Of a DNA stretch of 64,000 bases, positions 1 through 64,000 are shown piece after piece (positions within the stretch are counted from its first letter, which is position 1; the number at the start of each line of letters is the position of its first letter). Made by a program: the position numbers and the translations under genes. The stretch covers positions 1-64,000 of the forward strand of contig NZ_BOOH01000038.1 of the NCBI RefSeq assembly GCF_016863135.1, read 5' to 3'. The notes beneath the pieces were generated by a model. It worked only from the letters and a program-made list of their open reading frames with translations, made no database searches and was not told the DNA's origin. This DNA comes from Planobispora longispora. GTDB taxonomy: Bacteria > Actinomycetota > Actinomycetes > Streptosporangiales > Streptosporangiaceae.

Positions 1-12
1 GGGGGGGGGGGG
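1..12. other. poly-G run at window edge
   Basis: Twelve consecutive G residues open the window and directly abut the stop codon of the first gene. In an otherwise complex GC-rich sequence this looks like a contig end or assembly artefact rather than biology. Confidence 0.5.
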
Positions 13-171
13 TTACCGGCGGCCGCAGCTGCTGGGCACCGGGGCCGCATCCTGGGCCGAGGTGTCGGCCGGGGTGCCGCAGCAGGCGCCCTTGTCTGCG
101 GGCTCACAGCAGCTCTGCAGCGTCGTGGCCGAGCAGCAGGGCGCGGTGTCGGTGGCATCGGTCGTGGTCAT
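13..171 (-). CDS. small cysteine-rich protein of the arsenic island (52 aa)
   Basis: This is a short reverse-strand gene with ATG at 169-171 and TAA at 13-15. A GGAGG sits 7 to 8 bases upstream of the ATG, which supports translation. The 52-residue product has three vicinal Cys pairs (residues 12-13, 21-22 and 30-31) plus a single Cys near the C-terminus, in a Thr/Ala/Pro-rich background without membrane segments. Vicinal Cys pairs are what soft-metal binding needs, and the gene is divergent from an ars operon across a shared promoter, so an arsenite-binding or chaperone role is a reasonable inference. I do not recognise a named family. Confidence 0.7.
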   Translation of the reverse strand: MTTTDATDTAPCCSATTLQSCCEPADKGACCGTPADTSAQDAAPVPSSCGRR

Positions 172-244
172 GGCGGATCCTCCATCGTCAGGAAAAGGAC
201 TTCACCGGAGTAGACGGCGGATCCGGCGAAGGGATGCACCTCTG

Positions 245-300
245 GACCTCAAAAATTAGACGGCCACCTAATTTGACATCTCTCTAATCAGGATGGCAAG
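245..300. promoter_or_regulatory. divergent ars promoter with ArsR-like operator
   Basis: AAATTAG (253-259) and CTAATTT (268-274) form a perfect 7-8-7 inverted repeat. TTGACA (273-278) follows and could be a -35 element, and TCTAATCAGG lies at 283-292. This AT-rich stretch separates the leftward Cys-rich gene from the rightward operon. TCTAATCAGG recurs before the PIG-L gene at 5180-5189. Binding by the ArsR encoded at 3562 is inference. Confidence 0.55.
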
Positions 301-341
301 CTGGGCACTACTTAGACAAGCTTCGAAACACGAGGTGTGAG

Positions 342-479
342 ATGCGCTCTCTGCTGCGCCGCCGTCCGGCTCCCGTGAGCGTCTCCTTCGACGAGGCCAC
401 CGGCGCCGTCTGCGACCAGGTCTGCCGGGCTGAGGCGGTCATCGAGCGCGCCCGCACCGCGGCCTGGTTCGCCCGCTGA
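342..479 (+). CDS. small basic protein leading the ars operon (45 aa)
   Basis: ATG at 342 follows a GAGGTG Shine-Dalgarno-like sequence by a few bases, and the frame closes with TGA at 477-479. The 45-aa product is Arg-rich at the N-terminus (LLRRRPAP) and carries two Cys (residues 24 and 28) in a VCDQVCRAE stretch. It is the first gene after the operator and lies 35 bases before the FAD oxidoreductase, so it is probably co-transcribed. I have seen similar small proteins in actinobacterial ars neighbourhoods, but no function is known to me. A metal-sensing or leader role is speculative. Confidence 0.6.
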   Translation: MRSLLRRRPAPVSVSFDEATGAVCDQVCRAEAVIERARTAAWFAR

Positions 480-514
480 ATCCCGGCCATCACCCGAACC
501 CGAAAGGAACGATC

Positions 515-2002
515 ATGAGTAGTGGATGCTGCGGCCCGGCCGCCCCCGCCGAACGAAGCGCGCAGGCCGTACCGATCGCCCAGAGCGCTCCCGCCACCCA
601 GAGCGCCTCAGCTGCCCGCACCGAGCCGGTCGCAATCGCACCCGAGCTGGCGCACCTGCCGGTCGTGGTGATCGGCGCCGGCCCGGTGGGTCTGGCCGCC
701 GCCGCCCACCTGGCGACGCGCGGCCTGGACTTCGTGGTGCTGGAGGCCGGCTCCCAGGTGGGCGCCTCGATCGCGCAGTGGGGGCATGTGCGCACCTTCA
801 GCCCGTGGAAGTACGACATCGACGCCGCCGCCCGCCGACTGCTCCAGGCGCACGGCTGGAGCGCTCCCGATGAGGACTGGCTGCCCACCGGCGCCGAGCT
901 GATCGAGGACTACCTGGCCCCGCTGGCCGCCCATCCGGCCATCGCCCCGTACCTGCGCTTGGGCGCGAAGGTGACCGGCATCAGCCGGGCCGGATACGAC
1001 CGGCTGCGCACCGCCGGCCGCGAGCAGGCACCCTTCCTGATCCGCCTGGCCGACGGCGGCGAGATCGCCGCCCGCGCGATCGTGGACGCCTCCGGCACCT
1101 GGACCACCCCGAACGTGCTGGGCGCCTCCGGCCTGCCCGCCCACGGCGAGAGCGAGGCCGCCGCCTACATCGACCACGCCCTCCCGGATGTGCTCGGCAC
1201 GGACCGTGAGCACTACGCCGGCAAGCACACTCTGGTGGTGGGCGCCGGGCACTCCGCGGCCACCACCCTGCTCACCCTGGCCGCGCTCGCCGACGAAGCA
1301 CCGGGCACCCGCGTCACCTGGGCGATTCGCGCCGGGAGTGCGAGTCGCAGCTACGGCGGCGGCGCGGCCGACGCGCTGCCCGCCCGCGGTGCGCTCGGCA
1401 CCCGACTGCACGCTCTGGTGGAGTCCGGTCGCATCACGCTGCTGACCGGCTTCTTCACCCACACCCTCACCGCCGACGGTGACACCGTGACGGTGATCAG
1501 CCGCGACCCGTCGGGACAGGAGCGGAAGGCGGTGGCCGAGCGGATCGTGGCCGCCACCGGCTACCGTCCCGACCACGCCATCGCCGCCGAGCTGCGTCTG
1601 GACCTGGATGCGATCCTCGGCTCCACCCGGGCGCTGGCCCCGCTGATCGACCCCAACCACCACTCCTGCGGCACCGTGCCCGCGCACGGCGCCGACGAGC
1701 TGGCCCACCCCGAGGCCGGTTACTACGCCGTGGGGGTGAAGAGTTACGGCCGGGCCCCGACCTTCCTGATGGCCACCGGATATGAGCAGGTGCGCTCGGT
1801 GGTCGCCGCCATCGCCGGGGACTGGCAGGCCGCCCGGGACGTGCAGCTGGAGCTGCCGGAGACCGGCGTGTGCTCGGCCAATCTCGCCGAAGCCCAGGAG
1901 GCACGGGTCGGCTTGGCCACCGGGATCAGCGGCGGGCTGCTGGCCACCCCGCTGCCCCTGGCGACCGTCTCCGCCACCGCCGGGGGCGGCTGCTGCGGCT
2001 GA
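515..2002 (+). CDS. FAD/NAD(P)-dependent oxidoreductase with terminal Cys-pair motifs
   Basis: This 495-aa flavoprotein resembles flavin-containing monooxygenases found in ars clusters. The FAD-binding GAGPVG lies at residues 54-59 after an Ala/Thr-rich linker, and a second Rossmann motif (GAGHSA) near residue 243 is the expected NADPH site. Unusually, it begins MSSGCCGP and ends GGGCCG, so vicinal Cys pairs sit at both termini (residues 5-6 and 493-494). A GAAAGGAACGATC ribosome-binding region precedes the ATG. It is the second gene of the operon, before a small wHTH-like protein and an MFS permease. Oxidation of an arsenical or of an arsenite-loaded partner is inferred from context; it is not close to ArsO encoded at 3942. 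Confidence 0.8.
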   Translation: MSSGCCGPAAPAERSAQAVPIAQSAPATQSASAARTEPVAIAPELAHLPVVVIGAGPVGLAAAAHLATRGLDFVVLEAGSQVGASIAQWGHVRTFSPWKYDIDAAARRLLQAHGWSAPDEDWLPTGAELIEDYLAPLAAHPAIAPYLRLGAKVTGISRAGYDRLRTAGREQAPFLIRLADGGEIAARAIVDASGTWTTPNVLGASGLPAHGESEAAAYIDHALPDVLGTDREHYAGKHTLVVGAGHSAATTLLTLAALADEAPGTRVTWAIRAGSASRSYGGGAADALPARGALGTRLHALVESGRITLLTGFFTHTLTADGDTVTVISRDPSGQERKAVAERIVAATGYRPDHAIAAELRLDLDAILGSTRALAPLIDPNHHSCGTVPAHGADELAHPEAGYYAVGVKSYGRAPTFLMATGYEQVRSVVAAIAGDWQAARDVQLELPETGVCSANLAEAQEARVGLATGISGGLLATPLPLATVSATAGGGCCG

Positions 2003-2042
2003 CCCGCAGCACCATCACTCCAAGAAAGGGCCAGATGCGGCC

Positions 2043-2288
2043 ATGTCCGACGGCTACGTCACCGCACCGCAGCAACAGGCCCTGCGCCTGATCTGCGAGC
2101 GCGGCCGGCGGCTGGCCCGTGCCCGGCCCGCCGCCTCCACCCCCGGCCACGCCCCGGCGATCACCCGCCTGGCCGGCGCCCTGGCCTGGCGGCTGGCCGC
2201 CCAGGGCTTCATCACCGACACCGGCGGCCGCTGGAGCGCAACGGCCGACGGCCGCCGCCTGATCTCCTGCTTCGGCGGACGCACGTGA
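2043..2288 (+). CDS. small winged-helix-like protein (81 aa)
   Basis: ATG at 2043 is preceded by AAGAAAGGG about 10 bases upstream. The 81-aa product contains a pattern (AITRLAGALAWRLAAQGFITDTGGRWSATADGR, quoted in parts) that looks like the last helix and wing of a small winged-helix or PadR-like fold: helix, then a 'G-W-x-xT-x-x-GR' strand. The stop overlaps the GTG start of the MFS gene by four bases (GTGA), indicating translational coupling. No metal-binding Cys cluster is present, only two scattered Cys. The function is unknown; an accessory regulator is possible. Confidence 0.65.
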   Translation: MSDGYVTAPQQQALRLICERGRRLARARPAASTPGHAPAITRLAGALAWRLAAQGFITDTGGRWSATADGRRLISCFGGRT

Positions 2289-3550
2289 GCTCCACCGCCG
2301 CCGCGACCACCGGGACCGCCGCCTCCGCCACCACAGGCGGCGGGCTGCATTCCCGGCGCCACGGCGTGCGGATCGTCGCGGCCCTGGCCATCACCCAGAC
2401 CATCGGCTACGGCGTGCTCTACTACGCCTTCTCGGTCTTCCTGCTGCCCATGGCGGCCGATCTGGGCGCCGGCGCCGCCCAGATCGCCGCCGCCCTGACG
2501 ATCTCGGTACTGGTCTCGGCACTGTGCGCACCCCCGGCCGGCCGCCATCTGGACGCTCGCGGCGGCCGCGGCCTGATGAGCGCCGGATCGGTCCTCGGCA
2601 CGATCGCCGTGCTGGCCTGGTCGCAGGTGCACACCCTCATCCAGCTGTATGCGGTCTTCGCCGTCATCGGCGTCGCCAGCGCCATGGTGCTCTACCAGAG
2701 CGCCTTCGCCGTTATCGTGGCCTGGTTCGACGGCCAGGCGCGCGGCCGGGCGAATGCGCTGCTGGCGCTGACCGTCGTGGCCGGCTTCGCCTCCACCATC
2801 TTCCTGCCGCTGTCCGGCCTGCTGGTGGAGCACTTCGGCTGGCGCCAGGCCCTGGTGATCCTGGCCTTGGTCTACGGGGCGGCTGCGATCCCGCTGCACG
2901 CGCTGGTGCTGCGCCGCCGTGAGCGCACCGCCCGCGCGCCCGCCGCAGCCGAACAGCGCGCCGCCATCGTCGGCCACGCCATCCGGGCGCGTCCGTTTTG
3001 GCTGCTGGTGGCCGCCTTCACCGCCAACGGCGGCGCCGCGGCCACCGTGGCAGTGCTGCTGGTCGGCTACCTGATCCACCTGGGCCATCCCCCGGTGCTG
3101 GCCGCCACGCTGGCCGGGCTGCTGGGCGTGCTGTCGGTGACCGGGCGCCTGCTGACCACCGGCCTGCAGACCCGGCTGCCCGCCGCGCTCATCGCCGCGG
3201 CGCTCTTCGCCCTGCAGAGTGTGGCCGCGGCGCTGCTGCCGCTGGCCGGGCGGACGGTCGCGGGCGCGGTCGGCTGCGTACTGGGCTTCGGCCTCGGCTT
3301 CGGCATCGCCTCCATCACGCTGCCCCACCTGATCGTCGACCGCTACGGCACCACCGCCTATGCCACCATGTCCGGCAGGATCGCCATGTTCTCCGTCGCC
3401 GCCAAGGCCGCCGCCCCGCTGGGCGCGCTCACGCTGGCCCAGGCGGCCGGCTACAGCGGGGTCATGGCCGCGGTGGCTGTCGGCTGCGCGATCGCCGCAG
3501 TCGCGCTGACCACCTACCACCACATACCATTTCGAGAAGCGTCAAAGTAA
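2285..3550 (+). CDS. MFS permease of the ars operon
   Basis: A 421-aa, 12-segment major facilitator protein. The first helix begins around residue 28 (VRIVAALAITQTIGYGVLYY) and a DARGGRG motif A-like loop follows the second segment. The start is GTG in a four-base overlap with the upstream stop. It sits between the oxidoreductase and arsR, so an efflux role for an arsenical product is plausible. It is not accompanied by a GAPDH gene, so the ArsJ/arsenophosphoglycerate system is not supported. The specific substrate cannot be read from the sequence. Confidence 0.8.
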   Translation: MSSTAAATTGTAASATTGGGLHSRRHGVRIVAALAITQTIGYGVLYYAFSVFLLPMAADLGAGAAQIAAALTISVLVSALCAPPAGRHLDARGGRGLMSAGSVLGTIAVLAWSQVHTLIQLYAVFAVIGVASAMVLYQSAFAVIVAWFDGQARGRANALLALTVVAGFASTIFLPLSGLLVEHFGWRQALVILALVYGAAAIPLHALVLRRRERTARAPAAAEQRAAIVGHAIRARPFWLLVAAFTANGGAAATVAVLLVGYLIHLGHPPVLAATLAGLLGVLSVTGRLLTTGLQTRLPAALIAAALFALQSVAAALLPLAGRTVAGAVGCVLGFGLGFGIASITLPHLIVDRYGTTAYATMSGRIAMFSVAAKAAAPLGALTLAQAAGYSGVMAAVAVGCAIAAVALTTYHHIPFREASK

Positions 3551-3561
3551 GGAGTCCCCTC

Positions 3562-3945
3562 GTGAGTGCCCCCACCACCGCCTGCTGCGCGCCGATCGCC
3601 CGCGAGCCGCTGGCCGAGGCCGAGGCGGCCGAGCTGGCGGTGCTGCTCAAGGCGGTCGCCGACCCGGTCCGGCTGCGGCTGCTGTCGATGATCGGCTCCC
3701 ACGCCGGCGGCGAGGCGTGCGTGTGCGATCTGACCGACGCCTTCGAGCTGACCGCCCCGACCATCTCCCACCACCTGAAGGTGCTCCGGACGGCCGGATT
3801 GATCGATTGCGAGCGGCGCGGCACCTGGGTCTATTACTGGATCGTCCCGGCGGTGGTGAACCGGCTGGGCGCGCTGTTCGCTCCGCTGGCCGAGCCCGCG
3901 CCCGCCTCCGGCGGCCCGGTGGACATCGAGCTCACCACCGTATGA
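3562..3945 (+). CDS. arsR: ArsR-family arsenic-sensing repressor
   Basis: A 127-aa ArsR/SmtB repressor. GTG at 3562 is preceded by AAGGAG with 7-base spacing. Cys8-Cys9 near the N-terminus and Cys53/Cys55 in ACVCDL are the likely As(III) ligands. The recognition helix is TAPTISHHLKVLR (about residues 65-77). The stop overlaps the arsO start by four bases (ATGA). It probably represses the operon from the operator near 253-292 and possibly the PIG-L promoter near 5111-5189. Family assignment is firm; targets are inferred. Confidence 0.92.
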   Translation: MSAPTTACCAPIAREPLAEAEAAELAVLLKAVADPVRLRLLSMIGSHAGGEACVCDLTDAFELTAPTISHHLKVLRTAGLIDCERRGTWVYYWIVPAVVNRLGALFAPLAEPAPASGGPVDIELTTV

Positions 3946-5015
3946 GTGCACCGATGACCGGCGCCTCCCAGCCGGCCGGTGCTGTTGATGTCGCCGTCAT
4001 CGGCGGCGGCCAAGCGGGCCTGGCGGCCGGGTACTACCTGCGCCGGGCCGGGGCCGACTTCGTCATCCTGGACGCTCAAGAGCAGCCGGGCGGGGCCTGG
4101 CGGCACGCCTGGCCGTCCTTGCGGCTGTTCTCCCCGGCTCAGTACAGCTCGCTGCCGGGGCGGATGATGCCCATCCCCGAGGGCGGCGGCTACCCCAGCG
4201 CTGCCGACGTGGTCGCCTACCTGACCGACTACGAGCAGCGCTACGACCTGCCGGTCATCCGGCCCGCAGCGGTGCGGGCGGTGCGTGAGGCCGGTGAGCG
4301 GCTGGCGGTGGAGACCGGCGCCGGCACCTGGCGGGCCCGCATCGTCATCAGCGCGACCGGTACCTGGGGGCGGCCGTACGTGCCGCACTATGCCGGTCGC
4401 GATGTCTTTCGCGGCCGCCAGCTGCATACCGCCACCTACCTCGGCCCCGAGCCCTTGCGGGACATGAGGGTGGTCGTGGTGGGCGGTGGCAACTCCGCCG
4501 CGCAGATCCTCGCCGAGGTCTCCACCGTCGCCGAGACCACCTGGGTGACGTTGCGCCCGCCGCGGCTGCTGCCCGATGAGGTCGACGGACGCGCCCTGTT
4601 CGACCTGGCCAGCCGCCGCGCCCGCTGTCCCGATGCGCCCGCCATCGGCGAGCTGGGCGACATCGTCGCCGTCTCGCCGGTGCGCCAGGCCCGGGAGCGC
4701 GGCGCGCTCAAGGCCGAGCCGATGTTCACCCGCCTCACCCCAGATGGTGTGGCCTTCTCCGACGGCACCACCCTAGGCTGTGACGCCATCATCTGGTGCA
4801 CCGGGTTTCGGCCCGCCCTGGCCCATCTGGCTCCGCTGAAGCTGCGCAAGCCCGGCGGGACGATCCCGGTCGATGGCACCCGCGCCCTCGCCGAGATGCG
4901 CCTGCACCTGCTCGGCTACGGCGACTGGACCGGCCCCGCCTCCGCGACGCTGATCGGCGCCGGACGCAGCGCCAAGGCGACGGTGGCGCAGATCATGCGC
5001 CACCTCACCGCCTGA
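3942..5015 (+). CDS. arsO: ArsO-type flavin monooxygenase
   Basis: A 357-aa NAD(P)/FAD-binding protein of the ArsO type. GGGQAG at residues 21-26 is the FAD site, GGGNSA near residue 181 is the NADPH site, and ATGTW marks the FMO-like second FAD contact. The C-terminal signature LLGYGDWTGPASATLIGAGRS, here quoted in part as GYGDWTGPASATLIGAGRS, is typical of the family. ATG overlaps the arsR stop, so arsR-arsO is translationally coupled. A degraded copy of its last ~35 codons lies at 6045-6153. ArsO is widely linked to ars operons, but its exact reaction is poorly defined. Confidence 0.88.
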   Translation: MSAPMTGASQPAGAVDVAVIGGGQAGLAAGYYLRRAGADFVILDAQEQPGGAWRHAWPSLRLFSPAQYSSLPGRMMPIPEGGGYPSAADVVAYLTDYEQRYDLPVIRPAAVRAVREAGERLAVETGAGTWRARIVISATGTWGRPYVPHYAGRDVFRGRQLHTATYLGPEPLRDMRVVVVGGGNSAAQILAEVSTVAETTWVTLRPPRLLPDEVDGRALFDLASRRARCPDAPAIGELGDIVAVSPVRQARERGALKAEPMFTRLTPDGVAFSDGTTLGCDAIIWCTGFRPALAHLAPLKLRKPGGTIPVDGTRALAEMRLHLLGYGDWTGPASATLIGAGRSAKATVAQIMRHLTA

Positions 5016-5110
5016 TCTCACCCTCTGACGCTCCCGTCGCTGTCTCCCGGCGCGAGGCCGCGGCCGGAAGCTGAACAACCCCTGCGGCCACGACGCGAAC
5101 ACCTCGCCAC

Positions 5111-5189
5111 TTGATTCGATACTTGTTTAAGTTGACATTCATCAAATCAAGCGGCAGGGTGGAGTTGATTCCAAAATCATCTAATCAGG
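5111..5189. promoter_or_regulatory. AT-rich promoter/operator of the PIG-L gene
   Basis: The 200 bases between arsO and the PIG-L gene contain TTGATT at 5111, TTGACAT followed by ATCAAATCAA, then TTGATT at 5165 and TCTAATCAGG at 5180-5189. The last ten bases are identical to 283-292 in the ars operon promoter, and TTGACAT with a nearby AATCA occurs in both. Co-regulation by ArsR is inferred. Confidence 0.5.
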
Positions 5190-5220
5190 CGACGTCCACC
5201 GATCCCCCCAGGAGAGCGCG

Positions 5221-6012
5221 ATGACGACCACCCCGCCCCCCACCCCGGCCCGAGCCGGCGTCACCGCACCACCGGCCGCCCCGGCGGTGCAACCCGGCGA
5301 CCTGGTTCCCCTGCCGGTGGACTGGGAGCGGGCGCTGGCCATCGTGGCCCACCCCGATGACCTGGAGTACGGCGCCGCCGGCGCGGTGGCGGCCTGGAGC
5401 GTCGCCGGCAAACAGGTCGCCTACCTGCTGGCCACCCGCGGCGAAGCCGGCATCGACGGCATGGACCCCGAGCAGTGCGCAAAAGTCCGCGAGGCCGAAC
5501 AGCGCGACAGCGCCGCGATCGTCGGGGTCACCTCGGTGGAGTTCCTCGACCATCCCGACGGGCTGATCGAGTACGGGCCGCGGTTGCGCCGCGATCTGGC
5601 CGCGGCCATCCGCCGCCACCGCCCGCACCTGGTGCTCACCTTCAACCACCACGACACCTGGCCAGGGCCGCGCTGGAACACCCCCGACCACCGCGCCACC
5701 GGCCGCGCCGCGCTGGATGCGATCGGCGACGCCGGCAACCGGCACCTGTTTGCCGACCTGGGCTTGCCGCCGTGGAACGGGGTGCGCTACGCCGCCGTGG
5801 CGGGCTCGCCGCACGCCACCCACGCGGTCGACATCACCGCCACCCTCGAGGTCGCGATCGCCTCCCTGGAGGCCCACCGCGCCTACCTGGACGGCCTGGG
5901 TCCGGGCAACTGGATGGCCGATGCCCGCGGCCTGCTCACCACCATGGCCGAGCAGGCGGGACAGCGCTTCGGCGGCCGTCCCGCCGTCGCCTTCGAACTC
6001 CTCCTCACCTAG
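5221..6012 (+). CDS. PIG-L family deacetylase
   Basis: A 263-aa zinc-dependent N-deacetylase of the PIG-L/LmbE family. AHPDDLEYG (residues 43-51) is the conserved metal and catalytic motif, and PDHRATG further on supplies another metal His. GGAG lies about 7 bases before the ATG. Family members include MshB and Mca of the mycothiol pathway in actinobacteria. Placement inside an ars island behind an operator-like motif shared with the ars operon suggests a role in thiol or thiol-conjugate handling under arsenic stress. That role is inference: the sequence does not distinguish a mycothiol substrate from another N-acetyl sugar. Confidence 0.82.
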   Translation: MTTTPPPTPARAGVTAPPAAPAVQPGDLVPLPVDWERALAIVAHPDDLEYGAAGAVAAWSVAGKQVAYLLATRGEAGIDGMDPEQCAKVREAEQRDSAAIVGVTSVEFLDHPDGLIEYGPRLRRDLAAAIRRHRPHLVLTFNHHDTWPGPRWNTPDHRATGRAALDAIGDAGNRHLFADLGLPPWNGVRYAAVAGSPHATHAVDITATLEVAIASLEAHRAYLDGLGPGNWMADARGLLTTMAEQAGQRFGGRPAVAFELLLT

Positions 6013-6044
6013 CCAAGCCCCGCCAGCGCCGCCGAGGCAAGGCC

Positions 6045-6153
6045 CGGCTGAGACTGCTCGGCAACGGCGACTGGGCCGGTCCCGCCCCGACTAGGCTGAT
6101 CGGCGCGGGCCGCAGCGAAGGCGATGGCGGCACAGATCCTCCGGCAGCGGTGA
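6045..6153 (+). pseudogene. relic of an arsO 3' end
   Basis: Translation gives RLRLLGNGDWAGPAPTRLIGA followed by GRS, matching the C-terminus of ArsO encoded at 3942-5015. A two-base deletion then breaks the frame, and after it the sequence reads KAMAAQILRQR and a stop, aligning with the ArsO tail. It therefore represents the last ~36 codons of a second arsO copy. It lies just after the PIG-L gene, implying that an arsO duplication once flanked PIG-L or that a second ars block was truncated here. Confidence 0.75.
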
Positions 6154-6189
6154 GCGCAGGACGGCCGTTCGCCGCAAGGGTGCCCGCGC

Positions 6190-7596
6190 TCACAGCGGGG
6201 ATTCGCCGGCCACCGTGACGCCGGTCGCCTCCGCCCACCGTTTCATCGCTTTCCAGTGCGGGCCCCATGCTTGGGCGTTGAGGCTCCCGTCCCGGCGGAT
6301 CTGCCGGTTCTCCGGGACGCCGAAGGTCTGCAGCAGGTCCCCGACCAGATGGGCCGTGGCTCGGGCCAGCGGCTGGCCGTCATCGGCCAGATCGTCCAGC
6401 CATGCCACCGACTCGCCGTAGGCCAGGCGGCACAGGCGGGTGCCCAGCGGCTGGTCTTCGTCGGCGGTGGGGGTGTTCAGGGTCAGCCGGTAGCGCACGA
6501 TGTCGGGGTTGTCATACGGCCATTTGGTCGAGGGCGCGATCGGCACCACCTCGGGGTGCAGGTGGGTGTCGGCCACCAGCATCACCCGCAGCAGCGCGGC
6601 CCCGTTGACCCCAGCCCGGTCCCGGGCGTGGCGGGCCAGATAGCGCAGCGCGCTGGCGGTGCGCACCACCAGCTCGGCATCCAGCACCCGCACCCGGTAG
6701 GTCTCCTTGCTCGGAGGCGACAGCCGCTGAGGGTGCACGCTGAAGGTGCCGGATCCGTCGGTGTACAGCTCGGCGCGCACCGCCAGCGGGGTCTCGGCGC
6801 CGGCCTCGGCGATCAGCCGCCGGTGCGCCACGCCGACCTCGTGGAAGGTGGGCGTGAAGGCACCGATCATTGCGACGTCGTCTGCGGTGCGCTCCCGAAA
6901 AGCCTGCACCGTGTAGCCGTCCATGAGCAGATCCCCGGGCAGATCGGGCACCAAGGTGACGACCAGCAGCGGCAGCGGATAGCTGCTGCGGGCGCTGGTG
7001 GCCGCCGTCGTGGCGAGCGCGTTCTTTTCCACCTCGGCCATCCGGGCGGCCTGGTCGGTGGCGGCCATGACGCGGCGCCGGTAGGCCGCGGCGATCTCCG
7101 ACTCGCTCAGCCACACCTTGTCCGCGCCGTGCCGGCGCGGCCAGCGCAGACCGCTGTCCTTCTTGGCCGGAACCGACACCGCGTGCGGCGCCAGCGCGCT
7201 GGGCGGGATCGCGACCAGCAGGAAGCCTCTGCTCGCATCCTCCGGGTGCGGAACGGGGCGAGGGTCGAAGCAGGGCATCGGATGGATGCGGGAGGCCCCG
7301 GCCTGGCGGATGCGGTTCTCTAGTCCGGCCAGCTCCACTCCCAGCGCGGCCGAGGGGATCTCGCGGGTCTCGGCCATGCCGATGATGATCAAACCGCCGA
7401 GGTGGTTAGCGAAGGTGGCGATGTCGATGGCGATGTCGTCCTTGCCCTCCTCGCCGGAGGGATACAGGCGCTTGTAGTCCAGGTCCTCGGCCTCACGGGC
7501 GTCCGGGTTGCCGACCAGGCCGGCGATCTGCTCATAGGTGACCAGATGCAGCGGGTTGCCGAGCAGCGCCTCCAGGCGGCGCGGGCTGTAGAGCAT
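6190..7596 (-). CDS. AlbA_2 (Schlafen-type) domain protein
   Basis: A 468-aa protein whose N-terminal ~130 residues match the AlbA_2/Schlafen-AAA_4 pattern: EAEDLDYKR, then a helix with ATFANHLGGLIIIGMAE. ATG at 7596 is preceded by AGGAG on the reverse strand. The remainder is a predicted alpha/beta region with no obvious transmembrane segment or ATPase motif. AlbA_2 proteins are putative nucleic-acid-binding regulators and occur in some defence-related genes. It lies 164 bases downstream of arsC1 in the same direction, with room for its own promoter. Whether it belongs to the arsenic response or is an accessory passenger is unclear. Confidence 0.75.
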   Translation of the reverse strand: MLYSPRRLEALLGNPLHLVTYEQIAGLVGNPDAREAEDLDYKRLYPSGEEGKDDIAIDIATFANHLGGLIIIGMAETREIPSAALGVELAGLENRIRQAGASRIHPMPCFDPRPVPHPEDASRGFLLVAIPPSALAPHAVSVPAKKDSGLRWPRRHGADKVWLSESEIAAAYRRRVMAATDQAARMAEVEKNALATTAATSARSSYPLPLLVVTLVPDLPGDLLMDGYTVQAFRERTADDVAMIGAFTPTFHEVGVAHRRLIAEAGAETPLAVRAELYTDGSGTFSVHPQRLSPPSKETYRVRVLDAELVVRTASALRYLARHARDRAGVNGAALLRVMLVADTHLHPEVVPIAPSTKWPYDNPDIVRYRLTLNTPTADEDQPLGTRLCRLAYGESVAWLDDLADDGQPLARATAHLVGDLLQTFGVPENRQIRRDGSLNAQAWGPHWKAMKRWAEATGVTVAGESPL

Positions 7597-7760
7597 GAGC
7601 GATTCAGGTCTCCTGTGACCGTGCGGGAGTCCGGGCGGCCCCGTGTGATCACCGTAGAGGAGACAGGCGACGAATCGTCAGCAAACCGGCACACGACGTG
7701 GCAGCCGCCCCGCCGGTGGGCGGCTCGAGGCGACTGCCGCGAATGGGACCGCAGAAGGGG

Positions 7761-8165
7761 TCAGGCGGGCAGCAGCTCGGCGATGAGCTGCTCGATCCGG
7801 GTACGGATCTCATCGCGGATCGCCCTGACCGCCTCGATGCCCTGGCCGGCCGGATCGTCCAGCTTCCAGTCCTCATAGCGCTTGCCGGGGAAGATCGGGC
7901 AGGCGTCCCCGCAGCCCATGGTGATCACCACATCGGAGTCCTGCACCGCCTCGGTGGTCAGCACCTTCGGGCGCGCGCCGGTGATGTCGATGCCGACCTC
8001 GGCCATCGCCTCGACGGCCACGGGGTTGATGGTCTCGGCCGGGGCCGAACCGGCCGAGCGGACCTCGATCGCCTCACCGGCCAGGAGGGCCAGCCAGCCG
8101 GCGGCCATCTGGGAGCGTCCGGCGTTGTGCACGCATACGAACAACACGCTGGGCTTGTCACTCAT
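7761..8165 (-). CDS. arsC: arsenate reductase (LMW-phosphatase fold), copy 1
   Basis: About 134 residues beginning MSDKPSVLFVCVHNAGRSQM. The C-x5-R phosphatase loop is Cys11 to Arg17. MGCGDACP provides Cys85 and Cys89, the resolving region in actinobacterial ArsC that couples to thioredoxin or mycothiol/mycoredoxin. A GTG nine bases further upstream has a better spaced GGAG, so the true start may be at 8174. It is the third gene of the arsR2-aquaglyceroporin-arsC operon, so arsenate would be reduced and As(III) then released through the channel. Confidence 0.93.
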   Translation of the reverse strand: MSDKPSVLFVCVHNAGRSQMAAGWLALLAGEAIEVRSAGSAPAETINPVAVEAMAEVGIDITGARPKVLTTEAVQDSDVVITMGCGDACPIFPGKRYEDWKLDDPAGQGIEAVRAIRDEIRTRIEQLIAELLPA

Positions 8166-8255
8166 CACTCTCACAGTCTTTTCTCCAGGCCGCACGATGC
8201 GGCAGACACTTCCCCCTTTGAGCGTCCTGCGCCGCCCGGCAGCGGCCGAGGGCGC

Positions 8256-8984
8256 TCAGGGCCGGGAGGCCGGATGCGGCACGACCGCCTCCTGCCGCGC
8301 CCCGACGGCGGGGCGGCCGAACAAGCCGGTCACCAGCAGCAGGCCGATCACCCCGCCCGCCAGCTGGGCGACGACGAAGCCGGGCACCGAGGCCGGGGCG
8401 ATGCCGGCGAAGGAGTCAGAAAACGCCCGGCCGACGGTGACGGCCGGGTTGGCGAAGCTGGTGGAGGAGGTGAACCAGTAGGCCGCGCCGATGTAGCCGG
8501 CGACCGCCACCGGCGCCATCGCCGTACGGCCGGCGCGCACCAGGCCGAAGATCACCAAGACCAGGCCGGCGGTGGCCACACCCTCGCCCAGCCACAGGTG
8601 GCTTGCGGTGCGCTCGGTGCTCGCCCAGCTGATGGCCGGCTGGTCGAACATGGCGTTAGCCAGCACTGCTCCGGCGATCGCCCCGCCGATCTGCGCCGGG
8701 ATGTAGGCGGCCAGCTCACGCGCACTCAGCCCGGTGCCGGTACGGCGCGCCTGCCACCACTCGGCGGCCGAGACCACCGGGTTGAAGTGCGCACCGGAGA
8801 CCGGGCCGAGCACCACGATCAGCACGCCCAGGCCGAACACCGTGGCGATGGCGTTCTCCAGCAGCTGCAGGCCCACATCGTTCGGCGACAGGCTGTGGGC
8901 CATGATGCCGGAGCCGACCACCACAGCCACCAGCAGCGCGGTGCCGAGGAACTCGGCCAGCACGCGGCGCGCCAGCGGGATCAC
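8256..8984 (-). CDS. MIP-family aquaglyceroporin of the ars operon
   Basis: A 242-aa, six-segment major intrinsic protein. The two half-helix motifs are NPV (residues 68-70, replacing the canonical NPA) and NPA (179-181), the latter followed by VTVGR. GTG at 8984 overlaps the arsR2 stop by four bases, so translation is coupled. MIP channels replace ArsB or Acr3 in some ars operons (AqpS of Sinorhizobium is the described case), letting As(III) made by ArsC leave down its gradient. No ArsB or Acr3 pump is present in this window, which fits that scheme. The NPV variant is the notable residue change. Confidence 0.88.
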   Translation of the reverse strand: MIPLARRVLAEFLGTALLVAVVVGSGIMAHSLSPNDVGLQLLENAIATVFGLGVLIVVLGPVSGAHFNPVVSAAEWWQARRTGTGLSARELAAYIPAQIGGAIAGAVLANAMFDQPAISWASTERTASHLWLGEGVATAGLVLVIFGLVRAGRTAMAPVAVAGYIGAAYWFTSSTSFANPAVTVGRAFSDSFAGIAPASVPGFVVAQLAGGVIGLLLVTGLFGRPAVGARQEAVVPHPASRP

Positions 8985-9334
8985 GCGACCGCTCCGGCGG
9001 AAGCCGGGAGACCGAGGAGGCCCGACAGCTCGGCCAGCATCTCGGGGACCACCCGGTAATACACCCAGGACGCCCGGCGCTCGGCGGTGAGCAGGCCGAC
9101 GTCTTTCAGGACCTTCAGGTGGTGGCTGATGGTCGGCTGGGACAACTCGAAAGCGGCGGTCAGGTCGCACACGCAGGCCTCGCCGTCGACGTGGCTGGCC
9201 ACGATCGAGACGATGCGCAGCCGGACCGGATCCCCCAGCGCCTTGAACACCCGCGCCAAGGCGGCCGCCTGGTCGGCGCCGAGCGGCTGGCGGGCCAGCG
9301 GTGAGCTGCATCCGGCGATCTGCAGTGGCTCCAT
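8981..9334 (-). CDS. arsR: ArsR-family repressor, second copy
   Basis: A 117-aa ArsR/SmtB regulator. ATG at 9334 is preceded by AAGGGGAG at close spacing, which favours it over an ATG 45 bases upstream. Cys9 plus Cys54 and Cys56 (ACVCDL) are the likely As(III) ligands, and QPTISHHLKVL is the recognition helix. It heads an operon with the aquaglyceroporin and arsC1. The operator-like CATAGA..ATAGATG element just upstream is its probable autoregulatory site. The pair with ArsR at 3562 suggests two independently acquired ars blocks. Confidence 0.92.
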   Translation of the reverse strand: MEPLQIAGCSSPLARQPLGADQAAALARVFKALGDPVRLRIVSIVASHVDGEACVCDLTAAFELSQPTISHHLKVLKDVGLLTAERRASWVYYRVVPEMLAELSGLLGLPASAGAVA

Positions 9335-9376
9335 CGTCTCCCCTTGCTCGCGCCGAGCGGCGGCGGTTTCTGCTGC

Positions 9377-9400
9377 CATCTATATTGGCAGGCGTCTATG
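9377..9400 (-). promoter_or_regulatory. candidate arsR2 promoter/operator
   Basis: On the reverse strand this reads CATAGACGCCTGCCAATATAGATG, quoted here as CATAGA and ATAGATG halves around a GC-rich spacer. It is the only AT-containing stretch between arsC2 and arsR2 and lies 45-65 bases upstream of the arsR2 ATG, where an ArsR operator is expected. Confidence 0.4.
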
Positions 9401-9423
9401 CGTGCAGGTGCAGTGAGGTGGGC

Positions 9424-9837
9424 CTACGCGACGGGGACGTCGAGTTCGGCGAGCAGGGTGCGCACGCGCCGCTCGATCTCCTCGCGGATCGGGCGCACCT
9501 GCTCGGCACTCTTGCCTGCCGGATCGGCCAGCTCCCAGTCCAGGTAGCGCTTGCCGGGGAAGATCGGGCAGGCGTCCCCGCAGCCCATGGTGACCACCAC
9601 GTCGGCGGCGCGGACGATCTCCTCGGTCCACGGCTTGGGGAACTCACGGGAGATGTCGATGCCGATCTCGGCCATGGACTCAACTGCGGCCGGGTTGATC
9701 TCACTGGCGAACTCCGAGCCGCCCGACCAGGCCAGGGCGTGCTCGCCGGCCAGGTGCTGAAACAGCCCCAGGGCCATCTGGGAGCGGCCGGCGTTGTGCA
9801 CGCACAAAAGCACCTGACTCCACCCCGGCGCCGGCAC
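9424..9837 (-). CDS. arsC: arsenate reductase, copy 2
   Basis: A 137-aa LMW-phosphatase-type ArsC with Cys12-x5-Arg18 (CVHNAGR) and the downstream MGCGDACP pair. It is clearly divergent from copy 1 (FPKPWTEEIVRA against PKVLTTEAVQD). The start is uncertain: GTG at 9837 has no good ribosome-binding site, and the usual VLFVCV strand is shortened to VLLCV. An IS5-family element lies 160 bases upstream and may have removed its original promoter. arsR2 starts 90 bases downstream with its own operator-like site. Confidence 0.88.
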   Translation of the reverse strand: MPAPGWSQVLLCVHNAGRSQMALGLFQHLAGEHALAWSGGSEFASEINPAAVESMAEIGIDISREFPKPWTEEIVRAADVVVTMGCGDACPIFPGKRYLDWELADPAGKSAEQVRPIREEIERRVRTLLAELDVPVA

Positions 9838-9999
9838 TGATCAGAGCGGTCGGACCCCGGTCATGCCCTCTGACCTGCGGTTGGCCCCTTTCCGGCTTAC
9901 TTGGTCTGCCCCCCTTTCCGGAACTGCCGATAAGTGGCTAGCTCGTTAAGGGACACTCCGGCCACCCCAGCCACGAGGATTTCCGGGATGCCCGCACTA

Positions 10000-10890
10000 A
10001 GAGCTCCTAACAGAATGACCTCCGTTGTGCTTTGATCTCTCGCTGTAGCGGCGGCGAGAGGAGCAGCAGGGTGGCACGGCTGAAGCCGTGGGAGGTCAGT
10101 GACGAGCTGTGGACGGTCATCGAGCCGCTGCTGCCGAAGAAGGCGCGCCGTACCCGCTGGCCAGGACGTAAGCGGTTGGATGACCGCCTGGCGCTGCAGG
10201 GCATCTTGTTCGTGCTGCACACCGGCATCTCCTGGGAGCATCTGCCGCAGGAGCTGGGCTACGGCTCGGGCATGACGTGCTGGCGGCGGCTGAAGGAGTG
10301 GAACGACGCCGGCGTCTGGCAGCGTCTGCACGAGGTGCTCCTGGACCGCCTGAGAGCGGCCGACGCCCTCGACTTCTCCCGGGCCGTGGTGGACTCCTCC
10401 CACGTCAGAGCGTTAAAAGGGGGGCGCAGACCGGCCCGTCGCCGGTCGATCGGGACGGGCCGGCAGCAAGCACCATCTGATCACCGAGGCCACCGGCATC
10501 CCGCTCGCCGTCATCATGACCGGCGCCAACCGCAACGATGTCACCCAGTTGATGCCGCTGCTGCAGGCCATCCCCAAGGTGCGTGGCAAACGCGGCCGCC
10601 CCCGGCAGCGGCCGGAGGTCGTGCTGGCCGACCGCGGCTACGACCACGACAAGTACCGCCGGCTCGTGCGCGAGCTGCAGATCCGGCCGCTGATCGCTCG
10701 GCGTGGTACGGAACACGGCTCCGGCCTGGGTGAACAGCGCTGGGTCGTGGAGCAGGCCTTTGCCCTGTTGCATCTTTCCGCCGCCTGCGGATCCGCTGGG
10801 AGGTCCGCGCCGACATCCACGAGGCCTTCCTCAAGCTGGCCTGCGCCCTGATCTGCTGGCGCCGCCTCAGCTCATTGCGTTAGGAGCTCT
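10000..10890. mobile_element. decayed IS5-family insertion sequence
   Basis: The ends AGAGCTCCTAAC at 10000 and its complement at 10879-10890 form imperfect inverted repeats of about 20 bases. TA flanks the element on both sides (9998-9999 and 10891-10892), consistent with a TA duplication. The 891-base length and the encoded DDE transposase fit the IS5 family. The transposase is broken, so the copy is probably immobile unless helped in trans. Confidence 0.8.
10071..10883 (+). pseudogene. IS5-family transposase, frameshifted
   Basis: GTG at 10071 follows a GGAG. The N-terminal part (VSDELWTVIEPLLP .. GISWEHLPQELGYGSG) is intact, as is the central block TGANRNDVTQLMPLL .. VVLADRGYDHDKYR with a DDE Asp. 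Three frame changes are needed to read it through. The first is at AAAAGGGGGG (10415-10424), a classic -1 slippery site that may be programmed. The other two look like single-base deletions, near 10463 and near 10770. After the last one the expected tail (RIRWEVRADIHEAFLKLA) resumes and ends at TAG 10881-10883. Confidence 0.8.
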
Positions 10891-11088
10891 TAGCGGCTGA
10901 GGCGTTCGATACAGCCGGCGTAGGGCGCAGGACAACCTCCAACTGCCCATACAGCAGGCGGGCGGTGAGAAGTCCTGGCTGAAGTTGACATGGAGGCGAC
11001 ATCAGGTTTGCCTTCCATGACTTTATGTAGTGAAACGAGGCTGCGTTGCTTGATCTTTCCCCAACAGAGCCTCTCCATTCGACAAAAC

Positions 11089-11114
11089 TATGCATTATGT
11101 TAAAAACATGCATA
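11089..11114. promoter_or_regulatory. AT-rich inverted repeat upstream of the protease gene
   Basis: TATGCAT (11089-11095) and ATGCATA (11108-11114) form an inverted repeat in the only AT-rich stretch before the secreted protease gene, 50-75 bases from its GTG. It is a candidate promoter or operator. No regulator can be named. Confidence 0.35.
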
Positions 11115-11163
11115 AAACGGACATAAGGTTGCGGTGCTCTGTCACACCGAGTGAGGGACCTTT

Positions 11164-13887
11164 GTGACCACATCTCCATCCGCGCCCCGGCATCTGCGCC
11201 GGGGCGCTGCCGCGCTCGCCGTGGCCGCCCTGACATCCATGGGCATGGCGACCTCCGTCGGATCCGCCGCGGCTGACCCGCAGCCAGCCGCGAGCACCGA
11301 GGCCACCGCTACCTCGGCCCACGACAAGAACGCCGCCAAGAAGGCCGCCCGCGAACACGGCCGCCCGGTACGCGTCGATGCACTGCTCGCCGAGCAGTCC
11401 ACCACCTGGGCCATGCCCGACCAGACGCTCAAGACCGAGCTGTATGCCGGCCCGATCCGCCTCCAGCGCGGCGGCGCCTGGCGCGACATCGACACCACCC
11501 TCACTCAGAGCGATGGAGTGCTCAAGCCCAAGGTCGCCAAGGCCGAGGTGGAGATCTCCACCGGCGGCACGGGCCCATTCCTGCGCCTGCGGCACGGCAA
11601 CGGCAACGCCTTCGGGGTGCGCTGGGCCAAGAACCTGCCCACGCCGACCGTCGAGGGCGACACCGCGACCTTCGCCGACGTCATCCCCGGCGGTGACCTG
11701 GTCGTCACCGCCCTGTCGACCGGCTTCACCCACGATGTGGTGCTGCGCAAGCGCCCCACCGGCCCGGTAGAGATCCGCATGCCGCTGGAGCTGACCGGCA
11801 TGAAGCTCGATCGCAAAGCCGCCAAGGGCGCCAAGCGCGGCGAGGGCCGCCTGGAGCTGACCGACACCAACGGCGACCTGATCGGTACGGCGCCGGACCC
11901 GCAGATGTGGGACGCCGCTGCCGAGGACTCTCCCGATGCCGGCCAGCGCGCGGTAGTCGACACCGAAATCGCCACCGAACGCGGCCAGCAGGTGCTGGTA
12001 CTGCGCCCGGATGCCACCTTCCTGAACGACCCGGATGTGCGCTACCCGGTGCGCATCGACCCGTGGACCTCCCTGGCGCTCACCACCGACGCCTTCGTCT
12101 CCACCGACTACCCCAGCCCCGGCAACGCCTCCACCTGGCTGCACGCCGGCAAGTTCGGCTCTGGCGCCAAGGTCGCCCGCACCTACCTGAAGTTCGACAC
12201 CACCCCCCTGCTCGGCAAGGCCATCCTCAATGCCGACTTGAAGCTGTGGAGCTACAAGTCCAACGCCTGCGGCATGGTCGTCGGCTCCGGCATCCAGGCC
12301 CGCCGCGTCACCGCAGCCTGGACCAAGGTCACCTTGTCGGCCCAGCCGGCCACCACCACTGAGGACGCGGTCACCAACCGCGCCTCCTACGGCGCGCCCA
12401 ACTGCAAGGAAGAATGGCTGTGGTGGTCGATCGAGGGCATCGTGGCCGACTGGGCGAACGGCGCGGCCAACCACGGCCTGCAGATGCGCGCGGCCAACGA
12501 GAACGACACCACCAACTGGCGGATGTTCCACTCGGCCGAATTCGCCGGCGGAAACCGGCCCACCCTGGTGGTCAAGTACGAAGACCAGGGCATCGTCGCC
12601 CCAGCCGGCCCCGACGGCGTGGAGGTCTTCCGCGGCAACGGCGAGGATGTGCCGCAGATGTCGGACACCCTCTCGGCCGCCCTGGACAAGGCGATCGACG
12701 CCGCCGAGGCCAACCCGGCCGACCTGGCCCAGCCGTATGCCGATGCCGAGACCGGCCAGCTCATCACCCCGGCAGTGACTACCGCTGGGCAGACGCTGGC
12801 GGCCAAGACCCTCTCCGGCCAGGCCGCCACCGGTGAAGGCAGCGACGATCCGACCGTTCCCGGTGCGGTGGAAGCTTCTGAGGAAGGTGACGCCGCAGAA
12901 ACTCCGGACACCTCAGCGGGCACCACCGTCTCCTACAGCATCGCCTCGGCGGTGGCCAACGCCAAGTACAGCGCTGGAGCATTGCAGGCGATCGCCGATG
13001 AGATCGCCGGCCTCGACGCCACGCAGCTTCCCGGCGCCGATGCCATCTACATCACCGGGGTGCAGCCGGAGCGCAACCGTGTGGTGGTGCAGGCCACCAG
13101 CGCCAGCGTGGAGACACGTCAGGCTCTGGCCGCCCGCTACGGCCTGGACAAGGTCGCCATTCGATTGATCGATCCTGGCCAGGTGCCGGTCAAGACCGAA
13201 TCGCGCAACAACGACATCGGTGACTACATCGCCGGAGGGGCCGCCGCCAGCCCGTGCACGACCGGGTTCGCCTGGATGGACGGCACGACTCCGGCCATGT
13301 TGGGCGCCGGCCACTGCTACGACACCAACATCACAGATCTGGGCCTGGTCGCTTACGACACCTACGGTCCCAACGGCACCGTGAAGCTGCAAGGACAACC
13401 GAAATACCGCGGTGATCTGGCGCTGGTCTACCTCACCAAATATCCGAGGGGCGGATCGGCCTCGATCTGGATCGGGGGCGCTACCTCCACCCAACGCCGT
13501 TACGTCTCTGGGGTGTACAGGAAGTATGCGAAGGTCGGTGACCGATACTGCGTCTCGGGAAAGATGACCGGAGAAACCTGCGGCTGGAAAGTGGTCGACA
13601 TAGGCGAGACCATCACCTACAAGGACGGCGATGAAGCCAAATACCTGGTCATCGGCGAGAAAACCTCCGGCAAGTGCATCATCGGAGGCGATTCCGGATC
13701 TCCGGTCTACACCATCCGCCCAGAGGACGGACGAGTCGTCGCCCGCGGTATCACCAGCGGCGGCACCGCCCTTCAGGAAGCGAACTTCTTCCTGAACTGC
13801 CGTCACTACTTCACCGACATCCGCCATGCGGTCAACGCCATGCCCGGCAGCATCAAGCGGACCACGAAAACCGGGATCGCCCAATGA
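11164..13887 (+). CDS. secreted DNRLRE-like / chymotrypsin-type serine protease fusion
   Basis: A 907-aa exported protein. A signal peptide with Arg-rich n-region and AAA cleavage site spans roughly residues 1-37. Residues ~60-470 resemble the wall-associated 'DNRLRE' module seen in actinobacterial RHS/secreted proteins (RIDPWTSLALTTDAFV .. LKFDTTPLLGKAILNADLKLW). A linker of ~150 residues and a helical pro-like region follow. The C-terminal ~210 residues form an S1 protease domain with His717 (GAGHC), Asp751 (GDLALVYL) and Ser844 (GGDSGSPV). Start GTG is preceded by GAGG. The stop overlaps the next gene's ATG by four bases. This domain order is unusual; self-processing of the large N-terminal module is plausible but inferred. 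Confidence 0.82.
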   Translation: MTTSPSAPRHLRRGAAALAVAALTSMGMATSVGSAAADPQPAASTEATATSAHDKNAAKKAAREHGRPVRVDALLAEQSTTWAMPDQTLKTELYAGPIRLQRGGAWRDIDTTLTQSDGVLKPKVAKAEVEISTGGTGPFLRLRHGNGNAFGVRWAKNLPTPTVEGDTATFADVIPGGDLVVTALSTGFTHDVVLRKRPTGPVEIRMPLELTGMKLDRKAAKGAKRGEGRLELTDTNGDLIGTAPDPQMWDAAAEDSPDAGQRAVVDTEIATERGQQVLVLRPDATFLNDPDVRYPVRIDPWTSLALTTDAFVSTDYPSPGNASTWLHAGKFGSGAKVARTYLKFDTTPLLGKAILNADLKLWSYKSNACGMVVGSGIQARRVTAAWTKVTLSAQPATTTEDAVTNRASYGAPNCKEEWLWWSIEGIVADWANGAANHGLQMRAANENDTTNWRMFHSAEFAGGNRPTLVVKYEDQGIVAPAGPDGVEVFRGNGEDVPQMSDTLSAALDKAIDAAEANPADLAQPYADAETGQLITPAVTTAGQTLAAKTLSGQAATGEGSDDPTVPGAVEASEEGDAAETPDTSAGTTVSYSIASAVANAKYSAGALQAIADEIAGLDATQLPGADAIYITGVQPERNRVVVQATSASVETRQALAARYGLDKVAIRLIDPGQVPVKTESRNNDIGDYIAGGAAASPCTTGFAWMDGTTPAMLGAGHCYDTNITDLGLVAYDTYGPNGTVKLQGQPKYRGDLALVYLTKYPRGGSASIWIGGATSTQRRYVSGVYRKYAKVGDRYCVSGKMTGETCGWKVVDIGETITYKDGDEAKYLVIGEKTSGKCIIGGDSGSPVYTIRPEDGRVVARGITSGGTALQEANFFLNCRHYFTDIRHAVNAMPGSIKRTTKTGIAQ

Positions 13888-14270
13888 GCCGCCACCGCGG
13901 TGGCGCGCTCCGGCTGGCCGCAATGGTAGCGCTCTGTGGCCTGCTCACTGCGGGATGTCTGCACAGCAAGCGGCTAGCAGTGGTCACCGAAGCAGTAGTC
14001 CAGCCGGATGAGCGGACACTGACCGTCCTGTTCCCCGGGGATCTCATCGATGGAAAGGTATGCACGGCCGTCGACGACACCGAGGTCACAGAGACGGATC
14101 AACGCGTCACCATCGGCGTCTACCTCAAAGACGTCTGCGAAGGAAGCCCTTTTGAGAATGTCGCCGGCATCGATACCGAGCAGAGCACGCAGATCCACCT
14201 GACCGCCCCCTTGGGGGATCGGGTGCTGGAGATGCCCGACGGGCAGCGCATCACCATCCGCCGCCCGTAG
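13884..14270 (+). CDS. lipoprotein coupled to the secreted protease
   Basis: A 128-aa lipoprotein precursor: basic n-region, hydrophobic stretch and lipobox LTAGC at residues 21-25. The mature part has two further Cys (KVCTAV, KDVCEG) that could form a disulfide. ATG overlaps the protease stop (ATGA), so the two are translated together. A membrane-tethered partner, inhibitor or substrate of the protease is the obvious hypothesis. No family is recognised. Confidence 0.75.
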   Translation: MSRHRGGALRLAAMVALCGLLTAGCLHSKRLAVVTEAVVQPDERTLTVLFPGDLIDGKVCTAVDDTEVTETDQRVTIGVYLKDVCEGSPFENVAGIDTEQSTQIHLTAPLGDRVLEMPDGQRITIRRP

Positions 14271-14282
14271 CCAAAGCGCTCT

Positions 14283-14317
14283 CTGTCCCTGCTGAGCAGC
14301 CGATTGTGCAGGGACAG
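14283..14317. terminator. hairpin after the lipoprotein gene
   Basis: CTGTCCCTG (14283-14291) pairs with CAGGGACAG (14309-14317) around a 17-base loop, 13 bases after the lipoprotein stop. A stem without a U-tract is typical of high-GC terminators. Confidence 0.6.
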
Positions 14318-14376
14318 CCTGTTCGGTCATCGCTACCCGCCCCCAGTTCGGATCGGGATAGCTCCAGAAAATAATG

Positions 14377-14409
14377 GCCGCAATGCCGACTGAAGGAGGG
14401 CATTGCGGC
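14377..14409. terminator. second hairpin between convergent genes
   Basis: GCCGCAATGCC (14377-14387) and GGCATTGCGGC (14399-14409) form a perfect 11-bp stem with an 11-base loop. It lies between the lipoprotein gene and the oppositely oriented 74-aa gene, so it may act on either strand. Confidence 0.6.
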
Positions 14410-14415
14410 TGATGT

Positions 14416-14452
14416 GAAGGAGTTCCCGGCCAAGATGACCGGGGACTCCTTC
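14416..14452. terminator. third hairpin, bidirectional terminator
   Basis: GAAGGAGTTCCCGG (14416-14429) pairs with CCGGGGACTCCTTC (14439-14452) with one non-Watson-Crick position and a 9-base loop. It lies nine bases past the stop of the leftward 74-aa gene and is its likely terminator. Confidence 0.65.
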
Positions 14453-14461
14453 ATCGTTGAT

Positions 14462-14686
14462 CTATCGTGCGTCCGCCTCTGTCCAGGGCTTGTCCATGGC
14501 CCGGGCCAGGGCGTCGACGCCATCCAGCGCCGGGGTGATGCCCAGACCCCGCAGCAGCATCCCGGCGCCGGCCTCCGCGAGGCCAGGCTCGCCGGCGACC
14601 GACTCCGGGTCGAGACCATAGGTGCGCAGCAGCGCCTGGACCTCGCGGACGAGCCGCTGGGGGTCGTAGTACTGGGTCATGGTCAT
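14462..14686 (-). CDS. hypothetical protein coupled to the purC remnant (74 aa)
   Basis: A 74-aa soluble protein with two ATG candidates (14686 and 14680); GGAAGGG just upstream favours the second. The first ATG overlaps the purC stop by four bases. A helical region ([21 protein letters not shown]) is followed by a Gly/Ala-rich segment. I do not recognise the family. Because purC itself is cut off upstream, this gene has probably lost its native promoter. Confidence 0.55.
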
Positions 14687-14935
14687 CCCTTCCAGGTCTG
14701 GCCGGTGATGCGCTCATACACCTCGATGTAGCGGGACTGGGTGGCCTCCACGATGTGGTCCGGGATGGCGGGCCCGGGAGGCGTGCGGTCCCAGTCGAGG
14801 GTGGAAGACCAGTCGCGGACGAACTGCTTGTCGAAGGCGTGCTGCGGGCGGCCCGGCTCCCAGTCATCGGCCGGCCAGAACCTCGAGGAGTCGCTGGTGA
14901 GGATCTCATCGGCGAGCACCAGCGTGCCTCCGGCG
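14683..14935 (-). pseudogene. purC: 3' fragment of purC (SAICAR synthetase)
   Basis: The frame encodes [20 protein letters not shown], then FDKQFVRDW .. [21 protein letters not shown]. This is the C-terminal ~80 residues of phosphoribosylaminoimidazole-succinocarboxamide synthase, where SSRFWP and the FDKQ-x-VRDW block are diagnostic. The N-terminal ~200 residues, including the ATP site, are missing. At about 14930 the sequence switches abruptly to an oppositely oriented wHTH gene fragment. Confidence 0.85.
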
Positions 14936-15317
14936 CAACAACGCCGGGCTCGACCCCGAAACGCTGGTGGCCCGGGGAGACGCCCTGCTGCGGACCGGGC
15001 CGCTGCCCAGAAAGGATCTCGCCAGGCACCTGGCGAGCCTGCACCCGGACCGCGACGGCCGGATCCTGGCCGGAGAGATCGAACTACGTACCCCGCTCAT
15101 CCACGATCCGGCCACCGCGTCGTGGGGCGGCTGGGGTACCCGCTCATCGGTCGCCGTCAGCGCCGCCCCGACCGACGCCTTTCACCCCGCCCACGGCACC
15201 TGGTCTTTCACCGCAGGCCAGGTACGGCTCACGCCGTTCCGGCCTCTATCGCCAGCCCAACAGGAGGCAGTCGACCACGAGATCAGTCGGCTGCTGCCGT
15301 TCCTGACGCACCGCTGA
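14928..15317 (+). pseudogene. fragment of an AlkZ-like winged-helix DNA-binding protein
   Basis: The frame opens without a start as [20 protein letters not shown] and continues through [11 protein letters not shown]. It later reads [15 protein letters not shown] and ends VRLTPFRPLSPAQQEAVDHE ISRLLPFL. These are recognisable pieces of the winged helix DNA-binding domain family (AlkZ-like): the post-catalytic helix, the 'lvh.p..g.WG' segment and the C-terminal 'pf.pLs..er..v..E..rLl.Fl' block. The N-terminus and a central section are missing. Confidence 0.6.
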
Positions 15318-15408
15318 GCATGACTCCGAGCAGGGCGGTGGTGCGCAGCTGGCCGGGGCGGTCGTCGGCGTCGGCGGCCGCGGCCAGGAACGGCCCTTGA
15401 GCAGCAAC

Positions 15409-15467
15409 CGAACGGCCAGTCACGTTGAGGAGCCCGGCGGGCTCGTCTTATCGTGACTGGCCGTTCC
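15409..15467. terminator. large nested hairpin
   Basis: AACGGCCAGTCACG (15411-15424) pairs perfectly with CGTGACTGGCCGTT (15452-15465). The 27-base loop holds a second stem (GAGCCCG/ CGGGCTC). Such two-tier hairpins serve as terminators in GC-rich actinomycetes, but an imperfect mobile-element end is also possible. Confidence 0.5.
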
Positions 15468-15603
15468 GATGCGGATGGCTGCCGGCCGCTGGGCGGGAGC
15501 CCCGCTGGTGCGGCAGGCCCGCGAGGAGGATCGGAACGGATTCTGGCGGTAGCGGGCTGAAGCTGGTGTCGGTTCGGTGAGATGCTCGCCCTGCACCTGC
15601 CGG

Positions 15604-15778
15604 TCCTCGCTGGTGTTCATCAACACCCAGCTCCTGCAGGCCGTCCTGCGCGACCCCGCCTGGGCCGCGAAGCTGTCCGAAGACGACCGGCGCGGCCTGT
15701 CGCCCCTGCTCTGGGCGCACGTCACCCCCTACGGCCGGTTCACCCTCGACCTGGACCCGCTTGGACCTCGCCGACTGA
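15604..15778 (+). pseudogene. C-terminal relic of a Tn3-family transposase
   Basis: The frame reads SLVFINTQLLQAVLRDPAWA then LSEDDRRGLSPLLWAHVTPYGRFTLDL, matching the end of an actinobacterial Tn3-type TnpA ('LVYVNTLM.Q.VL..PaW...Lt..DRRGLtpLfW.HvnPYGrF.LDm..RLDL'). A one-base shift then recovers RLDLAD and a TGA at 15776-15778. Only the last ~55 codons remain. Confidence 0.65.
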
Positions 15779-15852
15779 GCGCTCTGCGGGATCGCAGGGC
15801 GGGGCGGTGCCCTAGGTGCGCTGCCGCCTTGGGCCGCCGACGACCTTTCGCG

Positions 15853-16464
15853 CTACAGGGACTCAGGTGAGTCCGGCAGCGGCTCGCGGTGCCCGCCCGC
15901 GCGCATGCCCTCGATGAACAGCTTGAGGTGGTGGCGGTACAGGTACGGATCCGTGTGGTAGGTCGCTTCGATGATCGCGGCCAGGGCGATCTGGATGTAG
16001 TAGACATCGGCGGCCTCGAAGTCGGGGCGCAGCGTGCCCTGCTGGTGGGCCTTGGCGACCATCTGCTGCACCAGCGGCGCGATCTCCTCGCGGGACCTGA
16101 CCGCCAGCGGGCTGCTGGGCGCGGTGCAGACCACCAGTCCGCGCAGGCCGCAGTTGCCGACCTGCATGTTCATGGAGTCTTCGAGGTAGCGGACCAGGCC
16201 GCGCCACCCGTCGGGGTCGGCGGCCGCCTTCCGGGCGCTGTCGGTCGCGCTGGCGAGCCGGTCGGCGAAAAGCGCGTCCAGCAGATCGTCCTTGGTCGGG
16301 AAGTGCCGGTAGACGGTGCCGACGCCCACACCTGCATGGCGGGCGACGTCCTTCAAGGTCACGCTCAGCCCCACGGTGGCGTAGAGATCCTCGGCCGCCT
16401 CCAGCAGCAGGGCACGGTTGCGCGCGGCGTCCTTCCTGATCAGAGGGGTTGCGGCGTCGGTCAT
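15853..16464 (-). CDS. TetR-family regulator divergent from a DHA2 exporter
   Basis: A 203-aa TetR regulator. The N-terminal HTH is clear (LKDVARHAGVGVGTVYRHFPTKDDLLDALF, quoted in parts, residues ~37-66). The C-terminal domain belongs to the common SbtR-like type. It is divergent from the MFS exporter/SDR/ketopantoate-reductase-like operon across a 120-base region carrying repeated GGAACAGTCGGTCCG motifs, so it most likely represses itself and that operon. Confidence 0.88.
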   Translation of the reverse strand: MTDAATPLIRKDAARNRALLLEAAEDLYATVGLSVTLKDVARHAGVGVGTVYRHFPTKDDLLDALFADRLASATDSARKAAADPDGWRGLVRYLEDSMNMQVGNCGLRGLVVCTAPSSPLAVRSREEIAPLVQQMVAKAHQQGTLRPDFEAADVYYIQIALAAIIEATYHTDPYLYRHHLKLFIEGMRAGGHREPLPDSPESL

Positions 16465-16484
16465 GTCACGATCATACCCTACGC

Positions 16485-16550
16485 GGAACAGTCGGTCCGT
16501 TTAGATTTGGAACAGTCGGTCCGCTTCTGGTGCCGCCCCTAAACGGACCA
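16485..16550. promoter_or_regulatory. TetR operator repeats
   Basis: GGAACAGTCGGTCCG occurs twice as a perfect direct repeat (16485-16499 and 16509-16523), 24 bases apart, followed by AAACGGACC at 16541. Two helical turns between copies suggests cooperative repressor binding over both divergent promoters. Confidence 0.65.
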
Positions 16551-16587
16551 ACAATTCCGTTTTTTGTCGTTGTCGGGAGCCTTTCCT

Positions 16588-18072
16588 ATGCCGCCCAAGC
16601 CAGCAGATCACAGCGCCCAGCCAGCCATCCGGCGCAAGTGGCTTGCGCTGGTCTTCATCGTGACCGCGCAGCTGATGGTGGTGCTGGACGGCACGATCGT
16701 GAACATCGCGCTGCCCGCGGCCCAGGCCGATCTGGGGTTCGGTGATCACGACCGTCAGTGGGCCGTGACCGCGTACGCGCTGGCGTTCGGCAGCCTGCTG
16801 CTGATCGGTGGCCGGGTTGCTGACCTGTTCGGTCAGAAGCGGGCCTTCCTGATCGGCCTGGTCGGGTTCGCAGGCGCCTCCGTGCTGGGTGGGCTTGCTT
16901 CCTCGCTCGGGCTACTGATCGCCGCGCGGGCCGGGCAGGGCGTGTTCGGTGCGTTGTTGGCGCCGGCTGCGCTCTCACTCATCTCCATCACGTTCACCGA
17001 CGCCAAGGAGCGCGCGAAGGCGTTCGGTGTGTTCAGCGCCGTGGCGGCCTCGGGTGGCGCCCTCGGCCTGCTCTTCGGAGGCGTGCTGACCGAGTACCTG
17101 TCGTGGAACTGGTGCATGTTCGTCAACGTCGCCTTCGCTGCCATCGCCTTCGCCGGTGCCGCCGTGCTCGTGCCGAATGAGGCACCGACCGCGCGGCCCC
17201 GCCTGGACGTGCTCGGAGCCGTCACGGTCACGGTCGGGTTGGTGGCCCTCGCCTACGGGGTCGCCCGGGTCGAGACCGCGGGCTGGACCGACGCCCTCAC
17301 GGTGGGATCGCTGCTGGTCGGCGTGGTGCTGGTGGCGCTGTTCGTGCTGGTGCAGAGGCGTACGTCTCACCCGCTGCTGCCGCTGCACATCTTGCTGCAC
17401 CGTGACCGCGGCGGATCGTTGCTGGTGCTGACCCTGATCAACTTCGGTCTCTTCGGTCTGTTCCCCTTCCTGACCTACTACCTGCAGGTCACGCTGGGCT
17501 TCTCGGCCCTCCAGACCGGGTTCGCGTTCCTGCCGTTGCCGCTGGGGATCATCATCGGGGCGAATCTGCTCACCGGGCTCCTGCGCCCCCGGGTCGGCCC
17601 CCGACTGATGGCGGTCAGCGGCACCGTGATCGCTGCCGGCGGCCTGCTGATCCTGCAGACCCTCGCCGTGGACTCCGCGTACGCCGCCGTGGTGCTCCCC
17701 GCGCCGGCCGTGATCGGTCTCGGCGTCGGCCTGGTGTACCCGGCCGCGCTCTCGACCGGCACCCTCGGTGTCGCCACCGAGGACGCCGGCGCCGCCTCGG
17801 CCGCAGTCAACATGGCCCAGCAGGTCGGCGGCTCGATCGGGACCGCCGTGCTCAGCAGCATCTACGGCAGCGCGGTCGCCGGCTATCTCAGCGACCACGC
17901 GGGCACCGACGACCTCGCCAACGAGGCGGCCGTGAACGGCTACCACCTCACCTTCGCCGTCGCCGCCATCGTTCTACTCGGCGCCGCCCTCATCAGCGCA
18001 CTGCTGGTGCGAAACGCCGGCGACCCGACCGGGGCAGCCGACGAGGCACCGGCTCCCGTCGCGGTCCACTGA
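16588..18072 (+). CDS. DHA2-family 14-TM drug exporter
   Basis: A 494-aa MFS protein of the EmrB/QacA type. VVLDGTIVNIALP in TM1 is the DHA2 motif, and GRVADLFGQKRAFLIG is motif A. About 14 segments are visible and the C-terminus is hydrophilic. ATG at 16588 has GGGAG 8 bases upstream and is preferred over an in-frame GTG at 16564. It is first in an operon with an NmrA-like reductase and a ketopantoate-reductase-like gene, under TetR control. The substrate is unknown. Confidence 0.88.
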   Translation: MPPKPADHSAQPAIRRKWLALVFIVTAQLMVVLDGTIVNIALPAAQADLGFGDHDRQWAVTAYALAFGSLLLIGGRVADLFGQKRAFLIGLVGFAGASVLGGLASSLGLLIAARAGQGVFGALLAPAALSLISITFTDAKERAKAFGVFSAVAASGGALGLLFGGVLTEYLSWNWCMFVNVAFAAIAFAGAAVLVPNEAPTARPRLDVLGAVTVTVGLVALAYGVARVETAGWTDALTVGSLLVGVVLVALFVLVQRRTSHPLLPLHILLHRDRGGSLLVLTLINFGLFGLFPFLTYYLQVTLGFSALQTGFAFLPLPLGIIIGANLLTGLLRPRVGPRLMAVSGTVIAAGGLLILQTLAVDSAYAAVVLPAPAVIGLGVGLVYPAALSTGTLGVATEDAGAASAAVNMAQQVGGSIGTAVLSSIYGSAVAGYLSDHAGTDDLANEAAVNGYHLTFAVAAIVLLGAALISALLVRNAGDPTGAADEAPAPVAVH

Positions 18073-18130
18073 CCATTCACCTTTCCACGACACACTCACG
18101 CTCACGCCACCACCGAAAGGCAGAACTCTC

Positions 18131-18982
18131 ATGACCATCGCCATCACCGGAGCCTCCGGCCAGCTCGGACGCCTCACTATCGACGAGCTCCTCACGGCCG
18201 GCACGCCCGCCGACCAGATCGTCGCCATCGTCCGCAACCCCGCCAAGGTGACCGACCTCGCCGAGCGAGGCGTCGTCGTACGCCAGGCCGACTACAACGA
18301 ACCGGCCGCCTGGCCGACGGCACTGCAGGGGGTGGATCAGCTCCTGCTGATTTCCATCTCGGGGCCGGGGGCGAGCACGGCGCACCGGAACGTGACCGAC
18401 GCAGCCGTGCAGGTGCAGGTCGGTCGCATCGCGTACACCTCGATCGTGAACGCCGACTGGAGCTCGCATCCGCTCGCACCCGAGCACTGGAAGACCGAGC
18501 AGCTCGTCGCCGCGAGCGGGATCCCGTACGTGATCTTCCGCAACGCCTGGTACCACGAGGTCTACACCTACCGGCTCCCCGACTACCTCACCAACGGCGA
18601 AGTCGTCAGCGCGACCGGCGAAGGCCGAATCTCCGGCGCAGCCCGGGCCGACTTCGCCGCCGCCACTGCCGCCGTACTCCTCTCCGAGGACACCGAGTCC
18701 AAGACCTACGAGTTTGGCGGCAACCCGTCGTTCACCCTTGCCGAGCTCGCGCACGAGATCTCCGCTGTCACCGGCAAGACGATCAAGCACCGCGATGTCA
18801 CCGCCGAGGAGCTCACTGCGGAGCTCGAGGCAGCCGGGGTCCACCCCATGCTGATCGAGTTCGGCGCCGCCGGTGACATCTCCATCAGCAAGGGCGAGAT
18901 GGAGACCGACTCCGACGCGCTCGTCCGCCTGATCGGTCGTGCCCCGATCACGCTGGCCGAAACGATCCGCCAAGCGCTCTGA
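18131..18982 (+). CDS. NmrA/QorB-like NAD(P)-binding reductase
   Basis: A 283-aa atypical SDR. ITGASGQLGRL (residues 5-15) is the NAD(P)-binding GxxGxxG motif. ARAD (residue ~176) and the overall layout match the NAD(P)H:quinone reductase QorB/NmrA group, which lacks the classical YxxxK. AAAGG lies about 9 bases upstream of the ATG. The 58-base gap to the exporter stop suggests one transcript. Confidence 0.85.
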   Translation: MTIAITGASGQLGRLTIDELLTAGTPADQIVAIVRNPAKVTDLAERGVVVRQADYNEPAAWPTALQGVDQLLLISISGPGASTAHRNVTDAAVQVQVGRIAYTSIVNADWSSHPLAPEHWKTEQLVAASGIPYVIFRNAWYHEVYTYRLPDYLTNGEVVSATGEGRISGAARADFAAATAAVLLSEDTESKTYEFGGNPSFTLAELAHEISAVTGKTIKHRDVTAEELTAELEAAGVHPMLIEFGAAGDISISKGEMETDSDALVRLIGRAPITLAETIRQAL

Positions 18983-19040
18983 CCCGGACGCCGATCGCGC
19001 ACGCAACCCGACCTTCTCACCTCACAGAAAGCAACGATCA

Positions 19041-20036
19041 ATGACTGACAGCACCGCCCCTGCGATTGGCATCGTGGGCGCCGGTTCCGTCGGAGTCAAC
19101 ACCGCTTACGACCTCACCCGTGCAGGCGCGAAGGTGACCTTCCTCGTCCGACCACACCGACAGGAACAGCTCTGCCGCCCGCAGGCGATGTTCTCCTACG
19201 AGACCAACACCCTCGACCGCTTCTCCGGCTACGACGTCATCACCGACCCGACCGAGCTGGCGGGCCAGAAGTTCGACTTCCTCATCGTCACCCTCGACGC
19301 TGCTTCCCTTCACGCCGAGGCAGGCCTGAGGCTGGTGAAGGAGATCGGCCGCGCTTTCTGCGGCACGAACACCGGCGTCATCCTCGCCGCCATCGGTATC
19401 GGGGTCCGTCCGTGGTTCATCCGGGAGTCCGGCCTTCCCGAGGAGCAGGTCGTCATGGGCAACACCGGCGCTCTGATCCACGAGGTCGCCGCAGCGAACC
19501 TGCCCATCGACCCCTCCGTCGACGCCGAGCTGCTCAGTCAGGCGGACTACGCGTTCAAGCACCTCGGCCCGGCCGGGTTCTTCATCGATGACAGCGCCCC
19601 GAAGCTCGCGGACGCGTTCGCCGCCGTGTACTCCGGCGGCGGTATTCGTGCCGCGGCAATCGGAGCCGAGTCCGAGACGGCGATCGGTGTCGCCGTTCTC
19701 GCACCAATCCTCGCGTGGGGACTTCTCGACTACCAGTCCCTCGATGAGTTGGACGCGTCGAATGATGAGTGGCAGCTCGGCGTGAACAGCATGCGCGAGA
19801 TCCAGCAGCTCAGCGTGTTCGGACCCACCGGTCAGGCAGCCGCAGAGCAGACCACCCCAGAAGGGGTGCTCCAGATGTTCCGGCAGATGACGCAGCTCTC
19901 CAAGCCGCTCGACTTCGCCGCGTTCAACGCCTACCACCACGGCGGCAAGGTGAACCAGCAGGACCTCGACTTCCTCGACGATGCCCGCAGGCGTGCCGAC
20001 GCCGAAGGAAGGACGTGCCGGCGCTGCGCGAGCTGA
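19041..20036 (+). CDS. ketopantoate-reductase-like (ApbA/PanE) dehydrogenase with altered C-terminus
   Basis: A 331-aa protein with an N-terminal Rossmann motif IGIVGAGSVGVNTAYDL (GAGSVG at ~12-17) and the all-alpha C-terminal domain of the 2-dehydropantoate 2-reductase superfamily. The last residues GRTCRRCAS look wrong. Shifting frame by one base at about 20007 yields KDVPALRELINRLRDAG, a normal-looking helix. The native 3' end therefore probably suffered a single-base insertion. It closes the TetR-regulated operon, 58 bases after the SDR gene. Confidence 0.8.
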   Translation: MTDSTAPAIGIVGAGSVGVNTAYDLTRAGAKVTFLVRPHRQEQLCRPQAMFSYETNTLDRFSGYDVITDPTELAGQKFDFLIVTLDAASLHAEAGLRLVKEIGRAFCGTNTGVILAAIGIGVRPWFIRESGLPEEQVVMGNTGALIHEVAAANLPIDPSVDAELLSQADYAFKHLGPAGFFIDDSAPKLADAFAAVYSGGGIRAAAIGAESETAIGVAVLAPILAWGLLDYQSLDELDASNDEWQLGVNSMREIQQLSVFGPTGQAAAEQTTPEGVLQMFRQMTQLSKPLDFAAFNAYHHGGKVNQQDLDFLDDARRRADAEGRTCRRCAS

Positions 20037-20154
20037 TCAACCGCCTCCGCGATGCGGGGGCTGAGCAGCAGTGGAACGGTCAGTGGCGTCAGCGAGGCGT
20101 CGGGACGCGGCTTACCGCCTCTCGCTGTTCCGATCCGGGTGCCTGCCAGGTGGC

Positions 20155-20363
20155 CTATGAATCCTTGGCGTCGGCGAGGGTCTTGCGGACGATGTCGCGG
20201 CGCCGGTCCTCCGACAGGGCCAGGGCCAGGTACAGGATCAGGGAGCGCTCGGTGTGCTCGCCGGCCGCGATGCCCTCCAGTACCTTGACCGCGATGCCGT
20301 GATCGTCGGGCCGGCGAACTCCACATACTCCTCAGCGTGCAGTTCCCAGTCCGTCAGGAACAC
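20155..20363 (-). pseudogene. short unknown protein, frameshifted
   Basis: One frame reads DDHGIAVKVLEGIAAGEHTE then RSLILYLALALSEDRRRDIV and ends at TAG 20155. The upstream part, TDWELHAEEYVEFAG, lies in another frame and would join after a one-base correction near 20308. The amino-acid texture is that of a real ~65-residue helical protein. I do not recognise the family. It follows the reductase gene tail-to-tail. Confidence 0.4.
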
Positions 20364-20505
20364 CGTTACACCCACGGACCCGGCACCCCCTGAAGCTTCA
20401 CCCCGGCCCCGACCGTCGGCACATCCCAGTCAGCAACCCGCCACATCCGGCATACCGGCAGTGATACGCAACCGTCATGAATTGCCCGCAGGAGGTAAGA
20501 GGAAT

Positions 20506-20700
20506 GTGTCCCCGCTGAACACCTGCCTGAGGGCGCGCGAAACCGGCCGACCAACGGGCCTGGAGCTGATCTCGCCCTCAGAACGCCGTCCGTACCGGGT
20601 TCTGCGACTCCTTACCGAACCGAAGAGGAGATCCCGTGCCCCGTCCAGTGACGGCGAAGGGCAGGTGCCTACTGACAACAACCGGGCGCATGATCACTGA
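20506..20700 (+). CDS. possible small protein (64 aa)
   Basis: GTG at 20506 is preceded by GGAGGTAAGAGGA. The frame runs 64 codons (SPLNTCLRARETGRPTGLEL.. start) and ends inside a 19-base direct repeat. The composition is Arg/Pro-rich without a recognisable motif. It may be spurious; the good ribosome-binding sequence is the only positive evidence. Confidence 0.25.
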   Translation: MSPLNTCLRARETGRPTGLELISPSERRPYRVLRLLTEPKRRSRAPSSDGEGQVPTDNNRAHDH

Positions 20701-20714
20701 CAACAACCGGGCGC
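20671..20714. repeat. 19-base tandem direct repeat
   Basis: ACTGACAACAACCGGGCGC occurs at 20671-20689 and again at 20696-20714, exact over 19 bases with a 6-base gap. It lies between relics of mobile elements and has no obvious function. Confidence 0.7.
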
Positions 20715-20845
20715 GCAACACCGGAAGTAGGCTGCCAGCGCGGCCGCCATATCCGGATGCACCCTGCCAACCTGGCGGCTTTCGCGCTCCCGGCACCGGG
20801 CTGTTATCTACTGGCGCCCCGCGCTCCCACCGCAGGAGGTCGTTC

Positions 20846-21307
20846 GTGGTCCAGCTCCACCTTTGTTCCGGCATCGGCCCCGGTGACCCGGACGTTCCCG
20901 TCGTGGCACTCGTCGTTGACCGCGACGGCCTACCCGGCGAGCGCGCCCTGGACCGGCTGGGCATGTACTGCCATGAGTGGGAGGGCGGGTTGTACCTGCC
21001 GCAAACCGACGGCTGGGCCGAGCGTGTCCTTGAGGGCACCCGCCTGGTGGTCGACGTCGCGGTGTACCCGATTGGACTGCACAAGGTCGGTGTGGGGGTC
21101 GCGGCGTTCCCCAGCCGCTCGGCCATCGACCCGGACGCGCTCCTGGTGCTGCGTGCCGAGGCTGTGGTGGACCGGCGGGTGTACGCACAAGCGGCTCCCG
21201 AGACCCTGGTGTTCACCGCGGACCCGGGCCACACGCCCGATGACGCGATCACCTCCGGACTATGGCCGATGGTGCTCGCGCCCCCACCCACCGAAACGGC
21301 AAACTAA
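20846..21307 (+). CDS. hypothetical protein (153 aa)
   Basis: GTG at 20846 is preceded by AGGAGG with 6-base spacing, which decides the start. The 153-aa product is a soluble alternating beta protein (ALVVDRDG, TRLVVDVAVYPIGLHKVGVGV) without Cys clusters or membrane segments. I do not recognise the family. It is isolated between the 20.7-kb repeats and a patch of recombinase fragments, so it may be a passenger. Confidence 0.5.
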   Translation: MVQLHLCSGIGPGDPDVPVVALVVDRDGLPGERALDRLGMYCHEWEGGLYLPQTDGWAERVLEGTRLVVDVAVYPIGLHKVGVGVAAFPSRSAIDPDALLVLRAEAVVDRRVYAQAAPETLVFTADPGHTPDDAITSGLWPMVLAPPPTETAN

Positions 21308-21572
21308 GCCCGAACAAGATCCTGCCGTCGTGCCTGTTCCACCCTGCCGATCCCCAGCTCGTTGTACTCATCACTGACAGCCTTCGTCCGGAACGGACAC
21401 CGAGCCTCGCTACCGACGTCGGGAGGTCGAGCACCTCCACCCACTGGCGAACGTCCGTCGGGATGACCGGATCGGGCTTGGCGCGCCGCACGACGATGGT
21501 GTTCTCGGTGACGATTTCGCGGACCGTCTCGCGCACCGGCTCGGTGCGCAGTGCGCCGGCGGCGATGTCGCG

Positions 21573-21680
21573 TTGCAGCCGGGCCTCGGCGCTGTCTTCG
21601 CCGCGCTGGCCGAGTTCATCCGCAAGCTCATCGTCGCCGGCACCCGCGAGGGCCTGGCCGCAGCCCGGGCACGCTCTACA
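21573..21680 (+). pseudogene. serine recombinase (resolvase/invertase) fragment
   Basis: The frame encodes VFAALAEFIRKLIVAGTREG then LAAARAR, matching the conserved helix-E region of serine recombinases ('f.alAEFeReli.eRt..GL.aArarG'). The catalytic N-terminal domain and the C-terminal HTH are absent. Confidence 0.6.
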
Positions 21681-21748
21681 ACCACATCCCGGACCTGCGC
21701 GAGCTGCGCGCTACCCGAGTAGCGGCGTTGGAAGCAGGCGATCGGTGA
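21660..21748 (+). pseudogene. C-terminal fragment of a transposon-linked protein
   Basis: A different frame reads PGTLYNHIPDLRELRATRVA and ends at TGA 21746-21748. I associate 'GTLYNHIPDLxELR' endings with small accessory proteins next to tyrosine-recombinase transposons, but this is recollection, not a search. Only ~28 codons are present. Confidence 0.35.
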
Positions 21749-21844
21749 TCCGCGCCCAGTACCGGGCCAGGGTGGGACGCGCTCAGCGCGGTGCCCTGCC
21801 GAGGGGGTAGGTCGCTCGGGTGGCGGTCGGCCTGTCGTTGAGGA

Positions 21845-21985
21845 CACCGCCGTCGAGTGCAGGCTAGCCAAGAACCGCCACCGCAACCTGGCCACTCTTG
21901 GTCAGTACGGACGCCTCGGCGACGATGCCGCCGCTTGCATCACCGCCGAAAACGATCCGTTCTCCCGTCTCCGCGCACTGAATCA
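21845..21985 (+). pseudogene. tyrosine recombinase C-terminal fragment
   Basis: The frame reads TAVECRLAKNRHRNLATLGQ then YGRLGDDAAACITAENDP. It parallels the C-terminus of the integrase encoded at 51651-52603 (TAAELQAKSRHAHLASLGAY VRLCEHTSAAVTAHTDP), including the Tyr position that would be the nucleophile. The rest of the gene is absent. Confidence 0.65.
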
Positions 21986-23305
21986 CTGCAGATCAGCGCG
22001 CAGGAGGGTATGCAACTCGGCGGTTTGGAGGATGTGGGCCCGTGAAGCCGACCCGGACATAGGCGACGGTGCCGCCCCTGGCGGGAACATCGGCGATGAC
22101 CTTGGCAGGAGGAGCGGGGTCGCCAGGAGAAGGAGACCGGCGATCGCGATCGCGGTGCGAGGACTGGTGAGGTGGGCCAGCAGGCCCCATGCGCCGGTCA
22201 TGGCCGCGATGGTGGTCTTACTGGTGATCGACCAGGCGGTCAGCGTGCGGACGATGCGGTCCGGCGGGAGCTGTTGGAGCCGGTAAGTGGCGAATACCGG
22301 GTTGAACACGCTCATGCAGGTGATCAGTCCGAACTCGACGGCGATGACGAGGAAGAGCCCCGTGGGGCCGGGCCCGACGAAGGCCAATCCGAGTGGCCAG
22401 CACGCGCGCAGCGTCCCGGCGGTGAGCATGACCGTGTGCTGTCCCAACCGTGCCAGGAGCGGGCGGGCCAGTCGCGAGCCGATGAGGCCGCCGATGCAGG
22501 GGACGCCGAAGGCGAGGCCGTATTGCCAGGGTGCGAACCCGAGCTCGCCGAGCATGAGGACGGCGAGCAACGGCGAGGCCGCCATGATCAGGCCGTTGAC
22601 CAGGACGGTGTTGAAGAACAACGGGCGCAGCGCCGGACTGGCCAGGATGTGGCGCCACCCCTCCAGCAGGCCGCCGGCCCCGGGCCGGGCCGGTGCGGCG
22701 GCTCGCGTGGGATGTGGCCCCCGCCCGCCGATGGCGCCGATCCCCGCGGCCGACAGCAGGAAGCTGACCGCGTTGGCCGCCACGCTCGCCACCGGGCCCA
22801 CCAGCCCGATTGCGGCGGTACCGAGCGGCGGCCCGAGCGCGGTGGCGGTCCAGGTCGTGGCCTCGAATCGCCCGTTGGCGACGAGCAGGTCCTCGGAGCG
22901 GACGAGCGCCTTCAGGCATGCCCCGCTCGCAGCGGTGAAGGCGATGTCGGCCGCGCCGACGACCACCGCCACGACCAGGAGCTGGGCGAAGCTCAGCCAG
23001 CCGAGCAGGTAGGTGGCGGGAACGCTCATCAGCGCCGCGAACCGCACCAGGTCCATCGCGATCATCACCGGCCGTTTGCGCCGGAACTCCACCCACGGCC
23101 CGAGCGGTACCGCGACCACCGCACCGACCGCGAGCCCCGCGGCGGCCAGCACCGACACTTCGGCGGGCCCCGCGTCCAGAGCGAGAATCGCGACCAGGGC
23201 GAACGCGTCGAACGCGAGCCATGTACCGAACGCGCTGACCGCGTACGCGGCCCACAACCACCCGAACCGCCGCCCCAGCGACCTTCCCAACGCGCACCCC
23301 GCCAT
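21983..23305 (-). CDS. MFS permease divergent from a lysR remnant
   Basis: A ~440-aa, 12-segment MFS protein of the EntS/MFS_3 type (LWAAYAVSAFGTWLAFDAF near the start; WVEFRRKRPVMIAMD loop). ATG at 23305 is chosen because it matches the usual start of the first helix, but the ribosome-binding site is poor (CCGGAG abuts it). An ATG 66 bases upstream is also open. It is divergent from the truncated lysR gene across an intact palindrome at 23388. Confidence 0.8.
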   Translation of the reverse strand: MAGCALGRSLGRRFGWLWAAYAVSAFGTWLAFDAFALVAILALDAGPAEVSVLAAAGLAVGAVVAVPLGPWVEFRRKRPVMIAMDLVRFAALMSVPATYLLGWLSFAQLLVVAVVVGAADIAFTAASGACLKALVRSEDLLVANGRFEATTWTATALGPPLGTAAIGLVGPVASVAANAVSFLLSAAGIGAIGGRGPHPTRAAAPARPGAGGLLEGWRHILASPALRPLFFNTVLVNGLIMAASPLLAVLMLGELGFAPWQYGLAFGVPCIGGLIGSRLARPLLARLGQHTVMLTAGTLRACWPLGLAFVGPGPTGLFLVIAVEFGLITCMSVFNPVFATYRLQQLPPDRIVRTLTAWSITSKTTIAAMTGAWGLLAHLTSPRTAIAIAGLLLLATPLLLPRSSPMFPPGAAPSPMSGSASRAHILQTAELHTLLRADLQ

Positions 23306-23387
23306 CTCCGGTGAACAACCGTCAGTTGACCCGGGAAAGCAAAACCTGCAGATGGTAGGCAGGTCAAACAACCGGATACATCGCAGT

Positions 23388-23406
23388 GCACAACTATGAG
23401 TTGTGC
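23388..23406. promoter_or_regulatory. palindromic operator between MFS and lysR genes
   Basis: GCACAACT-ATG-AGTTGTGC is a perfect 8-3-8 inverted repeat, 16 bases upstream of the lysR GTG and 82 bases upstream of the MFS start. It fits a LysR autoregulatory site. Confidence 0.6.
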
Positions 23407-23422
23407 TCTAAGGTCGGCTGTT

Positions 23423-23590
23423 GTGGATCTCGATGCTGTGCGCACGTTCGTCGCCGTCGCAGAGGCCGGGCAGTTCCAGGAGGCCGTCCGCCGCGCGTCG
23501 ACGTGATCAGCTCGCGCGTCGCGCCCTCGGGCCTGATGCGCGACTTCCACCGCGCGCACCCGGAGATCGAGCTCGACGGTGACGTCAGCA
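23423..23590 (+). pseudogene. internally deleted LysR-family regulator
   Basis: GTG at 23423 opens VDLDAVRTFVAVAEAGQFQE AVRRAST then a stop, the start of a LysR HTH. The sequence resumes out of frame with RVDVISSRVAPSGLMRDFHR then AHPEIELD, which is effector-domain sequence. About 60 or more residues spanning the recognition helix and linker have been lost, and the C-terminal half is missing. The divergent MFS gene and the operator are intact. Confidence 0.75.
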
Positions 23591-23750
23591 CGTGTCAAGC
23601 ATTCATCGGCGAGGCCTGCCCGTCGGGTCATCGACGAGGCATGCCTGAAAGACCCACCAGCCGGAGTTGAGCCGGCGGACCTCGCTGCTCCCCAAAGCCA
23701 GTGCCCTGTACCCCGGGCCCTCACCGCTGCCCGCCCCTTCCGGCCAATAG

Positions 23751-24287
23751 CTACCGCGCCGGGACGCGACCTTCAGGCGCATGGATGGGCGCGATCCGGA
23801 ACACGGGATAAAGGGCGGCGATCGCCGCGAACTCTTCCAGCGGGCCATCGGGAGCGACCGGCAGGTGCGGCCGAGCCCCAGGCGCCAAGGCGAGATAGCG
23901 GCGCAGGATCGAGGCACGTGCACCAGTCTCGACCTCCTGGAGCATGACCGGTCGGCGCCGCCCACGGCGCAGAACCGCCCGGCCGCCGGCGGCGCGGACG
24001 TTACGGACCCAGTTGGCGTCCTTGCCGAGCATCGATACCAGGTACTCCTGACCCTCGTAGTCGGCCACCACCACCGGCACCGTGATCACCCTGCCGCTGG
24101 AGCGACCGCGCACCTCAAGGGTGACCGCCCGACGGAGGGAGAGCAGCCCACGTGAGAACAGCACGACATCCAGCCGATTCATCGCCCACGCCAGCTGGCC
24201 GGGCCGACCGCTGCGGTACATCCACCGTTTCAGCGCATACAGCCAGCCGATGAGGAGCGTTTTCCGCTGACTCGATCTATCCGTCAT
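23751..24287 (-). CDS. deazaflavin (F420)-dependent nitroreductase-like protein
   Basis: A 178-aa split-barrel protein of the DUF385/Ddn family. ATG at 24287 has GGAGG at 5-base spacing. Key blocks are LEVRGRSSGRVITVPVVVAD and YLVSMLGKDANWVRNVRAAG, the F420-binding strand-turn and 'W.rNl.a.p' motif. In mycobacteria such proteins reduce quinones or nitro compounds with F420H2. It is the leftmost gene of the dormancy-type island. Confidence 0.82.
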   Translation of the reverse strand: MTDRSSQRKTLLIGWLYALKRWMYRSGRPGQLAWAMNRLDVVLFSRGLLSLRRAVTLEVRGRSSGRVITVPVVVADYEGQEYLVSMLGKDANWVRNVRAAGGRAVLRRGRRRPVMLQEVETGARASILRRYLALAPGARPHLPVAPDGPLEEFAAIAALYPVFRIAPIHAPEGRVPAR

Positions 24288-24479
24288 CACACCCTCCGCA
24301 GGGGATCGGCCGTTGCTGAGGCTTCCCTGTCGTAAGACCTTGTGATCACCCCGCTCATCGTGTTTTCCGGATGCCGGCTTCACGACTGAATCGAGGCCGA
24401 GCTGAACACGCCCGCCGCGGCCTTGCCCTGTCATGGGTCGGCAACGTCGTATATCAAGTAGGAAATGGTCAGCTTGAGC

Positions 24480-24556
24480 TGCGCTTTCTCCGTCGTTGTT
24501 GTCTTTTGACTGGGCGTGTTTGGTTACATAGATCGATGGCTTTACGTTGTAGATTA
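24480..24556. repeat. AT-rich repeat, copy A
   Basis: A T-rich run ends in the core ATGGCTTTACGTTGTAGATT (24536-24555). It matches copies at 30291-30310 and 39099-39118 at about 16 of 20 positions and sits in sharp contrast to the surrounding GC-rich DNA. The dienelactone hydrolase stop codon lies at its right edge. Confidence 0.6.
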
Positions 24557-25291
24557 ATAACGTCGGGGTTGTTTGAGGTGGCGGTCGAAGAAGGTGATGA
24601 TGCGACGGCGAGCCTCGCGCGTCGACGGCTCGTGGTAACGAGTGCCCGAGACTTTCGACAGCAACACCAGCAGGAGGGTCATATCGGCCGGGTCATGGTC
24701 GTTCATGAACCCGTGCCCCGCCTCCGGATAGACCTTCACATCATGGTCCACGCCCAGATCGGTGAGGATGCGCTCCAGCCGGACCGCCGCTGAGCGGCCC
24801 ATCGGCGAGCGGTCCCGGCCGCCGAAACTACCCACGATCGGGCAGGCCCCGCGCAAGATGCGCTCGGCCTCCTCAGGACAGCCGCCGTAGTTCACACTCG
24901 ACGCCGCGAACCCGTGCCCCGGCGCCAGCAGCAACGCGTACCCGCCGCCCATGCAGAAACCGATCACACCGATCCGCCCGGTGCAGTCGTCCCGTCCGGC
25001 CAGCCAGGCGCGCGCGGCGTCGATGTCGTCGAAGGTCCGACCCCGTCGGGCTCCGAGATCCCGCATGATGGTGCGCAGGCACGACAGCCTGCTCCCCCAG
25101 TAGTACAGGTCCGGTGCCGGCGCCAGATACCCCTCCCCCGCCAGCCAATCGGCCTGGTGGCGCAGGTCACGGCTCATCCCGGTGAAGTCGTGGATCACCA
25201 CCACCCCGGGCCACGGCCCCGCACCGGACGGTACGGCCACATAAGCGGGCATCTGCCCATACGGCGTACAGATCGTCACCTCGGTCATCAT
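24554..25291 (-). CDS. dienelactone hydrolase family protein
   Basis: A 245-aa alpha/beta hydrolase. The nucleophile elbow is GFCMGG with Cys113, the acid is Asp160 (GGRD) and the base is His193 (AGHGF), the Cys-Asp-His triad of dienelactone hydrolases. ATG ATG at the start follows GGGAGAAC. The last residues (KQPRRY) and the TAA stop run into AT-rich repeat A, so the native C-terminus may have been replaced. It lies 20 bases downstream of a nitroreductase gene and probably shares its transcript. Confidence 0.87.
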
Positions 25292-25310
25292 GTTCTCCCG
25301 GTGGCCGGCC

Positions 25311-25802
25311 TCACGACGTCTTCTCAGGGGTGAGGCGGATCAGCGCAGGCCTGCGGCCCAGCCGCCTGGCATACCGGGCGTAGTCGGGAGCGATGCCCAG
25401 CACGCGTGGCCAGAAGGCGTCCGCCTCGCGAGCCGACAGCTCCCGCGCCTGCACCTGACAGGTCCGGCCGGACACCTCCACCCGCGCGTGCGGAGTGGCC
25501 GTGAGATTGAAGTACCACCCGGGAGGCGCGGCAAGCCCGCTGTTGGCCGCCACGACGATCAGGTCGTCGCCGTCCGGGAAGAACTGCAGCGGCACCGTAC
25601 GCTCCCGGCCCGTCCTGCGGCCCCGGGTGGTGAGGATCAGGGCCTGCCCGCGCCGCAGACGGGCGGCTCGGCCCCGGGTCAGGCGCAGCAGCCATACCCC
25701 GAAACCGACGGAGCGAGTGTCCACCTCGTGCTCGATACGCATCCTGAGCCGCTCCCCCGACGAAAGCGGCCGGGCCTCATCGGCCGTGACGGGTTTCATC
25801 AT
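25311..25802 (-). CDS. F420-type nitroreductase family protein
   Basis: A ~163-aa DUF385/Ddn split-barrel protein: [20 protein letters not shown] and [14 protein letters not shown] are the family blocks. GGGAGG at 4-base spacing favours the ATG at 25802 over an in-frame ATG 18 bases upstream. It begins 18 bases after the stop of the universal stress protein and precedes the dienelactone hydrolase, forming a usp-nitroreductase-hydrolase operon. Confidence 0.85.
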
Positions 25803-25820
25803 GGCCCCTCCCATCGACAA

Positions 25821-26684
25821 TCAGGCTTCTCCCGGCGCGCGTACCACCGCGACTGGGCAGTGGACGTGATGCAGCACTCCATGACTGACCGAGCCCAGCA
25901 CGGCGGAGCCGAACGCACCCCGCCCCCTGGACCCGACGACGGCCAGATCTGCTTCCCGGGACACCTCGCAGATGGCCCGGACCGGGTGCCCGCAGAGCAC
26001 CACGTGATCCACCTCCACCTGGGGATGTCTCTCCCGCCACGGGGCCAGCTGCTGCTCGGCGGTCTTCCGCTCGGCGGCGGCGATGTCCTCCACCAGCGGG
26101 GTGGGCGCCATGGCGCCCGGTCCGACGGGGGGCATCCGCCAGGCGTGAATCACCCGCAGGCGGGCCTGGCGGCGCACCGCCTCGGCGAAGGCATATCGCA
26201 GCGCCACAGTGGCGTGGTCGGAACCGTCGAACCCGACCACGATCCGGCCCCGCGGGTGTTCCGGCACGTTCCTGACGACCACGACGGGCGTCGCCACATG
26301 ACCGGCCAGATCCAGAGAGAGCGAACCGAGCAGCAGGCCGCTGAAGCCACCGAGCCCACGGCTGCCGACCACGACCTGTTCGGCGTCCTCGGCCTCACGC
26401 CGCAGGACCTCGCCCACCCGGCCGGCCTCCAGCAGGGTGCCGATCTCGGTTCCCGGCGCGCGCTCACGTGCCCGCGCCGCTGCCGCATCGATGACGCCGC
26501 GGCAGTACTCGGTCGCCGAGTCGCGAAAGCCCGGCGGTGTGTGCAACGGGATGTCGTAGGACCACGGCTCGCACACGTGCACAATCCTCAGGGCGCAGCC
26601 GCGCCGTACGGCGTCGGCGGCCCACTCGACCGCGGCTGTCGCGGGAGGCGAGCCGTCCGTCCCTACCACCACATGCGCCGTCAT
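25821..26684 (-). CDS. universal stress protein, tandem UspA domains
   Basis: A 287-aa protein with two UspA repeats (about residues 1-142 and 148-285). Each ends with the ATP-binding pattern G-x2-G-x9-G-S (GSRGLGGFSGLLLGS and GSRGRGAFGSAVLGS). Tandem USPs of this size are typical DosR-regulon members. The box GGGACTTCCGGCCC lies 77 bases upstream. It heads the operon with the nitroreductase and hydrolase. Confidence 0.92.
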   Translation of the reverse strand: MTAHVVVGTDGSPPATAAVEWAADAVRRGCALRIVHVCEPWSYDIPLHTPPGFRDSATEYCRGVIDAAAARARERAPGTEIGTLLEAGRVGEVLRREAEDAEQVVVGSRGLGGFSGLLLGSLSLDLAGHVATPVVVVRNVPEHPRGRIVVGFDGSDHATVALRYAFAEAVRRQARLRVIHAWRMPPVGPGAMAPTPLVEDIAAAERKTAEQQLAPWRERHPQVEVDHVVLCGHPVRAICEVSREADLAVVGSRGRGAFGSAVLGSVSHGVLHHVHCPVAVVRAPGEA

Positions 26685-26760
26685 GTCGTCCTCCTCTGCC
26701 GCTGTCTCTATCCGACCCCTATGCCGAGCTCACCGCCGGGGCCGAAAGGCACTGATACCG

Positions 26761-26774
26761 GGGACTTCCGGCCC
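26761..26774 (-). promoter_or_regulatory. DosR-like box upstream of usp
   Basis: GGGACTTCCGGCCC is identical to 35781-35794 and resembles the mycobacterial DosR consensus (GGGACTWWAGTCCC). It lies 77-90 bases upstream of the universal stress protein start. Confidence 0.6.
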
Positions 26775-27064
26775 AGTCGTCGTCTCCGCTCGAAGCCGGC
26801 GAGCCCCGCCGCAAGGTGATCGCCAGCCCTGGGCGGTCGGGACGCCGGATCACGGACGCTTTCGATGCGTTCTCAGCTGGACCGGAGCCAGACCCGCCCG
26901 GTGCTCGGCTCACCGGTGAATCCGGGATGACGACCTTCATCGGGTTCGCGGGTGAGGTTACGGCGACCCGCCGCCGACAGGGTCGGCGGCGGGCCAGGCT
27001 GGACAGCAGCACGCAGGCGAACACGGTCAACAACGCTCTCCACCCGGTCAGATCACTTCGCACT
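26775..27064. other. non-coding stretch before the inverted-repeat unit
   Basis: Between the usp promoter and the 233-bp repeat unit I see no frame with convincing protein texture. A run GACAGGGTCGGCGGCGGGCC could form weak secondary structure. Nothing else can be supported. Confidence 0.4.
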
Positions 27065-27297
27065 GCCGACCAGTCTTCCCGGCGCACCGCGCCGTACCGT
27101 GGCAGGAGCGCGGCGGGGCGCATCCTGACGCACGCCAGGGGCATCGCCGGTTGCGATCGATTGAACTCGGTTACCGATATGGGTGGGTAAGGAGCTGGTC
27201 ACAGCTTGTGGGCGCTCCAGTGCTGGAACAGCCATTTCATTGCACAGGGCAAGAATCTGTTAGGCTTCTTGAAGGTGCGCCGGGAAGACTGGTCGGC
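27065..27297. repeat. 233-bp unit with perfect 24-bp terminal inverted repeats
   Basis: The 24 bases at 27065-27088 (GCCGACCAGTCTTCCCGGCG...) recur as an exact reverse complement at 27274-27297. The 185-base interior is less GC-rich than its surroundings and has no convincing gene. Size and structure fit a MITE or an invertible segment. No target duplication is obvious. Confidence 0.55.
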
Positions 27298-27376
27298 TTC
27301 CGTTCTCGTATGCCGACCTGGAGAGCCGCCACATGACCGGGACCCCTCCCCCCGCCCCCTCCTCGCGGCTCCTGGT

Positions 27377-27712
27377 ATGAGCGAGGACCATGGCTCCACC
27401 GGCCTACACGTAGACGTCCAGCCCTACGACGACCTGACCGTCCTCCACCTGACCGGTCGACTGACCGGAACGACCGCCCCGATGCTCCATGTGTTGCTGG
27501 CCAAGACACTGGCCGCGCGCTTCCCACCGGCTGTGATCGTGGACGCTCGAGGGCTCAGCACAATCGATCCATCCGGCTGGGCCATCTTGGAGGCCGCCGA
27601 CCGACACGCACGTGACTCCGGCGGCCGAGTGATCGTCACCGGTGCCGACAGCGCGGCGTTCGGATGGTCCGCCACGATCGAGCAGGCGATCGCCGATTTC
27701 GGCGAGGCCTGA
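27377..27712 (+). CDS. STAS-domain anti-sigma factor antagonist
   Basis: A 111-aa single STAS domain. ARGLSTIDPSGWAIL contains the loop with the phosphorylatable Ser/Thr of SpoIIAA/RsbV-type antagonists, and GGRVIVTGA is the following strand. The longer open frame upstream begins in the inverted-repeat unit, so ATG at 27377 is preferred although the ribosome-binding site is weak. It may feed into control of the sigma factor encoded at 36678, by inference. Confidence 0.75.
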   Translation: MSEDHGSTGLHVDVQPYDDLTVLHLTGRLTGTTAPMLHVLLAKTLAARFPPAVIVDARGLSTIDPSGWAILEAADRHARDSGGRVIVTGADSAAFGWSATIEQAIADFGEA

Positions 27713-27741
27713 GCCCGTCAGGGGAATGCGACCAGAGGCCG

Positions 27742-28242
27742 TTACGCCTCCGGCCAGCCGAGCGGGTGACTGACGTCTACCGGAGGCTCTCCACCCGCCT
27801 CGCTGAAGGCGGTCATCGCCGAGATCAGCGCCCGGCGCTGCTCAGCCGACATGCGCGCGACGATCGCGGCGATCTCATCGCGGCGGCGCACGGTGACCTC
27901 CTCGACGATGCGCCGCCCCTGCGGGGTCAGGCGCATGAGGTTCTCGCGCCGGTTGCGGGGGTTGACCTCCCGTGTGATCATCCCGGCCGCGGCGAGGCGG
28001 TCGGCCATGCGCATGGCCGTGGAGGAGTTGACGTTGAGCGCCTCGGCCATGGCCACCAGCGTGGTCTCCCCATGACCGGACAGGACCACCAGCATCCGGA
28101 ACTGCGCCAGCGTGACCTTGTCCTCCACCGCACTCAGGGAACGTGCGGCGACGGCCACCAGAAGCCGAGATCCGGTCAGAACCCCGGAGATGACCGCGGT
28201 CAGGTCCTCACCATTGACCTGTTCCGAATGACGTGCTGCCAT
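27742..28242 (-). CDS. MarR-family regulator
   Basis: A 166-aa winged-helix regulator: VTLAQFRMLVVLS, ALNVNSSTAMRMADRLAAAG and the wing NPRNRRENLMRLT are the MarR signature. ATG at 28242 is chosen by alignment. TTGTACA lies just upstream with no strong ribosome-binding site, so a near-leaderless mRNA is possible. It converges with the STAS gene. Its target may be the adjacent, now decayed, L,D-transpeptidase region. Confidence 0.85.
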   Translation of the reverse strand: MAARHSEQVNGEDLTAVISGVLTGSRLLVAVAARSLSAVEDKVTLAQFRMLVVLSGHGETTLVAMAEALNVNSSTAMRMADRLAAAGMITREVNPRNRRENLMRLTPQGRRIVEEVTVRRRDEIAAIVARMSAEQRRALISAMTAFSEAGGEPPVDVSHPLGWPEA

Positions 28243-28376
28243 AGGCAATGTTGTACACCGTCCGCCCGGTGTCCCTCTCCGGCAACCGCACGGCACAGCC
28301 GGAACGGAGCGTAGAACGCCCTACGGTCAGCTCACCCGGCCCTGCGCGGGACCGGGCGCATAGTCACTATCGTCCG

Positions 28377-28971
28377 TCAGCGGATGACCACGGTGTGGCC
28401 GATCTTCAGCCAGGAGCTCGACCAGATCCAGTCCATGGCACTCACGCTCACCCTGACGCACCCGTGCGAGGCCGGGTACGGCGGAACCGCCCCGTAACCG
28501 TGGACGGCGATGCCGCCGTTGAAGTACCTCGGCCGGTACAGGGAGCCCAGCGGTCCCCGATCCCAGCCGTTGACCTGGCGGAAGACCGTGTAGGTGCCGC
28601 GCAGGGTGACGGCGCGCCTGACCACGCCTCCCACCGTGTAGGTCCGCCCGCTGCCGGTGGAGGTGTTGAACACCCGCTCCACCCGGCCGTTCAGGACCAG
28701 CAGTGGTGAGCGGGCCGCACCTTGCCCTCCGCCCGGCGGATCCAGTAACCGAGCCCGGTCAGCCGCCGTTGCAGCGCGAGCACCTCGGATCCGCTCGCGC
28801 CCTGCCGCAGGATCGGCCTCTGGCGGGCGGGCCCTGCGCCGGGACCGTGAGGCGATGGGCGGTCGCCGCCGCTGCGGGCGGACCGGTCTGAGGCGACGGC
28901 CCAGGGGGAATTGTGATCGTCCCGCCGGCGGACGCGGCTATCGTCAGCACGGCCAGACAGTGGCGGAACAT
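28377..28971 (-). pseudogene. L,D-transpeptidase with broken middle
   Basis: ATG at 28971 has GGAGG at 6-base spacing and begins a signal-peptide-like MFRHCLAVLTIAASAGG. After a frameshift a peptidoglycan-binding fragment appears (EVLALQRRLTGLGYW), then the YkuD domain in yet another frame (LLVLNGRVERVFNTSTGSG .. VHGYG .. SHGCVRVS, with the catalytic Cys). The C-terminal half of the binding domain and part of YkuD are deleted. Secreted cell-wall crosslinker in origin; not functional as written. Confidence 0.75.
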
Positions 28972-28972
28972 C

Positions 28973-29337
28973 TCATTCCTCCATACCGGCCATGAGGCCC
29001 ATGAGGTTTCCCGCTGGGTCGGTGAACAGGGCGAACTCCAGTTGCGTACCACCGTCCGACTTCCGGTCTCGTAGCTCCTGCGCGATCTGGACCGCCGACT
29101 TCCGGTCCGCGTCACAGACCTTCATCCCGGTCAGTTCCCTGCCCTCGTCGACCGCCGCGACGAAGAACACGTCGACGCGGTCGCGTGTGAAGCTGCGCCC
29201 GCGCGCCGCCGGACTTCCTCGATGTAGGAGAGCAAGGCCGCGGCGTCCAGTTCCAGGTCGCCGAAGAACTACGGGTCGCGTGGGCGCCCCCGGCTGGCAC
29301 CCGCCAACCTGCGCCATCCGATGAGACGGTCAGCCAT
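28973..29337 (-). pseudogene. chimera of an E2-acyltransferase-like gene and a VOC-protein tail
   Basis: ATG at 29337 follows GAGGAGG. The start MADRLIGWRRLAGASRGRPR and the later VDVFFVAAVDEGRELTGMKV look like a 2-oxoacid dehydrogenase acyltransferase-type protein. An in-frame TAG interrupts at codon 23, where Trp is expected, and ~50 central residues are missing with a frame change. The last 25 codons (GGTQLEFALFTDPAGNLMGL) look like a glyoxalase/VOC C-terminus instead. At least three lesions are present. Confidence 0.6.
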
Positions 29338-29680
29338 GGCGACCTCCTCACTGTCCAGCATGCCGAGGCCCACCCCATCCGGCACAAGAAGAGGGTCCTG
29401 ACATCAGGCGCCATTGGTACTCGATTCCATAGGTCGGTGTCGCGCCCGGCCGACGAGCCGGTACCCGAGGGCGGCCATTCGGTCCCCTCGGGAAGGGACG
29501 ACAGGCCCTATGGGAGATGCCGGAGGGAGATGTCGGACGAGCCGCATGCTCTCGTGCAGGCGAGTACCACGGATTACGCGGACAATGGGGTGGCCGATCA
29601 TGAACGCGAGAGACAGACTGTTGGGTCACGGTCGCGTTCCGGCTTTATCCGGTCCATGGATTTCGCGGCCCCGGCCGCCG
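29338..29680. other. 343-base gap with possible DosR-like box
   Basis: No convincing gene. GGGACGACAGGCCCT at 29495-29509 is a weak match to the DosR-like box, 158 bases upstream of the chimeric pseudogene. An ATG at 29599 opens a frame that could be a displaced N-terminus of the partial gene that follows. Confidence 0.35.
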
Positions 29681-30170
29681 GAGCGACTTCTGCCCTCAGG
29701 TCACCCTGCAAGGGCTGCGGGTGCTCGCCAGACTCTCCGAGGACCGGCGACCGCCCGAGCTGATCCGGGTCGCCCGGGTCGCGCTGCGCGCGTGGCGGAT
29801 GCGGGGAACGGAGAAACCGTACATGTTCGGCCATGGCAAGGCGTTCGAGACGGTCAAATGGCCGGTCACGTGGTACGGCGCGTACGCGATGCTCGACACG
29901 CTCGGTCGCTTTCCCACGCTGCGGCGGGCAACGACCGCAGACCCGGAGGACCGCTCGGCGCTGGCCGAGCTCGCCGCCTGCCTGATCGCCTACAACATCG
30001 GCGCGGAAGGAATAGTGCTCCCTCGCTCGGCTTACCACGGCTGGGCCGGGTTCTCGTTCGGGCGTAAACACGCACCGTCACCACTCGCGACCGCCTGGCT
30101 GCTGAAGGTGCTGCACAGACTCGACGACCTGGCCCCCGAGGCCGCCCTCGTCGACGTCCGCAGACGGTGA
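29680..30170 (+). pseudogene. 5'-truncated unknown protein
   Basis: The open frame runs without a clear start from CPQVTLQGLRVLARLSED through KPYMFGHGKAFETVKWPVTW YGAYAMLDTLGRFP to VDVRRR and TGA. Texture and composition are those of a genuine soluble protein, probably the C-terminal ~160 residues of a larger helical-repeat protein. I do not recognise it by name. An internal ATG or GTG could still be used, but no ribosome-binding site supports one. Confidence 0.45.
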
Positions 30171-30240
30171 CGGTAGACCCCGTGCACGACCGCGCTGTCG
30201 AACCGCCCGTCCATTCTCGACCGTACTTGCCGTCACGGCT

Positions 30241-30314
30241 CTTTTCCTAGGTGGTCTTTTTGCTTTTGATTCTTTGTGCTTATATACTCAATTGCTTTAC
30301 TTTGTAGATTACAA
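30241..30314. repeat. AT-rich repeat, copy B
   Basis: A T-rich run leads into the core ATTGCTTTACTTTGTAGATT (30291-30310), in which TTTGTA-gat-TACAAA forms a perfect short palindrome. The right edge is exactly where the P-type ATPase reading frame loses homology. Confidence 0.65.
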
Positions 30315-30678
30315 ACAGGTTGGCCCTCGGCTTCCGCATCCCACAGTGCGCCCGCCGCAGGGCGTAGTCCTCCAGCACCCGGCCGGTCGCCGGCATCACC
30401 GCGATCACAGCCCCGGCCAGGTGCTCCCGTACGGCCAGCGCGCCCATCAGCGCCAGGACCGCGATCGCGTCGACACCCAGCCGACCGGCCCGCAGCCCCG
30501 CCACCACCCACCGCACCGCAGGGACCGTCGCCAGGACTGTCCCTGCGGCCCACACCGCGTCACCGGCGGCCACCGCCCCGAGGGCGTGCAAAACGATGCC
30601 CGCCAATAGCGCCCCGGCGGTGCCTCCCAGTAACCACACCGGCCTCACCCGGTGACCGGCGCCATCGGAGTCGGCCAT
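30280..30678 (-). pseudogene. N-terminal fragment of a heavy-metal P-type ATPase
   Basis: ATG at 30678 is preceded by GGAGGGATC. Two hydrophobic hairpins follow (VWLLGGTAGALLAGIVLHAL; LGVDAIAVLALMGALAVREH) and AGAVIAVMPATGRVLEDYAL, the N-terminal membrane region of a CtpD/CadA-type ATPase. After ~115 residues homology stops and the frame runs through AT-rich repeat B to a stop. The A, P and N domains are absent. Confidence 0.75.
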
Positions 30679-30860
30679 GTTGATCCCTCCCTCCCCTCCA
30701 GCGTGATGCCGGTCCGGGAGGACGCCCGGGGACAAGGTCCCCGGGCGGGGTGGCTTCCGGCCCTGGGCGCGCCCGGGCTCGGCGGCGACCATGGCAGTGG
30801 CGGCCGAGGGCCACGACGTGTCGCCTGTCGCCCTTCCGGCACCGAAGGAGGGGAGAGCGG

Positions 30861-31435
30861 GTGCAGCACTTCTGCGACCTGCTCCATCTCGAGGCCGGGC
30901 CGTTCGGGGCCGTCCTCCCCAGCTCAGCGTGCGGGCCGGGGAGCCCGTCGCCGTCGCTGGCCGGGTACTACCGCCGGGGACTGCCGATCGTGGCCGATCC
31001 CGGCACGACCTTCGCCTACTGCAACCACGGCTATGCCACGCTCGGCCAGATCGTCGAGGACGTGAGCGGGATGAGCCTGGAGCGCTACTTCCGCGAGCGG
31101 ATCTTCGATCCCCTCGGCATGCCGGACACCGGCCTCGTCCGCTCCGCACGGATCGCCGCACGCCTGGCGACCGGGTACGCCCTGGGGCGCCGCGGCGTGC
31201 AGGCCGTACCCGATCCTACGTGTTCCGGTTGGGTCTTCCGGAGTCCGGGGCGTCGAGTCTGCGCGTCGTGTTCGGCACCGCCCCGGGCGGCACGGCGGCC
31301 ATGCACGCGGATCTCGGCGGGCAGCCGATATCGCTCATCAGGCGTCCCGTGGAAGGCGGCAGGGCCGGTGCGGTGCGGGCCGCTGCCGTGCGATCCGCCA
31401 TGAGGCGTCGCCGGCGATCCGAGGAGGCGCGGTGA
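30861..31435 (+). pseudogene. serine hydrolase (class C beta-lactamase-like) fragments
   Basis: One frame contains AGYYRRGLPIVADPGTTFAY then CNHGYATLGQIVEDVSGMSL and PLGMPDTGLVRS, the Tyr-x-Asn region of class C beta-lactamase-type hydrolases. The SxxK-bearing N-terminus is missing. After about 31215 the frame changes, and a further piece, FRLGLPESGASSLRVVFGTA, follows in another register. Both ends of the enzyme core are lost. Confidence 0.6.
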
Positions 31436-31527
31436 TGAGCGGCCCGGCAACGTCCGCCGAGCTTGGGCGGATGAGCACGCCGATCGACAGGCTCGGGCCG
31501 TTCTTGAAATGGCCTGAAGGCAGTTGA

Positions 31528-31566
31528 CGAGATCCCGTCCGATCATTCCGATCGGACGGGATCTCG
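31528..31566. terminator. strong 17-bp hairpin
   Basis: CGAGATCCCGTCCGATC (31528-31544) pairs perfectly with 31550-31566 around a 5-base loop. It lies 68 bases past the stop of the FAD monooxygenase gene on the reverse strand and is its likely terminator. Confidence 0.75.
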
Positions 31567-31633
31567 CGTTTACCGTGGTCTCAAACTGGTCGGGCGATGC
31601 TGCGTCAACGGCGGACGCCTTCGGGGACATCTT

Positions 31634-33196
31634 TCAGGTGCGGGCGCCTTCGATGGCGCCGAACCACCGCTGCAAGGCCGTCCGGAGTGTTTCCAGCTCC
31701 GCGGGATCTGGTCGGGGTGATGTAGACGCCCAGGCCACGTAGCAGTCCGGTCGAAGGAGCAGGGCGGCGGGCGCGTGGGGCTGGGGGCGCGCGGTGACGA
31801 TGTCGACCCGGTCATGCCGCAGGCCAGGTGTCCGCGCCAGCGATGTTCCTTCGGTCAGGTCGAGCAGCAGGGGGCGTGCGGTCCTGGTCAGCTCGGCCAG
31901 CCGGACCGGCCCGGCCGGGGTGTGCAGTTCCATGTCCGGGGCGAAGCGGCCGATCAGCGGGTGCGGTTCGGGTCCGCCCATGTCGTAGCGGACGTCGGCG
32001 CCCGCGGTGAGTTCGGCCAAGCGCCGCACCGTGTCCGGGTCGCGGAGCAGTTCGGTGAACAGTTCGCGCAGTCCGGTGACGTCGTCGCCGGGGGCGATCA
32101 GCGCCGACTGCGCCTGGGCGTTCAGCACCATGCGGTGCGCGGCCGATCGCCGCTCTGTCTCGTAGGTGTCCAGCAGTCCGGGTGGGGCGCTTCCGCGGAT
32201 CTCGGCGGCGAGTTTCCAGCCGAGATTGACCGCGTCCTGCAGGCCGAGGTTGAGCCCGGGGCCGCCCCCGGTGGCGGCGTACACGTGGGCGGCGTCACCG
32301 ATCAGGAACACCCGGCCGCAGGCGAAACGTTCGGCGATGCGGGTATTGCCGCCGGTCAACCGGCGCAGCACGTGCGGTCCTTGGCCATCGGGCGGCCCGA
32401 GTGGCACGTCGACGCCGAGCACGCGACGGATGCTCGCCCGCACCTCCTCCAGGCTCATCGGGGCGTCGGTCGCAGGCTGGTCCCACTCGGTGGTGCTGAC
32501 CAGCGGTGGATGGCCGGGCATCGGCGCGTAGGAGAACCCTCCGTGCTCGGTGCGGTGAGGCAGGAAGGGCATGACGGCGCCGTAGCCGGGAACGTTCAGC
32601 GCGCCGTTCGCGGGGTCGATCCAGTCCGCGGGGACGGTCGCGTGCGCTGAGCGGACGGTCATGCGGTCATAGGTGATGCCGGGGAACCCGATGCCGGAGA
32701 GCTTGCGCGTGATGCTGTGGGCTCCGTCGGCGCCGATCAGGTATCGGGTCCGCAGGTGGTATCCCCCGTCCGGGCCCGTGATGTCGACGGTGACGGCGTC
32801 GTCGTCCTGTGACAGGCCGACGACCTCGTGTCCCCATCGGATTTCCACGCCCAGTTCGATCGCTCGCTCCTGCAGGACCTGCACGATGCGTCGCTGCGGT
32901 ACCGGCAGGGCGTAGACGGGGCTGTCCTCCAGCAGGCTCAGGTCCAGGCCCATCGCGCCGAACATGAAGTACGCGGAGTTCGGGCGCGGCGGTTGCGGGC
33001 TGCCGCTGAGGCGTTCGTGCAGTCCGCGGTGGTCGAGCATCTTCACGATCTGGCCGAGCAATCCGTTCGCTTTCGGTTCCTGACTGGGCTCGGGCAGCCG
33101 TTCCAGCACGAGCGGCCGGACTCCTGCCAGGCTCAGTTCGCAGGCCAGCATCAGCCCGTTCGGGCCGCCGCCGGCGATGACGACATCGGTGGTCAT
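31634..33196 (-). CDS. FAD-dependent aromatic/antibiotic monooxygenase
   Basis: A 520-aa class A flavoprotein hydroxylase. VIAGGGPNGLMLACEL (GGGPNG at 9-14) binds FAD, YLIGADGAHSITRK is the DG motif, and RVFLIGDAAHVYAATGGGPG with LNLGLQDAVNLGWKL is the GD motif. A C-terminal thioredoxin-like domain (~residues 400-520) is present, as in PheA/RdmE and rifampicin monooxygenases. AAGGAG at 6-base spacing marks the start. It is divergent from a TetR gene with an operator at 33439. Inactivation of an aromatic antibiotic is possible but unproven. Confidence 0.9.
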   Translation of the reverse strand: MTTDVVIAGGGPNGLMLACELSLAGVRPLVLERLPEPSQEPKANGLLGQIVKMLDHRGLHERLSGSPQPPRPNSAYFMFGAMGLDLSLLEDSPVYALPVPQRRIVQVLQERAIELGVEIRWGHEVVGLSQDDDAVTVDITGPDGGYHLRTRYLIGADGAHSITRKLSGIGFPGITYDRMTVRSAHATVPADWIDPANGALNVPGYGAVMPFLPHRTEHGGFSYAPMPGHPPLVSTTEWDQPATDAPMSLEEVRASIRRVLGVDVPLGPPDGQGPHVLRRLTGGNTRIAERFACGRVFLIGDAAHVYAATGGGPGLNLGLQDAVNLGWKLAAEIRGSAPPGLLDTYETERRSAAHRMVLNAQAQSALIAPGDDVTGLRELFTELLRDPDTVRRLAELTAGADVRYDMGGPEPHPLIGRFAPDMELHTPAGPVRLAELTRTARPLLLDLTEGTSLARTPGLRHDRVDIVTARPQPHAPAALLLRPDCYVAWASTSPRPDPAELETLRTALQRWFGAIEGART

Positions 33197-33438
33197 GGTG
33201 CTCCTTCGTTCGCATGGAAAGGTCAGGGCGGGTGAGGCGCTGCGGCACCCGGCTCGCGGCGGATCCCGGTTTTCGGGTGGCGTGGTCAGCCGCGGTGGTG
33301 TGCTGCGACGTCGAGTTTTCAGGACACGACAGCGGTGGCCGAGGACTTTGACGATGCGGGGATGGTCAGGCCGGAGCAGCCGGAGATCGGTCGCTGTGGT
33401 CCTTCCTGTCGAGACGGGCGTCAGATTAAACAGAAAAA

Positions 33439-33468
33439 GTGCGTGCACGCAAGTTTGCGTGTACGCAC
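33439..33468. promoter_or_regulatory. TetR operator, 13-4-13 inverted repeat
   Basis: GTGCGTGCACGCA (33439-33451) and TGCGTGTACGCAC (33456-33468) are inverted copies with one mismatch. The site ends 21 bases before the TetR GTG and lies upstream of the divergent monooxygenase. Confidence 0.7.
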
Positions 33469-33489
33469 TCGAATCGAGACACTGAGGCG

Positions 33490-34140
33490 GTGACGACAGG
33501 ACGAACCGGGTTGCGTGAGCAGAAGAAACAGGCCACCCGGGAGGCGTTGAGTGCGGCGGCACTGCGGCTGGCCCTTGAGCGCGGACCGGACAACGTGCGC
33601 GTCGACGACATCGCCGAGGCCGCCGGCGTCTCACCGAGGACCTACAACAACTACTTCTCCAGCCGGGAGCAGGCGATCGTCGCTGCCGTCACCGGCGAAC
33701 GGGGGGCGCGGGTCGCGGCGGCAGTGGCCGACCGGCCCGCCGACGTCGGCCTCGCCGCCGCGGTCATCGAAGCGATCGTGGATCAGTACACCGCTCCGGG
33801 CGAACCTGGTCGCGACGCGCTGCTACTGATCACCGCCAGTCCCGCGCTGCGCGAGGCGTTCGTCGACACCACCGGTGCGATCGAGCATCCCCTCACCGAC
33901 GCGATCGCCGGACGCCTCGGCGATACCGACCCGCACACCGCCCGCGTGCTCGCGGCGAGCGTGGCCGCCGCGGTCCGCCTCGCGCTCGGACGATGGCTGC
34001 AGACTACTGCCGCGTCCTTCACGGCCGGCGGGCTCGTCGTGCCGTCCGGCTCGCTACCGGACCTGCTGCGCGCCACGCTCGCACCACTCGCGCCCGCACT
34101 CGACGCCGCGGAGCAACAGGCGCTCCGCCGTCGTCGGTGA
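33490..34140 (+). CDS. TetR-family regulator of the FAD monooxygenase
   Basis: A 216-aa TetR protein: LREQKKQATREALSAAALRL and VRVDDIAEAAGVSPRTYNNY FSSREQ form the HTH domain, and the rest is a helical ligand domain. GTG at 33490 with GAGG just upstream is preferred because an upstream in-frame ATG lies within the operator. It is divergent from the monooxygenase and probably de-represses it in the presence of the enzyme's substrate. Confidence 0.87.
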   Translation: MTTGRTGLREQKKQATREALSAAALRLALERGPDNVRVDDIAEAAGVSPRTYNNYFSSREQAIVAAVTGERGARVAAAVADRPADVGLAAAVIEAIVDQYTAPGEPGRDALLLITASPALREAFVDTTGAIEHPLTDAIAGRLGDTDPHTARVLAASVAAAVRLALGRWLQTTAASFTAGGLVVPSGSLPDLLRATLAPLAPALDAAEQQALRRRR

Positions 34141-34226
34141 GCTGCCCGTCCTGGAGGGAACGGCGCCCCGCCATGCACCGCCGAATCGCGGGAGAATCGT
34201 CTCGGGTCCTCTGCCGGAGATCATCA

Positions 34227-34590
34227 TGCCTGCGGCACGGTACGGGAAACGATCATCTTCATCCCGGGAAGCGATCAACTCCCCCTTGGTTCGTCAGCAG
34301 GTCGAAGCCATTCGTGAACACCCCAGGCTCACCGCCATCGACCGGCTGATGCTGGGAGCCGGTAGACAATGGCCGCAGCACATCGGCGCCCTCGCCGTCC
34401 TCGACGGGACGGGCCTCCTGGCCGTGACCGAGGGAGGTGCGAAGCGAGCGGTTCGACCGGCCTTGACCGGGTCAGGGCAGTTGCGCACGCCCACGGCGCG
34501 ACCGTCAACGACGTCCTGCTCGCCCTCACGGCGGGCCGTCCTGCGCAGCCGCGGCGAGCGGCTCACCGGTGGCCGACGCCCGGTCCGTCA
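34227..34590 (+). pseudogene. wax ester synthase/DGAT fragments
   Basis: One frame reads RLTAIDRLMLGAGRQWPQHI GALAVLDGTGLL, the start region of a WS/DGAT acyltransferase. Another reads LDRVRAVAHAHGATVNDVLL ALTAG, the conserved C-terminal-half motif. The region between, including the HHxxxDG catalytic site, is absent, and the two pieces are out of register. Paralogue of the intact gene at 44800. Confidence 0.7.
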
Positions 34591-34792
34591 GCCACCGGTG
34601 CAGGTCACCCCGGAGCGAGACGACCGGCCGCCGCGCGTGTGCCCCCCGCCAGCGCCGCGGCCTGCAGGAGCAGCACCGGCGCCAGCACGGCGAGAAATCC
34701 CAGGCTCCCTCCCGCACCGCGTCCGCCACCGCGACAAGGATCAGCACGGCGGACGGTGCGATCAGCGCGTAGGTGCGTCCGGCAGTCGTCAT
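34526..34792 (-). CDS. small membrane protein with out-of-register middle (88 aa)
   Basis: ATG at 34792 starts a hydrophobic segment, TYALIAPSAVLILVAVADAV. The native second helix (LAVLAPVLLLQAAALAGG) is encoded about 70 bases later in another frame, and the original frame returns for VVSLRGDLHRWLTDRASATG. Two compensating indels therefore leave the frame open but scramble ~25 residues. A DosR-like box (34828) precedes it. It may be nonfunctional. Confidence 0.45.
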   Translation of the reverse strand: MTTAGRTYALIAPSAVLILVAVADAVREGAWDFSPCWRRCCSCRPRRWRGAHARRPVVSLRGDLHRWLTDRASATGEPLAAAAQDGPP

Positions 34793-34827
34793 ACCTCATG
34801 GGTACGGCCCGGCAACCCTCCGGTGCC

Positions 34828-34842
34828 GGGACCAAAGACCCC
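34828..34842 (-). promoter_or_regulatory. DosR-like box
   Basis: GGGACCAAAGACCCC is a near-palindromic match to the DosR consensus, 36 bases upstream of the reverse-strand small membrane protein. Confidence 0.5.
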
Positions 34843-35020
34843 GATCCGCTCCCGGCAGGCCCTTGCCACCGCATCCACGTGCCGGAGGAGAGGCGTGGCG
34901 TGGTTACTCCGTCCCGCCCGGCTGCACGAGCGGGGTGCGCTTCCCGCCGATGAGGTGCGCGCAGGGATCACTCGGCCCGGCCGGGAAACGCGGGGGATTT
35001 GAAGGCTTTGCACCCTATGA
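34843..35020. other. non-coding stretch before the doxX terminator
   Basis: No gene can be supported between the small membrane protein promoter and the doxX terminator. No repeat is evident. Confidence 0.4.
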
Positions 35021-35056
35021 AACCGGTGCCCACCCCGCGTGGGGTGGGCACCGGTT
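35021..35056. terminator. perfect 16-bp hairpin after doxX-like gene
   Basis: AACCGGTGCCCACCCC (35021-35036) pairs perfectly with 35041-35056 around a GCGT loop, 53 bases after the reverse-strand DoxX stop. A strong intrinsic terminator of the GC-rich type. Confidence 0.78.
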
Positions 35057-35108
35057 CCGGGTCGCGGTCCCGCTGCGCGGCGCTCCTCGGGGTGCGCCGC
35101 CGGGGTGG

Positions 35109-35663
35109 CTACTTCAGGATCGGGTGGCGGCGCACCAGCGCGGTGGAGCCCCACCACTTGCCGATGCCCAGGCTGTCGCCCGCGTTCGCCAGCGCCAGGC
35201 CGGCCAGCACGAGGGCGTAGACGATGTGGTCGTCCATGAACGGGTTGGTGGCCAGCGGCAGCTCGGCCGCCCACATCAGCACCAGCATCAAGGCGCCGGT
35301 GACGGCGGCGATCCGGATGCCCGCGCCGGCGATCAGCGCGGCGCCGATGCCGAGCAGGCCGAGCATGAACAGCCAGTCGACCCAGGCCAGCCCGGCCAGG
35401 CCGGAGAAGAACCCGCCCAGCGCGTTCTCCCCGGTGCCCTTGAGGAAGCCGGTGGTGGGGCTGCCGCCGCCGATCCAGGCGCGCTCGGCCGGGGTGGCGA
35501 CGCCCCAGCCGAAGGTCTTGTCCAAGAACGCCCACAGGAAGACCCAGCCGATGCTGATCCGAGTGATCGCCCAGGCGTAGTCGACCGGGCGGGACACTGT
35601 CGCGCGGGGGGTCGTGACGGGGTGGGTGGGGACGGAGTGCCGTCCTTCGATGGTGGCCATCAT
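35109..35663 (-). CDS. DoxX-family membrane protein
   Basis: A 184-aa protein with four membrane segments: ISIGWVFLWAFLDKTFGWG, WLFMLGLLGIGAALIAGAGI, VTGALMLVLMWAAELPL and HIVYALVLAGLALANAG. This is the DoxX/TQO small-subunit layout. AAGGAGGCC precedes two consecutive ATGs, and the first (35663) is given. A DosR-like box lies 118-131 bases upstream. DoxX proteins are linked to membrane redox and thiol stress complexes. It probably belongs to the dormancy regulon. Confidence 0.85.
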   Translation of the reverse strand: MMATIEGRHSVPTHPVTTPRATVSRPVDYAWAITRISIGWVFLWAFLDKTFGWGVATPAERAWIGGGSPTTGFLKGTGENALGGFFSGLAGLAWVDWLFMLGLLGIGAALIAGAGIRIAAVTGALMLVLMWAAELPLATNPFMDDHIVYALVLAGLALANAGDSLGIGKWWGSTALVRRHPILK

Positions 35664-35780
35664 GGCCTCCTTTTCCATATTGTCCGTCGCTGCTTCTCGC
35701 TCCTTCAGCACACCGTTTTCCCGGCCGGGTGGGCAGTGCCGGACGGCTCGGCCGACCGGAACCGAGGGCCTCGATTCTCC

Positions 35781-35794
35781 GGGACTTCCGGCCC
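35781..35794 (-). promoter_or_regulatory. DosR-like box upstream of doxX
   Basis: GGGACTTCCGGCCC, identical to the 14-mer at 26761-26774. It lies between the CBS-BON gene 3' end and the doxX start. Confidence 0.6.
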
Positions 35795-35829
35795 TGACCG
35801 GCTCTCTCCGACACATCCGGTGACGGGAA

Positions 35830-36498
35830 TCACGATGATCGGAATTCCATGGGCAAGAACTTCTGGCCCCGTTGAAGGCCGACAACGACATCGACGATGC
35901 CCTCCACCCTGCGGACGGCCTCGGCCACGTAGACGACCTGGGACCTGCGCTCGACGGCGCCGCCGAGCCTCACCACCCCGTCTCGCACGTCGATCGCAAG
36001 CTCCGCCGGGTCGAGCCCGGTCTCCCGCACCGCCTGCTCGATCTCGGCGTGCAGTTCCTCCGCCGGGCGGGTGAAGACCCGCAGCAGGTCCGCCTGGTGC
36101 ACCGTACCGGTGATCCGGCCGGTGACCGGGTCGATCACCGGCAGCTGCTTGATCCGCCGCTCGTGCATCAGCCGGGCCGCCTCCCGCACCGGCATGCCCG
36201 GGGTCACCGTGATCGCCGGGCTGGTCATCAGCTCGGCGGCGGTGACGCCCGCCGCCTTGCGGTGCTCCTGCCGGTGCTTCTCGCTCTCGAAGAGCGAGAA
36301 GCTGTGCCGTACGCGGTCGGTCTCCTTGAGCAGGAGATCGTCCTGCGACACCACGCCCACCGGCCACCGGTCGGCGTCGAGCACGGCCACCGCGCCGACC
36401 GCGTAGCGCTTCATCGCCGCGACGATCCCGGCGAAGGGGGTGTCCATCTGGACCGCGATCGCAACGCGTCCCGTCACGTCTTCGACTTCGATCGCCAT
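35830..36498 (-). CDS. CBS-pair and BON domain protein
   Basis: A 222-aa protein with two CBS domains (about 8-60 and 90-145; AVGAVAVLDADRWPVGVVSQDDLL and IKQLPVIDPVTGRITGTVHQADLL, each quoted in part) and a C-terminal BON domain (~150-215; IDVRDGVVRLGGAVERRSQ). CBS pairs bind adenosyl ligands; BON domains are often membrane- or phospholipid-associated. Members with this architecture (as in mycobacterial Hrp1-like regulons) respond to hypoxia. A second paralogue lies at 37759. Confidence 0.9.
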   Translation of the reverse strand: MAIEVEDVTGRVAIAVQMDTPFAGIVAAMKRYAVGAVAVLDADRWPVGVVSQDDLLLKETDRVRHSFSLFESEKHRQEHRKAAGVTAAELMTSPAITVTPGMPVREAARLMHERRIKQLPVIDPVTGRITGTVHQADLLRVFTRPAEELHAEIEQAVRETGLDPAELAIDVRDGVVRLGGAVERRSQVVYVAEAVRRVEGIVDVVVGLQRGQKFLPMEFRSS

Positions 36499-36677
36499 GA
36501 CCGGTCTCCTCTCACTTCACGCGACCGGGGACGGCCGCGCCCGGACGCGGACCCGGCGCAAGAGCGCACTACCGGGATGCGGTTGGCGCGTGCACCGGCG
36601 GATCCCGTCCACACCCTCATCGTCCTGAGCGGATGCCGGCGCCGAACAGGGCGCAACGTCCCGCGAACGGGGACCTC

Positions 36678-37652
36678 CTACCTCTGCGGCACGGCTGTCC
36701 GGCCGCCGCCCGGCGCGGCCAGCGCCCTGGCCTGCCCGGTGTCTCGCAGTCGCGCCAGCGACTCCCGCTCCAGCAGCCGCACCCAGGTGCCGGTGAGCCC
36801 CAGCCGCTCGGCGATCTGCCGGGGCGTGTGGGCGATCCCGTCCTGCATGCCGTATCGCAGGCGCATGAGCAGTGCCTGGCGGGGCGCCAGCGTGTCGTCG
36901 AGCAGCGACCGCATCCCGTCCGCCAGTTCGCGCCGCTCCACGACCTCCTCCACGGAGGACTCCTCGTCCACGACGAGTTCGCCGAGGCGTGTCTGCTCCT
37001 CCTCTCCCACCAGGGCGTCCAGGCTGACCGGCTCCGGCGGCAGTCGTTTGACGGCGGCCACCTTCTCGACCGGCTGTCCGGCCTCGGCGGCCAGTTCCTC
37101 GATGTTCGGATCGTGCCCCAGCTCCGCCGCCAGCTCACGTTCGATCCGGGCCAGCCGGGCGATGTCGTCCACGACGCGCGTCGGCAGCCGGATCATCCGG
37201 CTCTTCTCAGCCAGCCCCCGCTGGATCGCCTGGCGGATCCACCACATCGCGCAGGTGGAGAACTTGCAGCCTCTGGTGTAGTCGAACTTGTCCACCGCCC
37301 GGATCAGCCCGATGTTGCCCTCCTGGATGACGTCGAGCAGCGGCAGGCCCTGGTGGACGTAGCGTTTCGCGACCGACACGACCAGGCGCAGGTTCGCGCG
37401 GATCATGTCATCTCTGGCATCCGATCCGTCGCGTGCCACGGCCTCCAGCTCGGCCTTCCGTGCCTGCGGCGGCTCCGGATCGGCGTCGAGCAGGTGGCGG
37501 GCGTAGAGTCCCGCCTCGATCCGCTTGCCCAGTTCGACCTCTTGTTCGGCTGTCAGCAGCGGTATCCGGCCGATCTGCTTCAGGTACCGGTCGAGCGGAT
37601 CGGTCGCGTACGGCTCCGCCCTCGGCGTCTTCTCCACTGTCATCGTGCTCAT
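36678..37652 (-). CDS. group 2/3 sigma-70 family factor
   Basis: A 324-aa RpoD-like sigma factor. Region 1.2 (DPLDRYLKQIGRIPLLTAEQE), region 2 (DLIQEGNIGLIRAVDKFDY .. FSTCAMWWIRQAIQR), region 3 and region 4 (LGLTGTWVRLLERESLARLR) are in order, without a long acidic N-terminus. Cys-Ala-Met in 'STCAMWWIRQ' replaces the usual STYATWWIRQ. GGAGGGGG at 5-base spacing marks ATG 37652. Its place between two CBS-BON genes suggests stationary-phase or dormancy control; the STAS protein at 27377 may connect to it indirectly. Confidence 0.9.
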   Translation of the reverse strand: MSTMTVEKTPRAEPYATDPLDRYLKQIGRIPLLTAEQEVELGKRIEAGLYARHLLDADPEPPQARKAELEAVARDGSDARDDMIRANLRLVVSVAKRYVHQGLPLLDVIQEGNIGLIRAVDKFDYTRGCKFSTCAMWWIRQAIQRGLAEKSRMIRLPTRVVDDIARLARIERELAAELGHDPNIEELAAEAGQPVEKVAAVKRLPPEPVSLDALVGEEEQTRLGELVVDEESSVEEVVERRELADGMRSLLDDTLAPRQALLMRLRYGMQDGIAHTPRQIAERLGLTGTWVRLLERESLARLRDTGQARALAAPGGGRTAVPQR

Positions 37653-37758
37653 CGCTACCCCCTCCCCGCCACGTCGCCTTCCTGCATGACCCGGGACGGG
37701 AAATCTTCGATGAAGATCCCCATGTCTCGGGAGAAGTGCCCTCACCCCCGGCGCGATC

Positions 37759-38478
37759 TCACCGGTGCCGCCAGATGGGCTGGAGGGCGAGGGGATCCTG
37801 CGCCGGGACGGAGTCGTCGTGCTCGTAGGCGAGCTTGGAGACCACGTCCACGACGCCGTCGACGGACAGGGTCAGCCGCTCGGCGAAGGGGATCAGGCTC
37901 TTCAGCTCGATCCGGCCCTCCAGGGTCACCACGCCGTCGCGCACGTCGACCGCGACCTTGCGGGGGTCCTCCCACAGCGTCTTGACGACGACCTCGTCGA
38001 TCACCTTCCGGCGGATCCGCTCGTCCGGGGTGAGGAACATCTTCAGCAGGTCGGCGCGGCTGACGATGCCCACCAGGCGCCCCGCCTCGTCCACCACCGG
38101 CAACCGCTTGACGCCGTACTCGGCCATCAGCCGGGCGGCGGCCGGGATCACGGTGTCCGGCGCGACCGTCACCGCGGGCGTCGTCATCAGCTCCGCCGCG
38201 GTGTCGCCGCGTGCCTTCTGCCGGGCCAGGCGGTCGCGCCGGTGCTCGAAGAGGCGGTGCCGCTCCTCGGGGGCGTCCTTGTGCTCCTCTTTCCTGAGCA
38301 GGTCGGCCTCGGTGACGATGCCCACCACGTGCCCGGCGTCGTCGAGCACCGGGGCGCCGCTGACCGCCCGGTCGGCGAACGCGGCGACGATGTCCTTGAA
38401 GGGGGTCTGTTCGGGCACGGTCAGGACGTCCTCGGTCATGACGTCGGCGACCGTCGGCCGGTACGGCTTTGCTGTCAT
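37759..38478 (-). CDS. CBS-pair and BON domain protein, paralogue
   Basis: A 239-aa protein: CBS1 (TVADVMTEDVLTVPEQTPFK onward), a charged linker (EHKDAPEERHRLFEHRRDRL), CBS2 (VKRLPVVDEAGRLVGIVSRA) and a BON domain (VAVDVRDGVVTLEGRIELKS). GGAGG precedes ATG 38478. A DosR-like box lies 83 bases upstream. Closely similar in plan to the protein at 35830, so a duplication within the island. Confidence 0.9.
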   Translation of the reverse strand: MTAKPYRPTVADVMTEDVLTVPEQTPFKDIVAAFADRAVSGAPVLDDAGHVVGIVTEADLLRKEEHKDAPEERHRLFEHRRDRLARQKARGDTAAELMTTPAVTVAPDTVIPAAARLMAEYGVKRLPVVDEAGRLVGIVSRADLLKMFLTPDERIRRKVIDEVVVKTLWEDPRKVAVDVRDGVVTLEGRIELKSLIPFAERLTLSVDGVVDVVSKLAYEHDDSVPAQDPLALQPIWRHR

Positions 38479-38560
38479 CGTCGGTTCCCTCCTCCTTTTT
38501 CGCACCATCAGTCAAGCCCCGGCCGCGTCCCGGCGGCAGGGCTGTTGGGCCGTCCGCTGC

Positions 38561-38574
38561 GGGACTTATGGCTC
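38561..38574 (-). promoter_or_regulatory. DosR-like box upstream of CBS-BON gene
   Basis: GGGACTTATGGCTC, 83-96 bases upstream of the reverse-strand CBS-BON start and also about 80 bases before a rightward fragment. Fits the island's GGGACTTnnGGCCC pattern. Confidence 0.5.
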
Positions 38575-38654
38575 TGTCCGCTGCGATGCGGCCTTGACAG
38601 CCTGTGGCCGAGGCGGTGGATCGCCGCCGCCGGCCCGGCCACGGGAGGTGCGTC

Positions 38655-39002
38655 GTGCTCATCGACACCCGGTCGCAGGACTCCGGCTGCACCCGCTTCA
38701 CTCGCACAGACGGGCGGGCCTGCCCGCCGCCGGAATCGCTGCCGCTCACCGCGGCGCTGGTCCCGGCCCGGACCGCCTGCCGTACGGCGCTGCGGGCCGG
38801 AGTGGAGCACGCCGCCGCCCTGTCGGCCGCCCGCGTCGTCGAGAACGAGGTGAACGCCACCCGCCGCCGGATCCACGCCTTGCGGGAGCGCTGGGTGCCC
38901 GCGCTGGAGAGCGCGCCCGCCGACCTGGAGACGGCCCTGGACAAGCTGGAACGCGCCGACGGCGTCCGTGTGCGCCGCGCCCGGCGGGAAGGTTCCCGAT
39001 GA
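38655..39002 (+). pseudogene. C-terminal fragment of a V-type ATPase subunit D-like protein
   Basis: From ~38740 the frame reads TAALVPARTACRTALRAGVE then ARVVENEVNATRRRIHALRE RWVPALE and DKLERADGVRVRRARR. This helical pattern with 'ev.aTrrRl.ale.rwiP.l' is typical of V-ATPase subunit D-like proteins. The N-terminal helix is missing, and the first ~30 codons from GTG 38655 look unrelated. Assignment is moderate. Confidence 0.4.
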
Positions 39003-39049
39003 CTGTGGTCCAACCGTCGAGAGCATGCTCTATCCCCGCCAATATGCCT

Positions 39050-39135
39050 CCTCCCTCCTCGTTGCTGTTTGTCTTGTTTGTTTGTTCGAAATAAACACAT
39101 TCCTTTACATTGTAGATTTTTAATTTTTTCCAAGG
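39050..39135. repeat. AT-rich repeat, copy C
   Basis: A run of T-rich sequence with GTTTGTTTGTTCGAAATAAAC precedes the core ATTCCTTTACATTGTAGATT (39099-39118) and a further T-rich tail to 39128. It separates the subunit D-like relic from a decayed membrane protein gene. Confidence 0.6.
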
Positions 39136-39150
39136 ACAGTCGGCCCGAGG

Positions 39151-39586
39151 ATGAGGACCTTCGCCCGTGTACGGGCCGCTCTGGCCTTCGGCGCCGGCAT
39201 CGCCCAGGTCGCGGCCAATCTCACCGCTCAGGCCTTCCAGATCGGGCTGGCCACAGCACCCGCCGAGCAGGTGTCGGGCGCCCTGGTGGCGCTGACGAAC
39301 GCCACCTTCGCCCTGGCCAACGCGCCGACGGCCGTGATGCTCGCGGCCGTCGCCGTCGCCATCGCCGTCGTGTCGCTGAGCCACCGGACCTTCCCACACT
39401 GACTGGGATGGCTGGCCGCGGCGGCTGCCGGAGCGTACGCGATCCTGTCGGTCAGTGCCGTCGCGCCCGACGGCCCGCTGGCGCCCGGCGGGGTATTGAA
39501 CTACGTCCTGTATCCCGCCCTCGTCGTCTGACTGGTGCCCGCCGTCATCACGATGATCACGAAGGGTGACCGGATCGCACAGCCGA
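39151..39586 (+). pseudogene. membrane protein with two in-frame TGA codons
   Basis: The frame starts MRTFARVRAALAFGAGIAQV and encodes a membrane protein. It is stopped by TGA at 39400-39402 and again by TGA about 130 bases later, but continues in register: LGWLAAAAAGAYAIL, then [11 protein letters not shown][18 protein letters not shown]. Both stops fall where Trp (TGG) would suit. Two G-to-A nonsense changes are the simplest explanation. Confidence 0.55.
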
Positions 39587-39589
39587 CCG

Positions 39590-39841
39590 GTGACGGGGCC
39601 GCAGCCGAGTGCTCGACGCCCTGGTCGACCGGGAGGATCGACAGGTACCCGGTGCCGGCCAGGCGGCCGGTGCCGAAGACGTGCTGCGGGTTGCGCAGTA
39701 CCGCGGGGGCCGGTCGCTGCCGACGAGGACCCGGTCCACGAAGTACGGGCCGGGCAGGTGCAGCCGCTCCCGGCCGATCGTGGAGCACTCGTGTCCCAGC
39801 AGGGACGGTGTCTCGTCGCCGAGCAGTTCCTTCAGCTCCAT
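39590..39841 (-). pseudogene. N-terminal fragment of class I fructose-bisphosphate aldolase
   Basis: ATG at 39841 opens [20 protein letters not shown] then [23 protein letters not shown]. After a frameshift, [24 protein letters not shown] follows. This is the start of a FbaB/DhnA-type class I aldolase. The catalytic Lys region and the C-terminal ~250 residues are missing. Confidence 0.75.
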
Positions 39842-39853
39842 TGGACTCTCGCC

Positions 39854-40051
39854 TCAGGCCGCGTCGGTGGTGTGCAAGTCGAGCATGAACGCCGCCGCCA
39901 GTGTCTTGGCGCACGGCCAGGCGGATCGGCAGGTCCCGCAGAGATGAGCGGAGTCAGCCCGGTGCTGGGTCAGGCTGCCCGCTGCCCGGACGAAGTAGGC
40001 CTCGCTCAGCGGTTCGCTCTGTGCCGGCACCAGTCCCAGCAGGGTAGCCAT
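39854..40051 (-). CDS. small hypothetical protein (65 aa)
   Basis: ATG at 40051 follows GAAGGTGATCTAG. The 65-aa product has three Cys ([12 protein letters not shown]) that could bind a metal, in a short loop after an amphipathic helix. It ends 12 bases before the aldolase fragment, and a perfect DosR-like palindrome lies 119 bases upstream. The family is unknown to me; the promoter context argues that it is real. Confidence 0.5.
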
Positions 40052-40169
40052 CTAGATCACCTTCGTTCCTCCGCCGTCCCAGACTCCCCGGGGCGGAGCG
40101 TTTACTGTGTTCCATCTCACATTCGCCGATCACGGCACCCGGCCGCCCGAGGCGAAGGTCCCCTCCCGC

Positions 40170-40183
40170 AGGACCTAAGTCCT
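40170..40183. promoter_or_regulatory. perfect palindromic DosR-like box
   Basis: AGGACCTAAGTCCT reads AGGACC-TA-AGTCCT, palindromic at all but two positions, and is the closest match in the window to the GGGACTWWAGTCCC consensus. It sits upstream of the reverse-strand 65-aa gene and aldolase fragment. Confidence 0.55.
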
Positions 40184-40261
40184 CACCGGTTCCGGGCCGG
40201 TGGTCACACGTCTGTTCCCCGCGGCTCTCCCTTCGCGTCTCCACGGCCGAACCGCCTCGCG

Positions 40262-40359
40262 GAGAGGAGATCGACCAGGCGATCACCTTCGCCAAGCAGG
40301 CGCCCGTCGAGCCGGTGGAGGACCTCGCCCGGTTCATCTACAGCGAGGTGACGTCATGA
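40262..40359 (+). pseudogene. C-terminal fragment of a 2-oxoacid dehydrogenase E1-alpha-like gene
   Basis: The frame EEIDQAITFAKQAPVEPVED LARFIYSEVTS ends with TGA at 40357-40359, matching the tail of thiamine-diphosphate E1-alpha subunits. Everything upstream is absent. The TGA overlaps a following ATG (ATGA) as if an E1-beta gene once followed, but the sequence after it is unrelated. Confidence 0.5.
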
Positions 40360-40592
40360 GCGCGAAGACCCCCCGCCGGCGAAGCGTGAAGGCCAGGCCA
40401 CGCATCGGTGCCACTCCCGGCGGCAGGAGAACCGCGTCCGGTGAGACTCCTCACCGCGGGAACCGCGCTTCCCCGGCTGCGAAAACCTGTCTTTCGTCCT
40501 GCCGACCGGGGACATTCGCCGGGCACACCCGCGGTCACGCCGCAGCAGTATGGAGGTGGAGCACCCGAGCAAGACATGATCAGCGAGAAGAG

Positions 40593-41410
40593 ATGATCAC
40601 CGTGCTCACCACCCGCACCCTCGTCGCCACCACCGTCCTGGCCGCCGGCACGGCCGGGCTGCTGCCCGTCGTATCGGCACAGGCCGCCTCGGCCCCCGCT
40701 CCGCTGTGGGCGACGGCGACGCAGCAGTCCACACGGCAGACCACACACCCGATCGTCCCGACGCTTGTCGACGTGCGCGCCGCCCACCACCCGGGCCTGG
40801 ACCGGCTGGTCTTCCAGTTCCGCGGCCCCGTGCCCACCCAGTACGGCGCACCTACCCCCTGCCCGGTGTGATCCAGGTCGTCTCCACCGGCGATGACGAG
40901 GCGGTGCTGTCCTTCGGGGTCGGGCTCGCCAAGCGCACGCCCTACCGGGTCTACACCCTCACCCGGCCCAGCCGGGTGGTCGTCGACATCAGCACGCCGT
41001 ACCGGACCGTCAAGGCGCGCGACTACTTCCTCAACAGCCGCAACTTCAACATGGGGCGGGAGCCGTACACCACTGCCGTTCTCCGGCCGGTGATGCCGCC
41101 GGGCACCGCCTACGGCGCGCTGCAGCGCCTGTTCGCCGGGCCGACCCAGGCCGAACGCGCCCAGGGCCTGCGCTTCGTCAGCTCCAGGGCCACCGGCTTC
41201 AGCAAGCTGACCATCAAGAAGGGCATCGCCCGGGTCTACCTGACCGGCCGGTGCGGCAGCGGCGGCTCCACCTTCACCATCGCCAACGAGATCGTTCCGA
41301 CGCTCAAGCGGTTCCCCTCGGTCAAGTGGGTGAAGATCTACAATGCGCTCGGCCAGACCGAGCGGCCCACCGGTCCGTCCGATTCCATCCCCGAGTGCCT
41401 GGAGCCGTGA
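40593..41410 (+). pseudogene. secreted AMIN-like domain protein, frameshifted
   Basis: ATG at 40593 begins a signal peptide (LVATTVLAAGTAGLLPVVSA QAA) and then reads HHPGLDRLVFQFRGPVPTQYGA before a stop at about 40870. Another frame resumes with LPGVIQVVSTGDDEAVLSFG VGLAKRTPYRVYTLTRPSRV VVDI. This matches the secreted AMIN-like family, but about 40 residues around the junction are missing. A C-terminal stretch (~residues 150-230) adds a second small domain. Confidence 0.55.
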
Positions 41411-41525
41411 ATCGAGCCCGTGCGGAGGAGACGCACGGGACGATCTCCGAGTCCACCGGCCGCCCCGCTCTCAGTATCGTCGTTCACCGCACCCGACGAC
41501 TTTCGGGGGATGTCCAGGGTTCAGG

Positions 41526-41950
41526 TCATGACGATGCGGATTCGCCCGCGCGGTACGGCGCGGCCCGCGACAGGGCACGCAGGGCGGAGGCGACCCCGGT
41601 GACCATGGGCCGCCCGTGGCCCGGCGCCAGCACCCGCGGTTCGAGCCGGGCCAGGACGGCGATGGACTGTCGCGCCGCAGGCCATCGCCAGGTCGAGATG
41701 TACGGCGGGCCGTACAGTCCCGGCCTCCGGCGCAGGGAGTGATCGGGGTGCAGGTGGGCCAGCAGGACGGTGGCCGGTCGCGTGCCGGCTCTGAAAGCCG
41801 TCTCGGCCGCGTTCTTGATCCGCTGACCCCGCTTCGCCCAGCCCGTGTCGATGAGCGTCCAGGAAGCGCCGGAACGCACGAAGTACACGTTGGAGGCGGT
41901 GACGCCGCGCCCCGGAGCCGCCGGGAAGACATCCTCGGCGATCTCCTGTG
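41526..41950 (-). pseudogene. metallo-beta-lactamase-fold protein with deleted centre
   Basis: The frame has EIAEDVFPAAPGRGVTASNV YFVRSGASWTLIDTGWAKRG then VLLAHLHPDHS, containing the metal motif HxHxDH, and ends SIAVLARLEPRVLAPGHGRP. Roughly 80-100 residues between the first metal motif and the last His strand have been lost. The likely start (ATG near 41988) is out of frame with the core. Confidence 0.7.
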
Positions 41951-41987
41951 GCCGGCCGTACCTTCTCGTTCTCGTCCCATCGGCGCC

Positions 41988-42340
41988 TCACCTCTTTTCC
42001 CGGACGTCACGGCCCCGTCTGCGGAGCCGCGCCGCCGTTCCCACTCCCCGGTCCAGGCGGCGTGCCACGCGGCATAGCGCCTGCGATCCAGCAGCCACCG
42101 GAAACCCAGGAACCACAACGTCACCGCCCCGGCTGCTCCGGCCACCACCGCGGCAGCCGCGACGACGGCACGGGTCACGGTCTCCAGCCGGTGCTTGGGC
42201 GGCCTGACGGCCTGTCCCCGGCCGTCCACCCACACCCGCTTCAAGGCGCCCGCCTTCGCCCCCGGCCAGACGCCCACCCGGCCGGTCACCCGCTCCCCGG
42301 AGGCCGTCACCCAGCGGACCGCAGCCGTCAGCTCCGGCAC
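41988..42340 (-). pseudogene. Rv1733c-like membrane protein, C-terminal part
   Basis: From GTG 42340 the frame reads VPELTAAVRWVTASGERVTG RVGVWPGAKAGALKRVWVDG then a single membrane segment (AVVAAAAVVAGAAGAVTLWF) and LLDRRRYAAWHAAWTGEWER. This resembles the second half of the DosR-regulon membrane protein Rv1733c. The first membrane segment and N-terminus are absent, and the end loses frame. A ribosome-binding GGGAGG precedes the GTG, so limited expression cannot be excluded. Confidence 0.5.
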
Positions 42341-42355
42341 GCCCTCCCCACCGGA

Positions 42356-42393
42356 GAACCGGCCTCGGCGGCTCTCCGCCCCGAGGCCGGTTC
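42356..42393. terminator. 12-bp hairpin
   Basis: GAACCGGCCTCG (42356-42367) pairs perfectly with CGAGGCCGGTTC (42382-42393). It lies 129 bases after the reverse-strand nitroreductase-membrane fusion gene. Confidence 0.65.
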
Positions 42394-42521
42394 TCATGTC
42401 CGGCCTTCAATATCCGGCGCCGGCGGCGAGCCCGGCAGGGCCGTCCGGGACGGACGGGCCGGGACGGACGGGCCGGGACCTTGGACCCTTACGGTCCCGC
42501 CCCTTCGGCAGTCTCGGACTC

Positions 42522-43610
42522 TTATCGGGCTTCGGCAGGCCGCCGCAGGAGCCGCAGCACCGCCAGCCCGGTCAGGGCCGCGACGGTGGCCGCCATGAGC
42601 AGGCCGGCGAAGAGCCCGATGACCACGGTCAGCCACACGGGCTGGCCCTCCTGCCACAGCGGTGAGGCCACTGCGAAGAACACGCCCAGAGCGACCAGCC
42701 ATGCCCCGGCGCTGGCGGCGATCCACCACGCCGCTCCGGCCACCCGGCGGCGCAGCACCCGCCACTGGAACAAGCCCATGGCCGCCAGCAGGACCACCCC
42801 GAGCAGCACGACCACCGCGGGCGGCCACTGCATGATCTGCTCACCGAGGACGATCGGCAGGGAACCGATCATCCAGGCGACGGCCGCCCCGGCCGCGGTC
42901 GCCCGCACCCAGGCACCGGTGCTCACCTCGGGCAGTCCCGTCCGCAGCCCGTAGGCTTGGGCCAGGCCCAGAACGGTCCCTTCGACCACGCCGGCCGCCA
43001 CCATCGCGGCGACCTGGAGCAGCGGCGTCATCCCGAGCACGCTCCAGCCGGGGTCGGCCACCGCGGGACCGACCAGTGCGGGCACCGAGAAACCGAGGAT
43101 CTCCCCCACCGTCACCGCGACGACCCAGCGCCGCCACAACCTCCGGCCCGGCGGCCACGGCCGCGGGACGTCCGCGGGATCGAGGCGGACGGTGACCGCG
43201 ACGGCCTCCTGCACCGGCATGAGTTCTTTGTCCCTGCCGATACTCCGCCCGATGGCCGCCAGCGCCGCGCGGACCCGCTCGGGATCGTGACTGACGACCG
43301 CCCGCCCGGTGCGCTCTGCGCCGCGCAGGGTGAGCCGGAGCGCGGCGCCGCCCTCCAGGTTGCGCCACCAGGTCCGGGAGCGCTTGCTGACCAGGGTGAG
43401 GGTCTCGCCGTCCTGGGCGTACTGGACCGGCACCGTGATCGCGGCGCCGCTGCGGCGGCCGGTGAGCGTCAGCGACACCACCCACCGGGAGACCAGGTCG
43501 TGCCAGGGAGTGCGCAGCACCCGCCGTACCACCGGGTTGACCAGGCGCGTCTGCACCCGGTCCAGGATCCGGTGCGGGCGGCGGGTGTGCGGCGCCGCGG
43601 TCTCAGCCAT
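42522..43610 (-). CDS. F420-type nitroreductase domain fused to a membrane domain
   Basis: About 362 residues. The N-terminal ~145 residues are a DUF385/Ddn-like split barrel (LTLTGRRSGAAITVPVQYAQ; TWWRNLEGGAALRLTLRGAE). The C-terminal ~210 residues contain five to six hydrophobic segments (GEILGFSVPALVGPAVADPG onward; VVLLGVVLLAAMGLFQWRVL; WLVALGVFFAVASPLW; LLMAATVAALTGLAVL). GAGGTG precedes ATG 43610; a GTG nine bases upstream is also open. Fusing a deazaflavin reductase to a membrane module suggests electron transfer to a membrane quinone. The membrane half is not a family I can name. Confidence 0.78.
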   Translation of the reverse strand: MAETAAPHTRRPHRILDRVQTRLVNPVVRRVLRTPWHDLVSRWVVSLTLTGRRSGAAITVPVQYAQDGETLTLVSKRSRTWWRNLEGGAALRLTLRGAERTGRAVVSHDPERVRAALAAIGRSIGRDKELMPVQEAVAVTVRLDPADVPRPWPPGRRLWRRWVVAVTVGEILGFSVPALVGPAVADPGWSVLGMTPLLQVAAMVAAGVVEGTVLGLAQAYGLRTGLPEVSTGAWVRATAAGAAVAWMIGSLPIVLGEQIMQWPPAVVVLLGVVLLAAMGLFQWRVLRRRVAGAAWWIAASAGAWLVALGVFFAVASPLWQEGQPVWLTVVIGLFAGLLMAATVAALTGLAVLRLLRRPAEAR

Positions 43611-43628
43611 GATCATCACCTCGGGGGA

Positions 43629-43958
43629 TCAGGGGTAACGGGTGACCGCGTGCTGCTCCGCCGGCGACGGCCCGGGGGCCGGGCGGGACCTCGCGGTGTC
43701 GGCGCAGCCCGGGCGACGGCCCAGTAGCAGATACAGGATCGGGCCGACCGGCTGGATGAAGATGGCCGGCCACCACAGCGCCTTGCGCCCGCGCACGTCG
43801 GACTGCGGCCGGATCCGCATGTCCACCGCGGCGGCGGAGGTCAGCAGCAACTCGATCACCGCCAGCGTGAGGATGGCGCCGCGCCGCCGTGGCGGCAGGT
43901 CGGCCCACCGCCTCCTGCGCGTCCGCCTCGCCGATCTCCCCATTGATCGCCTGTTCAT
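43629..43958 (-). CDS. PLDc_N-type small membrane protein
   Basis: A 109-aa protein with two hydrophobic segments: GAILTLAVIELLLTSAAAVD and ALWWPAIFIQPVGPILYLLL GRR, the latter being the phospholipase-D-nuclease N-terminal (PLDc_N) pattern. It is tightly linked to the fusion gene (18 bases downstream) and follows the DedA gene, so these are probably co-transcribed. Confidence 0.75.
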   Translation of the reverse strand: MNRRSMGRSARRTRRRRWADLPPRRRGAILTLAVIELLLTSAAAVDMRIRPQSDVRGRKALWWPAIFIQPVGPILYLLLGRRPGCADTARSRPAPGPSPAEQHAVTRYP

Positions 43959-44006
43959 CTCGGCCCCTTCTCCGTCGGGTTCCTGGGCCGTCGCTCTTCA
44001 TGCTCC

Positions 44007-44744
44007 TCAGCGGTGCGGCCTCCGCGTAGGGGCGAAGGTCCCAGCGGTGCGCGCCATCAGCCCGCCCATATCGCCGATGGAGCACCGGGCTTCGGAGAGG
44101 GGAGGTCTGCAGGGGCGCACCAGGCGCGGGGCGGCGAGCCGCTTGATGACCAGAGCCGTTCCGGCGACCAGGCCGGCCACCGCGGCGGTCAGCGGGACCA
44201 GGAGATCTTGATGTTGCCGGCCCGCGTTCCCGGCGACGGCGCCGATCACCAGGTAGACCGTCACCCAGGCGGCGGCCCCGGTCATCGCCCAGCCGATGAA
44301 GCGCCGGTACGGCATGGCCAGCGTGCCGGCCAGCACCGGGGTGAGGGCGTGCGCGACCGGCAGGAAATAGGCCACCGCGAGGGTCACCCCGCCGCCGGTC
44401 CCGCCCATGAGGCGCTCGGCGCGGCTCCAGCGCTCTTCTCCGATCCAGCGCCCGGCCCGGCCGCGCCGCAGCCGCGTGCCGTACACCCTGCCGATCAGGT
44501 AACCGCCGGAGGCGCCCAGATAGCATCCGATCACCTCGATCGCGATCACCCCGCCGACCTCGGCGGGACCGTCCAGGGCGATGCCGGCCATCAGGACGGC
44601 CGCGTCCGCGGGCACCAGCAGGCCGAGCAGCAACGAGCCCTCCATCGCCAGCAGCATCAGGAGGGAGACGCCGACCAGCAGGGGATCCTGCCCGTCCAGC
44701 AGGTCGAGCAGACCGGCGAGCAGGTCGTTCAGCGCGCTCAGCAT
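44007..44744 (-). CDS. DedA/SNARE-associated family membrane protein
   Basis: A 245-aa protein with the DedA core: GSLLLGLLVPADAAVLMAGI ALDG, the IGCYLGASGGYLIGRVYG loop with Gly/Arg signature, and VAYFLPVAHALTPVLAGTLA MPYRRF. Five to six membrane segments are visible. DedA proteins are linked to membrane lipid flipping and proton-motive homeostasis. Typical member of actinobacterial stress islands. Confidence 0.87.
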   Translation of the reverse strand: MLSALNDLLAGLLDLLDGQDPLLVGVSLLMLLAMEGSLLLGLLVPADAAVLMAGIALDGPAEVGGVIAIEVIGCYLGASGGYLIGRVYGTRLRRGRAGRWIGEERWSRAERLMGGTGGGVTLAVAYFLPVAHALTPVLAGTLAMPYRRFIGWAMTGAAAWVTVYLVIGAVAGNAGRQHQDLLVPLTAAVAGLVAGTALVIKRLAAPRLVRPCRPPLSEARCSIGDMGGLMARTAGTFAPTRRPHR

Positions 44745-44799
44745 GATTTCTCCCTCTTCCCGCCGGGCACTGCGCGGAGCCGGGGTGTCCGGCAGGCTC

Positions 44800-46296
44800 C
44801 TATGCGGTGTCCACCAGCGCCGTAAGCTCCTTCAGCGCCTCCTTCAGGTACCCGGGAACGGCCCACACGTCGGGCACCATCTCCCGGCAGGCGATGATCC
44901 CGACATCCAGGCGGCCGTCGTAGGAGAAGACCGTGATGTTGAGCCCGCCGCTGACGCCGGTCACCACCGAGACCGGATAGTGCGCCAGCAGGCGCACTCC
45001 GGCGACGTACAGCGGCACCTGCGGGCCGGGGACGTTCGACACGATCAGGTTCATCGGCGGGGCGGCCTGCCCGATCAGGGCGAATGCGGCCCGGTCGGCC
45101 AGGCCGGTCAGCGCGGCCGGCAGACTCTCGGTGAACTCCCGCAGCCAGCCTGCCGGTACGGGGTCGGCGTGCGTCTTGAGGCGTTTCATGGACGCGTGCA
45201 CCTCGTCGAGACGCCTCCGGGCGTCGGCGACATGCGTCGGCAGCGGTACGGTCATGATCGTGATCTGGTTACCGTGCTCCAGGCCACCGCCGCCGCGTTC
45301 CGGGCCGCCGGGCCCGCGCAGCGAGAAGGGCACCCCCGCGATCAACGGCTCGGCGGGGAGCGCGTCGCGGGCGGCGAGCCATCGCCGCAGTGCGCCGGCC
45401 GCCAGCGTCATGACCACGTCGTTGACTGTGACGCCGAAGGCGTTCTTGACCCGTTTGACGTCGTCGAGCGAGAGCTCGGCGAAGGCGAAGCGACGGTGGG
45501 CGGAGATCGGCCCGCTCAGCGGTGTGCGCGGCACGGGCGGGTGCGGCAGCTCGGGCAGCGGCCGCCCGCCCAGCCATCGGGTGAACCGGGACACCTGCCC
45601 GGCGCCGGGAAGCCGGGAGACGACCGGGATCTCATCCAGACGGGGTAACGCCCCGGCGAGGAAGCGGAGCCCGTGCACGGGGCCGGCCAGCGCGTGCGCG
45701 GCGCTTCGCGCCAGCATCCACGGCAAACCCGGCGGCGGGTCGGGGGGTACGGGTCCGCGGGACGGCTCTAGTGGCGTGCCCGCAGGTTCGTCGGCCGGTC
45801 CTGCCGGCAGCCCCGCAGGCTCCCCGCCCGGCTCGGCCGACGCATCCATGAGCGCGGCGAGCACGTCGGCGCCGCCCAGGCCGTCGACCGCGGCGTGGTG
45901 CAGTTTCGTGTAGACGGCCGAGCGTCCGCCGGCCAGGCCCTGGATCAGATACATCTCCCACAGCGGCCTGCCGCGGTCCAGCCGCCGCTCGTGCAACCGG
46001 GCGACCTGCTCGCCCAGCTGGGCGTCGTCCCCGGGCGGGGGCAGGGCCAGCTCGCGCAGGTGGTAGTCCAGATCCACCTCGGCGTCCGCCACCCAGTAGG
46101 GCCGGTCCAGCCGGAACGGGACGTCCCTCAGCCGCCGGCGCAGCTGCTCGATGCGGCCCAGCCGCTCCTTCAGCAGGACGAACAGCTCATCCCTTGACAC
46201 CTCACACTCCAAGATCGCCAGTCCCGCGACGTTGGCGACGTTCGCCTCCGTCTCGAAGTCGAGGAACTGCCCGTCCAGCGCGCTCAGCTGACGCAT
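44800..46296 (-). CDS. wax ester synthase/diacylglycerol acyltransferase (WS/DGAT)
   Basis: A 498-aa bifunctional acyltransferase. The catalytic HHAAVDG (His133-His134 .. Asp138-Gly139) is intact. The N-terminus MRQLSALDGQFLDFET and the C-terminal motifs NDVVMTLAAGALRRWL and PMNLIVSNVPGPQVPLYVAG are all present. The enzyme esterifies acyl-CoA to diacylglycerol or fatty alcohols for storage lipid, a hallmark of dormancy in mycobacteria (Tgs1 is DosR-controlled). A truncated paralogue lies at 34227. Confidence 0.93.
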   Translation of the reverse strand: MRQLSALDGQFLDFETEANVANVAGLAILECEVSRDELFVLLKERLGRIEQLRRRLRDVPFRLDRPYWVADAEVDLDYHLRELALPPPGDDAQLGEQVARLHERRLDRGRPLWEMYLIQGLAGGRSAVYTKLHHAAVDGLGGADVLAALMDASAEPGGEPAGLPAGPADEPAGTPLEPSRGPVPPDPPPGLPWMLARSAAHALAGPVHGLRFLAGALPRLDEIPVVSRLPGAGQVSRFTRWLGGRPLPELPHPPVPRTPLSGPISAHRRFAFAELSLDDVKRVKNAFGVTVNDVVMTLAAGALRRWLAARDALPAEPLIAGVPFSLRGPGGPERGGGGLEHGNQITIMTVPLPTHVADARRRLDEVHASMKRLKTHADPVPAGWLREFTESLPAALTGLADRAAFALIGQAAPPMNLIVSNVPGPQVPLYVAGVRLLAHYPVSVVTGVSGGLNITVFSYDGRLDVGIIACREMVPDVWAVPGYLKEALKELTALVDTA

Positions 46297-46335
46297 CGCG
46301 CCCTCCCTCCACCGGCCCCCGCTGCGGGGCCTCCG

Positions 46336-46521
46336 TCATGAGTCCTGGGGCGAGAGCACCACGGGCTCGATGTGGAACAGCGCGGTCCGCAACTCACCCG
46401 GCCCGCGGTCGGCGGCGATCCGGCCGGCCACGGCCGTCAGAACGTCCGCAGCGGTGATCATCCCGATCGATTGGCCGTCCTCGTCGACGACCGGGACCGC
46501 GTCGCAGGAGGCGCTCAGCAT
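46336..46521 (-). pseudogene. CBS-domain C-terminal fragment
   Basis: The frame MLSASCDAVPVVDEDGQSIG MITAADVLTAVAGR ends at 46336. It is the second half of a CBS domain followed by a short tail. No native start exists: the upstream sequence is the truncated universal stress gene in another frame, joined at about 46520. Confidence 0.65.
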
Positions 46522-46679
46522 CGCCGCCGCCCCAGGGCGTACGGCGAGCTCATCGGCATCTGCCAGGCGTAGACCGCCCGCAGCCGGGCTCCGCGTCGCC
46601 GGGCCTGGGTGAAGGCGTACGCCAGCGCGGCCCCGGAATGCTCCGAGCCGTCGAACCCGACGACGATCAATCCGGTCAT
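46515..46679 (-). pseudogene. truncated universal stress protein
   Basis: ATG at 46679 has GGAAGGAGG upstream and begins MTGLIVVGFDGSEHSGAALA YAFTQARRRGARLRAVYAWQ MP, the first third of a UspA domain. After ~50 residues it runs into CBS-fragment sequence and stops. The ribosome-binding site and a DosR-like box (46771) are intact, so a short peptide could still be made. Confidence 0.75.
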
Positions 46680-46770
46680 GGCCGGCCTCCTTCCGGAGGA
46701 TCTATCTGTCTTCGCCTCCATCGCACACCTGCCGGGAGGCTCCGGCACCGGCCGAACGTCACCGGTGCGA

Positions 46771-46785
46771 GGGACCAACGCCTCC
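46771..46785 (-). promoter_or_regulatory. DosR-like box upstream of the truncated usp
   Basis: GGGACCAACGCCTCC, 92 bases upstream of the reverse-strand usp start; a partial match to the island's box. Confidence 0.4.
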
Positions 46786-46918
46786 CACGGGCGCGGCCGG
46801 ACCCGCCCGACCGCCGAGGGCTGCCCTACTGATGGACGCCGTTCCATCAAGCAGACTTTCCGAACGTGGTCGACCGGCGGGTGCTCCCGGCGCCCGCCGG
46901 TCCTCCGTACCGGCATGA

Positions 46919-47356
46919 TCACCTCCGTGCCGGCTGCTCCGGCTCGATGACCTCGTGCACGTCACGCCCGGACGGCGGCGGAGCGCCGGGGATGCCGAGC
47001 GTGTGCCGTACCGTCGAGATGAACCACAGTGCGATCGTGGCGTAGAACAGGACCGCCAGCGCGACCTCACTCGCGGCGATCAGCCCGATGATCCCGGCCA
47101 CCAGCGCCGTGACGCCGAGCAGGCTCGCGACCACGGTGAACAGCCGCCTCGCCGGTGTCTTCTCGCCGCTGTACAGCTCGTCGGCCGCGCTGAGCGCGCA
47201 CCCGCCGACCAGACCGAGTACCAGGATGGTCGCGGTGACGCCCCGCACGCCGGGGATGATCGGCAGATCGGCTCCCTGCAGGAATGCTGCGTAGACCGCG
47301 ACGTTGACACCCGCGACCGCTGTGGCGACCGCGTCCTTCCATGTCAGCCTCATCAT
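46919..47356 (-). CDS. four-TM membrane protein
   Basis: A ~145-aa protein with four membrane segments (VATAVAGVNVAVYAAFLQG; GVTATILVLGLVGGCALSA; LFTVVASLLGVTALVAGIIG; VALAVLFYATIALWFIST). AGAGGGGGTGAGC precedes ATG 47356. Short four-TM proteins of this kind recur in actinobacterial stress islands, but I cannot name a family. It is divergent from the DUF4389 gene. Confidence 0.75.
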   Translation of the reverse strand: MMRLTWKDAVATAVAGVNVAVYAAFLQGADLPIIPGVRGVTATILVLGLVGGCALSAADELYSGEKTPARRLFTVVASLLGVTALVAGIIGLIAASEVALAVLFYATIALWFISTVRHTLGIPGAPPPSGRDVHEVIEPEQPARR

Positions 47357-47553
47357 GCTCACCCCCTCTCGTTTCCCGAGGGTCCTCTCGCTTGAGGAGG
47401 TTCCTGCTTTCAGGATCCGGCGCGGACGCGGGCACGGGCAGTGTCAAAGGTCCTTCAAGGCGCGGCGTCGGTCCTCGAATGCGCGGGTACGGCCGTGCCG
47501 CACGCGGGTGATCCGTCCCTGCCCGGCCATGCGGGTCCATCGGCGTGCCGGTT

Positions 47554-47567
47554 GGGGACTTTCGGCC
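47554..47567 (+). promoter_or_regulatory. DosR-like box upstream of DUF4389 gene
   Basis: GGGGACTTTCGGCC lies 78-91 bases before the DUF4389 ATG and fits the GGGACTTnnGGCCC pattern of the island. Confidence 0.58.
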
Positions 47568-47644
47568 GGTGGAACGGGCGCCGGCAGGTGGTGCGCTGGC
47601 AGGGCAAGCCGTTTCCCGGTGTCTCCCGGAAAGGAGCCGGGGCC

Positions 47645-48454
47645 ATGAACGCCTATCCCGTACGCGTGCGCGCCCGCCTGGACGAGCCGCTGAACCGTGG
47701 CCTGTGGCTGGTCAAGTGGCTGCTGGCCATCCCGCACTACCTCATCCTGGGGTTGTTGTGGATCGCCTTCCCGATCCTGACGGTGATCGCCTTCTTCGCG
47801 ATCCTGTTCACCGGCCGCTACCCCAGGCCGATCTTCGAGTTCAACGTCGGCGTGCTGCGCTGGACCTGGCGGGTGGCCTACTACAGCTACGGCGCCCTGG
47901 GCACCGACCGGTACCCGCCCTTCGCCCTCGGCCCGGCCCCGGACTACCCGGCCACGCTGCAGGTCGACTACCCGGTACGGCTCTCGCGCGGCCTGGCGCT
48001 GGTCAAATGGTGGCTGCTGGCCATCCCGCACTACCTCATCGTGGCGCTGTTCACCAGCGCCGGCGTGGTCCTGTGGCGCGACGATCTGCCGGACACCGGC
48101 GGCCCCGTGCACAGCCTCGGCTTTGGCGGGCTCGTCGGCCTGCTGGTCGTCGTCTCCGCCGTCGTCCTGCTGTTCCGCGGCCGCTACCCGCGACCGATCT
48201 TCGATCTCGTGATCGGCATGGACCGGTGGGCGCTGCGGGTGGCCGCCTACGCCGCCCTGATGACCGACGTCTACCCGCCCTTCCGCCTCGACACGGGCGA
48301 AGAAGAGCCCGCAGGACCGGCGCCGGCTCCCGCCGGTCCTGCCGTACCGGAAGGTCAGCGGGGCGGGACGACCACCAGCGGGCAGTGCGCGTGGTGCAGC
48401 AGCGAGTGGCTGACCGAGCCGAGCAGCAACCCGGTCAGGTCGCCGCGCCCGTGA
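47645..48454 (+). CDS. DUF4389-family membrane protein
   Basis: A 269-aa protein made of two similar halves. Each half has a 'yPVrvra.ld.pl.[18 protein letters not shown]' segment (residues 3-37 and ~108-140) and a '[20 protein letters not shown]' or '[20 protein letters not shown]' segment. ATG 47645 has AAGGAG upstream. Its 3' end overlaps the convergent universal stress gene by 100 bases. DUF4389 proteins are of unknown function but are frequent DosR-regulon neighbours. Confidence 0.85.
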
Positions 48455-49224
48455 GATCCCACCACCAGCAGACCCGCTCCGGCCGAGGCCTCCTTGAGCA
48501 CGTCCACCGGGTGACCGTTGACGGCCTGCGCGGCGACCTTGACGTCCGGATAGCGCTCACCCCAGCCGGCCAGCGCCTCGGCCAGTACCCGCTGTTCGCC
48601 GCCCTCGCGTTCCCCTTCCGCGGTCAGCACGCCGGGCGCGCCCTCGATGACGGGCCCGCTCCAGGCGTGCACCGCCCGCAGTTCGGCCCCGCGCGCCGCC
48701 GCCTCGGCGAAGGCGAACGCCAGGGCGTCCGCTCCGGCGGGCGAGCCGTCGACCCCGACCACCACCGGTCCGTCCCACACCGCCCCGGGTGCGTCCTGAC
48801 CGGCGGGCGCGGCGCGGACCACGGCCACCGGGCAGGAGGTGTGCCCGGACACGCCCAGCGCCACCGAGCCCACCAGCATGCCCAGGAAACCGCCCTGCCC
48901 GTGACTGCCGACCACCAGCAGCTCCGCGCCCTTGGCGGCCTCGATCAGGCCCAGCCGCGGATCACCCGGCAGCAGCTGCGACTCCACCTCGACCGCGCCG
49001 CCCTCGGCCTGAGCCCGCTGCACGCCCTGGGCCAGGATGTCGGCGGCTCCGCCGCGCATCCACCGGCCCACATCGGCGTGCGGCACATCCTCGGGCATCT
49101 CGAAGGCCCAGGCCGGCATGACGTGCACCACGCGCAACCCGATGCCGCGCAGTCCGGCCTCACGCACCGCCCAGCCCACCGCCGCCAGAGCGGCCTGCGA
49201 GCCGTCGACCCCTACAATGATCAT
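48355..49224 (-). CDS. universal stress protein, tandem UspA domains
   Basis: A 289-aa tandem USP. The domains end in [20 protein letters not shown] and [20 protein letters not shown], the G-x2-G-x9-G-S nucleotide-binding pattern. ATG at 49224 follows a GGAGGAC sequence. A DUF1918 gene precedes it by 16 bases in the same direction, suggesting a two-gene operon. The gene 3' end overlaps DUF4389 tail-to-tail. Confidence 0.92.
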
Positions 49225-49240
49225 GTCGTCCTCCGGTCGC

Positions 49241-49456
49241 TCACAGGGCCGCGAACGCGGCGTCCCTGTCCTGCTTGGTCACCACGCGGGCATCGGGTCC
49301 GGGGAACACGAGGCTCTCGCGCTCGTCGTCAACCCAGCGCACCAGGTAGGGCGGGGAGCCGTCGGGGTGCCGCAGCTCCGTGATCACCCCGATCCGGCGG
49401 ACGTCGCCGCCGTGAGTGCCCTCGACGATCAGCCTGTCGCCTACCGCTGCTTTCAT
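49241..49456 (-). CDS. DUF1918 protein
   Basis: A 71-aa SH3-like protein: [54 protein letters not shown] is the DUF1918 pattern. GAGGAGAG precedes the ATG. It is common in actinobacterial stress clusters; function unknown. Confidence 0.85.
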
Positions 49457-49616
49457 CGCGAGCTCCTCTCCTCCATTGTCACCCGCCGGGCGTGACCGGC
49501 CGGTGGATCATCCGAGCGGACTCCGCCGTACGGCGTCGCACAGCGCCTCCCGCCTTCACCTCCCATCCTTCAGCGGGTCTGCTATCCATCGCAGAGGCGA
49601 CCGTAAGGAGATATCC

Positions 49617-49630
49617 GGGCACAAAGACCC
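49617..49630. promoter_or_regulatory. DosR-like box upstream of devR-like gene
   Basis: GGGCACAAAGACCC lies 90 bases upstream of the response-regulator ATG and 160 bases upstream of the divergent DUF1918 gene. A partial match that would allow autoregulation. Confidence 0.4.
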
Positions 49631-49719
49631 TGTCTCAGCGTATTTCCCACTGCCTCCAGGATCAGGTTGACATGCCACTCTTCTATTCATCCGGGGACAT
49701 GAGGGTTAGCGTCGAGGCC

Positions 49720-50361
49720 ATGATTCGCGTGTTCCTCGTGGACGACCACGAGGTGGTACGGCGCGGCGTGGCGGCACTGCTCGACTCCGAAGACGACATC
49801 GAGGTCGTCGGCGAGGCCGGGACCGCCGAGTCGGCCGTCGCCCGCATCCTGGCACTCGAGCCCGACGTCGCCGTGCTGGACGTGCGCCTGCCCGACGGCA
49901 GCGGCGTGGACGTCTGCCGGGAGGTCCGCTCCCGCCTGCCTTCCGTGGCCTGCCTGATGCTGACCTCCTTCGCCGACGACGACGCCCTGTTCACCGCCGT
50001 CATGGCCGGCGCCGCCGGTTATGTGCTCAAGCAGATCCACGGCTCCGACCTGGTCGGCGCGGTGCGCACCGTCGCCGCCGGCCAGTCCCTGCTGGATCCG
50101 CAGACCACCGCCGCCATGCTGGCCCGGCTGCGCGAGCAGGCCAGCCGCAAGGACCCGCTGGCCCGCCTGACCGACCAGGAACGGCACATCCTGGAGCTGG
50201 TCAGCGAGGGGCTGACCAACCGGCAGATCGGCGAGCGGCTGCACCTGGCGGAGAAGACCGTCAAGAACTACGTCTCCAACCTGCTGGCCAAGCTCGGTGT
50301 GCAGCGCCGTACCCAGGCCGCGGCGCTGGCCACCCGGCTGAAGAGCGAAAAGGGGCGGTGA
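49720..50361 (+). CDS. devR: DevR/DosR-like NarL-family response regulator
   Basis: A 213-aa response regulator. The receiver domain has Asp8/Asp9, the phospho-acceptor Asp54 ([10 protein letters not shown]) and Lys104 (VLKQIHG). [20 protein letters not shown] is the linker typical of DosR. The LuxR-type HTH is [20 protein letters not shown] through [21 protein letters not shown] slightly earlier in-frame ATG (49699) is possible. The match to mycobacterial DosR extends through linker and HTH, so it is the likely master regulator of the boxes and stress genes in this island. Its sensor is not adjacent; candidates lie at 61883 and 63267. Confidence 0.88.
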
Positions 50362-50404
50362 GCCGCCGGCCCCCTCCCAGCCACGGCACGGCCACAGCAC
50401 GGCC

Positions 50405-51505
50405 TCACCCGGTCCGGGCGCTCACCCGGTGCCGGGCCCGCCAGGCCTTGTACGCGGCATCGGCCAGGAGCACGGCGGGAATCGCCAGAGCGGCCAGCGG
50501 CCAGCCGGCGGCGTCCGGGAAGGACCCGCCCAGCAGGTCCGCCAGCGCCGGCAGGCCGAGGAAGGCCAGCAGCACCACGATCTCGAAGGCGATCGCCCAG
50601 AGCAGCAGCGGGTTGCTGCGCCACTTCAGCCGCCCGATCCAGCGGGACTCGCTGCGGCAGGCGAAGGCGTTGGCGAACTGGCCCAGCACCACGGCGGCGA
50701 AGGCCGTTCCGGAGGCGGTGGCCAGCAGCGCGGGCCCCGGACCGGCGCCGAGCGTCCAGCCGCCCAACAGCAGCACACCGGTGAATGCCGCCATCTCGGC
50801 CAGCGCCTGCGCGGGACCGAGCACGCCGAACACGCGGCGCAGCAGCCGCCGGTCCACCAGGTTGCCGGTGCGGGCGGGCCCGTCCATGGTGCGCGGGTTG
50901 GCCGGTTCGGCCCCCAGGGCGAGCGCGGGCAGCAGGTCGGTGCCGATGTCCAGGGCGAGCACCTGCAGCACGCTCAGCGCCAGCGGGATCGTGCCTCCCG
51001 ACAGCGCCCAGACGGCGAACGGGGTGAGCTCGGCGACGCTGTCGGTCAGGTGGTAGGTCAGGAAGCGGCGGATATTGGCGTAGGTGGCCCGGCCCAGCTC
51101 GATCGCGGTGACGATGGTGGCGAAGTGGTCGTCCAGCAGCACCAGGTCGGCGGCCTCGCGAGCGACGTCGGTGCCGGAGGCGCCCATGGCGATGCCGATG
51201 TCGGCCTCACGCAGGGCCGGGCCGTCGTTGACCCCGTCGCCGGTCATCGCCACGACGTGGCCGCGCCCGCGCATCGCCCGGGCGATGCGCGGTTTGTCCT
51301 CCGGAGTCACCCGGGCCACCACGACGCCGTCGCGATCCAGCAGCTCGCCCAGTTCCTCATCGCCCGGCGGCAGTCGCGCGCCGGTGAGCACCAGCGCGTC
51401 CGGGCCCAGCAGTCCGACTTCGACGGCGACGGCGCGGGCGGTGCCGGGATGGTCACCGGTGATCATGGCCAGCTTGATCCCGGCGCGACGGCACATCGCG
51501 ATCGC
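50405..51505 (-). pseudogene. C-terminal half of a cation-transporting P-type ATPase
   Basis: The frame runs from about AIAMCRRAGIKLAMITGDHP GTA through GDGVNDGPALREADIGIAMG to six C-terminal membrane segments and stops at 50405. The hinge motifs are intact. The N-terminal ~500 residues, including the DKTGT phosphorylation site, are missing, and the 5' side joins DNA near a tyrosine recombinase gene. Reading from ATG 51496 gives 363 aa. It is probably of the CtpF type common in DosR regulons. Not functional as a pump. Confidence 0.82.
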
Positions 51506-51650
51506 CGAGATGCGCGCGTGCCCGAGCCCGGCGGTGATCCAGGCGTGCAGCCGCTCCAGATGGCGGCTGATCTTGCCGGTGACTTCCGGCGAGCGGGTAC
51601 GGCCGGAATACGGCGGAAAGGGGCCGCTGAGGTGGTGGCCGCGGGCTTAG

Positions 51651-52603
51651 TCAGCGGATGCGGCGGCGGGCGGCCGGATCGGTGTGGGCGGTGACGGCCG
51701 CGGAGGTGTGTTCGCAGAGACGGACGTAGGCGCCGAGGCTGGCCAGGTGGGCGTGGCGTGACTTGGCCTGGAGTTCTGCGGCGGTGCGGCCGGCGTCCGC
51801 GAGGTGCTGCAGCGCGGAGTGGCGCAGCTGGTGGAGTGTCCATCCGTTGCCATGCGGATCGAGGGCCCGGGTGGCGGTTTTGAACAGGTGTTCGGCGCGT
51901 GGGTAGGACAGTCGGCCGCGTCCGGTGGTCGGACAGATGTCGGCGGTCGCGGGGGTGCGGGGGCCGGAAGTGGAGGCGCGGCGGTCGGCCAGGAACACCG
52001 GCCCGGCGATGCGGCCCTTGAGCAGGCGTGGGAGGAGGCGGGCGGTGCCGGTGGCCCAGTGCACGTACTCGATCGCGCCGCCTTGGAGACCACGCGGGCG
52101 CGGCGGAATTCGGGGTCGAGGTCTTCGATGTTGAGGGAGAGGATCTCTTGGGCGCGGGCTGCGGTCTCGTACATCATGCGCCACAGCACCCGCTCGCGCA
52201 GCCCGTGCGCGTCATCGCCGAACAGCTTTTCCAAGCGGGTCCGCGGGATGGAGCGGTCGCCGCGGCGGGCGGTCTTGCGCCGGGTCAGCCGCCGCGCCGG
52301 GTTGGTGGCCAGGAGTTCTTGGCGCTGCGCCCAGGTGGTGAAGGAGGTGAGCGCGGACAGGTGCCGGTTCCAAGTGGCGGCCGCCGCAGTGTTCCACCGC
52401 TGCATCACCGCGGCGTAGTCTTCGGGGGCCAGGTCGGCGATGGGGTTGGCGCCGCCGGCGACGTCGATGAGGCGGGCGAGGGTGCCGTCGTAGTTGGCGC
52501 GGGTGGTGGCGGTCGGGATGGAGTCCAGGTAGCAGTCGACGGCGGCCGCGAGGGTGACGTCGCCAGATGAGCTTGCGCGGCCGGGGAAGGCGACGACGGA
52601 CAC
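51651..52603 (-). pseudogene. tyrosine recombinase (integrase), frameshifted
   Basis: GTG at 52603 has GGAGG at 8-base spacing. The N-terminal core-binding domain (VDCYLDSIPTATTRANYDGT LARL) leads to the catalytic Arg (YETAARAQEILSLNIEDLD). A one-base deletion near 52080 shifts frame; the remainder (IEYVHWATGTARLLPRLLKG; HQLRHSALQHLADAGRTAAE; LGAYVRLCEHTSAAVTAHTD) is intact in the new frame. Correcting one base gives a ~315-aa integrase. Its C-terminal homologue survives as a fragment at 21845. Confidence 0.82.
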
Positions 52604-52625
52604 GGCAGGGACCTCCACAGGGCCT

Positions 52626-52734
52626 ATGTGACACATAACGTTGCCGAGTCGCCTGCGCCGTGGTGGACGGCGAGCTGGGCGGACGCAGGCCAACGCCGGC
52701 CAGTGTGACAGGTAATGCAGATTCTGTGTCACAT
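52626..52734. repeat. TGTGACA-type repeats upstream of the integrase
   Basis: ATGTGACACA (52626-52635) and its exact complement TGTGTCACAT (52725-52734) bracket a third copy, GTGTGACAGGTAATGC near 52703. Such repeats next to an integrase start are candidates for arm-type binding sites or promoter elements. Confidence 0.45.
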
Positions 52735-52931
52735 CCAGCCTGCCGACATGCACCCGCCGCCTGGCGGGCGAACGTGGAGGTGAACCCGGATCGACAACGA
52801 GGTCGCCGATCCGGGAGCCGAGCGGGACGAGCGGAGCCGCGGTCGCGTCGCCGAGTCCGCGGTGGGCGACCGGGGGGCGCGGCGAAGCGGCGGGGCGTGG
52901 CCGGTCGCGGTGCCGTGTGTTCCGGGCGGGT

Positions 52932-53384
52932 TCAGGTGGTCGCGCCGCCGAACAGGGCGCGCAGTCGACCGGTCTGTTCGGCTCGTTCTGCGGCGTACTG
53001 CTGGTCGGGGAGGTTGTCGGGAGCTTGGCGCAGCAGGCGTTTGGTCGCGGTGGCGGCGCCGGCGTCGACGGCCAGGAGCGCGGTGGTCAGGTCGGCCACG
53101 GCAGCGTCCAGGCCTTCGCGGGGCACGAGGGTCTCGGCCAGGCCGAGACGGGCGGCCTCGTCGGCGGGTACGGTGCGGGCGGTCAGGCAGATCTCCAGTG
53201 CCCGGGGCAGGTGCTGCCCAGCGGCGGCAAGGGCTTGCCACAGGGCGAAGGTGAGTGCGTTGCGCCGTTCGGGTCGGTTCAGGGTGAGGGTCGCGACGGG
53301 CCCGTCGATGTCCACGAGCAGGCCATCGTGGACCGGCTGGGCGGTTTCCTGCGGCCTTTGATCGGCCGCGGTCTCCATGTGCAT
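52932..53384 (-). pseudogene. enoyl-CoA hydratase with in-frame central deletion
   Basis: The 150-codon frame reads MHMETAADQRPQETAQ .. VATLTLNRPERRNALTFALW QALAAAGQHLPR, the normal crotonase N-terminus. It then jumps to ALEICLTARTVPADEAARLG LAETLVPREGLDAAVADLTT, the C-terminal third. About 90-100 residues, including the oxyanion-hole and catalytic Glu segments, are gone without loss of frame. It is divergent from the TetR gene at 53475 across the palindrome. Confidence 0.78.
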
Positions 53385-53438
53385 CCCTTCTGGGCAGGAT
53401 CGGTTCTACGGATGGCGGCGTGAGGCGCCGCCCGCCCG

Positions 53439-53468
53439 ACAGTAACAGAGCGCGCGCTCTGTTACTGT
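53439..53468. promoter_or_regulatory. perfect 30-bp palindromic operator
   Basis: ACAGTAACAGAGCGC (53439-53453) is followed by its exact reverse complement (53454-53468). It ends at the TetR start codon and is 55 bases from the divergent gene, so it can block both. TAACAGAGC/GCTCTGTTA arms are typical of fatty-acid TetR operators. Confidence 0.82.
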
Positions 53469-53474
53469 GTGGTT

Positions 53475-54167
53475 ATGGCGCGACCTCGGATCTACGACCC
53501 TGAGCTGATCATGGACGCTGCCGAGCGGCTGGTGGCCGGTTCGGGACCTGATGGCGTCACCATCCGTGGGCTGGCCGCGGCGACGGGGGTGTCGAACGGG
53601 GCGATCTACCACGCGTTCGGGTCTCTGCCCGTCCTGCTGGGGCGGGTGTGGCTGCGAGCCGCCGGCGACTTCCTGGACCTGCAGGAGACCGCGGTCCAGA
53701 AGGCTGCGGAGTCCGAGGGGCCGTCGGCAGGAGCGGCGATGGACGCGGTGGCGGCGGCGGCCGACGCGCCGGCGGCGTTCGCGCTGCGGCGTCCCGCGGC
53801 GGCCCGGATGCTGATGGGCGTGAGCCGCGAGCAGCTGCTGGGCCCCGGCCTGCCCGACCAGCTGGCCGCCGACCTGCTCGCGCTCGACCGGCGGCTACTG
53901 GACCTGCTCAAGCGACTGGCCCGCGGCATGTGGGGCCGGGCGGACGCGGCCGCCGTCGCGGTCATCACCTTGTGCGTGGTCGACCTGCCCACCGCCGCGT
54001 TCCGGCGCGCCCTGACCGCCCCGCTCGCCGACGAGGCGGCCACCGCCGCCACACCCATCGAGGCCGACACCCGGCAGCGGCTGGAGGCCGCCGTCCGCGC
54101 CGTGCTGACCATCCCGCCGCCCGGCCGTCCCGGCCGCCGGCCTTCCACTGCGACGACCAAGGATTGA
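53475..54167 (+). CDS. TetR-family regulator of a crotonase operon
   Basis: A 230-aa TetR regulator: HTH VTIRGLAAATGVSNGAIYHA FGS, then a helical ligand domain. ATG at 53475 lies 7 bases after the palindrome; an in-frame GTG at 53469 touches it. With the operator abutting the start, transcripts are probably leaderless or nearly so. Its stop is two bases before the next ATG. Confidence 0.87.
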   Translation: MARPRIYDPELIMDAAERLVAGSGPDGVTIRGLAAATGVSNGAIYHAFGSLPVLLGRVWLRAAGDFLDLQETAVQKAAESEGPSAGAAMDAVAAAADAPAAFALRRPAAARMLMGVSREQLLGPGLPDQLAADLLALDRRLLDLLKRLARGMWGRADAAAVAVITLCVVDLPTAAFRRALTAPLADEAATAATPIEADTRQRLEAAVRAVLTIPPPGRPGRRPSTATTKD

Positions 54168-54169
54168 CC

Positions 54170-54847
54170 ATGCCCGAACTGCGCAACGACGGCCCGGTGT
54201 TCGTACTGGACCTGGGCCAGGACGAGAACCGGTTCTCCCCGGACTGGATCACTGCCGTCCACGGCCACCTGGACAGCGTCGTGGACCACTCCGGTCCCGC
54301 CGCGCTCATCACCACCAGCCGCGGCAAGTTCTTCTCCAACGGCCTGGACCTGGACTGGCTGGGAGCCCACCCCGAAGAACTGCTGCCCTACGTCGAGCGG
54401 GTGCAGGACCTCCTGGCCCGGGTGCTGTCGCTGCCCGTCCCCACGATCGCCGCGGTCAACGGCCACGCCTTCGGCGCCGGGACCATGCTCGCCCTGGCCC
54501 ACGACTTCCGCGTCATGCGCGCCGACCGCGGCTACTTCTGCCTGCCCGAGGTCGACATCAACATCCCCTTCACCCCCGGCATGGCCGCCCTCATCCAAGG
54601 CAAGCTCACCCCGGCCGCCGCGACCGCCTCCATGACCACCGGACACCGGTTCGGGGCTCCCCAGGCCCGCGAGCTGGGTCTGATCGACGACGTCGCGGAC
54701 CTGGAACAGCTCATCGCCGTCGCCGACGCCCGCGTCCGACCCCTGGCCGGCAAGGACCGCACCACCCTGGGCGCGATCAAGACCACCATGTTCGCCTCCG
54801 CCCTGACCGCGCTGCGCGACACCCAGACCGCGACAGCCAACGCCTGA
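54170..54847 (+). CDS. enoyl-CoA hydratase/isomerase family protein
   Basis: A 225-aa crotonase-fold protein. TTSRGKFFSNGLDLDWL supplies the first oxyanion-hole strand, and VNGHAFGAGTMLALAHDFRV the second with GAG. FCLPEVDINIPFTPGMAALI corresponds to the active-site helix, with Glu at EVD. AAGGA lies 7 bases before ATG 54170. It is slightly short for a hydratase and closer to enoyl-CoA isomerases. Part of the TetR operon, likely in acyl-CoA metabolism. Confidence 0.87.
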   Translation: MPELRNDGPVFVLDLGQDENRFSPDWITAVHGHLDSVVDHSGPAALITTSRGKFFSNGLDLDWLGAHPEELLPYVERVQDLLARVLSLPVPTIAAVNGHAFGAGTMLALAHDFRVMRADRGYFCLPEVDINIPFTPGMAALIQGKLTPAAATASMTTGHRFGAPQARELGLIDDVADLEQLIAVADARVRPLAGKDRTTLGAIKTTMFASALTALRDTQTATANA

Positions 54848-54956
54848 CCCAACGCGGCCCGGCCCGTCCTGCCGACCACAGGGCGGGCCGGGCCCGGCGT
54901 TCGGCATGGCGGCGGCCATGCCGAACGAGGTGACATACCGGACGAAGGGAATGCCG

Positions 54957-57208
54957 ATGAGTTCGATCGCGGACGGGCAGTGGAAGAAGACCGCGTGCAT
55001 CCTGTGTGAGAACAACTGCGGAATCCAGGTGCAGGTCCAAGACCGCCGGTTCGTCAAGATCCGGGGCGACAAGGAGCACGTGTCCAGCCACGGCTACACC
55101 TGCAACAAGGCCCTGCGCCTGGACCACTATCAAAATGGCGGCCGTCGGCTGACCGACCCGCTGCGCCGGGAGGCCGACGGAACCTTCACCGAGATCAGCT
55201 GGGACACCGCGATCAGCGAGATCGCCTCCCGGCTGGTGGCGGTGCGCGACACCCACGGCGGGCGGAGCATCTTCTTCTACGGCGGCGGCGGCGGCCAGGG
55301 CAACCATCTGGGCGGCGCCTACCGCCAGCCGCTGCAGCACGCGCTCGGGGCGCGGTACCGGTCCAACCCGCTGGCTCAGGAGAAGTGCGGTGAGGCATGG
55401 GTCGACGCCCATCTCACCGGCGGTCACACCCACGGCGACTTCGAGCATGCCCAGGTCTCGGTCTTCATCGGCAAGAACCCCTGGCAGAGCCACGGCGTGG
55501 CCCGCGCCCGCACGGTACTGAAGGAGATCGCCAAGGACCCCGACCGGACCATGATCGTCATCGACCCCGTCCGGTCCGAGACCGCCGACCTCGCCGACAT
55601 CCACCTCCAGGTTCGTCCCGGTACCGACGCCTGGTGCCTGGCGGCCATCGTCGGCGTCATCGTCCAGGACGACCTGCTCGACCACGACTTCGCAGCCGAG
55701 CACCTCAGCGACCAGGCTCCTGTGCTGGAGGTCCTGCGCAGGGTCGAGGTGAGCGCGTACGCACAGATATGCGGCATCCCGGAGGCGACCCTGCGCCAGG
55801 TGGCCCGCCTCATCGCCACCGCCGACAGCGTCTCCACCTATGAGGACCTGGGTGTCCAGCAGGGCCCCAACAGCACCCTCATCTCCTACCTCAACAAGCT
55901 CCTGTGGCTGCTGACCGGCAACTTCGGCAAGCCCGGCGCGATGCAGCCCCACACCTGGTTCGCCCCCCCCTGGGCCGCTACGACACCGACGTGCAGCACA
56001 CCCCGGTCACCGGCACGCCCATGCCCGCTGGGCTCGTGCCGTGCAACGTCATCGCCGCCGAGATCCTCAACGACCATCCGCAGCGCTTCCACGCCATGAT
56101 GATCGACTCTTCGAATCCCGCTCACTCCCTCGCCGACTCCGCGGAGTTCCGGCGGGCCCTGGCGGCGCTCGACCTGGTGGTCGTGGTCGACGTCGCCCTG
56201 ACCGAGACCGGGCGGCTCGCGCACTACGTGCTTCCGGCCAGCACCCAGTTCGAGAAGTGGGAGGCGACGTTCTTCAACTTCGAGTTCCCCGGCAACACCT
56301 TCCACCTGCGCGCTCCGGTCCTGGATCCGCTGCCGGGGACCTTGCCCGAGCCCGAGATCTACAGCCGCCTGCTGCAGGCCCTGGGCGCGGCTCCCCGACG
56401 GAAGGTGAAACTTCTGCGGACGGCGTTGCGACTCGGCCGGCCTGTGTTCAAGGCCGTGTTCGCGGTCATGATCGCCGCTGACCGGTCGACCCTGGCGATG
56501 GCCCCGTACCTGCTGTATCAGACCCTCGGCCGCGCGCTGCCCGACGGCGCGCAAGCGGCAGCGGTGCTGTGGGGGCTGGCGCTGCGCGTGTCCCGGCGAT
56601 ACCCCCAGGCCATGAGGCGCGCCGGGCACCGTTCCGCCGACGACCTCTTCACCGCCATCCTGGAAAACCGCTCCGGCGTCACCTTCACCCTCGACCGCCC
56701 CGAAGACGCATGGGCGCACGTACGGCACACCTCCGGCCGCATCCCCTTGCACATCCCCGAACTCCTCGACGCACTCGCGGTCTTGCCCGACACCCCGGCC
56801 ACGCACACCAGCGACGACTACCCCTTCATTTTGGCCGCCGGCCAGCGGCGGGCCTCCACCGCCAACACCATCTTCCGCGACACCACCTGGCGGCTACGCG
56901 AGCGTGACGGCACCCTGCGGATCAGCCCCGGCGACGCCGAACGACTCGGCCTGATCGATGGAGCCACCGCGCAGATCACCACCAGCCGGGGAACCGCGCA
57001 AGCCACCGTCGAGGTCGACGACCGCCTGCAAGCCGGGCACGCCGCCCTGCCCAATGGCTTCGGTCTGGACCTGCCCACCGACGACGGCGGAACCGAACGC
57101 ACCGGCGTCGCCCTCAACACCCTCACCGACCAGCACCGACGCGACCCGTTCGCCGCCACCCCCTGGCACAAACACCTACCCGCCCGCATCGAAGCCGTCA
57201 CCGGCTGA
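54957..57208 (+). pseudogene. molybdopterin oxidoreductase broken at a C8 run
   Basis: The first frame (~335 residues) has the N-terminal [4Fe-4S] motif Cys14-x2-Cys17-x3-Cys21-x27-Cys49 and the Mo-bis-MGD domain (PLAQEKCGEAWVD; TMIVIDPVRSETADLADIHL). At 55963-55970, a run of eight C, the frame breaks. The rest resumes one base over (GRYDTDVQHTPVTGTPMPAG .. HYVLPASTQFEKWEATFFNF .. ISPGDAERLGLIDGATAQI) to 57208, for a total of ~750 residues. One more C would restore a complete DMSO-reductase-family enzyme, so this could be a sequencing error, a real mutation or a phase-variable tract. GAAGGGA precedes the start. Confidence 0.82.
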
Positions 57209-57284
57209 CGGGCCTGCCCCACTTACCGCTACCGGCCCGGCCGCCAGGCGGCTGATCCATCCCTGCACGAACCGGAGAACCACT

Positions 57285-57478
57285 GTGACCGCAGAGACCG
57301 CTGCCATGTCCGGCCTCGACCTGATGCGCTGGGTCCAGAAGGAACGACCCTGACCGCACAAGGCACTGTCATTCACGCCGGCCGCCGCACCGCCACCGCC
57401 GAAGGAAAAGTCACCGACAGCCACGGAAAACTCATCGCCCACACCACCACCTGCCTGATCCTGCCCCTCACCGGCTGA
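57285..57478 (+). pseudogene. PaaI-type thioesterase lacking its middle
   Basis: GTG at 57285 (GGAG 8 bases before) gives MTAETAAMSGLDLMRWVQKE RP then stop, a typical PaaI N-terminus. Immediately after, in another register, AQGTVIHAGRRTATAEGKVT DSHGKLIAHTTTCLIL forms the C-terminal hotdog strands. About 80 residues with the catalytic segment are missing. Confidence 0.72.
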
Positions 57479-57535
57479 CAGCCCACCGGCGACGTCGGGT
57501 GTGTCTAGATAACGGTGTATCTCGATCTTGATTAG

Positions 57536-57660
57536 TTATCGGGTGGTCGAGGTCAGACGGCCCTCAAAGGTGATGGCGAAGGCGTTCAGCGCGGCCTTCC
57601 ACCGGGTCACCCAGCGTTTGCGGCCCTTGCCGGTCGGGTCCAGGCTCATGCGGGTAAGGT
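57536..57660 (-). pseudogene. IS256-family transposase C-terminal fragment
   Basis: The reverse-strand frame reads MSLDPTGKGRKRWVTRWKAA LNAFAITFEGRL and ends at TAA 57536. This 'SLDPTGKG..rW..RWK.aLNAFaItFegRl' ending is that of IS256-type transposases. Upstream sequence is unrelated. Confidence 0.72.
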
Positions 57661-58040
57661 GCCGCGCTGGCCAGGCATCGGCGGACTATCGAGGGGAAAG
57701 TCGTCTTCGGCGGGTTCTTGCCGAAAATGAGGGGCGATACACCGGCTCCGGCATCACGATGACCGCTCCGCCGCACCCACCGACCCTTACCGCCAACGGC
57801 CTCACAGGCACGAGCCGATCTCGGTCGGCGCCGCAGGCTCCAGGCGCCCGCACCCGCGGGCGTCCGTCGTCATCTGGTGCACCACCGCGAAGATGCTCCC
57901 TTGCCGACGGCAGAACGTGATCACAACGGTGACCGCACGGCGATTCGCCGGCAAACGGGAGGGCCCCATCCGGACGAGTCCCAGGAAGTGCGCACCCGGC
58001 CGGGCATGGCCCCCTGAAGGCAGCAAGACAGCAGGCGTGA
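57661..58040. other. 380-base stretch without recognisable gene
   Basis: Between two transposase relics I find no frame with convincing protein texture on either strand. It may be debris of a transposon. Nothing else can be supported. Confidence 0.4.
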
Positions 58041-58442
58041 TCAGGCAGCCAGGCCGACCGCGGAAAAGTCGATCTCCTTGAGCTCGGGGTTGAACGCCGC
58101 CGGCTCGTGTGCGATCTCGTCGGTGGCATAGGCGCCGAAACGGCGGATGTGGGCGCGCAGATACAGCGAGATCGCTCCGATCTCGTCGGCGGTGATGGGC
58201 AGGCCCTCGGCGACCAGATCGCGCAACACGTCCATCAGGTCCAGGGTGTTGTGGAAGATCACGCAGTTGGCCAGCAGGGTGTTCATCTTGATGAGCTTCT
58301 CCTGCTCATCGGGGTCGTTGTGGGCGATGACCCCGTTGTTGCCGAAGGAGAGCCACTGGGAGAAACCGTTGTAGGCTTCGACCTTGCTGGTCGCCGCCGT
58401 CACCCGTGAACGCAAGGCGGGATCGGCCAGGTAGCGCAGCAT
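58041..58442 (-). pseudogene. Tn3-family transposase C-terminal fragment
   Basis: The frame reads SKVEAYNGFSQWLSFGNNGV, DEQEKLIKMNTLLANCVIFH NTLDL and PITADEIGAISLYLRAHIRR FGAY, the end of a Tn3-type TnpA including the 'N...N.v.fhn.ld' helix. About 130 codons remain of ~1000. Distinct from the fragment at 15604. Confidence 0.82.
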
Positions 58443-58537
58443 TATGTGGAATCTGATCTGTCAAGCGGGACCATGCTGCCTGTTGGTAGATATCGGCTGG
58501 CCGACTGCGTGAGGAACCCGGACAATCACCTATCGTG

Positions 58538-59065
58538 ATGGGGATCTCCGGCTTCGAGCCGACCTTTCTCGCCGGGTTTGAAGCCGTCCGCAAGGAACAC
58601 GGGCCAGGCCTGGCAGCGCTGAGTGGCCGGCGTCTGACGGGGTTCGCGATCGTGCGGTTTGTCGAGGACGGGGACTGGTTCGCTGACTGCCCCGTTGTCT
58701 TGAACTTCGACGGTGTCCAGATAGAGATCTGCCACTGGAAGCTCGATGAGCTATCGATCAGCTGGAACAGCATCGACACGACGACGGCGATCAGCGACTG
58801 GGAGTGGTTCGAGCTGACTCCGGCGTGGTCCAGTGCCGACGAACGGCTTGAGCCGTTCATCGGCCAGGAATTGCGGGAAGTTGCTCTGCTGGAGTGGCGT
58901 CCTTCGAGTCATGACCTGGCGGCCGGCACCATCGCGGTGGAGTTCGTCTTCGACGCTGGCTGTTTCCATATCGCCAACGCTCTTGATGAGAACAGCATCG
59001 AGGTCGGTGACGCTCATCCGGAATTCGTGCGGTATCGGTTGGGCTGCGGTGCGCCGCCTGACTAG
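58538..59065 (+). CDS. hypothetical protein interrupted at its 3' end by IS elements
   Basis: A ~175-aa acidic soluble protein (FEPTFLAGFEAVRKEHGPGL .. WKLDELSISWNSIDTTTAI). ATG 58538 or GTG 58535 are both possible. The TAG stop lies inside the CTAG at which the IS982/IS5 block begins, so the original C-terminus may have been longer. The pattern of Trp and acidic residues recalls small immunity-type proteins, but I cannot assign a family. Confidence 0.55.
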   Translation: MGISGFEPTFLAGFEAVRKEHGPGLAALSGRRLTGFAIVRFVEDGDWFADCPVVLNFDGVQIEICHWKLDELSISWNSIDTTTAISDWEWFELTPAWSSADERLEPFIGQELREVALLEWRPSSHDLAAGTIAVEFVFDAGCFHIANALDENSIEVGDAHPEFVRYRLGCGAPPD

Positions 59066-60183
59066 GAGCTGTTTGGGGTTCGGATCTAAGTGTGGCCCGG
59101 TGGTGGGTCGGCCGTGGCTGGTAGAACTCGGACGTGGCGCGTTTTGATGTGACCGATGCCGAGTGGGCGTTGATCGCGCCGTATCTGCCGGTGGCGGCCA
59201 CTGGGCCGCTGCCGCGGCGGGTACGGGATCAGTTCAACGGGATCCTGTGGCGGTTTCGCACCGGGTCGGACTGGCGTGATGTCCCCGAACGCTACGGGCC
59301 CTGGTCCACCATCTACTCCCGGTTCAACGCCTGGGCCAAGGCCGGGGTGTTCCACGGGCTGATGGACGCGTTGATCGCCGAGGCCGCCTCCCGCGGACAG
59401 GTCGGGCTGGAGCTGGTCAGCGTGGACTCAACCATCGTGCGGGCGTATCAGGAGTCGGCCGGGCTGGCCGTGGCCGGGGAGACGCTGGATGCGCTGGAGC
59501 AGGCCCTGACCGAGGAAAAGGGGGCCGCGCTGGCGCAGCAGCCGCCGGTGCTGCGGGTGATGCGCCGCCGGTCGCCCCCAGCGCGGACGGCGGGAACGGT
59601 GCGGACGCGTCGTCGGGCCGCGATCGCGCCGCCAGGCGGCGACGCCGCCGGGCCCGGGCCACGGCTGCCGGGCTCGGCCGGTCCCGCGGCGGGCTGAGCA
59701 GCAAGGTCCATGCCGCGGTCGACGCCGCCGGGCGGCCGCTGGCGTTCATGCTCACCCCCGGCCAGGCCGCCGACTGCCCGCAGTTCATCACCGTCATGGA
59801 CAAGATCTGCGTCCCCGGTCCGGTCGGCCGGCCCCGTACCCGGCCGGGCGCAGTCGCTGCGGACAAGGCCTACTTCTCCCGCGCCAACCGCGCCTACCTG
59901 CGGAAACGCCGCATCAAGGCGGTCATCCCGGAAAAGAAGGACCAGGCGGCCAACCGCCGGAAGAAGGGCAGCCGGGGCGGCCGGCCCGTCGGCTACGCCA
60001 GCGATCTCTACAAGGAGCGCAACACCGTTGAATGGTGCTTCCAGAAGATCAAGACCTGGCGCTGTTTGGCGACTCGCTACGACAAGGCCTCGGAAAGCTA
60101 CGAGGCCGGGCTCTATCTCCGAGGTTCGGTCATGTGGCTGAAGCTCCTCACCTCAACCACATGATCCGAACCTCGAACAGCTC
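59066..60183. mobile_element. IS5-family element with CTAG duplication
   Basis: Terminal inverted repeats GAGCTGTTTGGGGTTCGG and GAGCTGTTCGAGGTTCGG (right end read inwards) match at 16 of 18 positions. CTAG flanks both sides (59062-59065 and 60184-60187). The 1118-base element carries one two-frame transposase and appears intact. Confidence 0.88.
59134..60164 (+). CDS. IS5-family transposase, two frames joined by probable -1 frameshift
   Basis: Frame one from GTG 59134 encodes RFDVTDAEWALIAPYLPV .. DQFNGILWRFRTGSDWRDVP .. LVSVDSTIVRAY with the first DDE Asp. Frame two carries GGLSSKVHAAVDAAGRPLAF then VAADKAYFSRANRAYL and ERNTVEWCFQKIKTWRCLAT RYDK with the remaining acidic residues. AAAAGGGGG at 59516-59524 is a strong -1 slippery site upstream of the frame change, and reading -1 from it runs open through a basic linker into frame two. 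Programmed frameshifting is therefore likely. Confidence 0.82.
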
Positions 60184-61289
60184 CTAGATGAGTAAGTCCT
60201 AAAGCGGAGAGCGGGTACGGCGATGCGTACCCGCCGATAGGCCCACCCGTGGCGCGCGTCCGTGGTGGGCCGGGTGTTGCCCACCCGGGCTGCGCCTGAC
60301 GGTAGATGATCCTGTCCGCGACGTCAGGGCGCACGCAACGAAGGGTGTCGAGGATCGGTTTGTGACAACTGACCTCAACACCCTTCTGATCACACTGTAT
60401 GTCAGGATCGACGACTGGCTGCGGGCCCCGGGCCGCCCCGCCCGTCTGGGCCGCCCACCCCGGCTGACCGACGCCGAACTACTCACCCTGGCCATCGCCC
60501 AAGCGCTGCTGGGCATCGACTCCGAGGCCCGCTGGCTGCGCTTTGTCCCGGCGCATCTGCCGGGCGCCTTTGCCTACCTGCCCGGCCAGTCCGGCTACAA
60601 CAAGCGCCTGCGCGTCGCCTTGCCGCTGATCCAGCGCGCCATCCGGGCCCTGGCTCGCGACACCGACCTGTGGGTCGACCCGGTCTGGGTCATCGATTCC
60701 ACCCCGGTTGAGTGCGGCCGCTCGCGCCCGACCGTCTGCCGCTCGGCATTGGCCGGCTGGGCCGGCTACGGCTACTGCCGCTCGCATTCACGCTGGTTTT
60801 GGGGGCTGCGCCTGCATCTGGTGTGCACCCCGACCGGCTTGCCCATCACCTGGGCGCTGGCCACCCCGGCACTTGATGAGCGCCAAGTGCTGATGGCCGT
60901 CTTCGACCACGACCCCGGCCTGATCACCGAGCGGCCCGGCCTACTGATCGTCGCCGACAAGGGGTATGCGTCGGCGGAACTGGATGCCTACCTGGCCGAG
61001 CGGGGCGTGCAGCTACTGCGGCCCTCCTACCGCAATCGAGCGCCCCGGCCAGGTGAGCAGTTCCTCAAACCGGTCCGCCAACTGATCGAATCGGTCAACG
61101 CCACCCTCAAAGGCCAGCTCAACCTGGAGCTGCACGGCGGACGCAGCCCGATTGGTGTCACCGTCCGCGTCGCCCAGCGGATCTTGGCGTTGACCGCCGC
61201 GATCTGGCACAACCGCGCCACCGGCCAGCCCGTCATCCGATCGTTGATCGCCTACGACCACTGACCAGACTTCGGACTTACTCATCTAG
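60184..61289. mobile_element. IS982-family element
   Basis: CTAGATGAGTAAGTCC at 60184 and its complement GGACTTACTCATCTAG ending at 61289 are 16-base perfect terminal inverted repeats. The enclosed single-ORF DDE transposase matches IS982 style. The IS5-family element appears to have inserted at the CTAG of its left end. Confidence 0.82.
60362..61264 (+). CDS. IS982-family transposase
   Basis: A 300-aa DDE transposase. The blocks WVIDSTPVECGRSRPTVCRS, WFWGLRLHLVCTPTGLPITW and LIVADKGYASAELDAYLAE contain the D-D part, and QLIESVNATLKGQLNLELHG GRS the Glu. GTG 60362 lies after a GGAT sequence. No frameshift or deletion is visible, so it is probably functional and could mobilise related copies. 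Confidence 0.88.
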   Translation: MTTDLNTLLITLYVRIDDWLRAPGRPARLGRPPRLTDAELLTLAIAQALLGIDSEARWLRFVPAHLPGAFAYLPGQSGYNKRLRVALPLIQRAIRALARDTDLWVDPVWVIDSTPVECGRSRPTVCRSALAGWAGYGYCRSHSRWFWGLRLHLVCTPTGLPITWALATPALDERQVLMAVFDHDPGLITERPGLLIVADKGYASAELDAYLAERGVQLLRPSYRNRAPRPGEQFLKPVRQLIESVNATLKGQLNLELHGGRSPIGVTVRVAQRILALTAAIWHNRATGQPVIRSLIAYDH

Positions 61290-61353
61290 GCCGCTGTGAG
61301 CGGCCTGTCGGGCGCGAAAGGCCGCAGCGCGGCAGCGGTCGTCGCAGTACTTA

Positions 61354-61548
61354 GGGTGCTGTTAACGAACGTGTCGCCAAGTTCCAAAAAGCTGATCTTT
61401 AGAGATAAGCCCACGTCGCGGACCGGAATCCCAACTCACGGGAGTGGACCTCCCACTGTCTACTGGCCGACGAAGGCAGGCTCCGTGTCTGACATCCCGC
61501 AGGTGAGCACCTAAAGGGCGGCTGGCGACACGTTCGTTAACGGCACCC
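61354..61548. mobile_element. 195-bp MITE-like element with 26-bp inverted repeats
   Basis: GGGTGCTGTTAACGAACGTG.. at 61354-61379 and its complement at 61523-61548 match at 25 of 26 positions. The ~143-base interior has no gene. Long GGG-starting repeats are reminiscent of Tn3-family ends, so this may be a non-autonomous Tn3 derivative. No 5-bp target duplication is obvious. Confidence 0.68.
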
Positions 61549-61882
61549 CGAGATGTGGACGGCTTGGCATGCAACGTCATGCGTGCCACTGTCCTTGGCA
61601 CCGCGGCCTCGGCATTCTCCTACATCCTCGGCACGGTCGCCGGGGTTAGATCTTCGCGTAGAAAGGCGTTTCGGGTTTGCGCGGTGCTGGCCTGCCTTCG
61701 GCAAAGTTCTTTTCCGCCGCGTGCCCGCAGGGCTGCTGTGGGGCATCTAGATCAGGAAACGGGGAGCGAGAACGGTGAAGGCCGGGGCGGGAGAAGACAG
61801 CTCCGGCTTTAACAGCCAATGGTCGCCGGCGCCATGGCATGGGTGGCCATAACCGGATGAGGACAGCGACGGGGGCGGGGAT
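61549..61882. other. 334-base stretch before the sensor kinase
   Basis: I see no convincing gene. The sequence is less GC-rich near 61640-61700, and GGGGGCGGGGAT at the end is the likely ribosome-binding region of the next gene. The kinase promoter must lie here, but no clear box can be identified. Confidence 0.4.
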
Positions 61883-63184
61883 GTGAACGACGAGCCGCTG
61901 CTGCCACAGATGCGCACCAATGAGCTGCTGACGGAGTTGCAAGAGCGCCTGCAGGTGCTGGCCGCGGCTCAAGGCCGCATCCATACCCTGCTGGAGGCCG
62001 TGATCGCGATCGGCAGTGAGCTGGATCTGGAAAGCGCACTGCGGCGCGTCATCACCGCAGCCACCCGGCTGGCCGATGCCCGCTACGGGGCCCTGGGAGT
62101 GATCGGTGAGGGCGGCACACTCAAGAGGTTCATCCCGGTGGGCATGAGCGAGGAACAGATCACGGCCGTCGACCACTGGCCCTACGGTGAAGGACTGCTC
62201 GGCCTGCTGGTGCGAAAACCGCAGACCCTGCGCCTGAAGAATCTGGCCAGTCACCCTGCCTCCTACGGCTTTCCCGAAGGGCATCCGCCGATGCACAGCT
62301 TCCTGGGAGTGCCGATCCGGGTGCGCGAGAAGGTGTTCGGCAACCTGTATCTGACCGAAAAAGCGGGCGGCGGGCCATTCGAGGAGGAGGACGAGGTCAT
62401 CGTCACCGCGCTGGCCACCGCCGCAGGCGTGGCCATCGCCAACGCGCGGCTGTATGAGCAGAGCCGGCGGCGCGAGGCCGAGCTGCATGTGTTCACCGGC
62501 ATCGTCGCCCACGACCTCAAGCGCCCGCTCAGCGTGATCGGCGGCTTCACCGAGATCGCCTTGCAGAGCCTCGCCGACCAGAACGTCCGTCAACAGGACC
62601 TGGACCATCTGCAGCGGGTGCTGAACGTCACCGAGCAGATGAACCAGCTGATCGACGATCTGCTCACCTACGCCAGCGCCCGCGACGCCGCATTGAGCCT
62701 GGTCGATGTTGACACCGCTCACCTGGTACGCCAGATCGTCGACGATCACGTGGCCGGGATCGAGGAGGCCGGCGCGGCGCCGCAGGTCTACATCGGCACG
62801 CTGCCGCCGGTGCGTGGCAATCCTGCGCTGTTGCGTCAGCTGTTCAACAACTTGATCGGCAATGCGATCAAGTACACGCCGGCCGGTCAGGGCGCCCGCG
62901 TCGACGTCACCGGCGAGGCGACCGGTGACGGCTGGGTGCGTATCACCATCGCCGACCGCGGGATCGGCATCCCGATGGGCGAGCATGAGGCTATCTTCAC
63001 CGGGTTCCACCGCGCTGCCGAGGCCGCCGACACCTACAGCGGCACCGGTCTGGGGCTGGCCATCTGCCAGCGGGTCATCGAGCGCCATGGCGGCACCATC
63101 ACCGCCTGCGACAATCCCGGCGGTGGCGCCCGCTTCGTCTTCACCCTGCCCGCCGCGCCCAAAGGGCCACCCCTGCACCCCTGA
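61883..63184 (+). CDS. GAF-domain sensor histidine kinase (DevS-like)
   Basis: A 433-aa soluble kinase. A GAF domain spans about residues 40-195 (LESALRRVITAATRLADARY GALGVIGEGG .. FLGVPIRVREKVFGNLYLTE KAGGGPF), closely resembling the GAF region of DevS/DosT. HisKA has His210 in IVAHDLKRP. The HATPase shows N (NNLIGNAIKYTPAG), G1 (DRGIGIP) and G2 (GTGLGLAIC). GTG start after GGGG. Unlike DevS, the transmitter is a HisKA/phytochrome type rather than HisKA_3. It is a candidate partner of the DevR-like regulator; heme or nucleotide binding by the GAF domain is unproven. Confidence 0.88.
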   Translation: MNDEPLLPQMRTNELLTELQERLQVLAAAQGRIHTLLEAVIAIGSELDLESALRRVITAATRLADARYGALGVIGEGGTLKRFIPVGMSEEQITAVDHWPYGEGLLGLLVRKPQTLRLKNLASHPASYGFPEGHPPMHSFLGVPIRVREKVFGNLYLTEKAGGGPFEEEDEVIVTALATAAGVAIANARLYEQSRRREAELHVFTGIVAHDLKRPLSVIGGFTEIALQSLADQNVRQQDLDHLQRVLNVTEQMNQLIDDLLTYASARDAALSLVDVDTAHLVRQIVDDHVAGIEEAGAAPQVYIGTLPPVRGNPALLRQLFNNLIGNAIKYTPAGQGARVDVTGEATGDGWVRITIADRGIGIPMGEHEAIFTGFHRAAEAADTYSGTGLGLAICQRVIERHGGTITACDNPGGGARFVFTLPAAPKGPPLHP

Positions 63185-63266
63185 ACACCGCACAATCGGT
63201 GAGCAGGGCGGTACATGATGGAGCACGCGCCGCAGACCTGTGCAATCGGCGGTGCGCCGGGGCCGG

Positions 63267-64000
63267 TCAGCGGCCGCCGACTGACAGGCGCAGGGTGAAA
63301 GTCGAGCCCTGTCCTGGGGTACTGATGGCGGTGACGGTGCCGCCGTGGACCTCGGCGATCGTTTTGACCAGCCACAGTCCCAGGCCGACGCCTTGGATGG
63401 CGTTGTCGTAGGCATATGCGGTGCGATAAAAGCGCTCGAACACCCGCTCCAGCTCCTCAGCAGCGATGCCGACACCGTGGTCGGTGACGGCGATCGTCAC
63501 CTGGTCGCCGGCGGCTGCGGCGTGCACGGTGATGGAGGTGTCGATGGGCGAGTACTTGACCGCATTGGACACCAGCGCGCCGATCGCCCGCACCAGCAGG
63601 TCCTCGACCAGGTTCTGCAGCCGGGCCGTATTACGCGTCATCGCCTGCAGCATGCGGCTGTGCTGGGCGGGTTCGACCTCACCCTCGCCCAGCAGATCCA
63701 GATACCCGCTCACCGTGGTCAGCGGGGTGCGCAGCTCGTGGGAGATGGTGGCGATGAAGGCGTCTTTGGCCGCATCCAGCTCTTTCAACCGGGCCACGGT
63801 GGCCTGTTCGGCCGCATAGGCCTGGCGCAATGCCTCCTCGGCACGGCGGCGTTCGGTGATGTCGTGGATGAAGGCGTGAAAGGCCCATTCGTGGTTGTCG
63901 CGGGTGGCCCACACCACGATCTCGATGGGGAACTCGCTGCCGTCGGCTCGGGCCCCGGTCAGCTCCAGCCGGCGGCCCAGCACGTTGGAGCGCCCAGTGG
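63267..64000 (-). CDS. PAS-domain histidine kinase with shortened core, partial at window edge
   Basis: The frame enters from the right edge. A PAS/PAC segment (LELTGARADGSEFPIEIVVW ATRDNHEWAFHAFIHDITER) is followed by a coiled linker, and HisKA has His in FIATISHELRTPLTTVSGYL. LQNLVEDLLV is then joined directly to RAIGALVSNAVKYSP, so the usual ~55-60 residues between HisKA and the HATPase N-box are missing in frame. G1 (DHGVGIA) and G2 (GVGLGLWLVK) are present. The stop is 82 bases from the convergent GAF kinase gene. Confidence 0.82.
   Translation of the reverse strand, partial: TGRSNVLGRRLELTGARADGSEFPIEIVVWATRDNHEWAFHAFIHDITERRRAEEALRQAYAAEQATVARLKELDAAKDAFIATISHELRTPLTTVSGYLDLLGEGEVEPAQHSRMLQAMTRNTARLQNLVEDLLVRAIGALVSNAVKYSPIDTSITVHAAAAGDQVTIAVTDHGVGIAAEELERVFERFYRTAYAYDNAIQGVGLGLWLVKTIAEVHGGTVTAISTPGQGSTFTLRLSVGGR

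Follow-up and report, generated by a model that had tools for sequence, protein, structure and literature searches.

A surface-module protease of the alpha-lytic type and its adjoining membrane-tethered lipoprotein form a recurrent gene pair in actinobacteria

Background

Why should the gene of an exported protease, extended in front of its catalytic domain by a long surface module, overlap the gene of a small lipoprotein? The question is raised by a locus of the soil-type actinobacterium Planobispora longispora (contig NZ_BOOH01000038.1), studied here within a window of 64,000 nucleotides, the whole stretch of DNA that was analysed. A preliminary description of this stretch had proposed a 907-aa exported protein joining a DNRLRE-like module to a complete chymotrypsin-type protease, a four-base overlap with the lipoprotein gene, and a system made of a wall-displayed protease plus a tethered partner.

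Secreted proteases of Bacteroides have been described with small inhibitor-like neighbours, some of them predicted lipoproteins, among them the C10 proteases BtpA and BtpB with the staphostatin-like predicted lipoproteins BtiA and BtiB, btiA lying 5 bp after btpA (passages on these pairs in PMC3462683). No paper on the present fusion or gene pair was found in the open-access literature, searched by titles, listings and passages, with subscription journals mostly outside this scope. In this study we examine the architecture of the pair, its recurrence in other genomes and the explanations that might account for it.

Results and discussion

Organization of the gene pair

Both genes lie on the forward strand. 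The fusion gene (11164-13887, GTG start, 907 aa), delimited from the open reading frame list and the sequence, comprises an N-terminal module, a DNRLRE domain, a putative pro-region and an alpha-lytic-type protease, and its AlphaFold2 model reaches a mean pLDDT of 84.5. Its export signal covers about residues 1-38 (11164-11277), as read from the translation, with a predicted cleavage site and low pLDDT. The lipoprotein gene (13884-14270, ATG start, 128 aa) begins within the stop of the fusion gene (ATGA, 13884-13887) and encodes a lipobox, LTAGC, with its cysteine at residue 25 (codon 13956-13958); the tethered-partner designation rests on this lipobox and on adjacency in relatives. The four-base overlap is as the preliminary description had it, and the exported protein with both modules was upheld by the open reading frame, the NF033679 match, the sequence profile, the predicted fold and the catalytic triad detailed below. 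The same -4 start is found in L112 (P. takensis), L104, L105 and L099.

Pairwise alignment with P. takensis revealed a conserved block immediately upstream (11104-11163, + strand), a possible promoter or leader, and a promoter scan gave no sigma-70-like match there or elsewhere in the region scanned. A hairpin 3' of the lipoprotein gene (14283-14317, + strand), proposed as a possible transcript end from its folding energy and the comparison with P. takensis, is weak in the window (-20.7 kcal/mol, z -0.83) relative to the same place in P. takensis (-44.7 kcal/mol, z -9.43), and a terminator scan returned none, including at this position. Scans of the window for tRNAs and Rfam families produced no matches, and no paralogue of the fusion was detected in the same genome at E<=0.001.

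The protease and its putative pro-region

The mature protease domain, delimited by profile and fold matches, comprises residues 686-907 (13219-13884). Its catalytic residues His717 (codon 13312-13314), Asp751 (13414-13416) and Ser844 (13693-13695) are invariant in 17/17 aligned sequences, so that the serine named as catalytic in the preliminary description stands, and they compose the His-Asp-Ser triad expected in the alpha-lytic protease family, the serine lying within GDSG. Pfam and NCBIfam protease models applied to the window protein alone gave nothing above cut-off; when the C-terminal halves of 17 relatives were combined into a profile, it hit alpha-lytic protease and streptogrisin (best E 5.4e-10), and Pfam Trypsin is found at E<=0.1 in nine of the 17 (best 5.5e-08). 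The predicted structure adopts the two-barrel fold of trypsin-like enzymes, about 190 residues long, that is typical of the family, superposing on the Streptomyces griseus protease 2sga (Z 23.6, rmsd 1.8 A over 176 residues, 22% identity) and on 2alp (Z 22.5). The protease is thus of the alpha-lytic/streptogrisin fold with its triad in place, a family that carries the MEROPS label S1E.

An alpha-lytic-type pro-region, overlooked in the preliminary description, likely precedes the protease at about residues 587-679 (12922-13200, + strand), as judged from a PF02983 match to residues 603-662 lying below the cut-off of 23.4 bits (13.3 bits, E 0.088) and from a low-pLDDT junction at residues 679-683. 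The same model is matched at E<=0.1 in three of the 17 members (best 0.0038) and, among four weaker relatives, in L175 (E 8.1e-18) and L178 (E 5.3e-13), with no match in L177 and L180. The protease is probably self-activating, and the putative pro-region points to release of the mature enzyme from the N-terminal module by cleavage. The fusion resembles the alpha-lytic protease/streptogrisin family in protease fold, sequence profile, triad and weak PF02983 match, but differs in carrying a surface module of about 475 residues in front and a membrane-tethered partner beside it.

The N-terminal half

Homologue searches and the AlphaFold2 model delimit a beta-rich N-terminal module of about 235 aa (about residues 66-300; 11359-12063, + strand), likewise overlooked previously, which lies before the DNRLRE domain and is shared with RHS-repeat, LamG, Amidase_6 and Ig-domain (Ig-like) proteins. 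It is followed by a DNRLRE/CBM96 domain (residues 302-471; 12067-12576, + strand), recognized by NF033679 on residues 308-470 (E 2.6e-25, 89.4 bits against a cut-off of 34) and by PF24517 on residues 302-471 (E 5.2e-08, 33.3 bits against 26). With both curated cut-offs exceeded, the fusion belongs with the DNRLRE/CBM96 proteins, the only named family returned; as far as domain searches extended, the combination does not correspond to a common annotated fusion family, an objection that the preliminary description had anticipated. The model also matches carbohydrate-binding module folds (8wab, Z 18.2, aligned range 86-473; 7vbo, Z 14.9, 92-471). A CBM96 module described in PMC9971899, in the part concerned with this domain, binds alginate; the domain studied here shares its family model and the fold of 7vbo and 8wab, whereas this copy is joined to a protease.

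Recurrence of the pair in other genomes

All 17 intact proteases with an N-terminal extension (10 in the family of the window and seven in another genus, probably Streptomyces) have a small membrane-tethered protein encoded directly downstream, its start lying -4 to +32 nt relative to the stop; such a neighbour accompanies 0/19 stand-alone relatives, which are pro-proteases, and 1/15 module-bearing proteins that have no protease. These counts derive from a neighbour scan whose cut-offs were set after the first partners were known, and from related genes, the 17 falling mostly in two clades and seven of the 19 forming one tandem array. Scoring covered protease matches with E up to about 1e-20, and the module-only set was hand-picked from the homologue list, 15 of 16 being scored as L129 runs off its contig. 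Judging from the contrast between the three counts, the partner tracks the extended proteases, not the protease or the module alone. Among the genes examined this amounts to a testable rule: the stand-alone pro-protease comes without a partner, the N-terminally extended form always with a membrane-anchored one. The N-terminal module is present in 16 of the 17 extended proteases, L104 having a different N-terminus.

The partners carry a lipobox in 16/17 cases; that of L105 has a signal anchor instead, so that attachment to the membrane persists there too. The second genus has a different lipoprotein family in the same position (hhalign probability 1.3%). The search for a conserved two-gene unit elsewhere, suggested at the outset, thus found one in two groups, and the notion of a protease plus tethered partner holds as far as a conserved unit is concerned (17/17 against 0/19 stand-alone genes), whereas its wall-displayed part, deduced from the N-terminal module, remains presumptive.

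An extended or damaged copy occurs in at least 14/341 genomes of the family, with at most six candidates scored per genome. Eleven damaged or truncated genes stand outside the 17: L209, which is frameshifted and has neither module trace nor partner, and ten others, all with a partner. The latter comprise L095, L098, L108 and L112, where the module is retained in neighbouring frames; L211, where a piece of the Ig part remains; L208, with a weak module-like piece (E 5e-4); and L099, L102, L207 and L210, without module trace. Twenty partners lack an intact protease, a count that includes L146 and leaves out the weak profile matches L139, L142-L145, L147, L150 and L151. Of these, 13 adjoin protease relics, and in L140 partners beside relics of protease C-termini occur twice in a row, the second partner being itself partial. 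Conversely, L154 is a protease remnant without a partner. With a gene about seven times the length of the partner's, the protease would be the first of the two to decay by chance. Partner fragments were also noted at G097:C22.

The lipoprotein partner

The modelled partner (pLDDT 87.6) has seven strands. No named family in Pfam, NCBIfam or PHROGs was found above cut-off, and TIGR00282 was rejected as a candidate (E 0.014, 14.8 bits, far under its cut-off of 254). Against solved structures in the PDB, Foldseek gave no match at E<=0.001 (best E 0.21); VIA-align reached at best Z 4.4 with no known inhibitor matched, and staphostatin was absent among the structure matches listed. From this comparison with solved structures we make no claim to a new fold. 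The partner-domain profile matches in 61/394 genomes, and distant relatives of the domain sit in envelope proteins without a protease. One distant match lies in the genome of the window itself (G000:C58, E 7e-5).

Proposed function and alternative explanations

Architecture, intact triad, adjacency and the restriction of the partner to N-terminally extended proteases are directly established among the genes examined. Beyond them, we propose that the unit consists of a surface-retained, self-maturing protease and a membrane-anchored protector, either an inhibitor or an immunity protein, and we would give this reading an even chance. The fusion would be exported and held at a polysaccharide or cell-wall surface by its DNRLRE-containing N-terminal half; the pro-region, by analogy with the enzyme family, would fold the protease and then be cut at about residues 679-686; the lipoprotein, on the outer face of the membrane, would bind the protease as inhibitor or immunity protein and spare the envelope proteins of the producer from an enzyme kept near its own cell. 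The small anchored partner may in this way shield the producer from its own enzyme.

The gene layout is analogous to the protease/inhibitor pairs of Bacteroides and staphylococci, in which a small gene is adjacent to and conserved with the protease, as found here in 17/17 cases. According to the relevant passages of PMC3462683, BtpA/BtpB and BtiA/BtiB likewise associate an exported pro-protease with an adjoining small predicted lipoprotein, read there as cell protection, but the enzymes are cysteine proteases, themselves predicted lipoproteins, in a Gram-negative envelope and with another partner family; staphopain and staphostatin are co-transcribed as protease and small inhibitor guarding against premature activity, but those inhibitors are cytoplasmic and act on cysteine proteases (same source), while for the present partner inhibition is a supposition.

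A membrane-anchored helper of folding or activation, rather than an inhibitor, would fit the presence of the partner with all 17 intact extended forms, and the gene order, with the enzyme first and the anchored protein directly downstream, is that of the lipase-specific foldases, anchored helpers of lipases. We regard this explanation as unlikely: the fusion appears to retain its own alpha-lytic-type pro-region, the 19 stand-alone proteases manage without a partner, two families unrelated by profile occupy the position, and partners occur beside broken proteases. We judge it distinctly improbable that the lipoprotein only shares the transcript, whether as a passenger unrelated to the protease or as an envelope protein of general function. 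Its distant domain relatives in envelope proteins would agree with this, as would its co-inheritance, which is not specific to the protease because partner distances correlate alike with those of the N-terminal module (r 0.79) and of the protease (r 0.78); the distribution over extended, stand-alone and module-only genes and the second lipoprotein family at the same position in another genus speak against it.

The pair might also be an interbacterial toxin/immunity system similar to WapA, in which the N-terminal module delivers the protease as C-terminal payload and the lipoprotein confers immunity on producer and kin. The same module heads two RHS-repeat (PF05593) proteins; Streptococcus suis WapA-CT1, also exported and with a C-terminal payload, has DNRLRE beside LysM in its N-terminal wall-binding region (WapA passages of PMC12704120); and partners adjoin relics of protease C-termini, two in succession in L140. 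This too seems a poor prospect, since the fusion, unlike WapA/Rhs toxins, has a pro-protease as payload and no RHS repeats (PF05593, none at E<=1), and the module also heads LamG, Ig-like and Amidase_6 proteins. Although it is thus found with other C-termini, among the protease fusions the parts diverge together: over nine fusions the distances of module, pro-region, protease and partner inter-correlate with coefficients from 0.78 to 0.85, with no sign of the cassette swapping of polymorphic toxins.

Returning to protease and protector, we tentatively suggest, with somewhat less than even confidence, that actinobacteria possess a hitherto undescribed class of alpha-lytic-type proteases, self-maturing and retained at the surface, which need a dedicated membrane-anchored immunity protein for display on the cell that produces them, with at least two unrelated lipoprotein families recruited to that gene position. 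If the partner is an inhibitor, the two would be new inhibitor families for alpha-lytic-type proteases, and the pair would provide a genetic basis for Gram-positive self-protection against displayed proteases.

Evolution of the fusion and its partner

The best tree implies three changes of fused state and, under midpoint rooting, places the fusions of the second genus on the side of the stand-alone genes. Independent origins of fusion and partner are nevertheless not claimed: the AU test does not reject a common origin for the fused rows as a whole (p 0.22), and independent pairs number only one on well-supported branches and three on all branches. In this comparison the truncated L208 is labelled stand-alone in the midpoint-rooted tree and fused in the origin test, and the position of L104, a long branch, is uncertain.

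Between the window and P. takensis, dN is 0.179 for the protease and 0.176 for the whole lipoprotein, against 0.073 for DNRLRE, 0.071 for the pro-region and 0.109 for the N-terminal module from residue 50. Faster evolution of protease and partner was not retained as an interpretation, and no positive selection is claimed: these two parts also have the higher dS (0.46 and 0.43; 0.21 to 0.36 for the others), and dN/dS of the protease (0.38) and the lipoprotein (0.41) is therefore near that of DNRLRE (0.35).

The fusion gene and its surroundings

The 907-aa fusion (11164-13887) and the 128-aa lipoprotein (13884-14270) are encoded on contig C38; the genome measures 8.84 Mb and has Planobispora takensis as its nearest relative. 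The lipoprotein gene overlaps the fusion stop through a shared ATGA, confirming the open reading frames and the four-base overlap of the preliminary description. An IS4/5-family transposase in two frames (10032-10851, plus strand) lies just upstream of the fusion gene. On the minus strand (7761-9837), two low-molecular-weight phosphatase-type (arsenate-reductase-like) genes flank those of an ArsR-type regulator and a MIP channel, suggesting an arsenic cluster that includes an aquaporin-type channel; a TetR-type regulator and an MFS transporter are divergent at 15853-18072.

Domain composition

DNRLRE (residues 308-470, E 2.6e-25; CBM96 at 302-471) makes up only a portion of the N-terminal half, which spans about 475 residues. 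The whole fusion, used as a query, matched in 124 of 200 genomes of the family, and most matches listed span approximately residues 1-475 within other large proteins. Sixteen of these module proteins were hand-picked, and 14 were scanned against Pfam (L135 and L137 were left out), yielding RHS repeats in two, LamG in five (one a match below cut-off and accompanied by Big_5, another alongside a ricin-type lectin), Amidase_6 in three, Big_5/CopC without LamG in one, fn3 alone in one, and no match beyond CBM96 in two. The module therefore serves surface attachment or delivery in general and does not belong to the protease in particular. Three loci (L131, L132 and L136) combine the module with fn3 and Amidase_6 domains and may represent a family of surface amidases; L136 alone is also followed immediately by a membrane-anchored open reading frame.

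A profile of 17 relatives matched alpha-lytic protease at E 5.4e-10 and streptogrisin B at E 1.6e-08. In the AlphaFold2 model of the whole fusion (mean pLDDT 84.5), residues 687-900 take the fold of these enzymes (2sga: Z 23.6, rmsd 1.8 Å, 176 residues; 2alp: Z 22.5), and the catalytic H717, D751 and S844 are invariant in all 17 aligned sequences. A linker and a likely pro-region separate DNRLRE from the protease. The alpha-lytic prodomain model PF02983 matches weakly on residues 603-662 (E 0.088; 13.3 bits, where the cut-off is 23.4), its best match among the 17 members having E 0.0038; it matches strongly in two of four weaker relatives scanned (E 8.1e-18 and 5.3e-13) and gives no match in the other two, and a low-confidence junction (679-683) just precedes the mature protease start in the model. 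An alpha-lytic-type pro-region is consequently considered likely rather than proven. Rice NAL1 structures align with the model across pro-region and protease together (residues 594-902; 276 residues aligned at rmsd 5.5 Å, with Z as high as 18.1), and the Umb1 umbrella toxin particle aligns over the protease (Z 12.2).

A partner confined, in this sample, to extended proteases

Across 341 genomes of the family, the protease half comes in two forms: N-terminally extended, with intact frames 899-972 aa long, and stand-alone, as pro-proteases about 420-515 aa in length. Outside the family, fusions reach 1530-1593 aa, with module and pro-protease about 600 residues apart; in L187 and L205, the two scanned, Pfam detects Ig-like Big_13 within this interval. 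One such fusion (L189) is plasmid-borne, in Streptomyces sp. NBC_01450, and the other six, from a single genus (g85), are probably also from Streptomyces, judging from their kinship to L189 in the tree.

Partners were sought with a scan blind to sequence family, accepting any exported-looking open reading frame of at least 60 aa (having either a lipobox with a hydrophobic stretch or a strong transmembrane segment) starting -40 to +100 nt from the stop. With cut-offs chosen after the first partners were known, and counting mutually related rows, a partner was present in 17/17 intact extended proteases from 17 records (the window copy, L083, L093, L094, L096, L103-L107, L187, L189 and L202-L206), of which 16 carry the module and L104 has a different N-terminus. 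Ten of 11 damaged or truncated extended proteases also have one (L095, L098, L099, L102, L108, L112, L207, L208, L210 and L211; L209 does not). The same scan found none beside 19 stand-alone pro-proteases from 13 genomes, and one genome bears seven stand-alone genes in tandem (L084, 4573-16378), all partnerless; among 15 testable module proteins without protease, only L136 has a partner. Given 17/17 versus 0/19 and 1/15, the partner tracks neither protease nor module alone and is, in this sample, confined to extended proteases. The earlier proposal of a self-contained pair of displayed protease and tethered partner is thus partly supported: protease and partner form a recurrent two-gene unit, while display is something that we infer.

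Two partner families

The partner of the window's family has a seven-stranded domain (model pLDDT 87.6), which follows a lipobox or, in L105 and the truncated L099, a signal anchor without the lipobox cysteine. In the second genus it is a lipoprotein of 139-170 aa with five invariant cysteines, including that of the lipobox (10 of 11 sequences aligned). The profile of the former does not recover the latter, and profile comparison gave a probability of 1.3%. The first domain matched in 61 of 394 genomes at E<=0.001, the window's family included, and elsewhere in the class its distant relatives make up the C-terminal end, or a part close to it, of larger proteins of envelope type, from which the partner may have been recruited. 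In L168, L169, L173 and similar loci, envelope-type proteins with open frames about 490-590 aa long end in this distant version of the domain; an NCBIfam scan of L168 gave no match.

Evolution and decay of the unit

In a phylogeny built from 44 protease regions, one clade (99/99) unites 15 rows from the window's family, nine of them intact and six damaged, a second (99/99) holds the second-genus fusions with the truncated L208, and the placement of L104 is unsure. The best tree needs three changes of fused state, and a single origin of all fused genes was not rejected (AU p 0.22). Since the distances measured for the module, the pro-region, the protease and the partner all correlate with one another (0.78-0.85 among nine full fusions), the four are inherited as one unit; these correlations show no sign of payload swapping, and place the partner no closer to the protease than to the module. 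Both genes are under purifying selection relative to P. takensis (dN/dS 0.11-0.47 by segment).

We inspected 22 regions upstream of partners. Two (L112b and L002b) represent a single second copy that follows the P. takensis gene, and match the main gene alone. Of the remaining 20, 13 contain a protease relic, with a single relic common to L116a and L116b, and in seven no relic reaches E<=0.01; every intact extended protease examined has a partner. This asymmetry carries moderate weight, because the protease gene, at about seven times the length of the partner's, would by chance be the first to decay, one partner among the 20 (the second copy in L140) is only partial, and L154 retains a protease remnant without partner. 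At L140 (3746-4850), two successive partner genes, each adjoining protease relics, look like tandem decay of the unit. In P. takensis (L002, 6804-7826), a second, diverged lipoprotein copy lies behind the first, preceded by an apparent remnant of a protease C-terminus, as read by eye; the public assembly shows a frameshift in the fusion gene near 4820.

Proposed working and parallels

The unit combines an export-type N-terminus, a surface-type module, an intact alpha-lytic-type protease and an overlapping gene for a membrane-tethered partner. The enzyme family, the domain and the logic of a protease with an adjacent protector are already known; we found no description of the fusion, the partner rule or the two partner families in a search of mostly open-access literature. 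The module might hold the proenzyme at the producer's surface or on polysaccharide nearby, the pro-region would fold and then release the protease, and the membrane-placed partner could bind active enzyme turned inward. A freely diffusing enzyme would have less need of a membrane protector, which fits the partnerless stand-alone genes. One published report (PMC3462683) offers a parallel in both layout and reasoning, in which Bacteroides C10 proteases adjoin genes for inhibitor-like lipoproteins. For the module, a parallel with WapA comes from another (PMC12704120), which places DNRLRE beside LysM in its wall-binding region, and CBM96 is presented as an alginate binder in PMC9971899.
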